42,730 bases of DNA from a virus, in the IMG/VR virus record IMGVR_UViG_3300018059_000006, positions 1 through 42,730 of that record; one strand, given 5' to 3'. The stretch's first letter is position 1; every line of letters begins with the position of its first letter. The notes under the pieces are model-generated. The model was not told the origin of the DNA, did not search any database, and worked only from the letters and a program-made list of their open reading frames with translations. The translations under genes were made by a program, and so were the position numbers. Below, one piece after another: positions 1 through 42,730 of the stretch.

Positions 1-123
1 AAATAGATTTTCTGTCCAGTGGGAAGATACTCAATTTCCATTGGAGACATAATGCACTTGAACTCATCCGATAAACCTAACTCACTGATTGCCCACTGCA
101 ACTGTGAATAAACACTATCACGA
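1..123. repeat. Terminal direct repeat, left copy
   Basis: These 123 bases are identical to 42608-42730. The terminase frame continues through the join, so this marks a circular or circularly permuted genome. A single k-mer-length overlap of this kind is usual when an assembler closes a circle; it need not be a physical terminal repeat. Confidence 0.97.
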
Positions 124-644
124 AGCGTGTTGCCCACCTGCCTCGTTGCCAGAGCGTGAACCAATGGATTATTTTTAATTAGATAAATAATTGCCAACGA
201 AGCAAACGATGATTTAGTAGAACCTCGTCCGCCCTTGAGAAGGTACTCAGTATGTAAGCCTGCCTTTATATCCCGGTAAACGTCCAGAAAATCAGGTGCA
301 ATAATGTCAGCGGGAATGTCAAACGATTTATTGTCACCGTCACCAGATGAATGACTTAAATTTATATCTATCTTTGCCGGGCCGTCTAAATGATTTGCAA
401 CAAATTTACTCAAATCAATGTATTCTCTTGCATTAAGTTTTATTTTTGGCCGATAGCCTTTGCCCGCCTTAGAAAAGTCGAGATAGCCCGTATCAAGTCC
501 CCCTATTAATCTGCGCACAAAATATGTCTTATCCTGAATATTCCATTCAGAGACAAGCATATCCGCAATAACGCGATTGCCCTTAGCTCCCCCTTTTGGA
601 TTTGGGCTTGGCATACCTTTTACCCATTTTGGATTACCCGGCAT
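1..644 (-). CDS. terL: Terminase large subunit, N-terminal part (continues at 42607)
   Basis: This is the packaging motor ATPase that cuts and pumps phage DNA into the prohead. Joined across the circle ends the protein is 516 aa; this segment gives residues 1 to about 214. The ATG at 644 directly follows the TAA of the upstream gene. Residues 1-25 carry a PNPKGG-type basic segment like that of small-terminase or DUF5681 proteins. Walker A is GGRGSTKSS at about 138-146. The family is the PBSX/Terminase_3 type. No separate small terminase was recognised, so the roughly 120-residue extension before the ATPase may do part of that job (inference). The rest of the protein is encoded at 41701-42607. 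Confidence 0.93.
   Translation of the reverse strand, partial: MPGNPKWVKGMPSPNPKGGAKGNRVIADMLVSEWNIQDKTYFVRRLIGGLDTGYLDFSKAGKGYRPKIKLNAREYIDLSKFVANHLDGPAKIDINLSHSSGDGDNKSFDIPADIIAPDFLDVYRDIKAGLHTEYLLKGGRGSTKSSFASLAIIYLIKNNPLVHALATRQVGNTLRDSVYSQLQWAISELGLSDEFKCIMSPMEIEYLPTGQKIY
244..252 (+). repeat. TACTCAGTA site 1
   Basis: Exact copy inside terL, where the minus strand reads it as Thr-Glu-Tyr just before the Walker A motif. It belongs to the genome-wide 9-mer family. Confidence 0.9.
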
Positions 645-1136
645 TTATTCCTTATTCCTTGCAAGCAATTGACCTGTCTTACCTAAAATTTTCGTATGTT
701 GCGCAACCAAATCTTCAAGTTCTTTAATTCTTTTAGATTTTTGAAAATCTTGTTGTTCAAGTTCTTTTATTCTTATGCTTTTTTGTGTATCTTGTGCCTC
801 AAGTTCTCTAATTCTCGTATCTCTTTCAGTAATCATTCTTTGAAGATATTCAAACTTATTTATAAATGCCGAATTCATTTCTTGGACAGTTGTTAGTTGA
901 TTGTGTATATCAATAAGTTCGGCTCGTTTTGCATCACGTTCTTTATCGCGTTCTTCTTCAACTCGCCTATTTCTGTCAATCAAACCTTCAACTTGTTTTT
1001 CAAGTTTTTCAAGTATGTCAACATTTGTTTTTTTTGTTTCAGCTTTGTTCTTGTCTCTATTTAGCCACGAAGTCAACATAGACCCAAGATAACCAAACAG
1101 TGCGCCAATAATGCCAGTTAAAATATTGTCATTCAT
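645..1136 (-). CDS. Membrane-anchored coiled-coil protein
   Basis: No family is recognised. Residues about 5-25 are a hydrophobic segment (an N-terminal anchor), and residues 30-155 are charged and strongly coiled-coil. The C-terminal half contains about three tandem 13-residue units of the pattern RI(R/K)ELExQDxQKS, visible as imperfect repeats of about 39 bp in the DNA. It starts 8 bp inside the end of the HD-GYP gene, and its stop abuts the terL start, so the three genes should be co-translated. The anchor plus coiled coil recalls spanin-like or holin-associated proteins, but its place next to terL is not diagnostic. Confidence 0.75.
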   Translation of the reverse strand: MNDNILTGIIGALFGYLGSMLTSWLNRDKNKAETKKTNVDILEKLEKQVEGLIDRNRRVEEERDKERDAKRAELIDIHNQLTTVQEMNSAFINKFEYLQRMITERDTRIRELEAQDTQKSIRIKELEQQDFQKSKRIKELEDLVAQHTKILGKTGQLLARNKE

Positions 1137-1749
1137 TTATTATTGTCCGTTTGAACGCAGCAAATATTTCAGGATCAAACTTTAGTCCATTTTCCTTTTC
1201 CATTTCCTTTAACGCCTCGGTAATGGTGCGTGCCTTACGATCTGATCGATCACTGGTAATTGCATCCCAACTATCAACAGGAGAAAGCATTCGCGCCCAC
1301 AAAGAAATATCAGTTCCTCGTAGCCCACGCGGGTATCCTTTACCATTCCACCATTCATGGTGTTCCCATATCGCTATGCCAATCCTATTATCAAATCTCA
1401 TGTCCTTTATAAGATTGTAGCCATTGATGGGATGTCCCCGCATCGTGTCCATATTAGATACAGAAAATTTACGCCTATGTAAAATATTATCTGGTATGCC
1501 TATCTTTCCAATATCGTGAATTTGTGCCAAAAACTTTAATAGCACAATATCCGCAGTCAAAATATTCATTTCTAACGCAAGATTTTCCATTAATACTTTA
1601 GAACGTTTTCCATGCCCACGTTCCCATGTATCAACAAAACATAATGCATTATCAGCAAACTCTACAACCGCACTAAGCCGAAGCATATCATCTGCATTCA
1701 TTGATGTTTTATAGGCATCATCAGACTTTAGAATAAGTCTTTTTTTCAT
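1129..1749 (-). CDS. HD-GYP domain cyclic-dinucleotide phosphodiesterase-like protein
   Basis: HD-GYP enzymes are metal-dependent phosphodiesterases that open c-di-GMP or 3'3'-cGAMP. In this 206 aa protein the expected metal ligands are visible: His46, His78-Asp79 (HDIGK), His106, His130-His131 and Asp159. The signature HHEWWNGKGYP is at 130-140, with Asn where most family members have Asp. Length matches one isolated HD-GYP domain; there is no receiver or sensor part. It is coupled to the coiled-coil gene by an 8 bp overlap. A role in clearing a defence signal (CBASS) or lowering host c-di-GMP is inferred, not shown. No clear ribosome site precedes the ATG at 1749. Confidence 0.9.
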   Translation of the reverse strand: MKKRLILKSDDAYKTSMNADDMLRLSAVVEFADNALCFVDTWERGHGKRSKVLMENLALEMNILTADIVLLKFLAQIHDIGKIGIPDNILHRRKFSVSNMDTMRGHPINGYNLIKDMRFDNRIGIAIWEHHEWWNGKGYPRGLRGTDISLWARMLSPVDSWDAITSDRSDRKARTITEALKEMEKENGLKFDPEIFAAFKRTIINE

Positions 1750-1792
1750 AATTTAAAATCAGGTGGACATGTTTCAGCCCACCCGATTATGT

Positions 1793-1975
1793 TTATCCCC
1801 TTGCAGAACTTGCTAACCCTGTTCCAATGCTATATGCGGCGAATGCAGCAACAACCAACTGCAAACTATCGAACAGATTTACACCTCCTGAAAAATAGCC
1901 GGCACCTACCGCAACAAGTGATCCGACCAACGCCCAAAATTTCCTTGACGTAAGCAATTCTTTTAACTTCTGCAT
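1793..1975 (-). CDS. Small two-helix membrane protein, holin-like
   Basis: A 60 aa protein with two hydrophobic stretches (about residues 12-30 and 35-55) separated by a short Gly/Asn turn. Its size and topology suit a small holin, which would open the membrane for the endolysin encoded at 35995-37695. That function is inferred. I chose the ATG at 1975 rather than the in-frame ATG at 1990 because GGAGG sits just upstream of the former and nothing comparable precedes the latter. The endolysin lies far away in the head module, so this is not a classic lysis cassette. Confidence 0.7.
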   Translation of the reverse strand: MQKLKELLTSRKFWALVGSLVAVGAGYFSGGVNLFDSLQLVVAAFAAYSIGTGLASSARG

Positions 1976-1998
1976 AGAACCTCCATTCATTGGTAATG

Positions 1999-2024
1999 CC
2001 TAAAGGTGTACATTATCCTTTAGG
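1999..2024. promoter_or_regulatory. Inverted repeat upstream of holin-like gene
   Basis: CCTAAAGG and CCTTTAGG form an 8 bp stem with a 10-base loop in the leader of the holin-like gene. No T-run follows on either strand, so it is more likely an operator or leader hairpin than an intrinsic terminator. Confidence 0.4.
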
Positions 2025-2053
2025 AAGAAATACAACGATAGAATTATACCCGA

Positions 2054-2062
2054 TACTCAGTA
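2054..2062 (+). repeat. TACTCAGTA site 2 (intergenic)
   Basis: One of the few intergenic exact copies, about 80 bp upstream of the holin-like start, in context GATACTCAGTAGA. Confidence 0.9.
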
Positions 2063-2106
2063 GAGGGGCAACTGTTTTGCCGGGGAATAGAAAATGAGAA
2101 AATTTA

Positions 2107-2499
2107 TTACAATTTCATAATCGCCAGTAATGCGGAGCGGCAAATTGCAAGAGGCGCTGTTTCTGCATAAATAACATATCCATTAACCTCCACAAAATAT
2201 AATAATCCCATTAAAAAATTCGGGCTTCCTGTTTGAGTTTTGGTTATAGACATCCATTCAACTTTCTCCACTACTTCCCACGCCGCGGAAATATCCTCAC
2301 TATATTCTTTATACGGTGAATACCGCCACTCATTGCAATTTGAACATCTGGAACGATCTTTTCCATGCCACATTTCCATGCCACAATACGGACATAACGC
2401 ATTGTCCAAAAGTATTTCATTCAATCCTATAACATTGATGGCAATCAATGCATCCATTTTTCCACCCGCCGACATATTTGAAATCTCGTTTATATTCAT
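2107..2499 (-). CDS. Zinc-ribbon plus phage ABA-sandwich-like protein
   Basis: A 130 aa protein. A CPYC...CSNC zinc ribbon lies in the first half. The second half (SAAWEVVEK ... ETAPLAICRSALLAI) resembles the small alpha-beta-alpha sandwich domain common in phage accessory proteins. Role unknown. The ATG at 2499 is preferred over 2529 because AAAGGA lies at a good distance before it. It is the first gene downstream of an operator-like repeat region at 2574-2640. Confidence 0.75.
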   Translation of the reverse strand: MNINEISNMSAGGKMDALIAINVIGLNEILLDNALCPYCGMEMWHGKDRSRCSNCNEWRYSPYKEYSEDISAAWEVVEKVEWMSITKTQTGSPNFLMGLLYFVEVNGYVIYAETAPLAICRSALLAIMKL

Positions 2500-2573
2500 T
2501 GTCTTTTCCTTTCCGCGTGCCACATGCACGCGATTAATTTATATCCCCTCCCCCGGCCAGCTTGTCTCCCAAA

Positions 2574-2640
2574 ACCATGATATTTACGAGAGGGGGACAA
2601 CCATAAACATGGTGTCACCATGATAATTTGCGGAGGGGGA
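2574..2640. promoter_or_regulatory. Operator-like repeats upstream of zinc-ribbon gene
   Basis: Two imperfect 24-base direct repeats (2574-2597 and 2617-2640) both begin ACCATGATA and end GAGGGGGA. Between and overlapping them is the odd palindrome CATGGTGTCACCATG at 2608-2622. The block separates the HTH-like gene from the zinc-ribbon gene and looks like a binding array for a dimeric regulator. No promoter could be fixed with confidence. Confidence 0.5.
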
Positions 2641-2644
2641 GTGG

Positions 2645-2926
2645 TCATTTCCTGTTTTCCAGACACCAAAGCAACTCTTTTGATGACATATCAGCAATTT
2701 GCTTTGACTTGGGAGGTTTTATCAATCCAAGAGCCGCCAAAATCTTTTTATTCTTTGGCATCCATTTACCCCCCGATTTTGCAAAACGATTGAGTGTTGC
2801 ATAATTGATAATTTTGGGGCGAAAGTATTGCCTAGCAATCACGCGCCAACTCTTACCCTTTTTATTTTCTTCCAAGAGCAATTTTGCCAGCTTTCCAGCA
2901 AAAGACATATTACTTGCTTTGCTCAT
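2645..2926 (-). CDS. HTH-like small DNA-binding protein
   Basis: About 93 aa. The core (KGKSWRVIARQYF ... NYATLNRFAKSGGKW) reads as a helix-turn-helix in the style of small phage regulators or terminase-associated proteins. The start is uncertain: ATG 2926 has GGTGG 8 bases upstream and overlaps the HNH gene by 17 bp; ATG 2908 lies just after the HNH stop; the more upstream start at 2983 would overlap by over 70 bp. The operator-like repeats just downstream of its stop make it a candidate regulator of its neighbour (inference). Confidence 0.65.
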   Translation of the reverse strand: MSKASNMSFAGKLAKLLLEENKKGKSWRVIARQYFRPKIINYATLNRFAKSGGKWMPKNKKILAALGLIKPPKSKQIADMSSKELLWCLENRK

Positions 2927-3329
2927 GTCTACTACCACCATACACCCAACGATGCCAGGAAGGTCTAACAAAACTCTCACCATTTTCTTTTGTGCCAATA
3001 AGTTGTTTCACTGGCTCTATGTGTCCTCCCTCATAACATGCAATAATGTCAACTAACGACCTTGCATCACTTATTTCTACAGCATCATGACACTCATTAC
3101 ACAACGCAACAAGATTAAATGGATCATCAGAACCGCCCTCACTTCTTGGAATAATGTGATGAGCAGTCATTCCCCTGCCACTATTATTAACACTTTCGCA
3201 TCTATAGCAAGTATATTTATACTGTTTTAGACATTGTTTTTTTAATTTCAGCCACTCATCTTCATTCATAATTTTCTTCACTTTCTTTTTGTATACCTTT
3301 TTATGCCAATTTCTAGACGCCGATAACAT
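2910..3329 (-). CDS. HNH endonuclease
   Basis: A 139 aa protein with a complete HNH fold: CYRC near the middle, then HHIIPR, then NLVALCNECH. This is the McrA-like HNH layout with two CxxC zinc pairs, typical of free-standing phage nucleases and homing enzymes. ATG 3329 is preferred because GGAG lies 4 bases upstream; a TTG at 3362 and an ATG at 3269 are alternatives. Its leader folds into a long stem and possible pseudoknot (3349-3453). Being next to terL-side genes it could help packaging, but it could also be a homing nuclease. Confidence 0.85.
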   Translation of the reverse strand: MLSASRNWHKKVYKKKVKKIMNEDEWLKLKKQCLKQYKYTCYRCESVNNSGRGMTAHHIIPRSEGGSDDPFNLVALCNECHDAVEISDARSLVDIIACYEGGHIEPVKQLIGTKENGESFVRPSWHRWVYGGSRHEQSK

Positions 3330-3348
3330 GTCACTCCATAATAGAAAA

Positions 3349-3453
3349 CTTCGCAAATCCAAGCCGTTGATTATTCAGGTCTACGGGGACTTGCGAAGCA
3401 ATTCTCATTATAAAACATAAAACGACCTTTGACCGTATGACCTGAATAATCAA
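3349..3453 (-). ncRNA. Long stem with possible pseudoknot in HNH leader
   Basis: TTGATTATTCAGGTC (3367-3381) is perfectly complementary to 3439-3453. The stem continues as TACGG/CCGTA with one bulge, giving 20 pairs. Inside its loop TTGCGAAG (3391-3398) is complementary to CTTCGCAA (3349-3356), which lies outside the stem and about 20 bases before the HNH start. The crossing pairs define an H-type pseudoknot. It is probably a cis-regulatory leader of the HNH mRNA. No known RNA family was recognised. Confidence 0.55.
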
Positions 3454-3547
3454 ATTATATCACTATTTGGGGCGTAGAGCAGTTCTAAACAGGGGTGGTA
3501 ACTGAACGTTCGGTAGAAGGATTTTGCGATTTGGTTTTACCGTAAAT

Positions 3548-3566
3548 GTGTAACAAGTCGTTACAC
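3548..3566. promoter_or_regulatory. Dyad GTGTAAC-5-GTTACAC
   Basis: A perfect 7 bp inverted repeat with a 5-base spacer, 38 bp beyond the stop of the lipoprotein gene. Its size and symmetry fit an operator for a dimeric repressor. The remaining bases of the 3330-3604 gap show no further gene. Confidence 0.4.
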
Positions 3567-3604
3567 TGGCAGAAAACACTACACTCATAACCCACATCCC
3601 CCAA

Positions 3605-4657
3605 CTATTCAATTTTGTCATTTTCTGCCTCATTTTTCACCTCTTCAAACTCATACTCATTAAGTAACTCTTTTTGCGCTACCCATTCCTCCAAGAATGC
3701 AATACCAGCATCCACCAGCATAATGCGCCCAGCGCCAATACTTTCAGCGAAACGATTCAATTGCAACCAATTGCGTAAACGGACAAGAATTTTGCGCGTA
3801 AGTCCAGTGTCCTTGTATTCCCACTCATTTATTGCCAGTGTTTTGTTTTTCTCGCCCGATAAAACTTTCGTTGCCAGTTCTGTCAGTTGCTCAGGCGAAC
3901 AAGGAACAATCGTACGGTAGGTAGTTCCAAAACTTGCGCCATAATTATTCGCCATGACAATACGTGTTTCATCTGGAACAATAAATGGCAATTCGTCTGG
4001 CAACTCATCTATGGCATTTTCTTCTTTTTGTGTTCCACGCCGATAAAATGCAAAAATGCCAATACCAATTAGAAAAACACCTAACCCCACAAATGCAAAC
4101 ATTCTCAAAATAAATTCAAATATCCAATATTTGGAATAGTTCTCTGCGTTTGTCATTGCAACCATTTGAGTCGGTGCCTCTTTTGTTGCTGTCAATGCAC
4201 CAGCCATCAAAGCCTGTTGCCTCGGGATCTGCGTATTGATTATTGATTGTTGTGTCTGCGTAAGTGGAATTGATGTAAACGCAGCCGTTACTGTCCAACC
4301 ATATACAACCATCTTTTCAGATTGCGCTTGTTGCGTACCCTGTGCATTTGATAAAGCTATTTCATGTTCCCGTTGTTCGTGGGCATTAGTTGCCTCTACA
4401 ACTAAACGATTAGCAGCGTCCGCTGTTGCCTGGGCAATTGCAGCCTGATTTAATGCAACAGCAACCTGAGTCAGTGCAACTTGTGAAGTTGCATAAGAAT
4501 CAACCGTAGCGGTTGGTATAGGTGTTTTTGTTTGTAGAATTTCTGTAGATTTCAAAGCACGATACTCAGTAGTAACTGGGGGAGTCTCGAAACTTACATT
4601 TGCCCCACTACATGCAACCACTAAAAGCGCAATAACAATATATAAAATCTTTATCAT
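3605..4657 (-). CDS. Membrane lipoprotein with Ala/Thr/Gln-rich stalk
   Basis: A 350 aa protein. An N-terminal hydrophobic segment ends in a lipobox (VVAC, Cys16), so it should be lipidated. Residues about 40-165 are a repetitive A/T/Q-rich stalk with TPIPTAT, the style of Anaerolineae lipoproteins. A second membrane helix spans about 178-203, followed by a cytoplasmic-type globular domain of about 140 aa that looks helical, possibly winged-helix. ATG 4657 is preceded by GAGG. Prophage lipoproteins often act in superinfection exclusion; that is a guess here. A TACTCAGTA site lies in the coding sequence. Confidence 0.75.
   Translation of the reverse strand: MIKILYIVIALLVVACSGANVSFETPPVTTEYRALKSTEILQTKTPIPTATVDSYATSQVALTQVAVALNQAAIAQATADAANRLVVEATNAHEQREHEIALSNAQGTQQAQSEKMVVYGWTVTAAFTSIPLTQTQQSIINTQIPRQQALMAGALTATKEAPTQMVAMTNAENYSKYWIFEFILRMFAFVGLGVFLIGIGIFAFYRRGTQKEENAIDELPDELPFIVPDETRIVMANNYGASFGTTYRTIVPCSPEQLTELATKVLSGEKNKTLAINEWEYKDTGLTRKILVRLRNWLQLNRFAESIGAGRIMLVDAGIAFLEEWVAQKELLNEYEFEEVKNEAENDKIE
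4563..4571 (+). repeat. TACTCAGTA site 3
   Basis: Exact copy in the lipoprotein gene, read on the minus strand as Thr-Glu-Tyr close to the lipobox. Confidence 0.9.
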
Positions 4658-4700
4658 TTAACCTCATTCAGGAAGATTGCCAGAATGACAATCACAAATT

Positions 4701-5018
4701 TTATTTGACGTCCGCCGAACGGTTTGCGTTACCCGCTTGGGGCAACGGTTTCATCGACTGGATCGGCTGTGCCTGCCCCAAGTCGGGTGGATGCTGTGTT
4801 AGGTTGCCCATAATTCTAAAGGCGACTTTCACGGGCAAACAAACTAACTTTCCAGTATCATCCAGAAATTCTGCGCCCGTAAAATTGGGGCCGCGAAAGC
4901 GCAGAACTTCACCAACGCTTAGGGAGTGACGAATGCGAGTGACGACATGATCTTCAATGCCATCTGACCACTCCTTCAAAACCTCGTATTTTTTACCTCG
5001 CTCAAATGTTTCAAGCAT
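4701..5018 (-). CDS. Hypothetical protein, small beta-rich N-domain
   Basis: A 105 aa protein with no recognised family. Residues about 8-70 look like a compact beta barrel (VGEVLRFRGPNFTGAEFLDD), and the last 35 residues are Pro/Gln/Asn-rich and probably disordered. AGG precedes the start at a usual distance. It follows the 40 aa acidic gene by 8 bp and is probably in the same operon as the primase. Confidence 0.6.
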   Translation of the reverse strand: MLETFERGKKYEVLKEWSDGIEDHVVTRIRHSLSVGEVLRFRGPNFTGAEFLDDTGKLVCLPVKVAFRIMGNLTQHPPDLGQAQPIQSMKPLPQAGNANRSADVK

Positions 5019-5026
5019 GATACAAC

Positions 5027-5149
5027 CTAACGGTTTGCGTTGTTGGAAGCATGTGGATCAATATCTTCCATTTCCACTTCTGGAAACGGGTCATATATTG
5101 CAGTCTCATCTATGGCATAGATTTCGCCATCATCGTAAATAATTATCAT
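5027..5149 (-). CDS. Acidic 40 aa protein
   Basis: A very small gene supported by a strong GAGGAA site 4 bases before its ATG and a 20 bp overlap with the end of the MazG-like gene. The product is acidic (DDGE, DETA, EVEMEDID) with no membrane helix. Function unknown; small acidic phage proteins sometimes mimic DNA or inhibit host enzymes, but nothing here proves that. Confidence 0.6.
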   Translation of the reverse strand: MIIIYDDGEIYAIDETAIYDPFPEVEMEDIDPHASNNANR

Positions 5150-5366
5150 TTTCTTCCTCAATAATTCTTTGTCGTAAATACATCACTAAATCAATTGCTT
5201 CTTGATACGCATCCCATAAAGCATTGCGGCCATTATTTGCTTGAAGATAAGTGCCATATTTTTGCTTGCCTGTTTCAGCGCGTTCTCGAATATCAGCAAG
5301 CACAACATCAACAACAACTTGATTTCCTTGTTTTGGATTGGGTTGATATTTACTAGCGTTGCTCAT
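5130..5366 (-). CDS. MazG-like all-alpha protein
   Basis: A 78 aa protein whose core (KQKYGTYLQANNGRNALWDAYQE followed by AIDLVMYLRQ) matches the short phage relatives of all-alpha NTP pyrophosphohydrolases (MazG/dUTPase-type fold). The acidic residues in DAYQEAID would be the metal ligands. Such proteins may clear dNTPs or signalling nucleotides. It overlaps the end of the Prim-Pol gene by 4 bp, consistent with a role in DNA metabolism. The catalytic assignment is inferred from the motif only. Confidence 0.65.
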   Translation of the reverse strand: MSNASKYQPNPKQGNQVVVDVVLADIRERAETGKQKYGTYLQANNGRNALWDAYQEAIDLVMYLRQRIIEEENDNYLR

Positions 5367-6295
5367 CCAAAACTTCCAATCTCTTTGGCAAGAGCAACAA
5401 CTGACATAGAGACATTAAGATTGTGCATTCTAGAAAAGAGGTCAATACAATCCATTGGTAGCATATTACATACATTACACCCATACAACTGCCGGCGCGT
5501 ATCAATCCATGCAGAGGGTTTATTATCATCGTGAAAAATACATTTGCACGCCAGCCAACGACCATCAACAGAAGTTTTGTAAGCATCTGGAAATAATGCT
5601 TCAATGCGTACCGACTGCTTGACTTTGGTAATTAGATCAATATCTGATTGCATTTGAGAAGCCACTGCAAACGGGTCATAGGCATACTCAGTATCCGGGG
5701 AAACGCCTGCAAATGGCAATGCAATTGCATGATATTCGGTTTCAATTGCTGCCACTGGTGGAAACAACTCCGAGGGCAGTATTGTTTCCAAATCCCACAC
5801 AATCGGAAAAACCATCTCAGTATTGATCAGTGTGTAAATTGCGCCACTTGGATGAGTACAACCGGGTCCAACCACGTAACCGTGAATTTTCACATCCACA
5901 CCCCGGCGCCTGCTATTGGCAACTCCAGTTGGCAAAGTAATGTATACGTGTGCGCCCCGGACAGTCTTGACCATGAATGGAACTTCGAAGATTGTTGCAT
6001 GTTTATTCAAAACTTCGAAGTATCCAAGCCAAACTTCGAAGGTGTTCATGTCGTCAAAGTCCAGGATAACCAGGTTATTCCACCCGGCAACAATTCCATA
6101 ATTCTGCCAGCCAGACCATAGCCAATTGGCAATTTGGTACTCAGTAGGCAATGACGTCTTGTAAAGTTCCCACGTTCCTCCCATGAGACTAGACGCCGGT
6201 TCCTTGCCTCTATGTCGCAGTGGAATTACTGCAATTCCTAAACTGGTAAAAAGCTGTGCGTATTCTAATTTGTTCATTTTAGTTACATTCCTCAT
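5363..6295 (-). CDS. Bifunctional primase-polymerase (Prim-Pol, AEP)
   Basis: A 310 aa primase for phage replication. The archaeo-eukaryotic primase motifs are visible: DFDD at 79-82 for metal binding, GAHVY at 114-118, GVDVK at 132-136 and GPGCTHPSG at 143-151. The C-terminal region (about 243-290, CKCIFHDDNKPS and CNVC) looks like a zinc-binding segment of CHC2 type. The helicase gene lies 149 bp upstream. Start 6295 or the ATG at 6277 are both possible; neither has an ideal ribosome site. Two TACTCAGTA sites fall within the gene. Confidence 0.88.
   Translation of the reverse strand: MRNVTKMNKLEYAQLFTSLGIAVIPLRHRGKEPASSLMGGTWELYKTSLPTEYQIANWLWSGWQNYGIVAGWNNLVILDFDDMNTFEVWLGYFEVLNKHATIFEVPFMVKTVRGAHVYITLPTGVANSRRRGVDVKIHGYVVGPGCTHPSGAIYTLINTEMVFPIVWDLETILPSELFPPVAAIETEYHAIALPFAGVSPDTEYAYDPFAVASQMQSDIDLITKVKQSVRIEALFPDAYKTSVDGRWLACKCIFHDDNKPSAWIDTRRQLYGCNVCNMLPMDCIDLFSRMHNLNVSMSVVALAKEIGSFG
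5685..5693 (+). repeat. TACTCAGTA site 4
   Basis: Exact copy in the Prim-Pol gene, read as Thr-Glu-Tyr on the coding strand. Confidence 0.9.
6138..6146 (+). repeat. TACTCAGTA site 5
   Basis: Exact copy in context GGTACTCAGTAGG in the Prim-Pol gene (Thr-Glu-Tyr). It is the last of a run of plus-oriented sites before orientation flips at 8026. Confidence 0.9.
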
Positions 6296-6344
6296 ACTTA
6301 TCTATTTGTCTATGCGAACAGTTATAGCTATAATAAGTTCCCCT

Positions 6345-6441
6345 GTTCCCCCTTCCCTTAAGGATTAGGGGAAGGGGGGGAACTTCTAGGGCTTTCCCTT
6401 CATTCCCCTTAAGGGGAACTTGGGGGGAACTAGGGGGAACG
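6345..6441. repeat. G-rich inverted-repeat cluster, candidate replication origin
   Basis: The gap between Prim-Pol and helicase genes holds four GGGGGAAC-type units (around 6378, 6413, 6423 and 6434), an inverted arm GTTCCCCCTTCCC at 6345-6357 facing GGGGAAGG at 6368, and a perfect 16 bp palindrome TTCCCCTTAAGGGGAA at 6403-6418. Iteron-like repeats within a replication module suggest an origin, but similar G/C-rich repeats are also common as mobile REP-like elements. The site preference flip of the TACTCAGTA motif occurs near here. Confidence 0.5.
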
Positions 6442-6444
6442 TTC

Positions 6445-7458
6445 TTATGGTGAAGATTGGATATTTTGTGTTTCATCTTGACCTTTTTGTGTAAGTTGAT
6501 ATTCAGCTTTTACACCACGTCCGCCTGCGTTTGCCCTTTCGACAAGTCCTAAAATTATCAAATCACCTACAGCATTTTCGGCAGTTCTCTCTGAGCAGAT
6601 AGCAGAATCAACGTTAATTTTTATATCATCCATTGTGCTTACTCCGTTTGTAAAAAGATAATTCAAAACATAATTTTGACCTTTGGGATAAACCTTGCCC
6701 TTGATCGGAACGGTTGAAGATGTAAGCCAAAACGATTTCGGGTCTAGGGTCATGAAATTGGCGCGCGCGGCAAAGTTAATCGGTTCTGTATCACGGGCTT
6801 TGATTGTCTTGAAAGTAATAAGATCGTTTTTTGGTTCGCTTTCAACCTGTATAAGTAAATCAATTGCGCCCTTGATTGACGTACTACCTCGATATGCCCC
6901 GTTACTTTTATTGGCGTGATGAATGATGATAATTGCTACTTGTAAATCTTCCGCAATTTTTCTCAGTGCTAAAAATATTGGCTGTACATCCTTAACTAAA
7001 TTTTCATCGCGTCCGGGCATAACATCAGCTAAAGCGTCAATAATTATCAATTTTGAATTTGTTACATTGATTTGATTTGTTAATTCTAAAATCCAACTGG
7101 TTTCTCCAAGATCAAATCCAGCCAATGAGATTGCATGAATTGGTGTAAACCCATCAGCATTATGTCCTCGCAACGTGTCACCCATACGCCGCAAAATTCT
7201 GTGTTTGCCGCTTTCTTCATCAACAATCAGTGTGTTGCTTTTCTTTGTCTTGAATCCAATCCAATCATCGCCATTAGACACGCAAACCATCATGTCAAGA
7301 AGTGTATATGTTTTCTTGCTTCCACCTTCGCCATAAAATATATTGACACTACCCGCAGATATAAGCCCATCGACAATCCAATCAACAGGTGGTTGTGGTT
7401 GTAATGCGTCATTAGCCGTAAGAATTTCAACATTGGTTTTCACCTTTTTGGGTGTCAT
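6445..7458 (-). CDS. RepA-like hexameric replicative helicase (AAA_25)
   Basis: A 337 aa RecA-fold ATPase. Walker A is GEGGSKKT at 43-50, Walker B is LIIID at 137-141, and an IIIIHHANK sensor lies at 176-184 before YRGSTSIKGAIDLL. This order and the paired His match plasmid/phage RepA helicases that unwind ahead of the fork. Residues after about 255 look like a winged-helix tail. GGATAA precedes the ATG. Together with the adjacent Prim-Pol gene it forms a minimal replisome. Confidence 0.88.
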   Translation of the reverse strand: MTPKKVKTNVEILTANDALQPQPPVDWIVDGLISAGSVNIFYGEGGSKKTYTLLDMMVCVSNGDDWIGFKTKKSNTLIVDEESGKHRILRRMGDTLRGHNADGFTPIHAISLAGFDLGETSWILELTNQINVTNSKLIIIDALADVMPGRDENLVKDVQPIFLALRKIAEDLQVAIIIIHHANKSNGAYRGSTSIKGAIDLLIQVESEPKNDLITFKTIKARDTEPINFAARANFMTLDPKSFWLTSSTVPIKGKVYPKGQNYVLNYLFTNGVSTMDDIKINVDSAICSERTAENAVGDLIILGLVERANAGGRGVKAEYQLTQKGQDETQNIQSSP

Positions 7459-7462
7459 AAAG

Positions 7463-7540
7463 TTATCCGGTTTCTGTTATGCAATCAATAGGTGGCCGCG
7501 GAGAGAAAGCGTCCATCATGGTTAAGAGTTCAATGGGCAT
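7463..7540 (-). CDS. Possible 25 aa peptide
   Basis: A short frame starting inside the last codons of the zinc-finger nuclease-like gene and ending just before the helicase ribosome site. Coupled position is the only support; there is no good ribosome site and no recognisable domain. Confidence 0.2.
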   Translation of the reverse strand: MPIELLTMMDAFSPRPPIDCITETG

Positions 7541-7997
7541 TATTTGTCTTTTGCAATTCTAAGAATTCTTTGAATGGTATGCCATTAGATATGCGATAAT
7601 ATGAATCATCACATGTGGAATTTGGCGATGGTGGATAAGGGCCATCCCAATTTAATTCTTGAATCCAATTTGCCAATTCTTGCCCATTGCTTTTATCTAT
7701 ATAAACAATAAAAACAGGAATATTGTCATGTTTCAATAAACGGAAATATTCATCATGTGAATTGTCTTCTACGTTTGAACTCGTTTTCAAATCCCAAGCA
7801 CACAATTTTCCGTTGAATGAAATCCATCTATCTGGCAAATGGCGACGAGTCGTAAATTGACGAATCGCTCCCATAATTTTTTCTTCCTTTTCATCATGAT
7901 TTTTTGCTCTGCATTCAAATCTATGACAATGTGATTTACCATTGATCGATAAAAACCTTCTACCGCAATATATGCAATTGGCAAGAAGTGCATTCAT
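7530..7997 (-). CDS. Zinc-finger protein with possible PD-(D/E)XK nuclease core
   Basis: A 155 aa protein. The N-terminus has a CxxC...HxxxxC zinc finger. The middle contains AWDLKTS after a beta hairpin, the spacing of the D-x-K half of a PD-(D/E)XK nuclease. A replication/recombination role (resolvase or VRR-NUC-like) would suit its neighbours, but the second acidic residue is not certain. ATG 7997 overlaps the methyltransferase stop as ATGA and has GGGAG 8 bases upstream, which decides the start. Confidence 0.6.
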   Translation of the reverse strand: MNALLANCIYCGRRFLSINGKSHCHRFECRAKNHDEKEEKIMGAIRQFTTRRHLPDRWISFNGKLCAWDLKTSSNVEDNSHDEYFRLLKHDNIPVFIVYIDKSNGQELANWIQELNWDGPYPPSPNSTCDDSYYRISNGIPFKEFLELQKTNNAH

Positions 7998-9250
7998 TTC
8001 GTTATCTCCCAAACAAGCATAGTTCTACTGAGTACCATCCATAGCTTTTTTTCTTTGGCAATGTTTACTTGTGTTCCGTTGTATTGTTCCGTACTGTATG
8101 GGCAAATGACGCGCCGCATCAGTTTCAAATTGACTCCACACGCCAAATCAATATCGTGATAGTTGGTACGCTTATCCTCATTAGGCCATTGAGTTGGGCT
8201 GGTAATACATGCAATGTAAGAGCCTTTTTTCATCTTTTTACCGTAATTCTCAATGATGTCAATCAATGTCTTGGTAAACTTTTCCAGAGACATATTTGCC
8301 AAGTCGTTTTGGCTATCGCTATACTTTCCCGCCGCCTGTTTCCAATATGGAGGATCAAGATAAACAAGTGAAACATCTTGCCAGTGATAAGGCCCGCTAA
8401 TTCCACTTGTCAAATCATGCTTCCGAATGTCTGGGCGTTCGACGCCTGGTTCCCGGTCACTTACCCAGTAACGGCGCAAACGCTTCTTGCAAATATCTAT
8501 TGTTGACCCACCCCCACCGAACGGATCAACAATAACATCAAACGGTTTTGTAAATGTGTACAGAAGATTATCCACGATCCCGACATGGGTATTGCCGTAA
8601 TGCTTCGTGCTATTGCCGTTCTTTGCAAAGTTCCAAATGTCATAGAGAGGCGGCGTCCAGTCTTGTTCCTCGTAATTGGCGGAGAGATTATTCATTTTTG
8701 GAAGTTTTTCCAGTTTTGAACAATCTTCAATTATCTTGTTTATATTTCCAATACTCTCATCAACCACCTCCGCAATCTCAGCTTGTGGATAACACGCCAG
8801 CCACATTTCAAATATCTTGCGGTCACGTTCTTCTTTCTTGGCACTTTCAATATCCTGTACCCAGGCGGATACCGTTCGTTCGGTCACAGACAGAAGCGAC
8901 GCTAATTCTTTTTTGTCATTTCCGTTTGTGGAAAATATCTTGCGTGCCATATTTCTTTTATCTTCCCCGCTCAATTGCCTCCCGTGAGAGGCATTTCGGG
9001 TAATTGCCAACTTCATAAATTCTGCTTCATCTTTTGTTTTGGTTATCTTTACGCTAATATCAGGCTTTTGCATTTTGCGATGTGCCGTCCAGCGATGATA
9101 GCCGTCTATTAATTCATTGTGTTGGTTTATCTCAATGGGCGGCAAAACATCCAAATTATCGGCATATTGTTGGATAGTCGCCGGGTCTGGATGAATGCGC
9201 GGGTATAAATCTTCTCGCCAAATAATTTCTTCTATTTTTCTTGTTTCCAT
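7994..9250 (-). CDS. ParB-like domain fused to DNA methyltransferase
   Basis: A 418 aa two-part protein. Residues 1-70 form a ParB/Srx-type domain with DGYHRW at 49-54. Residues about 113-173 contain two helix-turn-helix-like segments. The C-terminal part is an AdoMet-dependent amino-methyltransferase: DPFGGGGST at 242-250 binds AdoMet and DPPY at 299-302 is catalytic, so the product is N6-methyladenine or N4-methylcytosine. Such fusions occur in many phages, usually assigned to protection from restriction. The DNA-binding middle makes it a candidate reader of the TACTCAGTA sites (inference). GAGGAA precedes the ATG. Confidence 0.88.
   Translation of the reverse strand: METRKIEEIIWREDLYPRIHPDPATIQQYADNLDVLPPIEINQHNELIDGYHRWTAHRKMQKPDISVKITKTKDEAEFMKLAITRNASHGRQLSGEDKRNMARKIFSTNGNDKKELASLLSVTERTVSAWVQDIESAKKEERDRKIFEMWLACYPQAEIAEVVDESIGNINKIIEDCSKLEKLPKMNNLSANYEEQDWTPPLYDIWNFAKNGNSTKHYGNTHVGIVDNLLYTFTKPFDVIVDPFGGGGSTIDICKKRLRRYWVSDREPGVERPDIRKHDLTSGISGPYHWQDVSLVYLDPPYWKQAAGKYSDSQNDLANMSLEKFTKTLIDIIENYGKKMKKGSYIACITSPTQWPNEDKRTNYHDIDLACGVNLKLMRRVICPYSTEQYNGTQVNIAKEKKLWMVLSRTMLVWEITK
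8026..8034 (-). repeat. TACTCAGTA site 6
   Basis: Exact copy near the 3' end of the methyltransferase gene, read as Val-Leu-Ser. It is the first of nine consecutive minus-oriented exact sites. Confidence 0.9.
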
Positions 9251-9263
9251 TATTTGTTTTCCT

Positions 9264-9830
9264 CTATGCCGTCAACAAAAGTTTTTGCACACTGCTCGCA
9301 AGCTTTTTCACACGATCCGCGGTTACGGTTTGTCCACCACTGGCATTGGCAAGGCGCTTGAGAAATGTTTGTCCGTCGCCGCCGTCGGGTCCAGCGAAAA
9401 TAGTATCAATTTTGTTTTTGAACGTTCTGGCAATTTTCAATGCCTCATCTTCGCTATCCGGTTCGCCGTCACTAATTACAATAAATCTCATGCCACTAGA
9501 CAAGTCACCCATTTTTGCAAACTTCAATGCTTTGGCTAAATCAGTTGTGCTGCCGAAGTCAAACGGAATTCCGTTCGGGCAGAATTGCACGTTATCAGAG
9601 AAACTCAGTAGAGCTATCTTGCCCGGCAAACTCGCCTGCAGTTGTTTGAGTTCATCGCAAGCCACGTCATAACGGGTTTGACCATCACGAGAATCATTTG
9701 CGTGCATCGATCCAGAGGTATCAACTAGAATAATGCAGTCTGCGTTGACGAAACTCTCTGCAATGCTTTGGCCTGATTGTTTGGCTACTGCTCCCAACGA
9801 GCCTTGTATGATTGCCGTGTTGTCACTCAT
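9264..9830 (-). CDS. von Willebrand factor A domain protein
   Basis: A 188 aa single vWA domain. The MIDAS metal site is visible as DTSGS at 37-41, a later Thr in GSTTDLAKAL, and Asp in ISDGEPD. vWA domains bind partner proteins through a Mg2+-bridged acidic residue. ATG 9830 is chosen over an upstream frame because GAGGAG lies 5 bases before it, and it overlaps the previous gene by 4 bp. It is translated together with the J-domain gene, suggesting a joint chaperone or assembly function. Confidence 0.85.
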   Translation of the reverse strand: MSDNTAIIQGSLGAVAKQSGQSIAESFVNADCIILVDTSGSMHANDSRDGQTRYDVACDELKQLQASLPGKIALLSFSDNVQFCPNGIPFDFGSTTDLAKALKFAKMGDLSSGMRFIVISDGEPDSEDEALKIARTFKNKIDTIFAGPDGGDGQTFLKRLANASGGQTVTADRVKKLASSVQKLLLTA

Positions 9831-10021
9831 GTTTTCTCCTCTTGTTTTTTTTGCCATTCTGAATTCAGCAAATACAAACATCCAACTTTTGAATTGTGCC
9901 ATTGATAGAACCAGGCAACGGCATACTGAGTACTCATCTTTCTTGCATCAATTTCACTAGCTACAAACATCCGTAATTTATGGTCGGGCAATTCACGGGG
10001 ATTGATAATGATGGTCATCAT
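9827..10021 (-). CDS. Small protein linking J-domain and vWA genes
   Basis: A 64 aa protein with no recognised family, containing a central basic/aromatic stretch (QYAVAWFYQWHN). Its ATG overlaps the J-domain stop and its stop overlaps the vWA start, each as ATGA, so all three products should be made in fixed ratio. GAGG lies 7 bases before ATG 10021. Confidence 0.6.
   Translation of the reverse strand: MMTIIINPRELPDHKLRMFVASEIDARKMSTQYAVAWFYQWHNSKVGCLYLLNSEWQKKQEEKT
9924..9932 (-). repeat. TACTCAGTA site 7
   Basis: Exact copy in the small linking gene, read as Thr-Gln-Tyr. Confidence 0.9.
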
Positions 10022-10851
10022 GCCCACACCTCTAAAAATTCTTTCGCGCCCTTCGGCCATGACACAACCAAAACGCGCCCGCTATTATCTCGAATATCCT
10101 CCCACGCGAAAATTTTTGATATATTGAAAATGCCCAGAGATTCAATGCCTTCACACATAATAAGTCCACATCGCAATGGAGACCGGTATCCATCTGCAAG
10201 GCGATCAACTGCGAAATTTTTGCTTGAATTACCATGCAGGCTCATTTCAAACGCAAGCCCGGCGTCATAGCGTTCACGGGTTTTACTAAGAACTTCATAA
10301 GCGTGTTGAATTGCCATGAATTGCTCCTGTGCATTTGCCTCCTTGCATCGATCAGGATGCCACTGCATGACCATGCGGCGATAACCGGTTTTTACTTCTT
10401 CATCAGTTGCATCCCGGCCAATAGCCAATACTGAGTACAACGTAGGCTGTTTATCTGGATTCATTGGCGCATCAAACCAAGCACACAAAACAGTTTCAGG
10501 AAAAATTACATTCCATCCATCTTTGTACCAACCATATGCAGTGCGTTCATCGCCGCCACGATCTTTGGTTGTGCCAATGTAACGAACATCAATAATTTGC
10601 TGTTTGACAACTGGCTTTATGTTGGCAATATTTGGCACTAATGGCAGTTCACCAAAATACTTATGACACAGGTTTTGAATTTTTGCCGCGTTATTTGGTG
10701 TTACGCACCAACCAATACATTTATTATTTTTATAAATTGGCTTGCGTTGTGATACCTGTATAGAAGATTTCAAGTCTGCAATCATTGCCGCATCATATGG
10801 AAAAGATAAAACCAGTTCATTGCCGTCTTGAATAATTTTACATTTGGTCAT
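10018..10851 (-). CDS. J-domain (DnaJ-like) protein with HARP-like N-domain
   Basis: A 277 aa protein. Residues 137-198 form a J domain with the essential HPD at 165-167, which stimulates DnaK/Hsp70. Residues 8-68 (LSFPYDAAMIADLK ... CIGWCVTPNN) resemble the HARP/SMARCAL1-type beta module found in DNA-acting proteins. The C-terminal 75 residues are unassigned. It probably recruits host DnaK to a phage client. AAAGGA precedes the ATG. It begins a translationally coupled trio with the 64 aa and vWA proteins. Confidence 0.85.
   Translation of the reverse strand: MTKCKIIQDGNELVLSFPYDAAMIADLKSSIQVSQRKPIYKNNKCIGWCVTPNNAAKIQNLCHKYFGELPLVPNIANIKPVVKQQIIDVRYIGTTKDRGGDERTAYGWYKDGWNVIFPETVLCAWFDAPMNPDKQPTLYSVLAIGRDATDEEVKTGYRRMVMQWHPDRCKEANAQEQFMAIQHAYEVLSKTRERYDAGLAFEMSLHGNSSKNFAVDRLADGYRSPLRCGLIMCEGIESLGIFNISKIFAWEDIRDNSGRVLVVSWPKGAKEFLEVWA
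10429..10437 (-). repeat. TACTCAGTA site 8
   Basis: Exact copy at the start of the J domain coding region, read as Tyr-Ser-Val, a different frame from most copies. Confidence 0.9.
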
Positions 10852-10903
10852 AGTTATCCTTTCTTGTTGTCAGGTGTTTCAGCGATAATATGTAAAAGCA
10901 TAT

Positions 10904-11098
10904 TTACACTTGTTTATTTATCTTACGAACTACGAACCAGGCAATGCTGAACCAGCGCGGGCGCTTCCAGATACCGATGACGCGCAGGGAATATCCGCCC
11001 ACTACATCTGACTTCCGTATTGCATCCACCTCAACAATCTGTCCTGCCTTCATTCGCTGACTATAATCAAATGGGCCAACTACTTTAATTTTCATCAT
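10904..11098 (-). CDS. Small beta-barrel-like hypothetical protein
   Basis: About 64 aa, beginning MMKIKVVGPFDY and including GQIVEVDAIRKSD, a pattern of short strands like an SH3-type barrel. Basic and aromatic at the C-terminus. The start overlaps the stop of the next gene by one base and AAAGGA precedes it. Function unknown; it sits in the replication and recombination operon. Confidence 0.6.
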   Translation of the reverse strand: MMKIKVVGPFDYSQRMKAGQIVEVDAIRKSDVVGGYSLRVIGIWKRPRWFSIAWFVVRKINKQV

Positions 11099-11301
11099 TA
11101 TCCTTTCTTCTCCGCTTCGAGTGCGTTTAGGGCTTTGGCTAGTGCGACCCATGTGCTATTTTTGACGCCCTGAATTTTCCTCGCTGCCGTTGCGGCGGCC
11201 TCCAGTTGTGCCAGGTACTCAGTCGCTTCCTGTTTCTTTTCCAACACTACATCACTGGTGTCTATGATGTGTTGTAACAAATCTCTATTCTTAATTGTCA
11301 T
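11098..11301 (-). CDS. Small helical hypothetical protein
   Basis: A 67 aa largely alpha-helical protein (Ala/Glu/Lys-rich). AAAGGATG precedes the ATG at a good distance. It is the first gene after the structured 11302-11580 gap and is coupled by a one-base overlap to the next gene. No family recognised. Confidence 0.6.
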   Translation of the reverse strand: MTIKNRDLLQHIIDTSDVVLEKKQEATEYLAQLEAAATAARKIQGVKNSTWVALAKALNALEAEKKG

Positions 11302-11329
11302 TGTTCATCCTTTCTTTCTGTGATGGTTG

Positions 11330-11451
11330 CCCTGACGTCGGTTTACCGAATGTTACGGAATGACGCCTAACGTCAGGGACTTCTGAAACAGGCGGCAATT
11401 ATTTTTGCCCGGCTCACACGGACGCCTGTATCATTCATAAGTATGCCGCCT
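11330..11451. other. Structured non-coding stretch with competing inverted repeats
   Basis: This 279 bp gap holds no convincing gene. CCCTGACGT (11330-11338) pairs with 11370-11378, enclosing a small CGGT/ACCG hairpin. Further along ACAGGCG (11388-11394) can pair with CGCCTGT (11423-11429), while the overlapping AGGCGGCA (11390-11397) can instead pair with TGCCGCCT (11444-11451). The two are mutually exclusive, as in switching leaders. It lies in the leader of the 67 aa gene. Confidence 0.45.
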
Positions 11452-11568
11452 ACCGCTCGGAAGAGATTGTCCGACTTGGCTTGTCGCACACGGCAGGCTT
11501 TCAGTTGTTAAACTTCTAATTATGTTGCGGCTTTCACGATTGACTTTTGCCGACGCGCAATATTCATC

Positions 11569-11577
11569 TACTGAGTA
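11569..11577 (-). repeat. TACTCAGTA site 9 (intergenic)
   Basis: Exact copy three bases past the stop of the coiled-coil gene at 11581. Confidence 0.9.
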
Positions 11578-11580
11578 TCT

Positions 11581-12282
11581 TTAAACACGTCGCAAAGTAA
11601 TGGACGGCTCGCCTTCTTTGCGTGCGTCCTTCAAAAACGGATAGCTAATCAACCATGCTTCCATTTTGTCTGTGTTCCAAGTGATACGACCTGACACATA
11701 AATTGCATGAAAGGATTTACCCTTGACCGATTTTTTACCAGCCTTGACCTCGGCCTTAATTTCTATTTCAAGTTTCTTGATGTTTTCTTCAACGTCTTCG
11801 GCTTTGCCCGAGAATTCGGCTTCGATTTCGTTTTTGTGTTGTGCAACTTGTGCATATACTGCCTTAGTTTTGCCTTCAATATCAGTTTGCAATTCCTGCT
11901 TGCGAACATTGATAGAGCGGGTTAAAAAATCATCATTTTCGCACTTCTTTGCATTAATCGTAGCGCGTTGTTTTTCGATGTCTGAAAATTCTTTCATCAA
12001 TTCCGCGCGTTGACGGTCAAGGTTTGCAAGTTTTATAGCTAATTCATTAGGTATGGCAATTTCAGAGAGTTCTTTTTCAATAAGCGCGTCAAAGGTTTTT
12101 GCGGTTGCCCGCATTGAACCCTCAATTTCTGCCATTGCTTTCATACCTTCGCTGACAATTGCTTCAACTTCGGCAGGAATTTTTACATCGTCAAGCAATT
12201 TGCATTTGTCAATTTCAAGCAGGTCTTTTTGTGCATGAAACTCAGCCAGCATGTCAAGTTTTTGTTCAATAGTTTCGTTCAT
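11581..12282 (-). CDS. Coiled-coil recombination-associated protein
   Basis: A 233 aa protein, almost wholly charged coiled coil for about 185 residues, with a conserved-looking C-terminal module (KSVKGKSFHAIYVSGRITW ... KEGEPSITLRR). That tail is shared by phage proteins encoded beside RecT-type annealases. It starts 4 bp inside the RecT-like gene, so the two are co-translated. Gam- or Gp157-like nuclease control is possible but unproven. Confidence 0.65.
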   Translation of the reverse strand: MNETIEQKLDMLAEFHAQKDLLEIDKCKLLDDVKIPAEVEAIVSEGMKAMAEIEGSMRATAKTFDALIEKELSEIAIPNELAIKLANLDRQRAELMKEFSDIEKQRATINAKKCENDDFLTRSINVRKQELQTDIEGKTKAVYAQVAQHKNEIEAEFSGKAEDVEENIKKLEIEIKAEVKAGKKSVKGKSFHAIYVSGRITWNTDKMEAWLISYPFLKDARKEGEPSITLRRV

Positions 12283-13052
12283 GAAGCACTCTCCAATTTT
12301 GCTTTCATTGTTTCAATTTCTTCGGTAGTTATGGGGATAAGTCCCCCATTTTTTTCAAGAATTGTTTCTGCGCCATATTTATTAATTAATTCTTCGAGTT
12401 GCGTTTTACCTGGCACTGCAACGGGTGTTGCATCAATTACATCACCAGCCTCTGACAAAGCTACTCCGTACATTTCGGGCGCTTTCATGAGTGTTGTCAT
12501 GCCAGCGGTTATGTCGGGAAAAACCACATCAGCGGCAAAACCGACTGCCCGCCAGAGGCACATATTTTCAGGATACTTTGCCCATCCCGAATCGGGTCTA
12601 TCAAGCCCGGCGCGTGTAGCATCCTCAAGAGTAAATTGACTTGTGTATGAAAATCCGCTTACACGGGTCATAATACACAGATAACCCACAAATTTATTTT
12701 TGCTTTTGTCAGGTGTTTTATTGTCCGTCAATTTCACAATTTGAATATCTTTTACCAATGGGTTGCTCAGTAGCAATGCCATTGCACCCCGCGGCGATAA
12801 TGCGGGCTTGCCTTGAATCACTTGCACAAATTCAAACGAGGCAGTTGTGCTTAGCCCCAATTCATAGCCTTTCAGCATGATTGCGGCGGCCTGGTCCGGT
12901 GATGTAACACCAAATAAATGCGCCTTATACATGACCGGTGCCATTTCTCCAATCATGCGCCATACACCGGGTGTAAGCTCACGGGTTGCGGCGGTTTGAA
13001 TTGCCAATGCTGTTATTGGTTGTGCGGGTTGTTTAAGTGTTTTTGGTTTCAT
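12279..13052 (-). CDS. RecT-like single-strand annealing protein
   Basis: A 257 aa phage recombinase. The segment PDQAAAIMLKGYELGLSTT followed by QGKPALSPRGAMALLL matches the conserved core of RecT/Bet annealases, which pair complementary single strands during replication-linked recombination. It is preceded by AAGGAG and flanked by an ERCC4 nuclease gene and a likely single-strand-binding or accessory gene, a usual arrangement for a phage recombination unit. Confidence 0.8.
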   Translation of the reverse strand: MKPKTLKQPAQPITALAIQTAATRELTPGVWRMIGEMAPVMYKAHLFGVTSPDQAAAIMLKGYELGLSTTASFEFVQVIQGKPALSPRGAMALLLSNPLVKDIQIVKLTDNKTPDKSKNKFVGYLCIMTRVSGFSYTSQFTLEDATRAGLDRPDSGWAKYPENMCLWRAVGFAADVVFPDITAGMTTLMKAPEMYGVALSEAGDVIDATPVAVPGKTQLEELINKYGAETILEKNGGLIPITTEEIETMKAKLESAS

Positions 13053-13055
13053 GGG

Positions 13056-13805
13056 TTAATTCTCCTTTTCTTTTTGCATAATTCTTACTTTTTCAAAATT
13101 CTCATCATCTTGTAAGCAAAGTAAATCTCGAATTCTGCGCCTAGTTGCCAATCCGATAGGTGATTTAATTTCCATATCGGTTAATCCAATCAAAGCATCA
13201 GCAGGATTATTTGCAGACCAATCTAATATTTTCTGTACCATTTCTATGCCAATACCAGGAAGTCCAGCTAAGAAAGTTGCTTTTGGGCCAAAAATATTCG
13301 CCGGTCGTGGCGGCAACAATTTCATTTCAGGATCACGATTACGGCGACCAAGTCGAAGAATGCAATTTTCATAATCGTTTTGACCGTTGCAGAAAATAAC
13401 GAACACACCCATCTCTTGCACGCTCAAAATTGCTCCCATGACCGATGCAAATGCCCATCCAGTTATTCCTCTATCTGTGATAATCATCCCAGCGTTATTA
13501 GTTTTGAATAATTCTGTAATGACAAGAAACGGCCAACTTGTTATCGGTTGTCCTAATAATTGCTGTGTATTTCGATCTTCTGTCATTCGTGCAAGTTGTG
13601 AAAATAGTCTGTCAGATTTCAAAGAGCCGAGAAAATCTTCGGGAGTTTTACGCTCAATCAAAAGTGTATGCCCATCATCGAGCATCATTTTTAAATCGCT
13701 AATTTCCATGAATTTCACTTCGGTAGGTAGTCCACCAAAATCAAGTTTTTGAATCCAATTAGGTTCTCTAGAATCTATGGTTATGATTGCATTTAAATTA
13801 GACAT
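13056..13805 (-). CDS. ERCC4-family nuclease with helix-hairpin-helix
   Basis: A 249 aa XPF/ERCC4-type nuclease. The catalytic region shows DSRE at 11-14 and IERKTPEDFLGSL with ERK at 51-53. A C-terminal HhH (GLPGIG at 181-186) would bind DNA. It probably trims branched or flap DNA next to the RecT-like protein. AGGA precedes the ATG, and the gene is 3 bp from the RecT-like gene. Confidence 0.87.
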   Translation of the reverse strand: MSNLNAIITIDSREPNWIQKLDFGGLPTEVKFMEISDLKMMLDDGHTLLIERKTPEDFLGSLKSDRLFSQLARMTEDRNTQQLLGQPITSWPFLVITELFKTNNAGMIITDRGITGWAFASVMGAILSVQEMGVFVIFCNGQNDYENCILRLGRRNRDPEMKLLPPRPANIFGPKATFLAGLPGIGIEMVQKILDWSANNPADALIGLTDMEIKSPIGLATRRRIRDLLCLQDDENFEKVRIMQKEKEN

Positions 13806-13833
13806 AATAAAATTCCTGTAAATAATTGCTTTG

Positions 13834-13869
13834 TGGTAGGCAATCTGTGCCTATGCAGACTGCCTACCA
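13834..13869. other. Strong hairpin before ERCC4 gene
   Basis: TGGTAGGCAATCTG and its complement form 13 pairs with one A-C mismatch and an 8-base loop. No T-run follows on the minus strand, so it is not a standard terminator; it may be an RNA-processing or attenuation structure. A second weaker hairpin (GGTGAGG/CCTCACC) lies at 13881-13903. Confidence 0.55.
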
Positions 13870-13928
13870 TTCAAAAGGAGGGTGAGGACATGATTACCTC
13901 ACCAGTGAATCATCGTGGAGACGGTGAC

Positions 13929-14147
13929 TCAATGACAAGTAAATCGAGATTCAGTACCCTCGGAAGCTTTTTCCTGCATACTGAGTAGCAGATTGTTCGC
14001 TGCGTCCACATCAAGAATATGCGCCATGCGCGCGGTCTCTTGCAAATTCAAGTGCGAGGCATAAGGCACGTAGGCACTAATCATGTCAATTGGCATGAGC
14101 ATGAGACAACCGCGAAACGGGTCAACATATATGATGGCTACACCCAT
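13929..14147 (-). CDS. Hypothetical protein
   Basis: A 72 aa protein starting one base after the upstream stop. It includes VDPFRGCLMLMP and a helical, Ala/Leu-rich C-terminus. No family recognised. Upstream in-frame starts are rejected because they run far into the 14149-14895 gene. A TACTCAGTA site lies in its coding sequence. Confidence 0.55.
   Translation of the reverse strand: MGVAIIYVDPFRGCLMLMPIDMISAYVPYASHLNLQETARMAHILDVDAANNLLLSMQEKASEGTESRFTCH
13979..13987 (-). repeat. TACTCAGTA site 10
   Basis: Exact copy in the 72 aa gene, read as Leu-Leu-Ser. Confidence 0.9.
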
Positions 14148-14148
14148 G

Positions 14149-14895
14149 TTATGCCGCCAAGCTAAGTACTGCGAGTTCTGCCACTTCGGGAGAGTCGGCA
14201 GTGAAATGCTTTGCAACGGTAGGATATTGAGTAAGCAAAGTGGTAACTGCATTCTTCCAATCATCAGTAATTTTTTTGCCATTGCAAGCATTGGAAACGA
14301 CTACTTTCAGAAAGGCAAGCATGGCTTGTTTTTCTTTTTCGATTGCGTCAACAGGCGCGGCGGGTTGTGCATCAGCGGGCTTTCCACCATTGGCAACATA
14401 TGCAGCGCGGCAGGCATCTTCAGTGGCATAGAATTCAATAAACTTCATGGTCTTTTTGGTTGCCATTTCGCCGGTGGGGTTGCCTTGCAAATCTTTCTTT
14501 TCGTATGGCCTATCAAGGCTGTCCACTCTGGCAACGCGTGCCCATTTGCCGTTGATTTCACGAACGTTATCAAACCCGGCGGCTTTGATACTCGGTAGAG
14601 TGATTTTTGCCCATGTTGGAAATTCGCCAATCCAATCCTGTTCACAGGTTTTTGGATATTTCACGTCAATTTCGGGCAATGGCTGAATATACACATTGAT
14701 TGCGGTATAGCGTTTGTGGTTAGGATTGCTTGCATCATATGCAACTTTACCAACTCCCTTTTCCAAATGCACCGCAGACGCATTGATTTCAACAAGCCCA
14801 AATAAATCATAGCTTGGAGGTGGTGTAATAACGGGGTCTGACGCACTTGCAAAGGGGTCGATTTCAACAGGTTCGGGGATATTAGTTTGAGTCAT
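14149..14895 (-). CDS. Recombination-module protein, possibly single-strand DNA binding
   Basis: A 248 aa protein. The N-terminal 25 residues are Pro-rich. Residues 30-150 alternate strands and loops with several aromatic residues (YTAINVYIQPLP, EFPTWAKITLP), compatible with an OB-fold. The C-terminal 90 residues are helical, after an Ala/Pro linker. Position next to ERCC4 and RecT-like genes suggests an SSB-like role, but no diagnostic motif is visible. AAGGAA precedes the ATG. Confidence 0.55.
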   Translation of the reverse strand: MTQTNIPEPVEIDPFASASDPVITPPPSYDLFGLVEINASAVHLEKGVGKVAYDASNPNHKRYTAINVYIQPLPEIDVKYPKTCEQDWIGEFPTWAKITLPSIKAAGFDNVREINGKWARVARVDSLDRPYEKKDLQGNPTGEMATKKTMKFIEFYATEDACRAAYVANGGKPADAQPAAPVDAIEKEKQAMLAFLKVVVSNACNGKKITDDWKNAVTTLLTQYPTVAKHFTADSPEVAELAVLSLAA

Positions 14896-14982
14896 GATAT
14901 TTTTTCCTTTTTGGTTAGTTTGATTAGGATTGATTTGAGTAAAATGGTTTTGTAAATAGAGTTATTTTGTCGAGTACCTCCA

Positions 14983-14991
14983 TACTGAGTA
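14983..14991 (-). repeat. TACTCAGTA site 11 (intergenic)
   Basis: Exact copy touching the TGA stop of the 14992-15264 gene. The 16-mer ending in it (14976-14991) recurs identically at 18263-18278 in the integrase gene. Confidence 0.9.
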
Positions 14992-15264
14992 TCAATTCAA
15001 CAATGCCAGATAATCACGCTTCGCATTTTGCCACTTGCGCCACGCGCGCCGGTAAGTTGCATCAAATATTGCAGCAACTTCAAAGAAAACGTTGATTTGT
15101 TCGCGCGGGTCCTCGTTTTCAATGGCATCATCGTAAATTTTCCAAGCCAATTCACTTTGTGCCTTTGCATCGAAATAGCTTTGCTTGTACCAATCAATGC
15201 TCCAAGTTATTTCACGAAGATGCGATGTAGACATTTTGGGCAGGTTTGTAAATGTCAAAGTCAT
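14992..15264 (-). CDS. Small helical protein
   Basis: A 90 aa, Trp/Tyr-rich helical protein (AWRKWQNAKRDYLALL at the end). No family recognised. It begins 2 bp after the previous stop in a train of tightly packed small genes; the ribosome site is weak, suggesting translational coupling. Confidence 0.55.
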   Translation of the reverse strand: MTLTFTNLPKMSTSHLREITWSIDWYKQSYFDAKAQSELAWKIYDDAIENEDPREQINVFFEVAAIFDATYRRAWRKWQNAKRDYLALLN

Positions 15265-15266
15265 AA

Positions 15267-15497
15267 TTACACGCTTTTTACAGTTCGTCCGTCTTGATCT
15301 TCAAGATGCGCGGGATAACCACCCCTGCGTTTTTCCAATACCTGCATCTTGGCATTATCATGGTTTGTAAACAATCCTTTTCTATATCGTGGCGTTAAAA
15401 ATCTATTCACATGTTCCTGCTCTGTCCAGGCACAACGATATTGAAAATCTTTATCCTCAGCATTTACAGTTACTTTAGATAAAATTCTTTTGAACAT
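15267..15497 (-). CDS. Small basic hypothetical protein
   Basis: A 76 aa basic protein with no recognised domain. AAAAGG lies upstream of the ATG, inside the end of the 51 aa gene. Part of the small-gene train 14992-16535. Confidence 0.55.
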   Translation of the reverse strand: MFKRILSKVTVNAEDKDFQYRCAWTEQEHVNRFLTPRYRKGLFTNHDNAKMQVLEKRRGGYPAHLEDQDGRTVKSV

Positions 15498-15499
15498 GG

Positions 15500-15655
15500 T
15501 TATGCCTTTTCTTCTGTGCCATTTTCGTTTTCGAGTCTGGCATCAGTACCTTGAAAACGTTTGAATAGCACTAGAATTAGTGCGGATGCACGATCAATTA
15601 AATTGCCATTAATCCATTTTTGTCCGTCAAAATGCACGCATCTGTATTTTGTCAT
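15500..15655 (-). CDS. 51 aa hypothetical protein
   Basis: A small gene with a strong GAGGAAG site 4 bases before its ATG and a 4 bp ATGA overlap with the zinc-binding gene. The product has an N-terminal strand-rich half (YRCVHFDGQKWING) and an acidic tail. Function unknown. Confidence 0.6.
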   Translation of the reverse strand: MTKYRCVHFDGQKWINGNLIDRASALILVLFKRFQGTDARLENENGTEEKA

Positions 15656-15879
15656 TTCTTCCTCGCTGCTTTGCGTGCCTGATATTTCACGCGTTCAATT
15701 TTGCGCTTACCTGTGCGCCTGCAATCCCGACAAATACCTACTGATTTTGCAACATGATTACCACATCCCATTAGACATGCAATCTTTACGCCATGTGGGT
15801 TCGGCGACGGTTTCACATGAACATATATTGCTTTGCTTGATTTGCGTTCCATCCATTGTTCTTTGGTTAGTTTTGTCAT
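15652..15879 (-). CDS. Small zinc-binding basic protein
   Basis: A 75 aa protein with Cys pairs (CLMGCGNH and CRDC) that should bind zinc, and a very basic C-terminus (KRKIERVKYQARKAARKK) likely to touch nucleic acid. AAGGAG precedes ATG 15879, which also overlaps the upstream stop. Confidence 0.6.
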   Translation of the reverse strand: MTKLTKEQWMERKSSKAIYVHVKPSPNPHGVKIACLMGCGNHVAKSVGICRDCRRTGKRKIERVKYQARKAARKK

Positions 15880-16031
15880 GCCTGCTCCTTTTTTATCCAT
15901 ACATGGATGTTTTTCTTTGCCATTTCCTGCATTCGTTCAGTGGCGTCGGCCAATGTCATTGATGCGGATTTATATTCTGTCATACCGCCAAACCAATGCG
16001 GAGCGAGGTGATAAACGCGATAGTTTTTCAT
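15876..16031 (-). CDS. 51 aa hypothetical protein
   Basis: A small frame joined to its neighbours at both ends by 4 bp ATGA overlaps (16031/16028 and 15879/15876), the main evidence that it is real. It starts MKNYRVYHLAPHWF, then has an amphipathic helix. No family recognised. Confidence 0.5.
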   Translation of the reverse strand: MKNYRVYHLAPHWFGGMTEYKSASMTLADATERMQEMAKKNIHVWIKKEQA

Positions 16032-16258
16032 TTCGCCGCCAGTTCTGCGAGCAGGGAGCTGGCCATTTTTTCAGCATCAATATCGCCAATATCCCATTCA
16101 TCCGGATGCAGTGGTTTCCATACCTGCAAAGCATAGAGGGTTTTTTGCAGCGCATCCGTCAACTTGGCGATCTGCGCGGCTTGTGCGGCGATAATTTTCT
16201 CGTCCGCCCGTCTAGCCTTCAAGTTGTATTCAAGATCGGCTTCAATATCTGTTATCAT
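16028..16258 (-). CDS. Small coiled-coil protein
   Basis: A 76 aa protein with an Ala/Ile/Leu heptad stretch (IIAAQAAQIAKLTDALQ). ATG 16258 is chosen because AAGGAG lies 5 bases upstream; an earlier ATG pair at 16282 has none. Function unknown. Confidence 0.6.
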   Translation of the reverse strand: MITDIEADLEYNLKARRADEKIIAAQAAQIAKLTDALQKTLYALQVWKPLHPDEWDIGDIDAEKMASSLLAELAAK

Positions 16259-16298
16259 GTCGTTCTCCTTTTGTGCCATCATTCGCTGACGACGGGCG

Positions 16299-16535
16299 TT
16301 ATACTTTGCGTTTATATTTGATGTCCTGCTCTAGTTGCACTGCATCCATATCACGTGCCAATATGCGTGCCTGATGTGGATTTACGGTTAGATGCTCGTT
16401 GCATGTACCAGCCTCTCGAATGCCCCACTTATGGTTTACATATTCGCCAGCATCAATCAATTCGGAAGTGTTGTCTGAAATTACATGACACACTAATTTT
16501 TTGCCAAATTTTACAAGCGGGGTTATTCCAAGCAT
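16299..16535 (-). CDS. Hypothetical protein
   Basis: A 78 aa protein beginning MLGITPLVKFGKK with AAAGG upstream. The central part (YVNHKWGIREAGTCNEH) has scattered His/Cys but no clear zinc motif. It is the first protein gene after the tRNA-like locus. Confidence 0.55.
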   Translation of the reverse strand: MLGITPLVKFGKKLVCHVISDNTSELIDAGEYVNHKWGIREAGTCNEHLTVNPHQARILARDMDAVQLEQDIKYKRKV

Positions 16536-16566
16536 TTTGCACCTTTTGAATAGATTTAGACATTGG

Positions 16567-16575
16567 TACTGAGTA
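16567..16575 (-). repeat. TACTCAGTA site 12, overlapping tRNA 3' end
   Basis: Exact copy whose first two bases on the minus strand are the last acceptor base and discriminator of the tRNA-like gene, so the motif replaces an encoded CCA. Confidence 0.9.
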
Positions 16576-16646
16576 GCGCGGGCAAGATTTGCACTTGCGA
16601 TCTTTGGGTTATGGGCCCAACGAGGTGACTACTGCTCTACCGCGCA
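16574..16646 (-). tRNA. tRNA-Met(CAT), initiator-like and degenerate
   Basis: A 73-base cloverleaf: acceptor TGCGCGG/CCGCGCT, anticodon stem TTGGG/CCCAA with loop CCCATAA (anticodon CAT), T-stem GCAAG/CTTGC. Initiator features are present: 1:72 mismatch, A11:T24, and three G:C pairs in the anticodon stem. Oddities: C rather than T at position 33, T-loop TGCAAAT (G55), D-loop without GG, only three D-stem pairs, no encoded CCA. It could be a decaying gene or a tRNA-like RNA with another use. Confidence 0.7.
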
Positions 16647-16676
16647 TCGATATTCTTTTATTTCAACTTCATTCGG

Positions 16677-16781
16677 TCATAACTCCGAAGGTTTTTCTCT
16701 CGTTGTGCCAACTTTCATGGCATTGATAATGTGTCCGGCGGCGTTCTCAATAAATGTGTCCTGTATTTTTCGTTCTTCCAT
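16677..16781 (-). CDS. Possible 34 aa peptide
   Basis: An open frame (MEERKIQDTFIENAAGH at the start) upstream of the tRNA-like gene. There is no clear ribosome site. The bases from 16782 to 16859 are AT-rich and empty. Low support. Confidence 0.25.
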   Translation of the reverse strand: MEERKIQDTFIENAAGHIINAMKVGTTREKPSEL

Positions 16782-16859
16782 GTATCGGCTAAATAATAAA
16801 GCTTAAACATTAAGGGATGCTTAAAATATGTTAATAATAAGATTAGAGAATTTAGCTTT

Positions 16860-17063
16860 CTAAGCCTCTGACATTGTTTTTACTTCTTTAATCCAATTGA
16901 CAATTTTTTTACTCTCGCGGAGTTTTTTGGTAATCTCATCTTCCCCCAAAATAAGATTACACTTGGTGACAACCCAAATACCACAGATTAGGGCTTCTGT
17001 GTCAATATGTCCATCGTTGTGATTTATAATTCGCGTGTCCATGCGACGAATATTACAACCTTT
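16860..17063 (-). CDS. Hypothetical protein
   Basis: About 67 aa if started at ATG 17063, or 60 aa from ATG 17042; neither has a strong ribosome site. It ends in a charged helix (KKLRESKKIVNWIKEVK). No family recognised. It is the leftmost gene before the divergent region facing the HNH fragment. Confidence 0.45.
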   Translation of the reverse strand, partial: KGCNIRRMDTRIINHNDGHIDTEALICGIWVVTKCNLILGEDEITKKLRESKKIVNWIKEVKTMSEA

Positions 17064-17231
17064 CATAGTAGTTGCATAGATATTTATGAGCGTTTTCTCA
17101 TAAATGTATGGCAAAATATGTTTATGTGTTGTAAGATAAAAGCAAGCGGAGAACAATCTACGGCAATAAAAACCCTCGCGATGTTTTGAGCATCCGAGAG
17201 CGTGACCAAAACCTAATAAGAGGTATTGATA

Positions 17232-17441
17232 ATGACAAGTTTATCACAGAAAGATTATTCAAAAACGCATTACAATAATAACAAGGGGTATTATTTAGAA
17301 AAAGCCAGGATAAGAAAAGAATGGGTTAGAGATTTTATAAGGGAAGCGAAAAATAAACCTTGTGCCGATTGTGGCAAAACATTTCCATACTTCATTATGC
17401 AATTCGATCATGTAAGAGGGGAGAAGTTTGAAAGCGCATAG
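17232..17441 (+). pseudogene. Truncated HNH endonuclease
   Basis: One of only two plus-strand genes. It has a GAGG site 8 bases before ATG 17232 and encodes 69 aa ending shortly after CADCGKTFP...FDHVRGEKF. That is the first half of a common HNH nuclease family; the second zinc pair and CxxCH half that normally follow are absent and I see no continuation in other frames to 17521. Probably a nonfunctional remnant. Confidence 0.65.
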
Positions 17442-17521
17442 GACAATAATTATGGTTGAATAAATTTTAGGAAATGGAGATTACTATCCCACATTATTAT
17501 GTTTGCGGTTTGCCAGTCATT

Positions 17522-17749
17522 TTATAGCCCGTATTCTTTTTCAATCTTGTTGGTTCGTTCAATGTCGCGAGCTACTAAAATTTCAATTCCTTTGCTCGCA
17601 TTACCTTTGCCTAGCCTTATCACATATTCCCAAATTTCATCGGTTGCCATTGGGAATCGTTTCTTTTTCGGCTTGCCCTCAGTGAGGGGAGGACGTCCAG
17701 CACCCTCCCGTGAACCGCCGTGCTGCTTAGCTTTAGCTTTCGTATTCAT
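17522..17749 (-). CDS. Small GGxREGAGRP-type regulator-like protein
   Basis: A 75 aa protein. It begins with basic residues and HGGSREGAGRPPL, a signature of short phage proteins that resemble ribbon-helix-helix regulators or replication-associated factors, followed by KKRFPMATDEIW and a helical part. It overlaps the next gene by 17 bp and shares its strong promoter at 18011-18038. Location beside the integrase makes a lysogeny-control role plausible, but not shown. Confidence 0.6.
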   Translation of the reverse strand: MNTKAKAKQHGGSREGAGRPPLTEGKPKKKRFPMATDEIWEYVIRLGKGNASKGIEILVARDIERTNKIEKEYGL

Positions 17750-17960
17750 TAGAAACTTTCGGCAGTTCAACGCGCATGATTTCGCCGCTGGCAATCGCGG
17801 ATTTATTCTGAGCATAGAACAAATCAATCAGGTTGCTTTCTACAAAAATTACCTTGTGACCAGCGCCAGACTTGCGAACATAAACCGAGCGTTCATTGCG
17901 CTTGTTTTTGATTTCGGACTGAGTGGACTTGTTGAGTTTGCTGATATTGATTCTATTCAT
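17733..17960 (-). CDS. Lysogeny-region small protein
   Basis: A 75 aa protein, first gene after a consensus promoter and palindromic leader, with AAGGAG before its ATG. The sequence (YVRKSGAGHKVIFVESN) is beta-rich, with an N-terminal basic part; no family recognised. It might be a repressor or antitoxin-like protein. The strong divergent control region facing the integrase supports a regulatory role. Confidence 0.6.
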   Translation of the reverse strand: MNRINISKLNKSTQSEIKNKRNERSVYVRKSGAGHKVIFVESNLIDLFYAQNKSAIASGEIMRVELPKVSNEYES

Positions 17961-17979
17961 GATTTTCTCCTTGTTTGGT

Positions 17980-17999
17980 GGTGATTGTTCGCAATCACC
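17980..17999. promoter_or_regulatory. Palindrome GGTGATTG-TTCG-CAATCACC
   Basis: A perfect 8 bp inverted repeat closing a TTCG tetraloop, located just after the expected transcription start of the minus-strand promoter and before the ribosome site. It could serve as operator DNA or as a stable mRNA hairpin. Confidence 0.6.
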
Positions 18000-18010
18000 T
18001 TATACTTGAT

Positions 18011-18038
18011 ATTATATGTATATATTCTAATGTGTCAA
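18011..18038 (-). promoter_or_regulatory. Consensus sigma-70 promoter
   Basis: On the minus strand TTGACA (18038-18033) and TATAAT (18016-18011) are both perfect consensus, with a 16-base spacer. It would start transcription near 18004 and serve the 17733 and 17522 genes. A weaker plus-strand promoter for the integrase may overlap (TTGAGA at 18043, 17-base spacer, TAATGT at 18066). Confidence 0.75.
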
Positions 18039-18093
18039 GGGTTTGAGACCACCAATATTTGGTTGTAATGTTTCTGCAATGAAAGGAGTTGTC

Positions 18094-19050
18094 ATGTTAT
18101 TTTCCAAAGCGGTTGAGGGATTTATTTTAGACGCCAAAGCCGGCAGGTACAGCCCGGCGCATGTGCCAACGATGCAAGGTTATTTGAAATATATTTGTAA
18201 ATTTCTGGGTGATCCTGAGTTGGAATCTATTACCTCGGATGATTTCATTCGATATATGCATCACCTCCATACTGAGTACCGACCTAAGCGCTTTAATGGT
18301 GATGATTCCCCTCTGGCTTTGTCCTCAATAGACAACCACTGGAAAACAATACGCGGATTTTACAATTGGGCTGTGGAAGTTTTGGAATTAAAAGAACGTC
18401 CAGATTTAAAAATGAAACGTCCTAAATACGAATCGCCCCAAGTTACACCTTTTTCAAAAGAGGAAATTATCAAGCTTATTGAAGCCTGTCAATATACGCA
18501 AGTGAAAAAACAAACGGGAAAAACATATAGAATTAGACGCCCTAATTCTGAGCGTGATCGGGCAATTATTATGACACTTTTGGATACCGGCATGAGGTTG
18601 GGAGAATTAACACGCGTACGTCTTGGAGATTTACGGCTCGAATCTGGGGAGATTCGTATTCGTCCCCATCGCGATGGACGTAAGTCAAAGGTAAGAACCG
18701 TGTTTTTAGGCACCCGTACACGCCAGGCAATATGGCGCTATATGGCTAAAAATCAAATTTCTGTTGATGAAAATGACCTGACATTACCATTATTCGTTTT
18801 GCAGGGTGCATCTATACGATTGTTGATTGGTAGAATTGGAAAAAATGCGGGTGTTTCTAATTCACATCCGCACAGGTTTAGGCATACATTTGCAATTACC
18901 TATCTTCGCAATGGGGGTGATGTTTTTACGTTGCAAAAAATGCTCGGACACTCTACACTGGACATGGTTAAAAGGTACTTAGATATTATTCAGTCAGATG
19001 TATCAAATGCTCATCGCCACGCATCGCCGGTAGACAATTGGCGTCTATAA
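18094..19050 (+). CDS. int: Tyrosine recombinase (phage integrase)
   Basis: A 318 aa site-specific recombinase for integration and excision. An N-terminal SAM-like DNA-binding domain covers about residues 5-95, and the catalytic domain follows. Catalytic residues: Arg in GMRLGEL (about 168), His-x-x-Arg in HPHRFRHTF (about 260-263), His in LGHST (about 286) and Tyr in KRYLDI (about 295). ATG 18094 has AAAGGAG 6 bases upstream. It runs against nearly all other genes and is divergent from the small regulators. The attachment site was not identified. Confidence 0.93.
   Translation: MLFSKAVEGFILDAKAGRYSPAHVPTMQGYLKYICKFLGDPELESITSDDFIRYMHHLHTEYRPKRFNGDDSPLALSSIDNHWKTIRGFYNWAVEVLELKERPDLKMKRPKYESPQVTPFSKEEIIKLIEACQYTQVKKQTGKTYRIRRPNSERDRAIIMTLLDTGMRLGELTRVRLGDLRLESGEIRIRPHRDGRKSKVRTVFLGTRTRQAIWRYMAKNQISVDENDLTLPLFVLQGASIRLLIGRIGKNAGVSNSHPHRFRHTFAITYLRNGGDVFTLQKMLGHSTLDMVKRYLDIIQSDVSNAHRHASPVDNWRL
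18270..18278 (-). repeat. TACTCAGTA site 13
   Basis: Exact copy in the plus-strand integrase gene, read as Thr-Glu-Tyr. The identity extends upstream to the 16-mer found at 14976-14991. Confidence 0.9.
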
Positions 19051-19061
19051 TAAAGTGCTAA

Positions 19062-19916
19062 TTACCATTCATATTCAAAATGTGCCTCAATTGCGTCACC
19101 ATTCGCCCAAGTTATCGGGGCTGTTGCACTCATGGGAGAGGCGTCGCTCAAAGATAAATTTATTACTGTGCCAGATGGGATTAAAATTACAAACATCCCG
19201 CTCAAAACATAAGCTCCGTCTGCATTGTGGTAACTTGTCATGCCTGTTGCTCCGAAAGAATTGCTCTTGTACGACGCAGATACTGCCACAGGCAGAGTCG
19301 GTTGTGTGGTAAACGTGATTGCTCCTGTGAAATTTGCAATGTAGTCCACAAGGCATTTTTTATTTGCAATACAAAATCTTGCTGATTGTGTTGCGTTCGT
19401 AGCAGATATTCCAGTGGGTGTGTAGTTAAAATAACAAGGCCAGCCGAAAGGATTAATTGCTCTTGAATAGGCAACATCTGTGATTGCCGCATTTGCCACT
19501 GTATAATCTGTATTTGTAATTATTGTGCCAAGTGTTGCAGCAACGGTTTTGAATACACCATATTTGAATGCTCCGCCCTGTTTCCAGCGAATGAAATCAC
19601 CCTTTTGATAGGTGAGTGTTGCATCTGTTGGCAGAGTAATTGTAGACGCGCTTGCATATGTCCAAGTATCAGAAACAGGATACCAGCCAAATTCCATTGC
19701 TGTATCAATTGCATCGATGCCATTTTCAATGTTATTCATGCGACTTGCATTTACAGGACTGCCAGCTATGGCAACTGATGTAGTAAGATTAATTTCAACA
19801 TCTGCCAATTCGGAAACATTGGCGATTGCTCCGCCGCCCGTCTTTATAACCTCATAGGCCTCAGTGTCTGCTAAAACCTCATCTACCCAGGTGTTCTTAG
19901 TGTATATTTTACTCAT
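19062..19916 (-). CDS. Tail fibre / receptor-binding-type structural protein
   Basis: A 284 aa, Thr/Ala/Gly-rich beta protein with low charge. The segment SPVNASRMNNIENGID is common in phage tail and baseplate proteins, and the rest looks like fibre or carbohydrate-binding shaft. It is the last gene of the tail operon, converging with the integrase. Exact receptor unknown. GGAG precedes the ATG. Confidence 0.65.
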   Translation of the reverse strand: MSKIYTKNTWVDEVLADTEAYEVIKTGGGAIANVSELADVEINLTTSVAIAGSPVNASRMNNIENGIDAIDTAMEFGWYPVSDTWTYASASTITLPTDATLTYQKGDFIRWKQGGAFKYGVFKTVAATLGTIITNTDYTVANAAITDVAYSRAINPFGWPCYFNYTPTGISATNATQSARFCIANKKCLVDYIANFTGAITFTTQPTLPVAVSASYKSNSFGATGMTSYHNADGAYVLSGMFVILIPSGTVINLSLSDASPMSATAPITWANGDAIEAHFEYEW

Positions 19917-19930
19917 TAATTATTCTCCAA

Positions 19931-20419
19931 TCAATCATAGCGACGCCATCCGTTGTTACGAGTTAATCCAACTCCACAAATCCCCACGTCTGTTCGTGTT
20001 CTGCGAACTGGTGAACCAGAATCGGGAATCCAATCTGTGTACCCATCAATAATATAAGCTAATAATAAAACAATATTGCGTTCCCAATCATTGACTTCTT
20101 TATATGTGGGGCTTTGTTGCCCTCCCCAATCAGTTTTTAAAACAACCGGCCCAACCGGAGCAGGCGCAAATTCTATTCTAATTGCCTCTAAATTTTCAAG
20201 CAAAGTATTTATATCTACACTGGTTGGAATTGTAGACATTGTGGGGGTAGCTATTGCATTAAATGTAGTTCCACTAGTAAGTATTAATACCTCAAGAATA
20301 TGAAGCAATTCAACATTGTTATAAACACGTTCCCAATCCAAAACATTAAAATAACCCTTCGCTGTCTTATTGGTTATGTCTGATAAAACACGGTCGTAAA
20401 TAGGCGCAATTAGTTTCAT
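19931..20419 (-). CDS. Tail-tip associated protein
   Basis: A 162 aa protein with no named family. Its ATG overlaps the stop of the large tail gene (ATGA), and it precedes the fibre gene. It contains an acidic, helical middle (DINTLLENLEAIRIEF) and a basic C-terminus. Probably a baseplate or tail-tip component by position. Confidence 0.55.
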   Translation of the reverse strand: MKLIAPIYDRVLSDITNKTAKGYFNVLDWERVYNNVELLHILEVLILTSGTTFNAIATPTMSTIPTSVDINTLLENLEAIRIEFAPAPVGPVVLKTDWGGQQSPTYKEVNDWERNIVLLLAYIIDGYTDWIPDSGSPVRRTRTDVGICGVGLTRNNGWRRYD

Positions 20420-22149
20420 ATTGGTATGATAACTCCCGTGGCTTCTGCCTTTGCAGTGAAACCACCGCTTAAGTCTAAAGTCATTTTTTCAATTATTGCG
20501 CCAATTTGCCTATCGTACAAAGTATCAATTAAAACCGAATCTCCCGCCGCAGCTTCTGGTGCATAGAGTTTGACTTTCTGCAAATAACGCTGCAAATAAT
20601 AATCATAAATGCGTTGCACAATTGTTGCCGCATTATCAGGATTTACTATTGTTACACCATCTATTTTAATAATGTTTGGTTTTACGTTTGCATCTAAACC
20701 AGTATTATATAAACTGCTTTGAGCAAATGATTTTTGATAACCCTGACTCCATATTTCTTTTACTCCGGCAACCGTTATATTTACAGAAGCATAATTGGCA
20801 TACTGAGTAACAGTACCAAAACCCCCACCCACAAAACTTAATCCATACGCAGGTTCAGTATAAAAAACTATGTGATCTCCGGTAGTTAAATAGCCACTAT
20901 AAATCATTTTTGCATCGCTTCCCGGAATATAATTATAGACAGCCAATTCAATCCCCGTTACAAGCGGTTTTAATGTTAGGGATTGATTTATTCCCTTGTC
21001 GGCTTTTGTTATTGCATAGTCAAATACAGACAATTCTGATGCAAGTATTGACGCGTAAATTTTCAACACTCCTGAACGGGAACAAGTTATATATGCACCA
21101 ATTGCAAATCCAATTTGTTGTAACGCCTCTCTATAAGAACAAACAGGAATCCAGCCGGTAATTTCTATACTTTCTAAACTAGGGTCTAAATCATAGGGTG
21201 TATTTATTGCGCTCATCATTTCTTCAATTAAATCACCGGCTGTTATTACTGGAAATGTAATAGAAGTATGGTCGGGATTCCAAATTCCCCAGAGACCTCC
21301 CAAATAGGGCACAGAGTCTAAAATTCCAAGCATGTCAATTGCCCTGAATGTAATTATATTATCAGATGGGTTTTCCCACGAATCGAGAAAGAATTGACCT
21401 ATAAAAATTTGGTCGTTTCCCACTACTTCATAAACATTCAATGGTTGTTTGTTTTGAAGATTTTCATAATCTCCCGTTGGATTGATAATGCTGAATGCTG
21501 CGTCACTGGAAAATAAAGATAATTCTAGCGTGCCTATTGGCAACTCAGTAGATAGGGGATTAACTTCTTCTACCACCACACATGACTTTATATCTGTGCC
21601 CGTGAAGTGAATTACCTGTCCATAATCAATGCTCGCAAGTCTTACATAACGATATGGATTATTTGATCCATTAAAAATAACAACAATCTTTTTGACAGCG
21701 CTTATTGGTTGATTAGTGTAAAAATTCCATGTTGACGGAGTGTAATCACTATCATCAATAAGCGCGTCCACATTGTTGTAACACCGAATTTTTACAAAAT
21801 TGCACCAATCACCTGTATACTGCGAGAAGTTTAGAGTAATACCATCTATGTCATGTATTGAACCAAATGTTATTGTTAAAGTGGGAGGAGTGTCAAAAGT
21901 CCCATCTATATCACTTATTGACAAGCTCATATATCCCACATGCACATTAGTTGTGTCCATTGGCATGAGCTTATATTTGCCATCCAACAACCAAAAGTCC
22001 GGCTCATAGGTAGCATAAATCTGCGTAGAGTTTGCAATTTCCAAATCTTCAATTTTAGAAAATGGCTGAATATCCGTAGCAGATGGAGTGCCATCCGGTT
22101 TTATAGTTGGATCGTAAATCGAAAAGTCAACAAGTGGGGAAGTTCTCAT
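20416..22149 (-). CDS. Large tail-tip / baseplate protein
   Basis: A 577 aa protein. The first 180 residues include a beta-sandwich that looks carbohydrate-binding (F5/8-like: GITLNFSQYTGDW, YRYVRLASIDY). The middle (residues about 185-400) resembles siphovirus hub or tail-associated proteins (NKQPLNVYEVVGNDQIFIGQFFL is only loosely similar). It sits two genes after the tape measure, where distal tail or Tal-type proteins usually lie. Host-surface binding is likely. Confidence 0.65.
   Translation of the reverse strand: MRTSPLVDFSIYDPTIKPDGTPSATDIQPFSKIEDLEIANSTQIYATYEPDFWLLDGKYKLMPMDTTNVHVGYMSLSISDIDGTFDTPPTLTITFGSIHDIDGITLNFSQYTGDWCNFVKIRCYNNVDALIDDSDYTPSTWNFYTNQPISAVKKIVVIFNGSNNPYRYVRLASIDYGQVIHFTGTDIKSCVVVEEVNPLSTELPIGTLELSLFSSDAAFSIINPTGDYENLQNKQPLNVYEVVGNDQIFIGQFFLDSWENPSDNIITFRAIDMLGILDSVPYLGGLWGIWNPDHTSITFPVITAGDLIEEMMSAINTPYDLDPSLESIEITGWIPVCSYREALQQIGFAIGAYITCSRSGVLKIYASILASELSVFDYAITKADKGINQSLTLKPLVTGIELAVYNYIPGSDAKMIYSGYLTTGDHIVFYTEPAYGLSFVGGGFGTVTQYANYASVNITVAGVKEIWSQGYQKSFAQSSLYNTGLDANVKPNIIKIDGVTIVNPDNAATIVQRIYDYYLQRYLQKVKLYAPEAAAGDSVLIDTLYDRQIGAIIEKMTLDLSGGFTAKAEATGVIIPI
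20801..20809 (-). repeat. TACTCAGTA site 14
   Basis: Exact copy in the tail-tip gene, read as Thr-Gln-Tyr. Confidence 0.9.
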
Positions 22150-22526
22150 GCAGGCACATTTTCCGGGCTTTGAGCAATGAAGTTAACTGTCAAATTCTTC
22201 CAAAATGTTTTCGCAGTTTTGTCTTTACGAATCTCATCTGATACACCTGCAAAATAAGCAATAAAAGTATATGGTGCGGCGTCAAGATCGGGCACAGTTA
22301 CCTCGTGAAATTCAACGGCTTCGGTTAATGCTGCCCATAAAGCGGCGTACTCAGTAGTGTTTGTTGTGCGGCCTAATTGAAGCTGGTAGTTGAAAAAAAC
22401 ACCTATTAATTCCCTGTGCAACATGCCATCTTCCGTGCGCTCTGCAAATTTATCGAGAAAATCCGCTTTCCTAACGATACTGAGTACCGGTATATCATAT
22501 GTGACAGAATCGATAATTATGCTCAT
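22146..22526 (-). CDS. Tail protein downstream of tape measure
   Basis: A 126 aa protein coupled by 4 bp ATGA overlaps to the tape measure and the tail-tip genes. It starts MSIIIDSVTYDIPVLSI and ends with a beta-rich half (KTFWKNLTVNFIAQSPE). This pattern recurs in siphovirus tail genes that follow the tape measure; distal-tail function is plausible. Two TACTCAGTA sites lie 130 bp apart in it, the closest pair in the genome. Confidence 0.6.
   Translation of the reverse strand: MSIIIDSVTYDIPVLSIVRKADFLDKFAERTEDGMLHRELIGVFFNYQLQLGRTTNTTEYAALWAALTEAVEFHEVTVPDLDAAPYTFIAYFAGVSDEIRKDKTAKTFWKNLTVNFIAQSPENVPA
22348..22356 (+). repeat. TACTCAGTA site 15
   Basis: Exact copy, read as Thr-Glu-Tyr; oppositely oriented to its neighbour at 22478. 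Confidence 0.9.
22478..22486 (-). repeat. TACTCAGTA site 16
   Basis: Exact copy, read as Val-Leu-Ser, 130 bp from site 15 and in the opposite orientation. Confidence 0.9.
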
Positions 22527-24346
22527 ACCGTAACTCCAGACTTAATCAGACTTCCGCCTTGACGAATTGTTTCCTGCTTAATCAATGGATGCAACTCGCG
22601 CACCAATGGGGAAAGACTGCCAGTAAATTCAATAGTGATTTTTCTGTCTGGCATGTTACTTAATTCCTCGCTAATAATTTTACGAATAAGTGGCTCAGGT
22701 GCTTCAATATTAACACCCGATTTTTGATCTCCAAGAATAGCGGCAAAGGCCGCGTTTGGGGGGATTACAGCACCCGTTGCAAGGTGGGGTATCTGTGGCG
22801 CATCTACATTTGGAATAAAGTTGTAGCCGGGAATAAGTCCACCAATGGAATTTGCCGCATTGATGAAGTTATTAATTCCCTCCGCAACTCCGCTAATCAA
22901 TCCATTCATGACATCAATAATGCTGTTCATAATGGCCTTGACAAATCCTTTTATATTGTCAAAAATAACTGTAAATTTATTTTCAATCCAACTAAGACCA
23001 ATATCAAAAGCGCTTTTTAGAGGATTGATAACATTATCTCTAAACCATGCAACAGAATTCAGCCAGGCATTTTTGATATTTGCAAGTGCCTGCATAAATG
23101 CAGACGCTATTGGTTCTCCGACATTTGTTACAAACCACCATTTTGCAATTGCCCATAATTGCGTGATGGTATTCCATACTTCGGCCGATTTTTCTTTGAC
23201 CAAATCCCAGTGGGTAATTAGCCAAACAATAGCGGCAATCAATGCAATAACAGCGGCAATCACAAGAAAAACCTGACCAACAGTTAAAGTAAGAACTATT
23301 CCAAATAAAGAAGCTACACCTGTGACTATTGCAAAGATAATTTCTGCAGCTTCCCACGCTTTTATTAGTAACCATACTGCGGCAGCAAATCCCAAAACAA
23401 TATCCACGATTGTTTGGAATTTTTCAGGATTTTCTTTTATCCATGCAGATAAATCATTGAGTCGTTCTGTAAGCCATTTTAGTGCATCAATAATAACTTT
23501 ACCCGTCCATTGTGCGGCGGGTAAAAGCAAGTTATCCCAAATCCATTGCCATGTGGGTTGTAGAGCAATTAAAGCCTCGTTCAAAACACCGGCCGCCGCA
23601 CCAATCAGATCCAAAAATGCGGGCAAGAGGTCAGTAATAACCCACGTACCCAAAGGAACTAAAATATTATCCCACGCCCATTTTAGGCCAGCCCAAATGG
23701 TTTCTCCTAATGGAATAAGTGCATCCCTTAACCTACTGAGTGCCTCAATAACAGGTTGTAAAAATTCAAGCATTTTCTGTTTGAATGCCTCAATTTTTGC
23801 AAGCAATTCAGGGGGAATATTCAAGCCCGGCAATCCCGGTAATCCTGTATCGCCAGTATCTTTTTGCAACACGTTCAGCTGATCGAATGAGGCCAACGCG
23901 CCCTTTGCGGATTTACCCGCGTCTTTAGTTTCATCGGCCACTGCCCCCATGCCGGCCTTTACACCGAATAGAACTTGAATCAGCGCCGCGAGGGTTGTAA
24001 ATAATTTGGTAAGCCAACCAATAACAATAATAATATATGGAGTCAATTGAGTAAGTAAAACTACTCCCACATTTGCAAGCGCGCTTTGCAATCCGGTAAA
24101 AGCAGTTTTTATGTTTTTTAAATTTCCCCCTATGGATGATTTCATAAGGTCAAATGATGACATTGCATTTTGTACAAAATTGAAAATAGCTCTGCCTGAA
24201 AAGACAACGCCCATGAGCGCCCCTAAAATTTTCAACGAACGCATGACACCAGACAGGGATAGACCAATGGACTTTGTGCCCTTAGCCACGCCTTTTGTAT
24301 CAATGTGTGTGTCGATATTTATACTGCCGTCAAAACCAAGTGCCAT
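22523..24346 (-). CDS. Tape measure protein
   Basis: A 607 aa protein that sets tail length and guides DNA ejection. It has long hydrophobic helices (about residues 33-60, 85-125 and 310-375), a central amphipathic Trp-rich section and a Gly/Pro/Ala-rich C-terminal region, as in tape measures with membrane-active segments. Using the usual 1.5 angstrom per residue rule it would give a tail of roughly 90 nm. Its start touches the JAB-like cargo gene (TAATG). Confidence 0.88.
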   Translation of the reverse strand: MALGFDGSINIDTHIDTKGVAKGTKSIGLSLSGVMRSLKILGALMGVVFSGRAIFNFVQNAMSSFDLMKSSIGGNLKNIKTAFTGLQSALANVGVVLLTQLTPYIIIVIGWLTKLFTTLAALIQVLFGVKAGMGAVADETKDAGKSAKGALASFDQLNVLQKDTGDTGLPGLPGLNIPPELLAKIEAFKQKMLEFLQPVIEALSRLRDALIPLGETIWAGLKWAWDNILVPLGTWVITDLLPAFLDLIGAAAGVLNEALIALQPTWQWIWDNLLLPAAQWTGKVIIDALKWLTERLNDLSAWIKENPEKFQTIVDIVLGFAAAVWLLIKAWEAAEIIFAIVTGVASLFGIVLTLTVGQVFLVIAAVIALIAAIVWLITHWDLVKEKSAEVWNTITQLWAIAKWWFVTNVGEPIASAFMQALANIKNAWLNSVAWFRDNVINPLKSAFDIGLSWIENKFTVIFDNIKGFVKAIMNSIIDVMNGLISGVAEGINNFINAANSIGGLIPGYNFIPNVDAPQIPHLATGAVIPPNAAFAAILGDQKSGVNIEAPEPLIRKIISEELSNMPDRKITIEFTGSLSPLVRELHPLIKQETIRQGGSLIKSGVTV

Positions 24347-24969
24347 TAATTATTTCCTCGTTCAACATGATATATCCAACCAAATTTCTTTGCCATTTCA
24401 ACATTCATTTTTTCAAGAGCATCAAATAATGGTTTTTCTTTTAAAACATCTTCAATGCCACTATTTGCCTGTTGTTGTAAAAATTTGTTTGATGCGTCTC
24501 TAACTCTCAACATCAAACCAACTCTTTTACTTGGACTTCCCCAGCCCTCCTCTGGACGTGTTATAACAAAAACATCTTTTCCATTTACAGAAACCGCCCT
24601 AAATTCAGCCGCATTAGAATAAACAAAGTTTGTCAAATCCGCCGGGGATAATGATCCTTCGTTGGGATGATTATGAGTAAATGTATTGTTTTCCATTGCC
24701 TTTAAAGTATCCGAACTTAAAGCGACCTTATCAGCATCACCTTGAATCTCTTGAACAATATTTCCATTCTCATCTATGATTACTCCAGCTTCCGTAGATT
24801 TTCCTGCTAGTCTCTTTTCGATTTCGCTTAAAGATTTGTTGCGTTCTGATGGAAGTCCAGCGCCTTTTCTCGCCGCCTTAGTAAAAACAGAACCATCACC
24901 AAACGTAAATTGTCCGCCCTTTGAACTGCCCGCTGGTTCGTGGTTCATATTTCCAGAATGTTCTTTCAT
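24346..24969 (-). CDS. JAB/MPN-like protein in tail operon
   Basis: A 207 aa protein placed between the Gp15 chaperone and the tape measure. The N-terminus has PAGSSKGGQFTF, a motif seen in phage structural proteins. Residues about 96-110 contain HNHPNEGSLSPADL, the HxHP...S..D metal site of JAB/MPN peptidases. It may be a virion-associated peptidase or effector. It also has AARKGAGLP, very like AARQGAGLP at the scaffold C-terminus. Coupled to Gp15 by ATGA. Confidence 0.6.
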   Translation of the reverse strand: MKEHSGNMNHEPAGSSKGGQFTFGDGSVFTKAARKGAGLPSERNKSLSEIEKRLAGKSTEAGVIIDENGNIVQEIQGDADKVALSSDTLKAMENNTFTHNHPNEGSLSPADLTNFVYSNAAEFRAVSVNGKDVFVITRPEEGWGSPSKRVGLMLRVRDASNKFLQQQANSGIEDVLKEKPLFDALEKMNVEMAKKFGWIYHVERGNN

Positions 24970-25544
24970 TTTGCATTTCCTTTTACAAGTCTCAAGAATT
25001 CTGCTTCCTGTTCTTTTTCTTCCAATGTTCTGTCATCAGTTTCTGGTATCTCGAAAATGCTTCCCATTTCACGAGCGGCTTTCTTTTCTTCTTTTGTAGC
25101 TGTGCCATTCTTAATTCTTTTTCTCAATCCTATCAATTGACAAAAAGTGGTATCTTGCCCTAAGTCCATAAATAATGCAAAAAACTTCCACCAATGCATT
25201 TGAACGGTTTCAAGATCGACATTATGCGTCTGCCTAAATGCAGAAAAAATAAAATTGGCATCCTTCGAGCAAGAATAAACCCTACTGAGTGCCTCGCTTG
25301 TTTCTTCCTCGTTTTCTTTACCGCCATTCAAAAACCAACTTGCTTTTGCAAATGCTGTTTGTATATTATCTGGCACAATGCCATAGAGGTTACTCAGCAG
25401 GATACTTTGCTTCTCTTGTGGTGTTAATTCTGCATCTTCAAACGCCAAAATAATTTTCAAGCACGAACGAAAATCAGAATTTATTGAATATTCTTTACCG
25501 TCAATTTCAACAGAGACAGGAAGAACGTCGGTAAGAATGTTTAT
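24966..25544 (-). CDS. Gp15-type tail assembly chaperone
   Basis: The core (HWWKFFALFMDLGQDT followed by LRKRIKNG) matches the bacteriophage Gp15 family, tail chaperones encoded before the tape measure. The conserved N-terminus (NILTDVLPVSVEIDGKEYS) is open from about 25568, but no ATG, GTG or TTG occurs there before 25460. Initiation at ATA 25544 or ATT 25547, or a -1 frameshift from the 54 aa gene at 25541-25705, would supply it. I use ATA 25544 (192 aa), aligned with the usual Met-Asn-Ile-Leu start. Confidence 0.75.
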   Translation of the reverse strand: MNILTDVLPVSVEIDGKEYSINSDFRSCLKIILAFEDAELTPQEKQSILLSNLYGIVPDNIQTAFAKASWFLNGGKENEEETSEALSRVYSCSKDANFIFSAFRQTHNVDLETVQMHWWKFFALFMDLGQDTTFCQLIGLRKRIKNGTATKEEKKAAREMGSIFEIPETDDRTLEEKEQEAEFLRLVKGNAK

Positions 25545-25705
25545 AATTTCACCGCATTTAGAATTTCTTTATCAAAATTACAAACATCACCATCATGCAA
25601 TAGAACAAACAATTCAGTCATTAGCCAATAGTTGCGAGGCGATTTATCTGTTTGTTCATATAATTCTAAAAGACACTCACATTTAGGACATTTTCCATTA
25701 GGCAT
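25541..25705 (-). CDS. 54 aa Cys-rich protein, possible frameshift partner of Gp15
   Basis: It begins MPNGKCPKCECLLEL, so it has a small zinc-type Cys cluster, then a helical part. Its ATG overlaps the TAC1 stop by one base (TAATG), and its stop overlaps the start of the Gp15 reading region by 4 bases in the -1 frame. It could be a free protein or the front end of a frameshifted fusion. Confidence 0.6.
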   Translation of the reverse strand: MPNGKCPKCECLLELYEQTDKSPRNYWLMTELFVLLHDGDVCNFDKEILNAVKL

Positions 25706-26151
25706 TATTTTGCTACTCGCTTGCGCTTCTTCTCTGCCACTGGATTAGAATATTTTGCAATCTTTTCAGCGCGTACAGACTGTATGTAAGGCGTTATTCC
25801 AGTAAAAAATTGCTCAAACATTTCCAAAACCATCGCATCCCCGAAAGCTTTCTGCGATGTATCAGCACCGAAAAGAATGTCAATTTTAGAACGCATATAC
25901 TCGCACGTTTCGCGGAGTAGTGCCAAACGTGCATCTAAATTTATGGGAATGTCGTTGGAATCAAGCGCGGTTACATTGTCAAGAATTTCACCACGCTTTT
26001 TATATTCCTGTAGTTTCGTTTCAAGTTCTCCAATAAGACTATAAAAACGTTCGGCAAAAGTCACATCCGAAGGATTGAAAATAATAACCTTGTTGGGGTC
26101 ATCATTGATACAAATTCGTTTCTCCCCGGTATTGATCTTTATTGAATCCAT
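25705..26151 (-). CDS. Tail assembly chaperone (gpG-like)
   Basis: A 148 aa acidic then basic-tailed helical protein located after the tail-tube genes and before Gp15 and the tape measure, the standard position of the first tail chaperone. The segment FGADTSQKAFGDAM ... FEQFFTGITPYI recurs in such chaperones. AAAAGG precedes the ATG, and a terminator separates it from the tail-tube gene, so it is expressed less than the tube. Confidence 0.7.
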   Translation of the reverse strand: MDSIKINTGEKRICINDDPNKVIIFNPSDVTFAERFYSLIGELETKLQEYKKRGEILDNVTALDSNDIPINLDARLALLRETCEYMRSKIDILFGADTSQKAFGDAMVLEMFEQFFTGITPYIQSVRAEKIAKYSNPVAEKKRKRVAK

Positions 26152-26164
26152 TTATTGCCTTTCT

Positions 26165-26193
26165 AAAAAGCCTACCCTTTCGAGCAGGCTTTT
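26165..26193 (-). terminator. Intrinsic terminator after tail-tube genes
   Basis: On the minus strand a GC-rich stem (GCCTGC... GTAGGC) is followed by TTTTT. It ends transcripts from the tail-tube gene 2-3 bases past its stop and should lower expression of the downstream chaperones. Confidence 0.75.
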
Positions 26194-26195
26194 AA

Positions 26196-26969
26196 TTATG
26201 CGGCGGCGCGGGTTATATCTATGTAGTAGACCGAAACTTCTGCGCCAACTGTTACAGATACAGACAGATGATTTACACCAATTGCAAGCGATGCGGGGTC
26301 ACCCTGTGCAACAGGAGTTGCTTCATCATATTGTACGATGGTTGCACCCGCGAGGGTTGATGTCATTGTTACTGTTGTCACACCATTGGCAACAGAACCC
26401 GCATAATATAGCCATGATTTATCTGTGGCAAAAACAGGGGCAAGTGTTACTGAACCGATAATCAATGTGGTTAGTATTGTGGTAATAGGTCTAGCAACAA
26501 AGTCCGAGGTTGGGGTAGGATTGAAAAAGCCGTAAGTAGGATCACCCAAATAGTGAATTGTATAATTTAACTTCGCAGATATTCCGCCGTCACCGCCAAT
26601 ATCTTCTGTTGAAATGGCTACAGACTGTTTTTCGGCTTCGTAATATCCAAGTGCGGGCGTTTCGTAATAGTACACAGTAACGATCTCGGTTTCAGCATCA
26701 CTCAGAGTTTTTCTATTTTTCCGTAATGCGTCTATGAATTCAAATACCGCATCGCCGTTATTGCAAACCATTTCAATAGGCAATTGTGGCGCATAGGATT
26801 CAACTGTCACACTAGCATTGTCCTCATGGATATATGTAGTGCTTTCAGTTTTTGGATTGTATGCTATTTTTGCCGATGGAATTCCAACGCCCATCAATGA
26901 CCAAGTAGGGGACACAATTGTTCCCGTATTCAGAAATTGGGCGATCTGGCTTCTTTTAATTTTTGCCAT
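26196..26969 (-). CDS. Major tail tube protein paralogue with C-terminal Ig-like domain
   Basis: A 257 aa protein. Residues 1-155 are clearly homologous to the 159 aa product of the preceding gene (shared MAKIKRSxI, KIAYNPxTES, YIHxDNASVTVE, LNYTIHY-like strings). The extra 100 residues are beta-rich (SVTLAPVFATDKSWLYY), like the cadherin-like/Ig domains that decorate tail tubes. Tail tube proteins polymerise around the tape measure. GAGG precedes the ATG. Followed by a terminator. Confidence 0.8.
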   Translation of the reverse strand: MAKIKRSQIAQFLNTGTIVSPTWSLMGVGIPSAKIAYNPKTESTTYIHEDNASVTVESYAPQLPIEMVCNNGDAVFEFIDALRKNRKTLSDAETEIVTVYYYETPALGYYEAEKQSVAISTEDIGGDGGISAKLNYTIHYLGDPTYGFFNPTPTSDFVARPITTILTTLIIGSVTLAPVFATDKSWLYYAGSVANGVTTVTMTSTLAGATIVQYDEATPVAQGDPASLAIGVNHLSVSVTVGAEVSVYYIDITRAAA

Positions 26970-26978
26970 GATAGCCTC

Positions 26979-27458
26979 TTATGATGGGGTAAACGCAGAT
27001 GTTGAACCGTTGAATGTTCCCGGAATTGGATCACCCACATAATGAATCGTGTAATTGATCCGTGCCCCCACCCCACCCTCACCACCATAATCTTCAATTG
27101 CGATACAGACTGTTTGCTGTTCAGCGGGATACGCAGTAGGGCCTCCCGATTCATACATCCACACATTTACAATGGTTGTTTCAGCATCATCCAATACGGC
27201 ACGGCTTTTCCGTAATGTATCAATGAATTCAAAAACCGCATCATCCGTTATGGCAACTTGTTCAACCGCCATAGTAGGGGCATAACCCTCTACCGTGACA
27301 CTTGCATTATCTTGATGAATGTATGTCACCGATTCGGTTGTGGGATTGTATGCAATTTTTCCAGATGGTACGCCATCACCAACCAGAGAATATGTCTCGG
27401 ATGATGCGGGAGTCGTGTCAATAAATGTTTGTATCTCTGATCTCTTAATTTTTGCCAT
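26979..27458 (-). CDS. Major tail tube protein paralogue, short form
   Basis: A 159 aa tube protein, the core domain alone. Close sequence agreement with residues 1-155 of the next gene shows a tandem duplication, with 9 bp between genes. One copy may form the bulk of the tube and the longer may be a minor decorated subunit. AGGAAA precedes the ATG. Confidence 0.8.
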   Translation of the reverse strand: MAKIKRSEIQTFIDTTPASSETYSLVGDGVPSGKIAYNPTTESVTYIHQDNASVTVEGYAPTMAVEQVAITDDAVFEFIDTLRKSRAVLDDAETTIVNVWMYESGGPTAYPAEQQTVCIAIEDYGGEGGVGARINYTIHYVGDPIPGTFNGSTSAFTPS

Positions 27459-27471
27459 GATATTTTTTCCT

Positions 27472-27897
27472 TTATGGTGCTACTTGTGAATATTCAAGCC
27501 GGCACGTAATTTGATAAATTCCTGTAGAGCTTTCACCTTCTTGAAATAAAAATCCAGAATTCACGGCCTCAATTTTTTCAGCCATCTTACCTGTTGCAAG
27601 TGTTGGCAAAGTTCCTGCCAATGTTTGACTTTCAAGCCAATCTGCAAATGCTTCGTAAAACTCATTATTGCCAAGTCGCATCACATCATCAGCCGTTGAA
27701 AATGTTGACTGAAATGCAAATGGAAACTCTCGCAGACTTCCACCGTCAATATATCTTTCTATAATGCGTGTGCCCGGCAGTGGAACAATTGCATACTGAG
27801 TAGGTTTTTCTCCAAGAAAATCAATTAGAACGGGCGCATTAGTTACCAGACTTCCGTATGTTTTGATATAGGTTTGAATGGCACTCAGTAGGATCAT
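27472..27897 (-). CDS. Tail terminator / completion protein
   Basis: A 141 aa protein. The pattern of FLGEKPTQYAIVPLPG, RYIDGGSLREFPFAF and CRLEYSQ matches short siphovirus proteins encoded before the tail tube that cap or join the tail. It is coupled by ATGA to the minor capsid gene. Two TACTCAGTA-type sites (27794 exact; 27882 with one mismatch) lie in it. Confidence 0.7.
   Translation of the reverse strand: MILLSAIQTYIKTYGSLVTNAPVLIDFLGEKPTQYAIVPLPGTRIIERYIDGGSLREFPFAFQSTFSTADDVMRLGNNEFYEAFADWLESQTLAGTLPTLATGKMAEKIEAVNSGFLFQEGESSTGIYQITCRLEYSQVAP
27794..27802 (-). repeat. TACTCAGTA site 17
   Basis: Exact copy, read as Thr-Gln-Tyr in the tail-completion gene. Confidence 0.9.
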
Positions 27898-28289
27898 TTG
27901 CCTTGTCCTGCGATACGCCGTGCACCCGAGATAATTTTTTGTCTTGAAATGGCTTTCATTCTTTCAAACCACAACGGCCCACGCAATGGGCCTGTTTGGC
28001 TGCCCGGATTGCGCTTACGGTAATACTGTGCCTTAGCGTAGGGAGCAATCCATTTGACTGTACCGGAACCGATGTCAGTGCCTAATATGCCTGTTTTTAT
28101 GAGCGTACCGGTAAGCAAAGGTGTGAATGGTTCGGACAATCTTAGGACTTCGGAGTCTACAAATTTTTGCGCCGCCGAATATTGCCGTTGCCATTTCTGT
28201 CTGAAATTGGTATTCCAGACAAGCTCCGCTTTGCCCTCAGGCGTGAGAATAATTTTTCCTCGTGGTGTTTCAATTACAGGCGCGGGCAT
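27894..28289 (-). CDS. Minor capsid / head-tail joining protein
   Basis: A 131 aa basic protein. RLSEPFTPLLTGTLIKTG followed by APYAKAQYYRK is the pattern of the phage Minor_capsid_2 / HK97 gp10-like family that sits between connector and tail completion genes. Its start overlaps the DUF6751-like stop by one base. Confidence 0.75.
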   Translation of the reverse strand: MPAPVIETPRGKIILTPEGKAELVWNTNFRQKWQRQYSAAQKFVDSEVLRLSEPFTPLLTGTLIKTGILGTDIGSGTVKWIAPYAKAQYYRKRNPGSQTGPLRGPLWFERMKAISRQKIISGARRIAGQGK

Positions 28290-28696
28290 TAGTTACATCC
28301 TAGTTGCCAATGTTGCATATAAAGTGATCCTGCGTCCATTGTATCTACTGACCGTATTTGCACCACATCATCATATTTTGCCTTGAGTGCGGTTATCGTA
28401 AAGCCTGTGCCAATCTCATCAGCAACCAAGCCTTTAACCATAAAGTCACCGTCTTGCAGCGTCCATTTGCTTGTTTTAGTAGTGAGTGCCTGCCATGCTT
28501 TAGGCTTGACATAATTAGCGTCACGCGCAAATGGAATATAAACAGTAACAGAATCGGCGGCAATCAATCCTGATTGCATAACATTGGCAGCCTTACGCGC
28601 CTCCCATTTGACATCGGGAACTTGTGTGCGTTGATATTTTTCAATACCCAACAAAAAATATTTGTTGTAGATGGTGCAATCTGCATTAGTTATCAT
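28289..28696 (-). CDS. Head-completion protein, DUF6751-like
   Basis: A 135 aa protein beginning MITNADCTIYNKYF with a following VTVYIPF segment, resembling the short phage head-completion protein family DUF6751. Position between the connector and the minor capsid protein fits a stopper function. It overlaps the connector gene by 11 bp. Confidence 0.65.
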   Translation of the reverse strand: MITNADCTIYNKYFLLGIEKYQRTQVPDVKWEARKAANVMQSGLIAADSVTVYIPFARDANYVKPKAWQALTTKTSKWTLQDGDFMVKGLVADEIGTGFTITALKAKYDDVVQIRSVDTMDAGSLYMQHWQLGCN

Positions 28697-29099
28697 CTAT
28701 CGTGCCGCCATACTCACCAGACGCAAATCCACGAAACAACAAATCCGTATTTGCCAGCCAGAGACCCGCGGCATTTGCAAGTTGCTGCCCACTGGTTAGA
28801 GTTTTCTTTGCCCCAACTGCAAACGATACTGAGTAGTTGCCTATGCTTTCGCTAGTAATACCGTCCGTGCCGCCAGCCGCGTCTTGTGTTTGCAATTCCT
28901 CTGCTACCGCGCACGTCGCCTTTTTTATCTTGTCTATGGTTACTGTGTCAGTTGCCACTGTAATAACTACGGCGGCACGGTCAAATGTGATTTGGTCAAT
29001 AACAGCCGATGCCCTTAATGCCAGTGCGGCAAAGTCGGCTGAGGCTATGGCATTTCCCAAGTATGTACCGGTATAAAATGTGTAATCCGCGTATACCAT
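28686..29099 (-). CDS. Head-tail connector (gp6-like)
   Basis: A 137 aa Ala-rich helical protein with a Tyr-rich start (VYADYTFYTGTYLG) like HK97 gp6-type connectors that bind under the portal. GAGG and AAGGA lie before the ATG. It is encoded after the capsid genes, as in related phages. Confidence 0.65.
   Translation of the reverse strand: MVYADYTFYTGTYLGNAIASADFAALALRASAVIDQITFDRAAVVITVATDTVTIDKIKKATCAVAEELQTQDAAGGTDGITSESIGNYSVSFAVGAKKTLTSGQQLANAAGLWLANTDLLFRGFASGEYGGTIDDN
28827..28835 (-). repeat. TACTCAGTA site 18
   Basis: Exact copy in the connector gene, read as Tyr-Ser-Val. Confidence 0.9.
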
Positions 29100-29111
29100 A
29101 GCCTCAAATCC

Positions 29112-29261
29112 TTAGTTGTTATGTTCTTCTTGTACTTCCAATTGTTTTAGCCAATATTCACATTCGGCAATAGCGCCTGCTGTTGCATTACCGTTTGCCT
29201 GTATTTTTTCAAATATCTTGTTTAATTCGGCTAGACGTTTTTCCAGTGCTTCCTTGTTCAT
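29112..29261 (-). CDS. Small helical head-region protein
   Basis: A 49 aa protein (KRLAELNKIFEKIQANGNA in the middle), of a type often found before connectors in such phages. ATG 29261 is chosen since AAGG precedes it and it then starts 8 bp after the upstream gene. Function unknown. Confidence 0.6.
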   Translation of the reverse strand: MNKEALEKRLAELNKIFEKIQANGNATAGAIAECEYWLKQLEVQEEHNN

Positions 29262-29269
29262 TTGTGGCC

Positions 29270-29989
29270 TTATGATGGGGCAGTATCCCACAACCGAATA
29301 TAACGAGTCACAGTGCCAACAAGCACTTTGATCCAACCTAATTGTGAGCCGCCATTCGTTTGGGTAGACAACGCTGGAAGTCCATCATCAGGCAACCAAA
29401 GCAGATTTGTAAAACCATTGGCCGTATTGATCTGGTGAAGCAGAGATTTTGTCACACCCGACGCGTTTTCAATATTAAGCGCAGAAACATCCTGGGTGCT
29501 TACATCTGTTACGTTTGACTGTACAGCCAAACGCAAGGCCGAAGCAACTCCGCCCGAATTGAACGTCTCACCATTTAACAGCAATTTGGCATTGATGGCA
29601 AAGATACCCACACCAGCTACTCCGCCAGCCGTAAGTACTGTCGAGCCTGCATCCACCTCTGCGATGGCTTGCAATGCAAACATGCTTGCACAGGATGCGC
29701 CACTATCCATAAATGGGAACAAACCGGCGCCCAAAACTTCCGCCACTCCTGTAGTATGCAGTTCACGGTAATCCGTGTACACCTGCGCGGGGGTAGCTCC
29801 AACCGTACCACTAAAACTAATCCAGCCTGATGTGCGGGTAGGATTAACGCTTGCGCCGCGAATCGCATTAGTGTTTGCGGGTAAAGTTATTCCTTCAAGA
29901 TTAATTGGATGGCTCGTAGGTGTGCCAAAAGACAAATCTAGCTGGTTTGAGAGCTTTTTTAACCAATCAATTCCGGTAATGCCGCCCAT
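29270..29989 (-). CDS. Head-region structural protein (decoration or fibre candidate)
   Basis: A 239 aa beta- and Ala/Gly/Thr-rich protein without charged coiled coil. It ends in GWIKVLVGTVTRYIRLWDT, typical of phage structural beta domains. It lies two genes after the major capsid protein, a place often taken by decoration proteins. AAGGTG precedes the ATG. Confidence 0.55.
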   Translation of the reverse strand: MGGITGIDWLKKLSNQLDLSFGTPTSHPINLEGITLPANTNAIRGASVNPTRTSGWISFSGTVGATPAQVYTDYRELHTTGVAEVLGAGLFPFMDSGASCASMFALQAIAEVDAGSTVLTAGGVAGVGIFAINAKLLLNGETFNSGGVASALRLAVQSNVTDVSTQDVSALNIENASGVTKSLLHQINTANGFTNLLWLPDDGLPALSTQTNGGSQLGWIKVLVGTVTRYIRLWDTAPS

Positions 29990-29990
29990 A

Positions 29991-30188
29991 TTACACCTTA
30001 CCTTTTCCCTTCTTAGAAGGGACTAATTCTGGATTAACAACGGCGGGGGTCAACTCATCAGCCGCCTTTTCGGGTTCAGTGGGTAACACTTCCTGTTCCT
30101 TGACTTCCACGTATCCAGCCTTTTTCAAATCAGCGATAATGGATGGCACATCAGTATTACGAGTGATTCCATCGTTATACAGTTTCAT
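29991..30188 (-). CDS. Small hypothetical head-region protein
   Basis: A 65 aa protein. The first half (MKLYNDGITRNTDVPSIIADLKKAG) is compact and the C-terminal half is Pro/Glu/Lys-rich and probably flexible. Such proteins commonly follow the major capsid gene in siphoviruses. AGGTG precedes the ATG. Confidence 0.6.
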   Translation of the reverse strand: MKLYNDGITRNTDVPSIIADLKKAGYVEVKEQEVLPTEPEKAADELTPAVVNPELVPSKKGKGKV

Positions 30189-30196
30189 GGCGTCAC

Positions 30197-31087
30197 CTAT
30201 GCTTTCTTGTGGAGATATACGCCGCCGATCTTGTTATCCAAGACAAAAGCGTCATGATACAGGTCATAATCAAAAATCCAGTTATCAGCGGCCTGATTTT
30301 CATCGGGACTGAAAACCTTGGGGAGTTCGTGCTTTTTGACCTGAACAACGGCAACAGGATCAATCAACATGAAATTGATTTCCTTACCACCAGAACTTTT
30401 GGAATAATGTCCGGCGGCGGACGGAGTCGCACCAGCCTCAAGATCAATCGCAGTATAGAATCGGGTTTGAGGAACCATGATAACGGGAACGCCATCAAGG
30501 GAATTTACAGCACGATTAACAGTGTTGTCATTACCAAGCATACGAGTAACGGCAGCTTCGAGAGAACCATAGGCAGTATCAGAAAAAAACGCCAAACACC
30601 GACTTAGGTCAGCCTCAGCAGCGCGTACAGCAGCTTTGGCAACATCCCAGGCCGCAAGAATCGTTGAGCTTGTCAAAGTCGCGCCCGTAGTCGTTCCAAT
30701 GCTTCCCTTACTTGCATATTTGGCAAATCGGTAAGCGTCAATCTCAGGAACAACCTTGGTACGCATGAATTCGCCAGCGGTCAAACCAAAAGCCATGCCA
30801 AGCGTTTCGTCATCATCCATACGAGCAACATGAAAAGCGCGGGCGCGATGCGTTGCCAGTGTGAGAATTTCCCATGCGCCGACAATTTCACCTTTAGGAT
30901 AATCAGCGCCGCGCGCCATATCGCCCAGCCCACCCATTGTCGTTTTGTAAATCTCAACAACCGGAGTTCCCGCAAAATTGGCGACTTGACGGTTGGTAGT
31001 ATCCATTCGCGCTGTAATGGATGATAATTTATAAAGTTCATCCAAAATGGGAACGAATTTTTTGGCATATTCAAAAGATTGTGTCAT
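30197..31087 (-). CDS. Major capsid protein (HK97 fold)
   Basis: A 296 aa coat protein. Order, size and text fit an HK97-fold protein: an N-arm, an E-loop region (TTMGGLGDMARGADYP), the spine-helix section (AAWDVAKAAVRAAEAD) and a C-terminal P-domain strand ending HDAFVLDNKIGGVYLHKK. It follows the scaffold gene directly. AGGAAA precedes the ATG. The capsid of this genome length would be a T=7-like shell (inference). Confidence 0.85.
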   Translation of the reverse strand: MTQSFEYAKKFVPILDELYKLSSITARMDTTNRQVANFAGTPVVEIYKTTMGGLGDMARGADYPKGEIVGAWEILTLATHRARAFHVARMDDDETLGMAFGLTAGEFMRTKVVPEIDAYRFAKYASKGSIGTTTGATLTSSTILAAWDVAKAAVRAAEADLSRCLAFFSDTAYGSLEAAVTRMLGNDNTVNRAVNSLDGVPVIMVPQTRFYTAIDLEAGATPSAAGHYSKSSGGKEINFMLIDPVAVVQVKKHELPKVFSPDENQAADNWIFDYDLYHDAFVLDNKIGGVYLHKKA

Positions 31088-31100
31088 TACTTATTTTTCC

Positions 31101-31658
31101 TTATTTAGCGGCAGGTAGTCCTGCGCCCTGTCTTGCGGCGCCTACTATTTTGTCGCTAAGAACTGATTGATTATTTGCACCTGTTACAATTTTTGGTGCG
31201 GGAGTTGTATCCTCGAACAGGTAATCATTTTTTTCTTTGATTTCTTTGAGTTGACCGTCAAGACCAATAATCGATCCATCAGCATCATTGAACTTTAGCA
31301 AATCCCTACTGAGTAGAGCTGTTACCGTCTTGGCATTCTTGACCTTTGCGCCATTCAAAGCACCTTCGAGTGCATGGTCAAACTTCAATGCAGAAAGTTG
31401 CGTTGCTGAATCTGTTGCCGCCTTCTCTGCCTTGGCTTTCCAGTCATCAGCGGCTTTTTGAATATCTTCAACTTTCAAAGCCTTGAAACCTTCAATTGCT
31501 GTATTGGCTTCGGTCAATTGATTTTTGTAACCATCAGACTCAGCCTTTGCAGTATCCAATGCCGTCTTGTGCTTCTCAATATCTTTGCCGTGTAGCACAA
31601 TAATTTGGTCGGCTTGCTCTTCTGTCAGTCCTAACTTAATCAAATCTTTTGCATTCAT
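31101..31658 (-). CDS. Capsid scaffold (GP20-like)
   Basis: A 185 aa charged helical protein matching the phage minor structural protein GP20 family: N-terminal LIKLGLTEEQADQII, central coiled coil, then a Lys-rich core and a C-terminal peptide. Scaffolds guide shell assembly and then leave. The last residues AARQGAGLPAAK resemble a stretch in the JAB-like protein. AAAGGA precedes the ATG, which sits after the structured leader at 31669-31892. Confidence 0.85.
   Translation of the reverse strand: MNAKDLIKLGLTEEQADQIIVLHGKDIEKHKTALDTAKAESDGYKNQLTEANTAIEGFKALKVEDIQKAADDWKAKAEKAATDSATQLSALKFDHALEGALNGAKVKNAKTVTALLSRDLLKFNDADGSIIGLDGQLKEIKEKNDYLFEDTTPAPKIVTGANNQSVLSDKIVGAARQGAGLPAAK
31307..31315 (-). 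repeat. TACTCAGTA site 19
   Basis: Exact copy in the scaffold gene, read as Leu-Leu-Ser. Confidence 0.9.
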
Positions 31659-31668
31659 TTTTTTTACC

Positions 31669-31892
31669 TGTCCTTTTATCCTATTACACCTAGGTTTTGT
31701 TTAGGCGGCCGCCATCCGCCAGGGTTGCCGTTTTCTGAGCCGACGGCTGGCTAAGTATTTCTGGTAATAAAAAAGCCACATCTTTCAACAAGATTTCTCT
31801 TGTTAAAAGACATGGCTCTTTTGAGTCCTATCTTGAGGGGTGTGCCCTACCCGGAAGGTATGACACTATGACTAATCTTGTCCTTTATCCTA
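31669..31892 (-). other. Structured leader block flanked by direct repeats
   Basis: This gap before the scaffold gene has no gene. It is bounded by TGTCCTTTTATCCTA (31669-31683) and TGTCCTTTATCCTA (31879-31892). Inside are a strong terminator (31769-31822), a GC-rich stem (GGCGGCCGCC region near 31703) and AGCCGACGGCT near 31738. The left repeat supplies the scaffold ribosome site and the right one covers the stop of the upstream gene. It may be a leader controlling head gene expression or an inserted element. Confidence 0.55.
31769..31822 (-). terminator. Intrinsic terminator before head genes
   Basis: A long stem with core AACAAGA/TCTTGTT and outer GCCA/TGGC, loop TTTC, followed on the minus strand by TTTTTT. 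On plus it also ends in CTTTT, so it may work both ways. It isolates the head operon from the upstream small-gene cluster. Confidence 0.8.
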
Positions 31893-32025
31893 AAGGCTTA
31901 CGAACATCATTATACACCCGTTTAGGATGGTTTTCAAGTATCTTTATTTCTCTATCATACCAAGAAATATATTGCTTGCACAATGAGTAAATTAATTGCA
32001 AAAACGATCTCATTTCCTGCGTCAT
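31885..32025 (-). CDS. 46 aa hypothetical protein
   Basis: Starts MTQEMRSFLQLIYSL and is Tyr/Trp-rich with a basic end. The ATG overlaps the stop of the preceding membrane peptide gene as ATGA. No family recognised. It ends in the right repeat of the structured block. Confidence 0.45.
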   Translation of the reverse strand: MTQEMRSFLQLIYSLCKQYISWYDREIKILENHPKRVYNDVRKPLG

Positions 32026-32189
32026 ATTGCCGCATTCCACAACATAATGACACATCCTATAATGCCAGCCCCCGTAACCAGTAAAACAAATATCCAAAAA
32101 TAAAACTCAGAATCGCTCATAGCTACCTCTTGTGTATTACACAATTTATAATCTTCACAATCTGTTATGCTGTCTAAAGTAACAATCAT
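32022..32189 (-). CDS. Small single-helix membrane protein
   Basis: A 55 aa protein with one clear transmembrane segment (FYFWIFVLLVTGAGIIGCVIML). Two starts are possible: ATG 32189 (AGGA upstream, 4 bp overlap with the next gene) or ATG 32120 (AGAGG upstream, 32 aa). Function unknown; small phage membrane proteins may assist lysis or exclusion. Confidence 0.55.
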   Translation of the reverse strand: MIVTLDSITDCEDYKLCNTQEVAMSDSEFYFWIFVLLVTGAGIIGCVIMLWNAAI

Positions 32190-32365
32190 TTTGTCTTATC
32201 CTTATTGCTACTCAGTATTGTTCGTAAACGCTTTGATATTTCCTTTTGACAAAATTTACATTTTTGCACATGTTCCCGCAATTGCCGACGGTAATAACCA
32301 ATCTTTATGGGCGTGCGTGCGAGAGCCTTTTTTATTAATAATTGCTGTGCTTTGCCACAAATCAT
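32186..32365 (-). CDS. 59 aa zinc-binding basic protein
   Basis: It has REHVQKCKFCQKE, a likely His-Cys-Cys metal site, in a basic context. It starts one base inside the end of the phosphoesterase gene (TAATG) and its stop overlaps the next ATG, so the trio of tiny genes is coupled. A TACTCAGTA site is in the coding sequence. Confidence 0.55.
   Translation of the reverse strand: MICGKAQQLLIKKALARTPIKIGYYRRQLREHVQKCKFCQKEISKRLRTILSSNKDKTK
32209..32217 (+). repeat. TACTCAGTA site 20
   Basis: Exact copy in the 59 aa gene, read as Leu-Ser-Ser region. Confidence 0.9.
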
Positions 32366-33234
32366 TAATCACTCTCCATTACTGAAAACTTAGGAATAGC
32401 AATTGTTCCATCCGCCTTAATTTCGTGGTACACGCCGCCAATTTTATTTTTATTCACAGGCGCTACCATCCATGAGTAAGCCGTTTTCATTTGCCACGAT
32501 GGAAGAATGATTCCATGCATAGTCTTAAAATTCATTTGTTCCCGCCACACATAACTGCTATATGTTGGCTCGTGTACGTGTCCAGTGTATAAAATATCTG
32601 GCACACGATGGTTATCTTTCATGGATTCCAAACAAATATTTCTTAACCAATTTCTCATGGTATTACCCTCGTTTGCGCCAGCCCCACGCCCCGGCCCGTG
32701 ATGCACAAACCACGATAAAACACCATTTGTTTCAAGCGGCAAAAAATCCCATACATAAAATTGCTCATTCATAACTGCATTCATTTCACGGCCTATATAA
32801 TTTTCAAACTCATTTACATGCGTCTGCGTGCCTCGCGTGTAATAAATTTCATCGCCTGCTTGCCAATCAATGCGCTTTTGAAACTCATTCATTAATTCAA
32901 TGTGGATGTCTGCCTGTTCAAGCGAGTCGGTTGTGCAAACATCGCCGCTGTTATGGTGATCTCCGTCTATCGCGTCACCATTAAGAACAAGTATTACTTT
33001 TTTCCTTTGTCTTACTTGCTTGACTTCCTCTGCAAAATTTTCAAACTGTTGACGGATTCTAATTTGTCCGCTTCTAGGTATGTGTGATGTTTTTTTTCCG
33101 TGCCATTCACGATTTAGAAATAAAGCAAAATTGCTGCCTGAATGTGTGTCACTTATTACAACTTGTAAAATATCCTTTGATTTTTCTTGATGTATTCCAA
33201 ATATTTCTTCTAATAATGTGGGTGATGTAATCAG
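32365..33234 (-). CDS. Calcineurin-like metallophosphoesterase
   Basis: A 289 aa enzyme if started at CTG 33234, which has AAAGGAG 7 bases upstream. The conserved motifs need that long form: DTH at 29-31, GDAIDGD near 86-92, RGTQTH at 134-139, HH at 178-179 and GHVHE at 218-222. These bind two metals in phosphoesterases that cut phosphodiesters or phosphoproteins. The in-frame ATG at 32892 would lose the first catalytic Asp. No ATG, GTG or TTG occurs between the upstream stop and 33234. DNA-repair or nucleotide-clearing function is possible. Confidence 0.82.
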   Translation of the reverse strand: MITSPTLLEEIFGIHQEKSKDILQVVISDTHSGSNFALFLNREWHGKKTSHIPRSGQIRIRQQFENFAEEVKQVRQRKKVILVLNGDAIDGDHHNSGDVCTTDSLEQADIHIELMNEFQKRIDWQAGDEIYYTRGTQTHVNEFENYIGREMNAVMNEQFYVWDFLPLETNGVLSWFVHHGPGRGAGANEGNTMRNWLRNICLESMKDNHRVPDILYTGHVHEPTYSSYVWREQMNFKTMHGIILPSWQMKTAYSWMVAPVNKNKIGGVYHEIKADGTIAIPKFSVMESD

Positions 33235-33271
33235 GGTTTCACTCCTTTGGTGTAAATATGGATTTTCATAC

Positions 33272-34378
33272 TTACACTACTATTGTTTCTCTAACCGATT
33301 GTTTTTGCAATCCAGTCTGTTTTATGAAACTTCGCATGGCAGACTGCCATTGTTTAACTTTAGCGAGTTCTTTTGGTGCTTCCAATTTTGCCGCCTTCAA
33401 TGCTTCGGCTTGTCGTTTCCACTCCCTTATCTTTCTCTCAATGCCCCTCTGGTACTGAGTAGCCTCGTACACAGATATATCCTGCCCATTGAATTTAACA
33501 GTTTCCTTTTTGAAATCCTTTAATTCTTCTTTGCTGTATGCGTTTTCTGATATGCCCTCGAAGAAGGGATAGAACGAATGTCTACAATTTACTCCGGCTA
33601 ATCCTGTTACTGTTCCATAGCCCGTACTTTCCACAAACGGGGAATATTTCTTACTTGTGCCACTTCTTGAAAATACCTTACCCTGCCAAACTGCATGAGA
33701 AGGACGCGCTCCGATATGAGCGGATGTTTGTACAAGGTCGCTTTGCATTTCTGACGCTCTTTGTAATTGAAGTTTGCCAACTGTCTGACCCACACCAGTT
33801 AAGATGGCACGACGAACACTTACATCAAGTTTTTGACTTCCAGAAAGATAGTCAACTGTGTTTATTCCTTGCGCGGCTATATCTTTTATAGCCTTTTTTA
33901 TTGCACTGTTATAATCTTTTGAACCATTTGTTATTTCAAGATAGGCAATATCTGTGGCACGAATAAAAGCATTTTGTCCGCCTATTGCAGTGGTAAGTGT
34001 AAGATTGCGTAAAAGGCTGTTTGTTTTTCGCAATCCCTCTTCCAACACATTTAGCATGGCCGGATTTAAGTTTAATGGAATGGGCGTCTTGCCTGCCTGT
34101 ATATAAATCGAGTCGTCAAACTTCAAGCCCTTCACACCGTATTTTTTGAAAATCTCGCGTAGAGTTCTTTCCGATTTTCCTGTAAGTTGTGCAAGGCGTT
34201 TTAGAATATCATCATATAGCAACCCTGATTCTGATAAACGTTGAACTTGCCACGAGGCAGACGAAAAAGACATCTTCGCTAGTCTGCGAGCAATATCATT
34301 GATTATTCCCTGCTCGAATTCTAAATAAAGCTCTGACGCCTCATTCGATAAAATGTCAAAGTCGTCACTTGTTAGCAT
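33272..34378 (-). CDS. Minor capsid protein (Phage_min_cap2-like)
   Basis: A 368 aa protein. The C-terminal part (VNCRHSFYPFFEG, then YEATQYQRGIERKIREWKRQ) is characteristic of phage minor capsid protein 2, encoded next to the portal and injected or capsid-bound. ATG 34378 has AGGA upstream and overlaps the end of the GIY-YIG gene by 14 bp. Basic and helical as expected. Confidence 0.82.
   Translation of the reverse strand: MLTSDDFDILSNEASELYLEFEQGIINDIARRLAKMSFSSASWQVQRLSESGLLYDDILKRLAQLTGKSERTLREIFKKYGVKGLKFDDSIYIQAGKTPIPLNLNPAMLNVLEEGLRKTNSLLRNLTLTTAIGGQNAFIRATDIAYLEITNGSKDYNSAIKKAIKDIAAQGINTVDYLSGSQKLDVSVRRAILTGVGQTVGKLQLQRASEMQSDLVQTSAHIGARPSHAVWQGKVFSRSGTSKKYSPFVESTGYGTVTGLAGVNCRHSFYPFFEGISENAYSKEELKDFKKETVKFNGQDISVYEATQYQRGIERKIREWKRQAEALKAAKLEAPKELAKVKQWQSAMRSFIKQTGLQKQSVRETIVV
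33453..33461 (-). repeat. TACTCAGTA site 21
   Basis: Exact copy in the minor capsid gene, read as Thr-Gln-Tyr. Confidence 0.9.
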
Positions 34379-35192
34379 TGCGCTTTTCCTGCTGAATTCT
34401 TTTTTGAGCCACACTCATTTTTTGGCGCGCCTCTTCGGAGTGTTTATATCCGAGGGTACGTAAATTTCCAATAAGTGAATTGCTTATTTTCTTTTTATGT
34501 TCTTCGCTAAGCTTTTTCCCTTTATGCACATCAGACAGTTTCTTCTTGGCTTCTTCACTCATTGCAATGCCTTTATTCCAAGCAACCTGCAAACCTTTCT
34601 TTCCTTTATTCCATCCGACAGAAAGACCTATATTCCAAGCAGGCTTACCCGTTTTAATTCCTTCATTCCAAGATTTTCTACCCTTTTGAGATGCGCTAAT
34701 TTTTGCGCGCGTTTCTTCTGAGGCCGAATACAAACCTTTCTTTCCTTTATTCCATGCGGGCGTTCCTTTTTTTGAATCACTAATTTGTTTGCGAGTAGTG
34801 TCAGAGTGTTGTCTCCCATACATTGCATTATTTTTTCCACCCCTACTATCTCTCATCTTTTTACGAGATTCGTCCGTATGCTTTATCCCTAAAATTGATC
34901 CAGCCGTAGGCGATATGTTATAGGCGGGTTGCAAAGTATTGATATAATGTTGTTCACGAAATATCAAAGCAAAGAAAAAACAGGTTTCAATAATGTTAAA
35001 TTCAAAATGATTCGCACCATATTTATTCCATGCACGTTGTAGATATATAGAATGATGCTTGTTATTGTTTAGGTCGCGTTTATGTTCATTCCACCGCTTT
35101 TGGATATTAATAGATGACCCAATATACCTATGTCCATTAATGGTATTTACAATCTCATATATCCCACTGACTTTTCGTGCTAAAATATTCAT
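34365..35192 (-). CDS. GIY-YIG homing endonuclease with NUMOD3 repeats
   Basis: A 275 aa free-standing homing nuclease. SGIYEIVN ... RYIGSS is the GIY-YIG core (about residues 9-27), with Arg and Glu further on. A long C-terminal series of WNKGxxG and EEAKKKLSDxHKGKKLS units are NUMOD3-type DNA-binding repeats. ATG 35192 has GGAGG 6 bases upstream. It has been inserted between head genes (35285 and 34378), a usual habit of mobile phage nucleases. Confidence 0.88.
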   Translation of the reverse strand: MNILARKVSGIYEIVNTINGHRYIGSSINIQKRWNEHKRDLNNNKHHSIYLQRAWNKYGANHFEFNIIETCFFFALIFREQHYINTLQPAYNISPTAGSILGIKHTDESRKKMRDSRGGKNNAMYGRQHSDTTRKQISDSKKGTPAWNKGKKGLYSASEETRAKISASQKGRKSWNEGIKTGKPAWNIGLSVGWNKGKKGLQVAWNKGIAMSEEAKKKLSDVHKGKKLSEEHKKKISNSLIGNLRTLGYKHSEEARQKMSVAQKRIQQEKRNANK

Positions 35193-35284
35193 ATCAAGCC
35201 TCCAATCAGGTTTGGTCATGTACCCGGACGCTATAACGTCGCGGGTACAATTTTGAAAGTTAACCATATTATACTTCAACAAAG

Positions 35285-35992
35285 CTATTTATTCCAATTC
35301 CAAACCGGATTGTACACAGATGGAATTGCAGAAACTTTTCTACATCTTGCAGCCTCAATGTAAATTGGCTCTGTTGCCAATATTCCCGTATAACACGGGT
35401 TGCCATTACGCCCCCCGTTTTGGGGAAACGGATTCACCCTTTGCCTATCATCATAAATTGATGGATGAATAATAGTTAGATGTTGTACAAGCCAGGGATA
35501 CGTTTTATAGCTAATGAATGGCAAGTAATTCGGATCAATTGTTTCAATTTCAATAACACTTGTGCCCACTGAAATGCCAGAACCGCCCGGCCATGCAAAA
35601 AGTCTTTTTTGTTTAACCACGTTGCAACCAAATAACAGATTTGTTGGATATTTGGGCAAATCCCTATCAAGTCTTTCGCCCGTGATAAAGTTTGCCGAAT
35701 CTCTTACCTTTGATCCTGTATTCCATGTGTCAAACGTATCGGCAAAATTGCCAACGGGTAAACCAGCATTCAACGCAAACAGCCATCGCTGAATCTTCTC
35801 GGTCATTGGAATTGTTTCCCGCACCGTTGTGGCATTTACGGTTTGAGGCCAGCCCTGGGTGTCATTTGGGCGAGGCTTACGGTACTCAGTAGGGAGTAGG
35901 TCATCTGGTAAAAGATACCAAAGACCATCAACATTTGGGCGTTCAACAAATTGTAATTTTGTTTGATTTGTGCGAACAAAGTCAAGCAACAT
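35285..35992 (-). CDS. Hypothetical protein in head module
   Basis: A 235 aa protein rich in Pro, Trp and Asn, beginning MLLDFVRTNQTKLQFV and ending YNPVWNWNK. No family recognised. Its position between the endolysin and minor capsid genes and lack of a signal peptide suggest a virion component, perhaps acting with the endolysin. AAGGTG precedes the ATG. Confidence 0.5.
   Translation of the reverse strand: MLLDFVRTNQTKLQFVERPNVDGLWYLLPDDLLPTEYRKPRPNDTQGWPQTVNATTVRETIPMTEKIQRWLFALNAGLPVGNFADTFDTWNTGSKVRDSANFITGERLDRDLPKYPTNLLFGCNVVKQKRLFAWPGGSGISVGTSVIEIETIDPNYLPFISYKTYPWLVQHLTIIHPSIYDDRQRVNPFPQNGGRNGNPCYTGILATEPIYIEAARCRKVSAIPSVYNPVWNWNK
35883..35891 (+). repeat. TACTCAGTA site 22
   Basis: Exact copy in context GGTACTCAGTAGG, read as Thr-Glu-Tyr. 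Confidence 0.9.
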
Positions 35993-35994
35993 GG

Positions 35995-37695
35995 TTACAC
36001 CTTTGGAACAAATTCAACGGTTGTGCCATCTGTGCGAATAAGCGTAGCAGACACAAACTCATTTGCTGGTGGGGATATTGTTTTTACATAGATAGTGCCT
36101 TTGTAGACCATTGGCAACCATCCACCAGACGGAAGTTGCACAAATGTCACGCCCCAATCCGAAGGTTTCAAAAGATTGTAATTTGTAACCGTTGTCAGAC
36201 TATCAAATTTATAGCCCGCAAATACGGGTACTCCGCTTGTGTTGTACATGGATGCTGTTGGACGTTCCCCTATGGTTTTTGTAACTTCATACATAAAATC
36301 TCCTATGGGCGGAGGTGGTAGGCTTTCACCTTTCATCTTCACACCTATAATTTGTGCAACAGGGCGCATCTTGTACGGGTATCCCGCAATTGATTCCTCG
36401 CCCCACGATTTATTTAATAATATGGCTACCCCGCTTTCCATCGCAGCCAATGTTGTGGACCCGCCCCCATCGCACATAACCGCAAAATCACACCCCAAAT
36501 TAAGCATAATTTTTGCCGTTTCTTTGAATGACGCACCAACAGATTCTAGGTAATCTTGGCCGTCAATAGTGACAAAAAAGAATTTCTTTTGATCTTTGGT
36601 GTATCCAAATGCAGAACGTGCCCGCCAATCATCGCCTTTGTCTATGTAGGGAATTGCCCCATCTTTAACAATAACATTTGGGTATGAAAATGCCATATGC
36701 AAAATAGCCGGGCGAGTAAGAGTAAAATTATTTTCTTTGCTAATATAAAGCGTTTGTTCCATACCTGGTATGCCATAGGGCTGTCCATTGCTAACTGCAT
36801 AGCCTGCAATGTCATTGCCAATGAATCCATCACAGTTCATACCAAAATTCAGGCTATATTTCTTGGTAAGATGCGGCACGTAATTATTGCCTAATGGCCG
36901 GGGACTTATAAATAATTCAGTCTTGTCTGAATCAAACTCTAAAACGTGATAAGGTGTCCACCCTGAAACGGGCAAATGTGTTTCATATTTGCGATAAATA
37001 GCCCCGTCATAATATTTCCTCTCGAATAAAAGCGTGTCACCAAATGGTGTAGGAGGAACATTGGTTAAATCAAATCTCTTAATAAACTCTGCCTCATCAC
37101 CATTGAAATAATTCAAATCTACTGAACCTTCTGTTCCATAAATTGTGCCACTTCCCTTATCTGTCCATTGCCAAAATGTCCACTTAGTCCAAGGCAAAGG
37201 AATTTTCGGAGCGATAGTGTCATAAGCAGCAAGCCACAAATCAAACTGCTTGAAATAATCATGCAAAGATGTGGAGATGTGGTCTTTCCAATACCAATAT
37301 CCTGAATAAATAATAATTTCCTTGTTAGGAATTAATTCTTTTATCCGTTCAAGAAATATCTTTAAATTTTCTCCATTGCCATAAGCACCATTGTATTCAT
37401 CCTCAAAATCCGCAAACAATGGCAAATCTCCATAATCCCCCTGCAAAATGTTAAACCATTTATTTGCCTGTGCTACCGGCTCTGCTCGTGAATCATAAAA
37501 GTGATATGCACCCCAATACAATTCCGCCGCTTTTGCATTGAAACGATTGAGATAAAAGTCTCTATCAATCCATAAGTTTTGACTTGATTTTATGATGGTG
37601 AATTTCGCCCCCGCCGTTTTCATTTTCACAAAATCAATATGTCTTGTAGTTTCAGAATCATCTTCCCAAAATGAAACATCAGTTCCTATAATCAT
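35995..37695 (-). CDS. Endolysin: GH25 muramidase fused to phosphodiester glycosidase
   Basis: A 566 aa enzyme. Residues 1-205 are a GH25 lysozyme (GTDVSFW; catalytic Asp96 and Glu98 in FADFED) that cuts peptidoglycan glycan chains. Residues about 250-450 match the NAGPA/DUF2233 phosphodiester glycosidase fold (MCDGGGSTTLA). A C-terminal beta module of about 85 aa may bind the wall. It has no signal peptide, so a holin or injection would be needed. It is translated from within the portal stop (TAATG) and sits in the head module, unlike a lysis cassette. Confidence 0.87.
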   Translation of the reverse strand: MIIGTDVSFWEDDSETTRHIDFVKMKTAGAKFTIIKSSQNLWIDRDFYLNRFNAKAAELYWGAYHFYDSRAEPVAQANKWFNILQGDYGDLPLFADFEDEYNGAYGNGENLKIFLERIKELIPNKEIIIYSGYWYWKDHISTSLHDYFKQFDLWLAAYDTIAPKIPLPWTKWTFWQWTDKGSGTIYGTEGSVDLNYFNGDEAEFIKRFDLTNVPPTPFGDTLLFERKYYDGAIYRKYETHLPVSGWTPYHVLEFDSDKTELFISPRPLGNNYVPHLTKKYSLNFGMNCDGFIGNDIAGYAVSNGQPYGIPGMEQTLYISKENNFTLTRPAILHMAFSYPNVIVKDGAIPYIDKGDDWRARSAFGYTKDQKKFFFVTIDGQDYLESVGASFKETAKIMLNLGCDFAVMCDGGGSTTLAAMESGVAILLNKSWGEESIAGYPYKMRPVAQIIGVKMKGESLPPPPIGDFMYEVTKTIGERPTASMYNTSGVPVFAGYKFDSLTTVTNYNLLKPSDWGVTFVQLPSGGWLPMVYKGTIYVKTISPPANEFVSATLIRTDGTTVEFVPKV

Positions 37696-39107
37696 TATGC
37701 TCCCTGATTATCCGGCTGAGTAAAAAAGTCGGGAGGTTGTTCGTCCGTAACCATTGCAATATATTTGCGTGCAATTTCTTCGGTTTCGCCCTTCACCACC
37801 ATGCGATATTCGACCTTTGACATTAATTGTGCGCCAACCTCTTGCAAACTGTTGGCAAGCAAAACATCATGATCTGATACAACACTATCATCAAAGTAAA
37901 ACACCGCGTCATACGTACCCTTTGGTGCGAGATTATTCAATGTCACCCAAATGTCCATTGCATAGAGCAATTGATTCAATGCATCCTCTAATGCGCTTTG
38001 TGTGTCTGTGATTGTTGCATAGGTGCGTTGCTTATTTGCCTTGATTTCTGTTGCTGTCAACGCTACTATGTTGGGATCTGAAATAGTTCCTGCCGCAAGT
38101 CCACATGTAAATTCAATTTGCTTGAGAATTGCGTTAAGTCCATTGAGAATATTTACTTCTCGGAGAGTCGGTGTCCATTCTTCGAATAATTCATCTTTGC
38201 CAATTGCGCCGGCTTGATTGAGAGTGCGATACAAACGCTTAATTGGTAAAATCGGTTTACCATCTTTGTCTTTTCCAAATGCCAAGACATCCGTATATAA
38301 GGCACGCTTACCAGACTCGAATTCCCACAACAAATTACTCCATTGCTCATCTGCTTGTTGGATTAACTCAGTAGCACGGGAAAAACCAGACACGCCAAGC
38401 GGGGAAGTGGAATCAATATTATTTGCCAGCGGAAATTTAAAATAAGCAAACAATGGACGGTCAATACCTATAATTACAGCTTCGGGTTGTAGGTTCGCCC
38501 ACGCCGGCACATCCGAAAGAGGACAAGCATTACCGAGTGTGTTTTGTGTTTGACTTTTGAACGCGCTATTAGTTATCTTGTATCCCGCGTCAGTCATTGC
38601 ATGAGATTCGAGCCGCGTATAATAATTTTGTCCAATTATTTTTGTGTCTGAAAATACACAGGCTGTCATTCCGTTTTCATCAAATGCAACAGGAAAAAAT
38701 TGATCTGCCTGTACAAAGTCAACTATAATTTTGTCGCCCTTTGGATATGGTTTCATCATTAGCCCCCCCTTTGCTACTCCAAATTCGACTTTTTGTCGAA
38801 TATCCTTTAGTGCGTTTACCATTTGCAAATACAGATAATCGGCACGCGGGCTTCCTGATATTTCACACTCCATTTCAATGGTAACGGCGCGGGATATTTC
38901 AGATGCAATCGCGGCGGGTAATTGCAGAGATTTCACGTCAGTGTTCAGCCATGATGCCCGATTTTGATACATCAATGACCACAATTGCAACGCGTCCACC
39001 ATAAACGGACTAATGGCAACGTCAACATGTAATGCCTGTTTTACAGATGAAGTGTTTATCATTTTATCTAGTACTCCTCTTATCCATTGCAGAATGCGTT
39101 GAAACAT
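37695..39107 (-). CDS. Portal protein (SPP1 Gp6-like)
   Basis: A 470 aa ring protein through which DNA enters the head. It matches the SPP1 Gp6 portal family in size and pattern: an N-terminal helical region, central KRLYRTLNQAGAIGKDELF, a TATEIKANKQRTYATI stretch, and an acidic tail. GAGGAA precedes the ATG. It is followed directly by the endolysin. Confidence 0.88.
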   Translation of the reverse strand: MFQRILQWIRGVLDKMINTSSVKQALHVDVAISPFMVDALQLWSLMYQNRASWLNTDVKSLQLPAAIASEISRAVTIEMECEISGSPRADYLYLQMVNALKDIRQKVEFGVAKGGLMMKPYPKGDKIIVDFVQADQFFPVAFDENGMTACVFSDTKIIGQNYYTRLESHAMTDAGYKITNSAFKSQTQNTLGNACPLSDVPAWANLQPEAVIIGIDRPLFAYFKFPLANNIDSTSPLGVSGFSRATELIQQADEQWSNLLWEFESGKRALYTDVLAFGKDKDGKPILPIKRLYRTLNQAGAIGKDELFEEWTPTLREVNILNGLNAILKQIEFTCGLAAGTISDPNIVALTATEIKANKQRTYATITDTQSALEDALNQLLYAMDIWVTLNNLAPKGTYDAVFYFDDSVVSDHDVLLANSLQEVGAQLMSKVEYRMVVKGETEEIARKYIAMVTDEQPPDFFTQPDNQGA

Positions 39108-39157
39108 TATTTCCTCTAATTTGTTTAGTATCCATTATCCTGAGTAAAATATTGATT

Positions 39158-39271
39158 TTATGCGGGTAGCAGGGAATAAACTTCCTCGATGGTTAGTGGC
39201 ACAATGCCCAGAGCCTTCATCCCAAAGAAGGCCAAGGCGATAAATCCACAAACTGTTTTTGCTATTGTCAT
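39158..39271 (-). CDS. 37 aa membrane peptide
   Basis: Very short, with a hydrophobic core (VCGFIALAFFGMKALGIV) and an unusually good AAAGGAG site 6 bases before ATG 39271. It lies alone between the SGNH and portal genes. Small holin or accessory membrane role possible; unproven. Confidence 0.55.
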   Translation of the reverse strand: MTIAKTVCGFIALAFFGMKALGIVPLTIEEVYSLLPA

Positions 39272-39324
39272 TACAACTCCTTTCTAGTCTCGCCACGCCC
39301 TGACCGTAACAGGGAGTGGGAACG

Positions 39325-40863
39325 TTACAATAATAACCCCAGCATCCGAGCGAGAATTTTATTGTTCCCAAGTGTGTTTGGATGTAGCCCATCGTCTGTG
39401 TCGGCGGCGGTGATCCAGGGATCGGTAACAGTGTTCCAGCAAGTGATACCCTGTGCTGCGCAAGCTGCTGCGATGGTTGTGCGGAGATTAGACTTATCAA
39501 CAGGCGTTTCCCCACCCACGTTTGTCCAGCGTGGCAGGATGTTCATATAATAGATTTCTGCATTGGGATTGCTGACTTTAAGTTCGGCTAGATTTTCTTC
39601 TACCTCAGCTTGCAAGGCATTCATATCTCCCGCATTGTCGTCGTTTGTGCCGAGTGCCAGAATAATGACATCGGCATTGTCTGACTCTGCTGCCACTACG
39701 TCCGCATCCATATTGGTCATAATGATGTGACCTGAAACAGCGTGGTTTTGCAGAGTATTTATCCCGCACTTGTAAAAATCACGGAGGTATAGTTGGTAAC
39801 CTGTTGCGCTGGCAGAAATGCTATCTCCTAAAATAGATATAGTTTTGGGAGTAAATAGTGCGGAATAAAAAACTTTTGAAACGCTGTTCAGTTGCGGGGA
39901 TGAGTCGAACCCTCCGTGATACCTGTTATCGATAATAGATGCGTCTGCAACGGTCTGATTTGCACCCACCTGCACGCCGTTATAAAACGCCTGAAAAGTA
40001 TTAGTCTCATGTATCCGGCGAATCTCTATTGTTTTTCCGGCCAAATAGGTGGTAGGGGTGGATATTATGTTTGTGTATACCCCATTGACACACTTGTCCA
40101 TGCGAAGAGTAGATGATCCTCCTGAGTTTATCAGATATGCGATGACAAAATTACTCATCGTTGGGTAATCGGCGCACATAACCACGCCCATTGGGCAGGC
40201 TGTGTTCGTTCCTTTCGTCCAGCTTGCCTTTATCGTCCCGTACTGAGAAACAACCTGCTTCACAAAAAACATACTACTGGTAATGATCGCCTTTAGAGAT
40301 ACGTTGTCGAAGAATCCTGTTCTTCCAAGTGTGGTTGAGTTTAGGGACAGTTCCGCTTGGGATACGACTGTTGCCAATGATCTGACAGAAACATTTATTG
40401 CTGCCCATCCTCCGCTTGCAAGCGTTAGAACGTTGAGCGCGATGGTTTGTCTCAATACATACAGGCAACCGGTAGTTCCGGCTTTCGCCTCGCCATAAAG
40501 CCTATACCAAACTCCAATGGTCAATGATTCGTTCTGTGTCGCTCTGCCATCGTCCGTTGCTCCATTGGTGATCTTCAACGACTGTACTCCTCCATCGGCG
40601 GGAACATTGACATCGGCGGTCAAAACTCCACTATGACTAGAACCCCAGTCCGAGGGGGGGCTTCCGGTTTCCATATTACCGTTTGACAGTAGTTCGCCGC
40701 CAAGCACCAGGCCAGTGTTATAAGCCGCGCCGCTGATTATGCTAAATGCTCCTGACATCTCCGGCATTGCTCCGTCTGCCAGAGATGAGATATCGAGATA
40801 GATAGTATTATCACCCCCGCCACCGCCCACCATCCCCAACGCTACTAATTTGCGCCTGTCCAT
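39325..40863 (-). CDS. Virion protein with C-terminal SGNH/GDSL hydrolase
   Basis: A 512 aa protein. Residues 20-335 are beta-rich (two jelly-roll or LamG/CBM-like parts). Residues 340-512 form an SGNH hydrolase: GDS at 346-348, Gly in the second block (VSGH), GTND at 405-408 and DGLHP at 491-495. Such enzymes deacetylate polysaccharides, which fits a surface-modifying virion component. It is next to a decoration-like gene. AAGGCG precedes the ATG. Confidence 0.82.
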   Translation of the reverse strand: MDRRKLVALGMVGGGGGDNTIYLDISSLADGAMPEMSGAFSIISGAAYNTGLVLGGELLSNGNMETGSPPSDWGSSHSGVLTADVNVPADGGVQSLKITNGATDDGRATQNESLTIGVWYRLYGEAKAGTTGCLYVLRQTIALNVLTLASGGWAAINVSVRSLATVVSQAELSLNSTTLGRTGFFDNVSLKAIITSSMFFVKQVVSQYGTIKASWTKGTNTACPMGVVMCADYPTMSNFVIAYLINSGGSSTLRMDKCVNGVYTNIISTPTTYLAGKTIEIRRIHETNTFQAFYNGVQVGANQTVADASIIDNRYHGGFDSSPQLNSVSKVFYSALFTPKTISILGDSISASATGYQLYLRDFYKCGINTLQNHAVSGHIIMTNMDADVVAAESDNADVIILALGTNDDNAGDMNALQAEVEENLAELKVSNPNAEIYYMNILPRWTNVGGETPVDKSNLRTTIAAACAAQGITCWNTVTDPWITAADTDDGLHPNTLGNNKILARMLGLLL

Positions 40864-40864
40864 G

Positions 40865-41305
40865 TTACGCCTTCAACCAGCAAATCTTTTCACCGTTCAC
40901 AGACGCGTCAAACCAAAGCTGATTCAGATTTGCAACTTGAACAATGACCGCCTGATCTGCGCTTAGTTCATATCCTGTACGGTTATCGCCAGTTGCATAG
41001 CCTATATACATTTTCCCCGTATTGGCTCCCAGTGCTTTGACGTATACGCCATTGGTAAGTGCAACACTGCCACCCTGTATTGATGTGCCTGCAGTTGTGA
41101 CTGTAACCTGTCCAGAGATTGCCGCAACCACAGAGATAACAGGGCTGATAACAGTTGCCTGTTCACCGTCTAAAGTAACCTTGACATCAGCTGCCCGCAG
41201 TTGTGTATCAGTCAGTCCGCCGCCTTCCTCAGTAGCAACGTCACCATTCGAGTCATATACAACTACCTCTTGCGCTTGAATTCCATTTGCAAATACTTTT
41301 GTCAT
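40865..41305 (-). CDS. Small virion beta protein (decoration / fibre-like)
   Basis: A 146 aa protein of almost pure beta text (VTVTTAGTSIQGGSVALT), with TGYELSADQAVIVQV, a motif I associate with capsid decoration or head-fibre proteins. It is encoded two bases from the SGNH virion gene, and both may form one surface structure. AGGAG precedes the ATG. Confidence 0.6.
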   Translation of the reverse strand: MTKVFANGIQAQEVVVYDSNGDVATEEGGGLTDTQLRAADVKVTLDGEQATVISPVISVVAAISGQVTVTTAGTSIQGGSVALTNGVYVKALGANTGKMYIGYATGDNRTGYELSADQAVIVQVANLNQLWFDASVNGEKICWLKA

Positions 41306-41316
41306 TTCATATACTC

Positions 41317-41640
41317 CTATTTACATAAACTATCCAGCCGAATCCAATTGGCTGGTTTTATCATTACCCACGACCTATCAGACCCGTGAGATTGTTCACG
41401 AATACGAACGGTAGTACCGGTACTCAGTAGGCCTATCACCTGACTATCTTCTCTGGGTGATCCATGCACAGTTGCAACTTCACAAATCACGCCCTCGCGT
41501 GGGAGGGTGTTACCCATGATGACATCACCGTCAACCGTGATGACGGACAAACTACTAGCATGTGACGGATAAATACCCGGCAATGGATAAACGTATCCAC
41601 AAAGTATAAACATAAATAAATATGTGAGAAATTTTTTCAT
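41317..41640 (-). CDS. Secreted SH3b-like protein
   Basis: A 107 aa protein with a cleavable-type signal (MKKFLTYLFMFILCGYVYPL) and a bacterial SH3-type domain (GSPREDSQVIGLLSTGTTVRI ... WVMIKPANWI). Such domains bind cell walls outside the membrane. It could help lysis, exclude other phages or act on lysogen surfaces. GAGG precedes the ATG. Confidence 0.65.
   Translation of the reverse strand: MKKFLTYLFMFILCGYVYPLPGIYPSHASSLSVITVDGDVIMGNTLPREGVICEVATVHGSPREDSQVIGLLSTGTTVRIREQSHGSDRSWVMIKPANWIRLDSLCK
41421..41429 (+). repeat. TACTCAGTA site 23
   Basis: Exact copy in context GGTACTCAGTAGG in the SH3b-like gene, read as Leu-Leu-Ser. Confidence 0.9.
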
Positions 41641-41700
41641 TACTGTCCTCGTTTACATGCCGCACGAACCTTGCGGCGATGTGTTTCTCTGCTTTGTTCA

Positions 41701-42730
41701 TCATACTCCACGTTGCCGCCATACGAGCGAGAGGGCGTAGCGACAAGAATCTATTGAATGGTTATCCCGATCTGGGTATTCTGAAATATATTCATCTTCT
41801 GAGTTCTTTTCATATTCATAATTATGAAACTCATCAGCCGTATAGGGACATCGTTTGGGATCAATAATAATAGATGTTAAATTCTCAAGCCAACGAAGCG
41901 AATACTTAAGACTCCCGGCGGGTTTTTCACTACCGCGCGCGGTTGCGCCAAATTGTTTAAAATCACCAATTGACTTAGGTTCTGCGGAATCACAAATGAG
42001 TAAATCACCATCGTTGTAACCATATTCTTTTATGGCTTTGTACAAATCTTCATTGCTAGTTTTCCATTTTCTAACTTCACCAAAGATATACAAAACTCTT
42101 TGAGCCGCATTGTAATAACATTTAGAATAATGAGCAGGGTCAACGGCAAAGCCCCAATCCATACCATTGTGAGTAGGTTCAAATTCTTTTATTTCTTCAT
42201 CTGTTATTGCTCTCAATATTGCATTCTCAAAAACGGTTCCGCCCGTTCCTGTAACTTCAGCCATATATTCATTATTAAACGCCTTAAGATTTACATTCTT
42301 TAAATGTTCGGCTTCGGCAATAAATACATCACCAAGCCAATCATGAGGAACATTTAGATAATTGCTTGTGTGTTGATACTGAGTGGTTTTGGGTACTAAG
42401 CAATACTTGTTTATCCAATTTTGCGCCGAACGTGGAGGATTCCAGGATTTGATAAACCACATCCTATCACCGCCACGTAAAGATTGTTCAATTTTCCTGA
42501 TATGTTCTGCGGACTTAGCTTGGTCTGCTTCTTCAACCCATAAAATTCCAAGGTATCCAAATGTTGGCTTTAAAGACTTAATTTTGCCAACATCATCAAG
42601 ACCACGAAAATAGATTTTCTGTCCAGTGGGAAGATACTCAATTTCCATTGGAGACATAATGCACTTGAACTCATCCGATAAACCTAACTCACTGATTGCC
42701 CACTGCAACTGTGAATAAACACTATCACGA
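41701..42730 (-). CDS. terL: Terminase large subunit, C-terminal part (joins 1-644)
   Basis: Gives terL residues about 174-516 (the first ones duplicated by the 123-base repeat). Walker B is GILWVEEAD at about 235-243. The RuvC-like nuclease acids are Asp365 (MDWGFAVDP), Asp421 (LLICDSAEPKS) and Asp501 (HSIDSCRYAL). This order fits the Terminase_3/PBSX family, which usually makes headful cuts, in agreement with a permuted genome. The stop overlaps the start of a very short unlisted frame before the SH3b gene. Confidence 0.93.
   Translation of the reverse strand, partial: RDSVYSQLQWAISELGLSDEFKCIMSPMEIEYLPTGQKIYFRGLDDVGKIKSLKPTFGYLGILWVEEADQAKSAEHIRKIEQSLRGGDRMWFIKSWNPPRSAQNWINKYCLVPKTTQYQHTSNYLNVPHDWLGDVFIAEAEHLKNVNLKAFNNEYMAEVTGTGGTVFENAILRAITDEEIKEFEPTHNGMDWGFAVDPAHYSKCYYNAAQRVLYIFGEVRKWKTSNEDLYKAIKEYGYNDGDLLICDSAEPKSIGDFKQFGATARGSEKPAGSLKYSLRWLENLTSIIIDPKRCPYTADEFHNYEYEKNSEDEYISEYPDRDNHSIDSCRYALSLVWRQRGV
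42608..42730. repeat. Terminal direct repeat, right copy
   Basis: Identical to 1-123; removing one copy leaves 42,607 bases and an unbroken terL. Confidence 0.97.

Follow-up and report, generated by a model that had tools for sequence, protein, structure and literature searches.

The PmGH/PA4781/RpfG family consists of HD-GYP phosphodiesterases of c-di-GMP, and the structure of PmGH serves here as the yardstick for the active site, with residue roles taken from the same work (PMC4159591). Mutation of one of its metal ligands, E185A, lowers the activity of PmGH without abolishing it, and a subfamily with Tyr or Phe at this position is predicted to bind two metals (PMC4159591). Among other HD-GYP proteins, V-cGAP1-3 degrade 3',3'-cGAMP (PMC9813507), and DvhD, whose structure has been solved, is a c-di-GMP receptor with control over a membrane system (PMC13090378). 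HD-GYP proteins have also been predicted in jumbo phages and interpreted as counter-nucleotide enzymes (Iyer et al. 2021, PMC7824862). A link between c-di-GMP and phage infection is described for N4, which requires c-di-GMP to infect Escherichia coli through a dependent receptor, so that a phosphodiesterase protects the cells (PMC8669472).

The window analyzed here is the complete 42,730-nucleotide stretch of the IMG/VR record IMGVR_UViG_3300018059_000006. Its first and last 123 nucleotides are identical (direct repeat, 1-123 and 42608-42730, plus strand), and the gene of the large terminase (PHROG match, minus strand) spans the junction, with the 5' part at 1-644, the 3' part at 41701-42708 and an uninterrupted 516-aa ORF on the circularized sequence. 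Given the terminal repeat and the junction-spanning terminase, the window covers the entire phage genome, which closes into a circle and has 42,607 unique bases; its HD-GYP gene is therefore phage DNA, as the sequence-only reading had it. PHROG matches in the window include terminase, portal, minor head, major head, tape measure, endolysin, integrase and RecT-like proteins; this set, with a tyrosine integrase at 18043-19050, suggests that the 42.6-kb phage is probably temperate. Several other genes deserve mention in their own right. The GH25 endolysin (35995-37695, minus strand) is fused to a phosphodiester glycosidase (NAGPA) domain; a GIY-YIG-like homing endonuclease, judged by the appearance of its sequence, adjoins the minor head gene (34365-35282, minus strand); and a von Willebrand A-domain protein and a DnaJ-domain protein are encoded by neighboring genes (9264-9902 and 10018-10851, minus strand). 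A 175-aa ORF (32365-32892, minus strand) is possibly a truncated gene; its resemblance to a 309-aa phosphoesterase-like protein of a relative (L072, 3102-4031) is confined to the C-terminal portion of the latter.

The gene at 1129-1749 (minus strand, an exact ORF) encodes a stand-alone 206-aa protein that matches the Pfam families HD_5 (8.1e-31) and HD (1.6e-12), both far beyond the cut-offs. Its PDB sequence matches are exclusively HD-GYP-type proteins, namely V-cGAP3 (the best, with an E-value of 2e-28), PmGH (3e-27), PA4781 (1.5e-15), DvhD and Bd1817. The AlphaFold model, for which 35 relatives were used, has a mean pLDDT of 92 and matches the solved structures of PmGH and PA4781 with TM scores of 0.80-0.82. 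The HD-GYP domain accounts for nearly the whole protein, which has no sensor domain. Thus, both the HD_5/HD profiles and the fold identify the protein as a new member of the known HD-GYP family, in agreement with the original annotation. A terminase scan detected one close relative of this phage, L038 (91% in the terminase), which carries an orthologue of the HD-GYP gene in the same slot (L038:1886-2479, 69% identical), likewise followed by a membrane/coiled-coil gene. Comparison of the two orthologues yields a pN/pS of 0.27 (bootstrap 0.20-0.33), given instead of dN/dS, with the synonymous sites saturated. This value, obtained with a gene from a related phage, indicates that the HD-GYP gene is real and is maintained under purifying selection.

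Seven of the eight metal ligands of PmGH are kept in the phage protein, namely H46, H78, D79, H106, H130, H131 and D159 (H189, H221, D222, H250, H276, H277 and D305 in PmGH, respectively), together with the catalytic D40 and K82 (D183 and K225), so that the seven common ligands and the catalytic Asp and Lys are all in place. The structural D162 (D308), the equivalent of I294 and Tyr139 of the GYP motif (Tyr285) are conserved as well, and the guanine-contacting R314 and K317 correspond to R168 and R171. The HD dyad (H78 and D79; codons at 1513-1518, minus strand) is accompanied by the signature HHEWWNGKGYP (residues 130-140; 1330-1362, minus strand), an Asn variant of HHExxDGxGYP that was correctly recognized from the sequence. 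Given that Asn occupies the position of N135 in 9 of 94 relatives and that the L038 orthologue has Asp, Asn135 reads as a minor variant with no sign of decay. The accompanying claim that all expected metal ligands are present was slightly too strong: the eighth, E185, which bridges the second metal pair in PmGH, is replaced by Trp42 in the window protein and in its orthologue. Because of this replacement, a two-metal site is expected for the phage protein, outside the three-metal subfamily typified by PmGH, whose E/D-T-G motif is absent from both phage proteins (Trp42-Glu43). More unusual than Asn135 is the residue between R168 and R171, which is Asp170 in both phages and Tyr in 93 of the 94 relatives. 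This substitution may have altered the substrate preference, and the pocket perhaps does not favor c-di-GMP. The proposed hydrolysis of cyclic dinucleotides is likely and is supported by sequence, structure and selection; the replacement of the near-invariant Tyr by Asp170 makes the substrate uncertain.

On the coding strand, the order of features is a promoter-like element, a small hydrophobic protein, the HD-GYP gene, a membrane/coiled-coil protein and, as the next gene of the module, the terminase. The membrane-anchored coiled-coil protein (645-1136, minus strand), whose first 8 nt are also the last 8 nt of the HD-GYP gene, has an orthologue in the same order in L038 (2472-2954). We propose that it is a partner of the HD-GYP protein and, from its architecture only, that it might be holin- or spanin-like; it carries no lysis annotation, and the GH25 endolysin is encoded elsewhere (35995-37695). 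The small hydrophobic, holin-sized protein (1793-1990, minus strand) follows the promoter-like element, precedes the HD-GYP gene and is absent from this place in L038. The HD-GYP neighbors in the window are membrane proteins, among which there is no significant holin match.

The promoter-like element itself (1999-2071, minus strand) consists of TTGCCC-17-TATAAT followed by an 8-bp inverted repeat, CCTAAAGG-N10-CCTTTAGG. Although non-coding, it shows about 90% conservation relative to L038, in which about 30 nt separate it from the HD-GYP start downstream, and L038 is the only place where it was found again in IMG/VR. A related sequence is present at the corresponding position in L074, a relative that has no HD-GYP gene in this slot, so that the element belongs to the module and not to the HD-GYP gene, which was probably inserted under its control. 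We infer that the element is a late promoter. A fluoride riboswitch match upstream, which scored 17.8 bits where the gathering score is 34 (E-value of 0.3), was dismissed as a chance match. The motif TCCTAAAGG occurs in three exact copies, where 0.17 would be expected; those at 2017 (within the element, minus strand) and at 31888 (plus strand) fall in stretches conserved in L038 and could serve a phage regulator as operators. In two relatives that lack HD-GYP here, the gene preceding the terminase resembles a C39 peptidase by eye, with no Pfam match (L074:6766-7341 and L075:1427-1993), which suggests that this slot holds variable enzymes.

The same type of gene pair is found in a third phage of this group, L046 (terminase 57%, portal 48%, capsid 44%), at another site. 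There, an HD-GYP gene whose product is 38.5% identical to that of the window lies between the minor head and scaffold genes, and the gene directly downstream is homologous to the coiled-coil protein of the window (hhalign probability of 91, E-value of 1e-6), whereas two other coiled-coil neighbors compared in the same way gave probabilities below 1. Given this homology, the HD-GYP gene and the membrane/coiled-coil gene seem to travel together as a pair. A search for further loci with the coiled-coil partner found only L038 again, and a candidate receiver domain in L046 was rejected as having no Pfam support. On unrelated phage contigs, HD-GYP genes adjoin small membrane genes in L045 and L065, a membrane gene and a GH24 lysozyme in L018, an endolysin of the Amidase_2 type in L044, and a holin in L049. 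In an exploratory comparison, small membrane proteins are encoded by 9 of the 21 genes directly adjoining HD-GYP against 35 of 320 others (p ~4e-4), for 21 contigs with structural phage genes, some of them related, and with a pattern spotted before testing. The p value is below 0.01 at thresholds of 1.2-1.6 and equals 0.07 at 1.8, and most of the 21 contigs show no such adjacency. The lysis-side enrichment is thus a lead and not a result.

The earlier statement that HD-GYP genes are uncommon in phages is supported for named phages. With four HD-GYP queries, no clearly phage-borne HD-GYP was found among 50,697 phage records; the search returned only unverified fecal scaffolds and one record with bacterial-looking neighbors. 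Five of the scaffolds (MT83xxxx), which encode larger multidomain HD-GYP proteins (with GGDEF or receiver-like parts) or have helicase and metal-transport neighbors, were opened, looked bacterial and were not counted as phage. The remaining record, Microcystis phage MaAM05 (L005, MW495066.1), has secE, nusG, rplK and trxB beside the HD-GYP gene, looks at least partly bacterial and was likewise not counted. Among named viral structures, Gp79 of Bacillus phage G alone is close over the whole HD-GYP domain. In contrast, HD-GYP genes are present on many IMG/VR contigs, and of 35 such contigs tested, at least 15 carry a terminase detected by either of two profiles. On two viral contigs, the domain is part of very large proteins of 1454-1711 aa (L028:8465-13600 and L023:8537-12901). 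A genome contig scan revealed no close bacterial relatives of the pair formed by the window and L038 proteins; among cellular proteins, the nearest are for the most part multidomain ones from Chloroflexota, with 35-39% identity. In a tree of 73 domains, this pair forms an isolated long branch, and phage HD-GYPs do not group together but fall among cellular domains (14 label changes for 15 rows). A phage-specific clade of single origin thus cannot be claimed, and the scatter implies repeated acquisition of HD-GYP by phages.

The only cellular relatives of the terminase come from a 4.5-kb contig of a Chloroflexi MAG (59%) and from a Lachnoclostridium MAG (46%). A Chloroflexota host is therefore likely but weakly supported, the assignment being based on the one small Chloroflexi contig; in a survey of 199 genomes of the probable host class for other prophages, a portal match was found in the starting MAG only. 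Among 100 genomes of this class, GGDEF is present in 61 and HD-GYP homologues in 47, whereas a SMODS cyclase scores above the cut-off in a single genome and in none of the sequences of the MAG with the related terminase, by a model that leaves some CBASS cyclases uncovered. Given these counts for GGDEF and SMODS, c-di-GMP would be a more available target than a CBASS messenger if the host belongs to this class.

Taken together, these observations are best compatible, with a probability that we put at roughly 45%, with a late-acting cyclic-dinucleotide phosphodiesterase that most likely acts on host c-di-GMP and is encoded in a late/membrane module with a coiled-coil partner. Under this scenario, a catalytically competent two-metal HD-GYP phosphodiesterase, reduced to its catalytic domain, would have become an accessory gene of the module, accompanied by the membrane-anchored coiled-coil partner, and would linearize host c-di-GMP late in infection. 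The loss of c-di-GMP would turn off dependent surface polysaccharide, adhesins or pili, so that the progeny could escape retention by biofilm or by receptors on dying cells, with less re-adsorption; possibly, superinfection would be blocked as well. Of this scenario, the family, the active-site residues, the fold, the purifying selection and the conserved slot and pairing are observed, whereas the activity, its substrate, its timing and its benefit are deduced.

The sequence-only reading had raised, besides altered host biofilm or lysogeny decisions, the disarming of CBASS, i.e., destruction by HD-GYP of its cyclic di- or oligonucleotide messenger (e.g., 3',3'-cGAMP), or of that of a related nucleotide-signaling defense. 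The degradation of 3',3'-cGAMP by V-cGAP1-3, one of which is the best PDB match, and the interpretation of the jumbo-phage proteins (PMC9813507, PMC7824862) lend some credit to this proposal, and the lineage-specific Asp170 could signal a changed substrate. Nevertheless, it found no specific support and appears unlikely: there is no defense or counter-defense gene near HD-GYP, SMODS is at about 1% in the probable host class against 61% for GGDEF (and missing from the MAG with the related terminase, under the same incomplete cyclase model), and the HD-GYP gene adjoins late genes instead of lying within an early cluster. A location next to late/membrane genes speaks for manipulation of the host late in infection rather than for CBASS evasion. 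Slightly less probable is lysogenic conversion, whereby expression in the prophage from the gene's own promoter would lower host c-di-GMP and change motility, biofilm or superinfection. The presence of the integrase in a probably temperate phage and the conserved promoter-like element just upstream, whose inverted repeat might act as an operator, are consistent with this possibility, but the counterpart in L074, where HD-GYP is lacking, assigns the element to the module, and the downstream genes continue into the terminase with no obvious terminator. An improbable variant is a receptor or lysis-timing switch, in which the domain would bind c-di-GMP, with no need to cut it, and control the membrane-anchored partner, as could be suggested by the conserved pairing and by the precedent of DvhD; however, both phage proteins keep the catalytic HD dyad, the metal-binding histidines and the Lys, unlike the DvhD chain, which lacks the HD dyad in the PDB-match alignment. 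Finally, the single catalytic domain, the unusual Trp42, Asn135 and Asp170 and the mostly multidomain Chloroflexota relatives might bring to mind an inactive piece of an HD-GYP regulator taken from the host not long ago, but this is hardly credible given the 69% identical orthologue in the same slot, the pN/pS of 0.27, the retention of all core residues and the long branch shared with L038 only, which implies that the capture was not recent.

Returning to late c-di-GMP hydrolysis, its broader implications depend on how general the arrangement is. A canonical HD-GYP is almost never seen in the genomes of named phages, whereas uncultivated contigs of several unrelated groups carry one, and its placement on those contigs is apparently not random. 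It is conceivable, if doubtful, that phages repeatedly recruited HD-GYP into late/lysis-side modules, often with a membrane-anchored coiled-coil gene, to collapse c-di-GMP signaling (or, given Asp170, signaling by a related nucleotide) at release; this would amount to a strategy, widespread among phages and different from CBASS evasion, of shutting down a second messenger so that virions escape or superinfection is excluded. If the protein is active late, phages would directly control the bacterial biofilm/motility switch at release, which would provide a testable account of biofilm exit or prevented re-adsorption, and not every phage cyclic-dinucleotide hydrolase should be taken as a CBASS antagonist. 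In the literature searched, we found no report of phage HD-GYP genes grouped with late/lysis-side genes and with a membrane/coiled-coil protein as partner.

Among the known systems, Acb1 (an anti-CBASS nuclease) and Acb2 (a sponge) would be similar to the phage protein in action if its substrate were a CBASS messenger; their folds are unrelated to HD-GYP, and the neighborhood of the phage gene, in contrast to these proteins, yields no evidence of counter-defense. The PmGH/PA4781/RpfG-family phosphodiesterases share with the phage protein the fold (TM ~0.8), the HD dyad, the metal histidines, the catalytic Asp and Lys, the GYP loop and the guanine-contacting R/R, whereas the phage-borne protein differs in having no sensor domain, Trp at the E185 position and Asp replacing Tyr between the equivalents of R314 and K317. 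Among the V-cGAPs, the 3',3'-cGAMP-specific HD-GYPs of Vibrio, V-cGAP3 is the closest in PDB sequence comparison (2e-28), but the match is split in two stretches and V-cGAP3 has the canonical RPYR motif. The jumbo-phage HD-GYPs are likewise phage-encoded and proposed to act on cyclic nucleotides; they have been read as counter-defense, whereas the protein described here is encoded by a 42.6-kb, probably temperate phage in a late/membrane-module setting.
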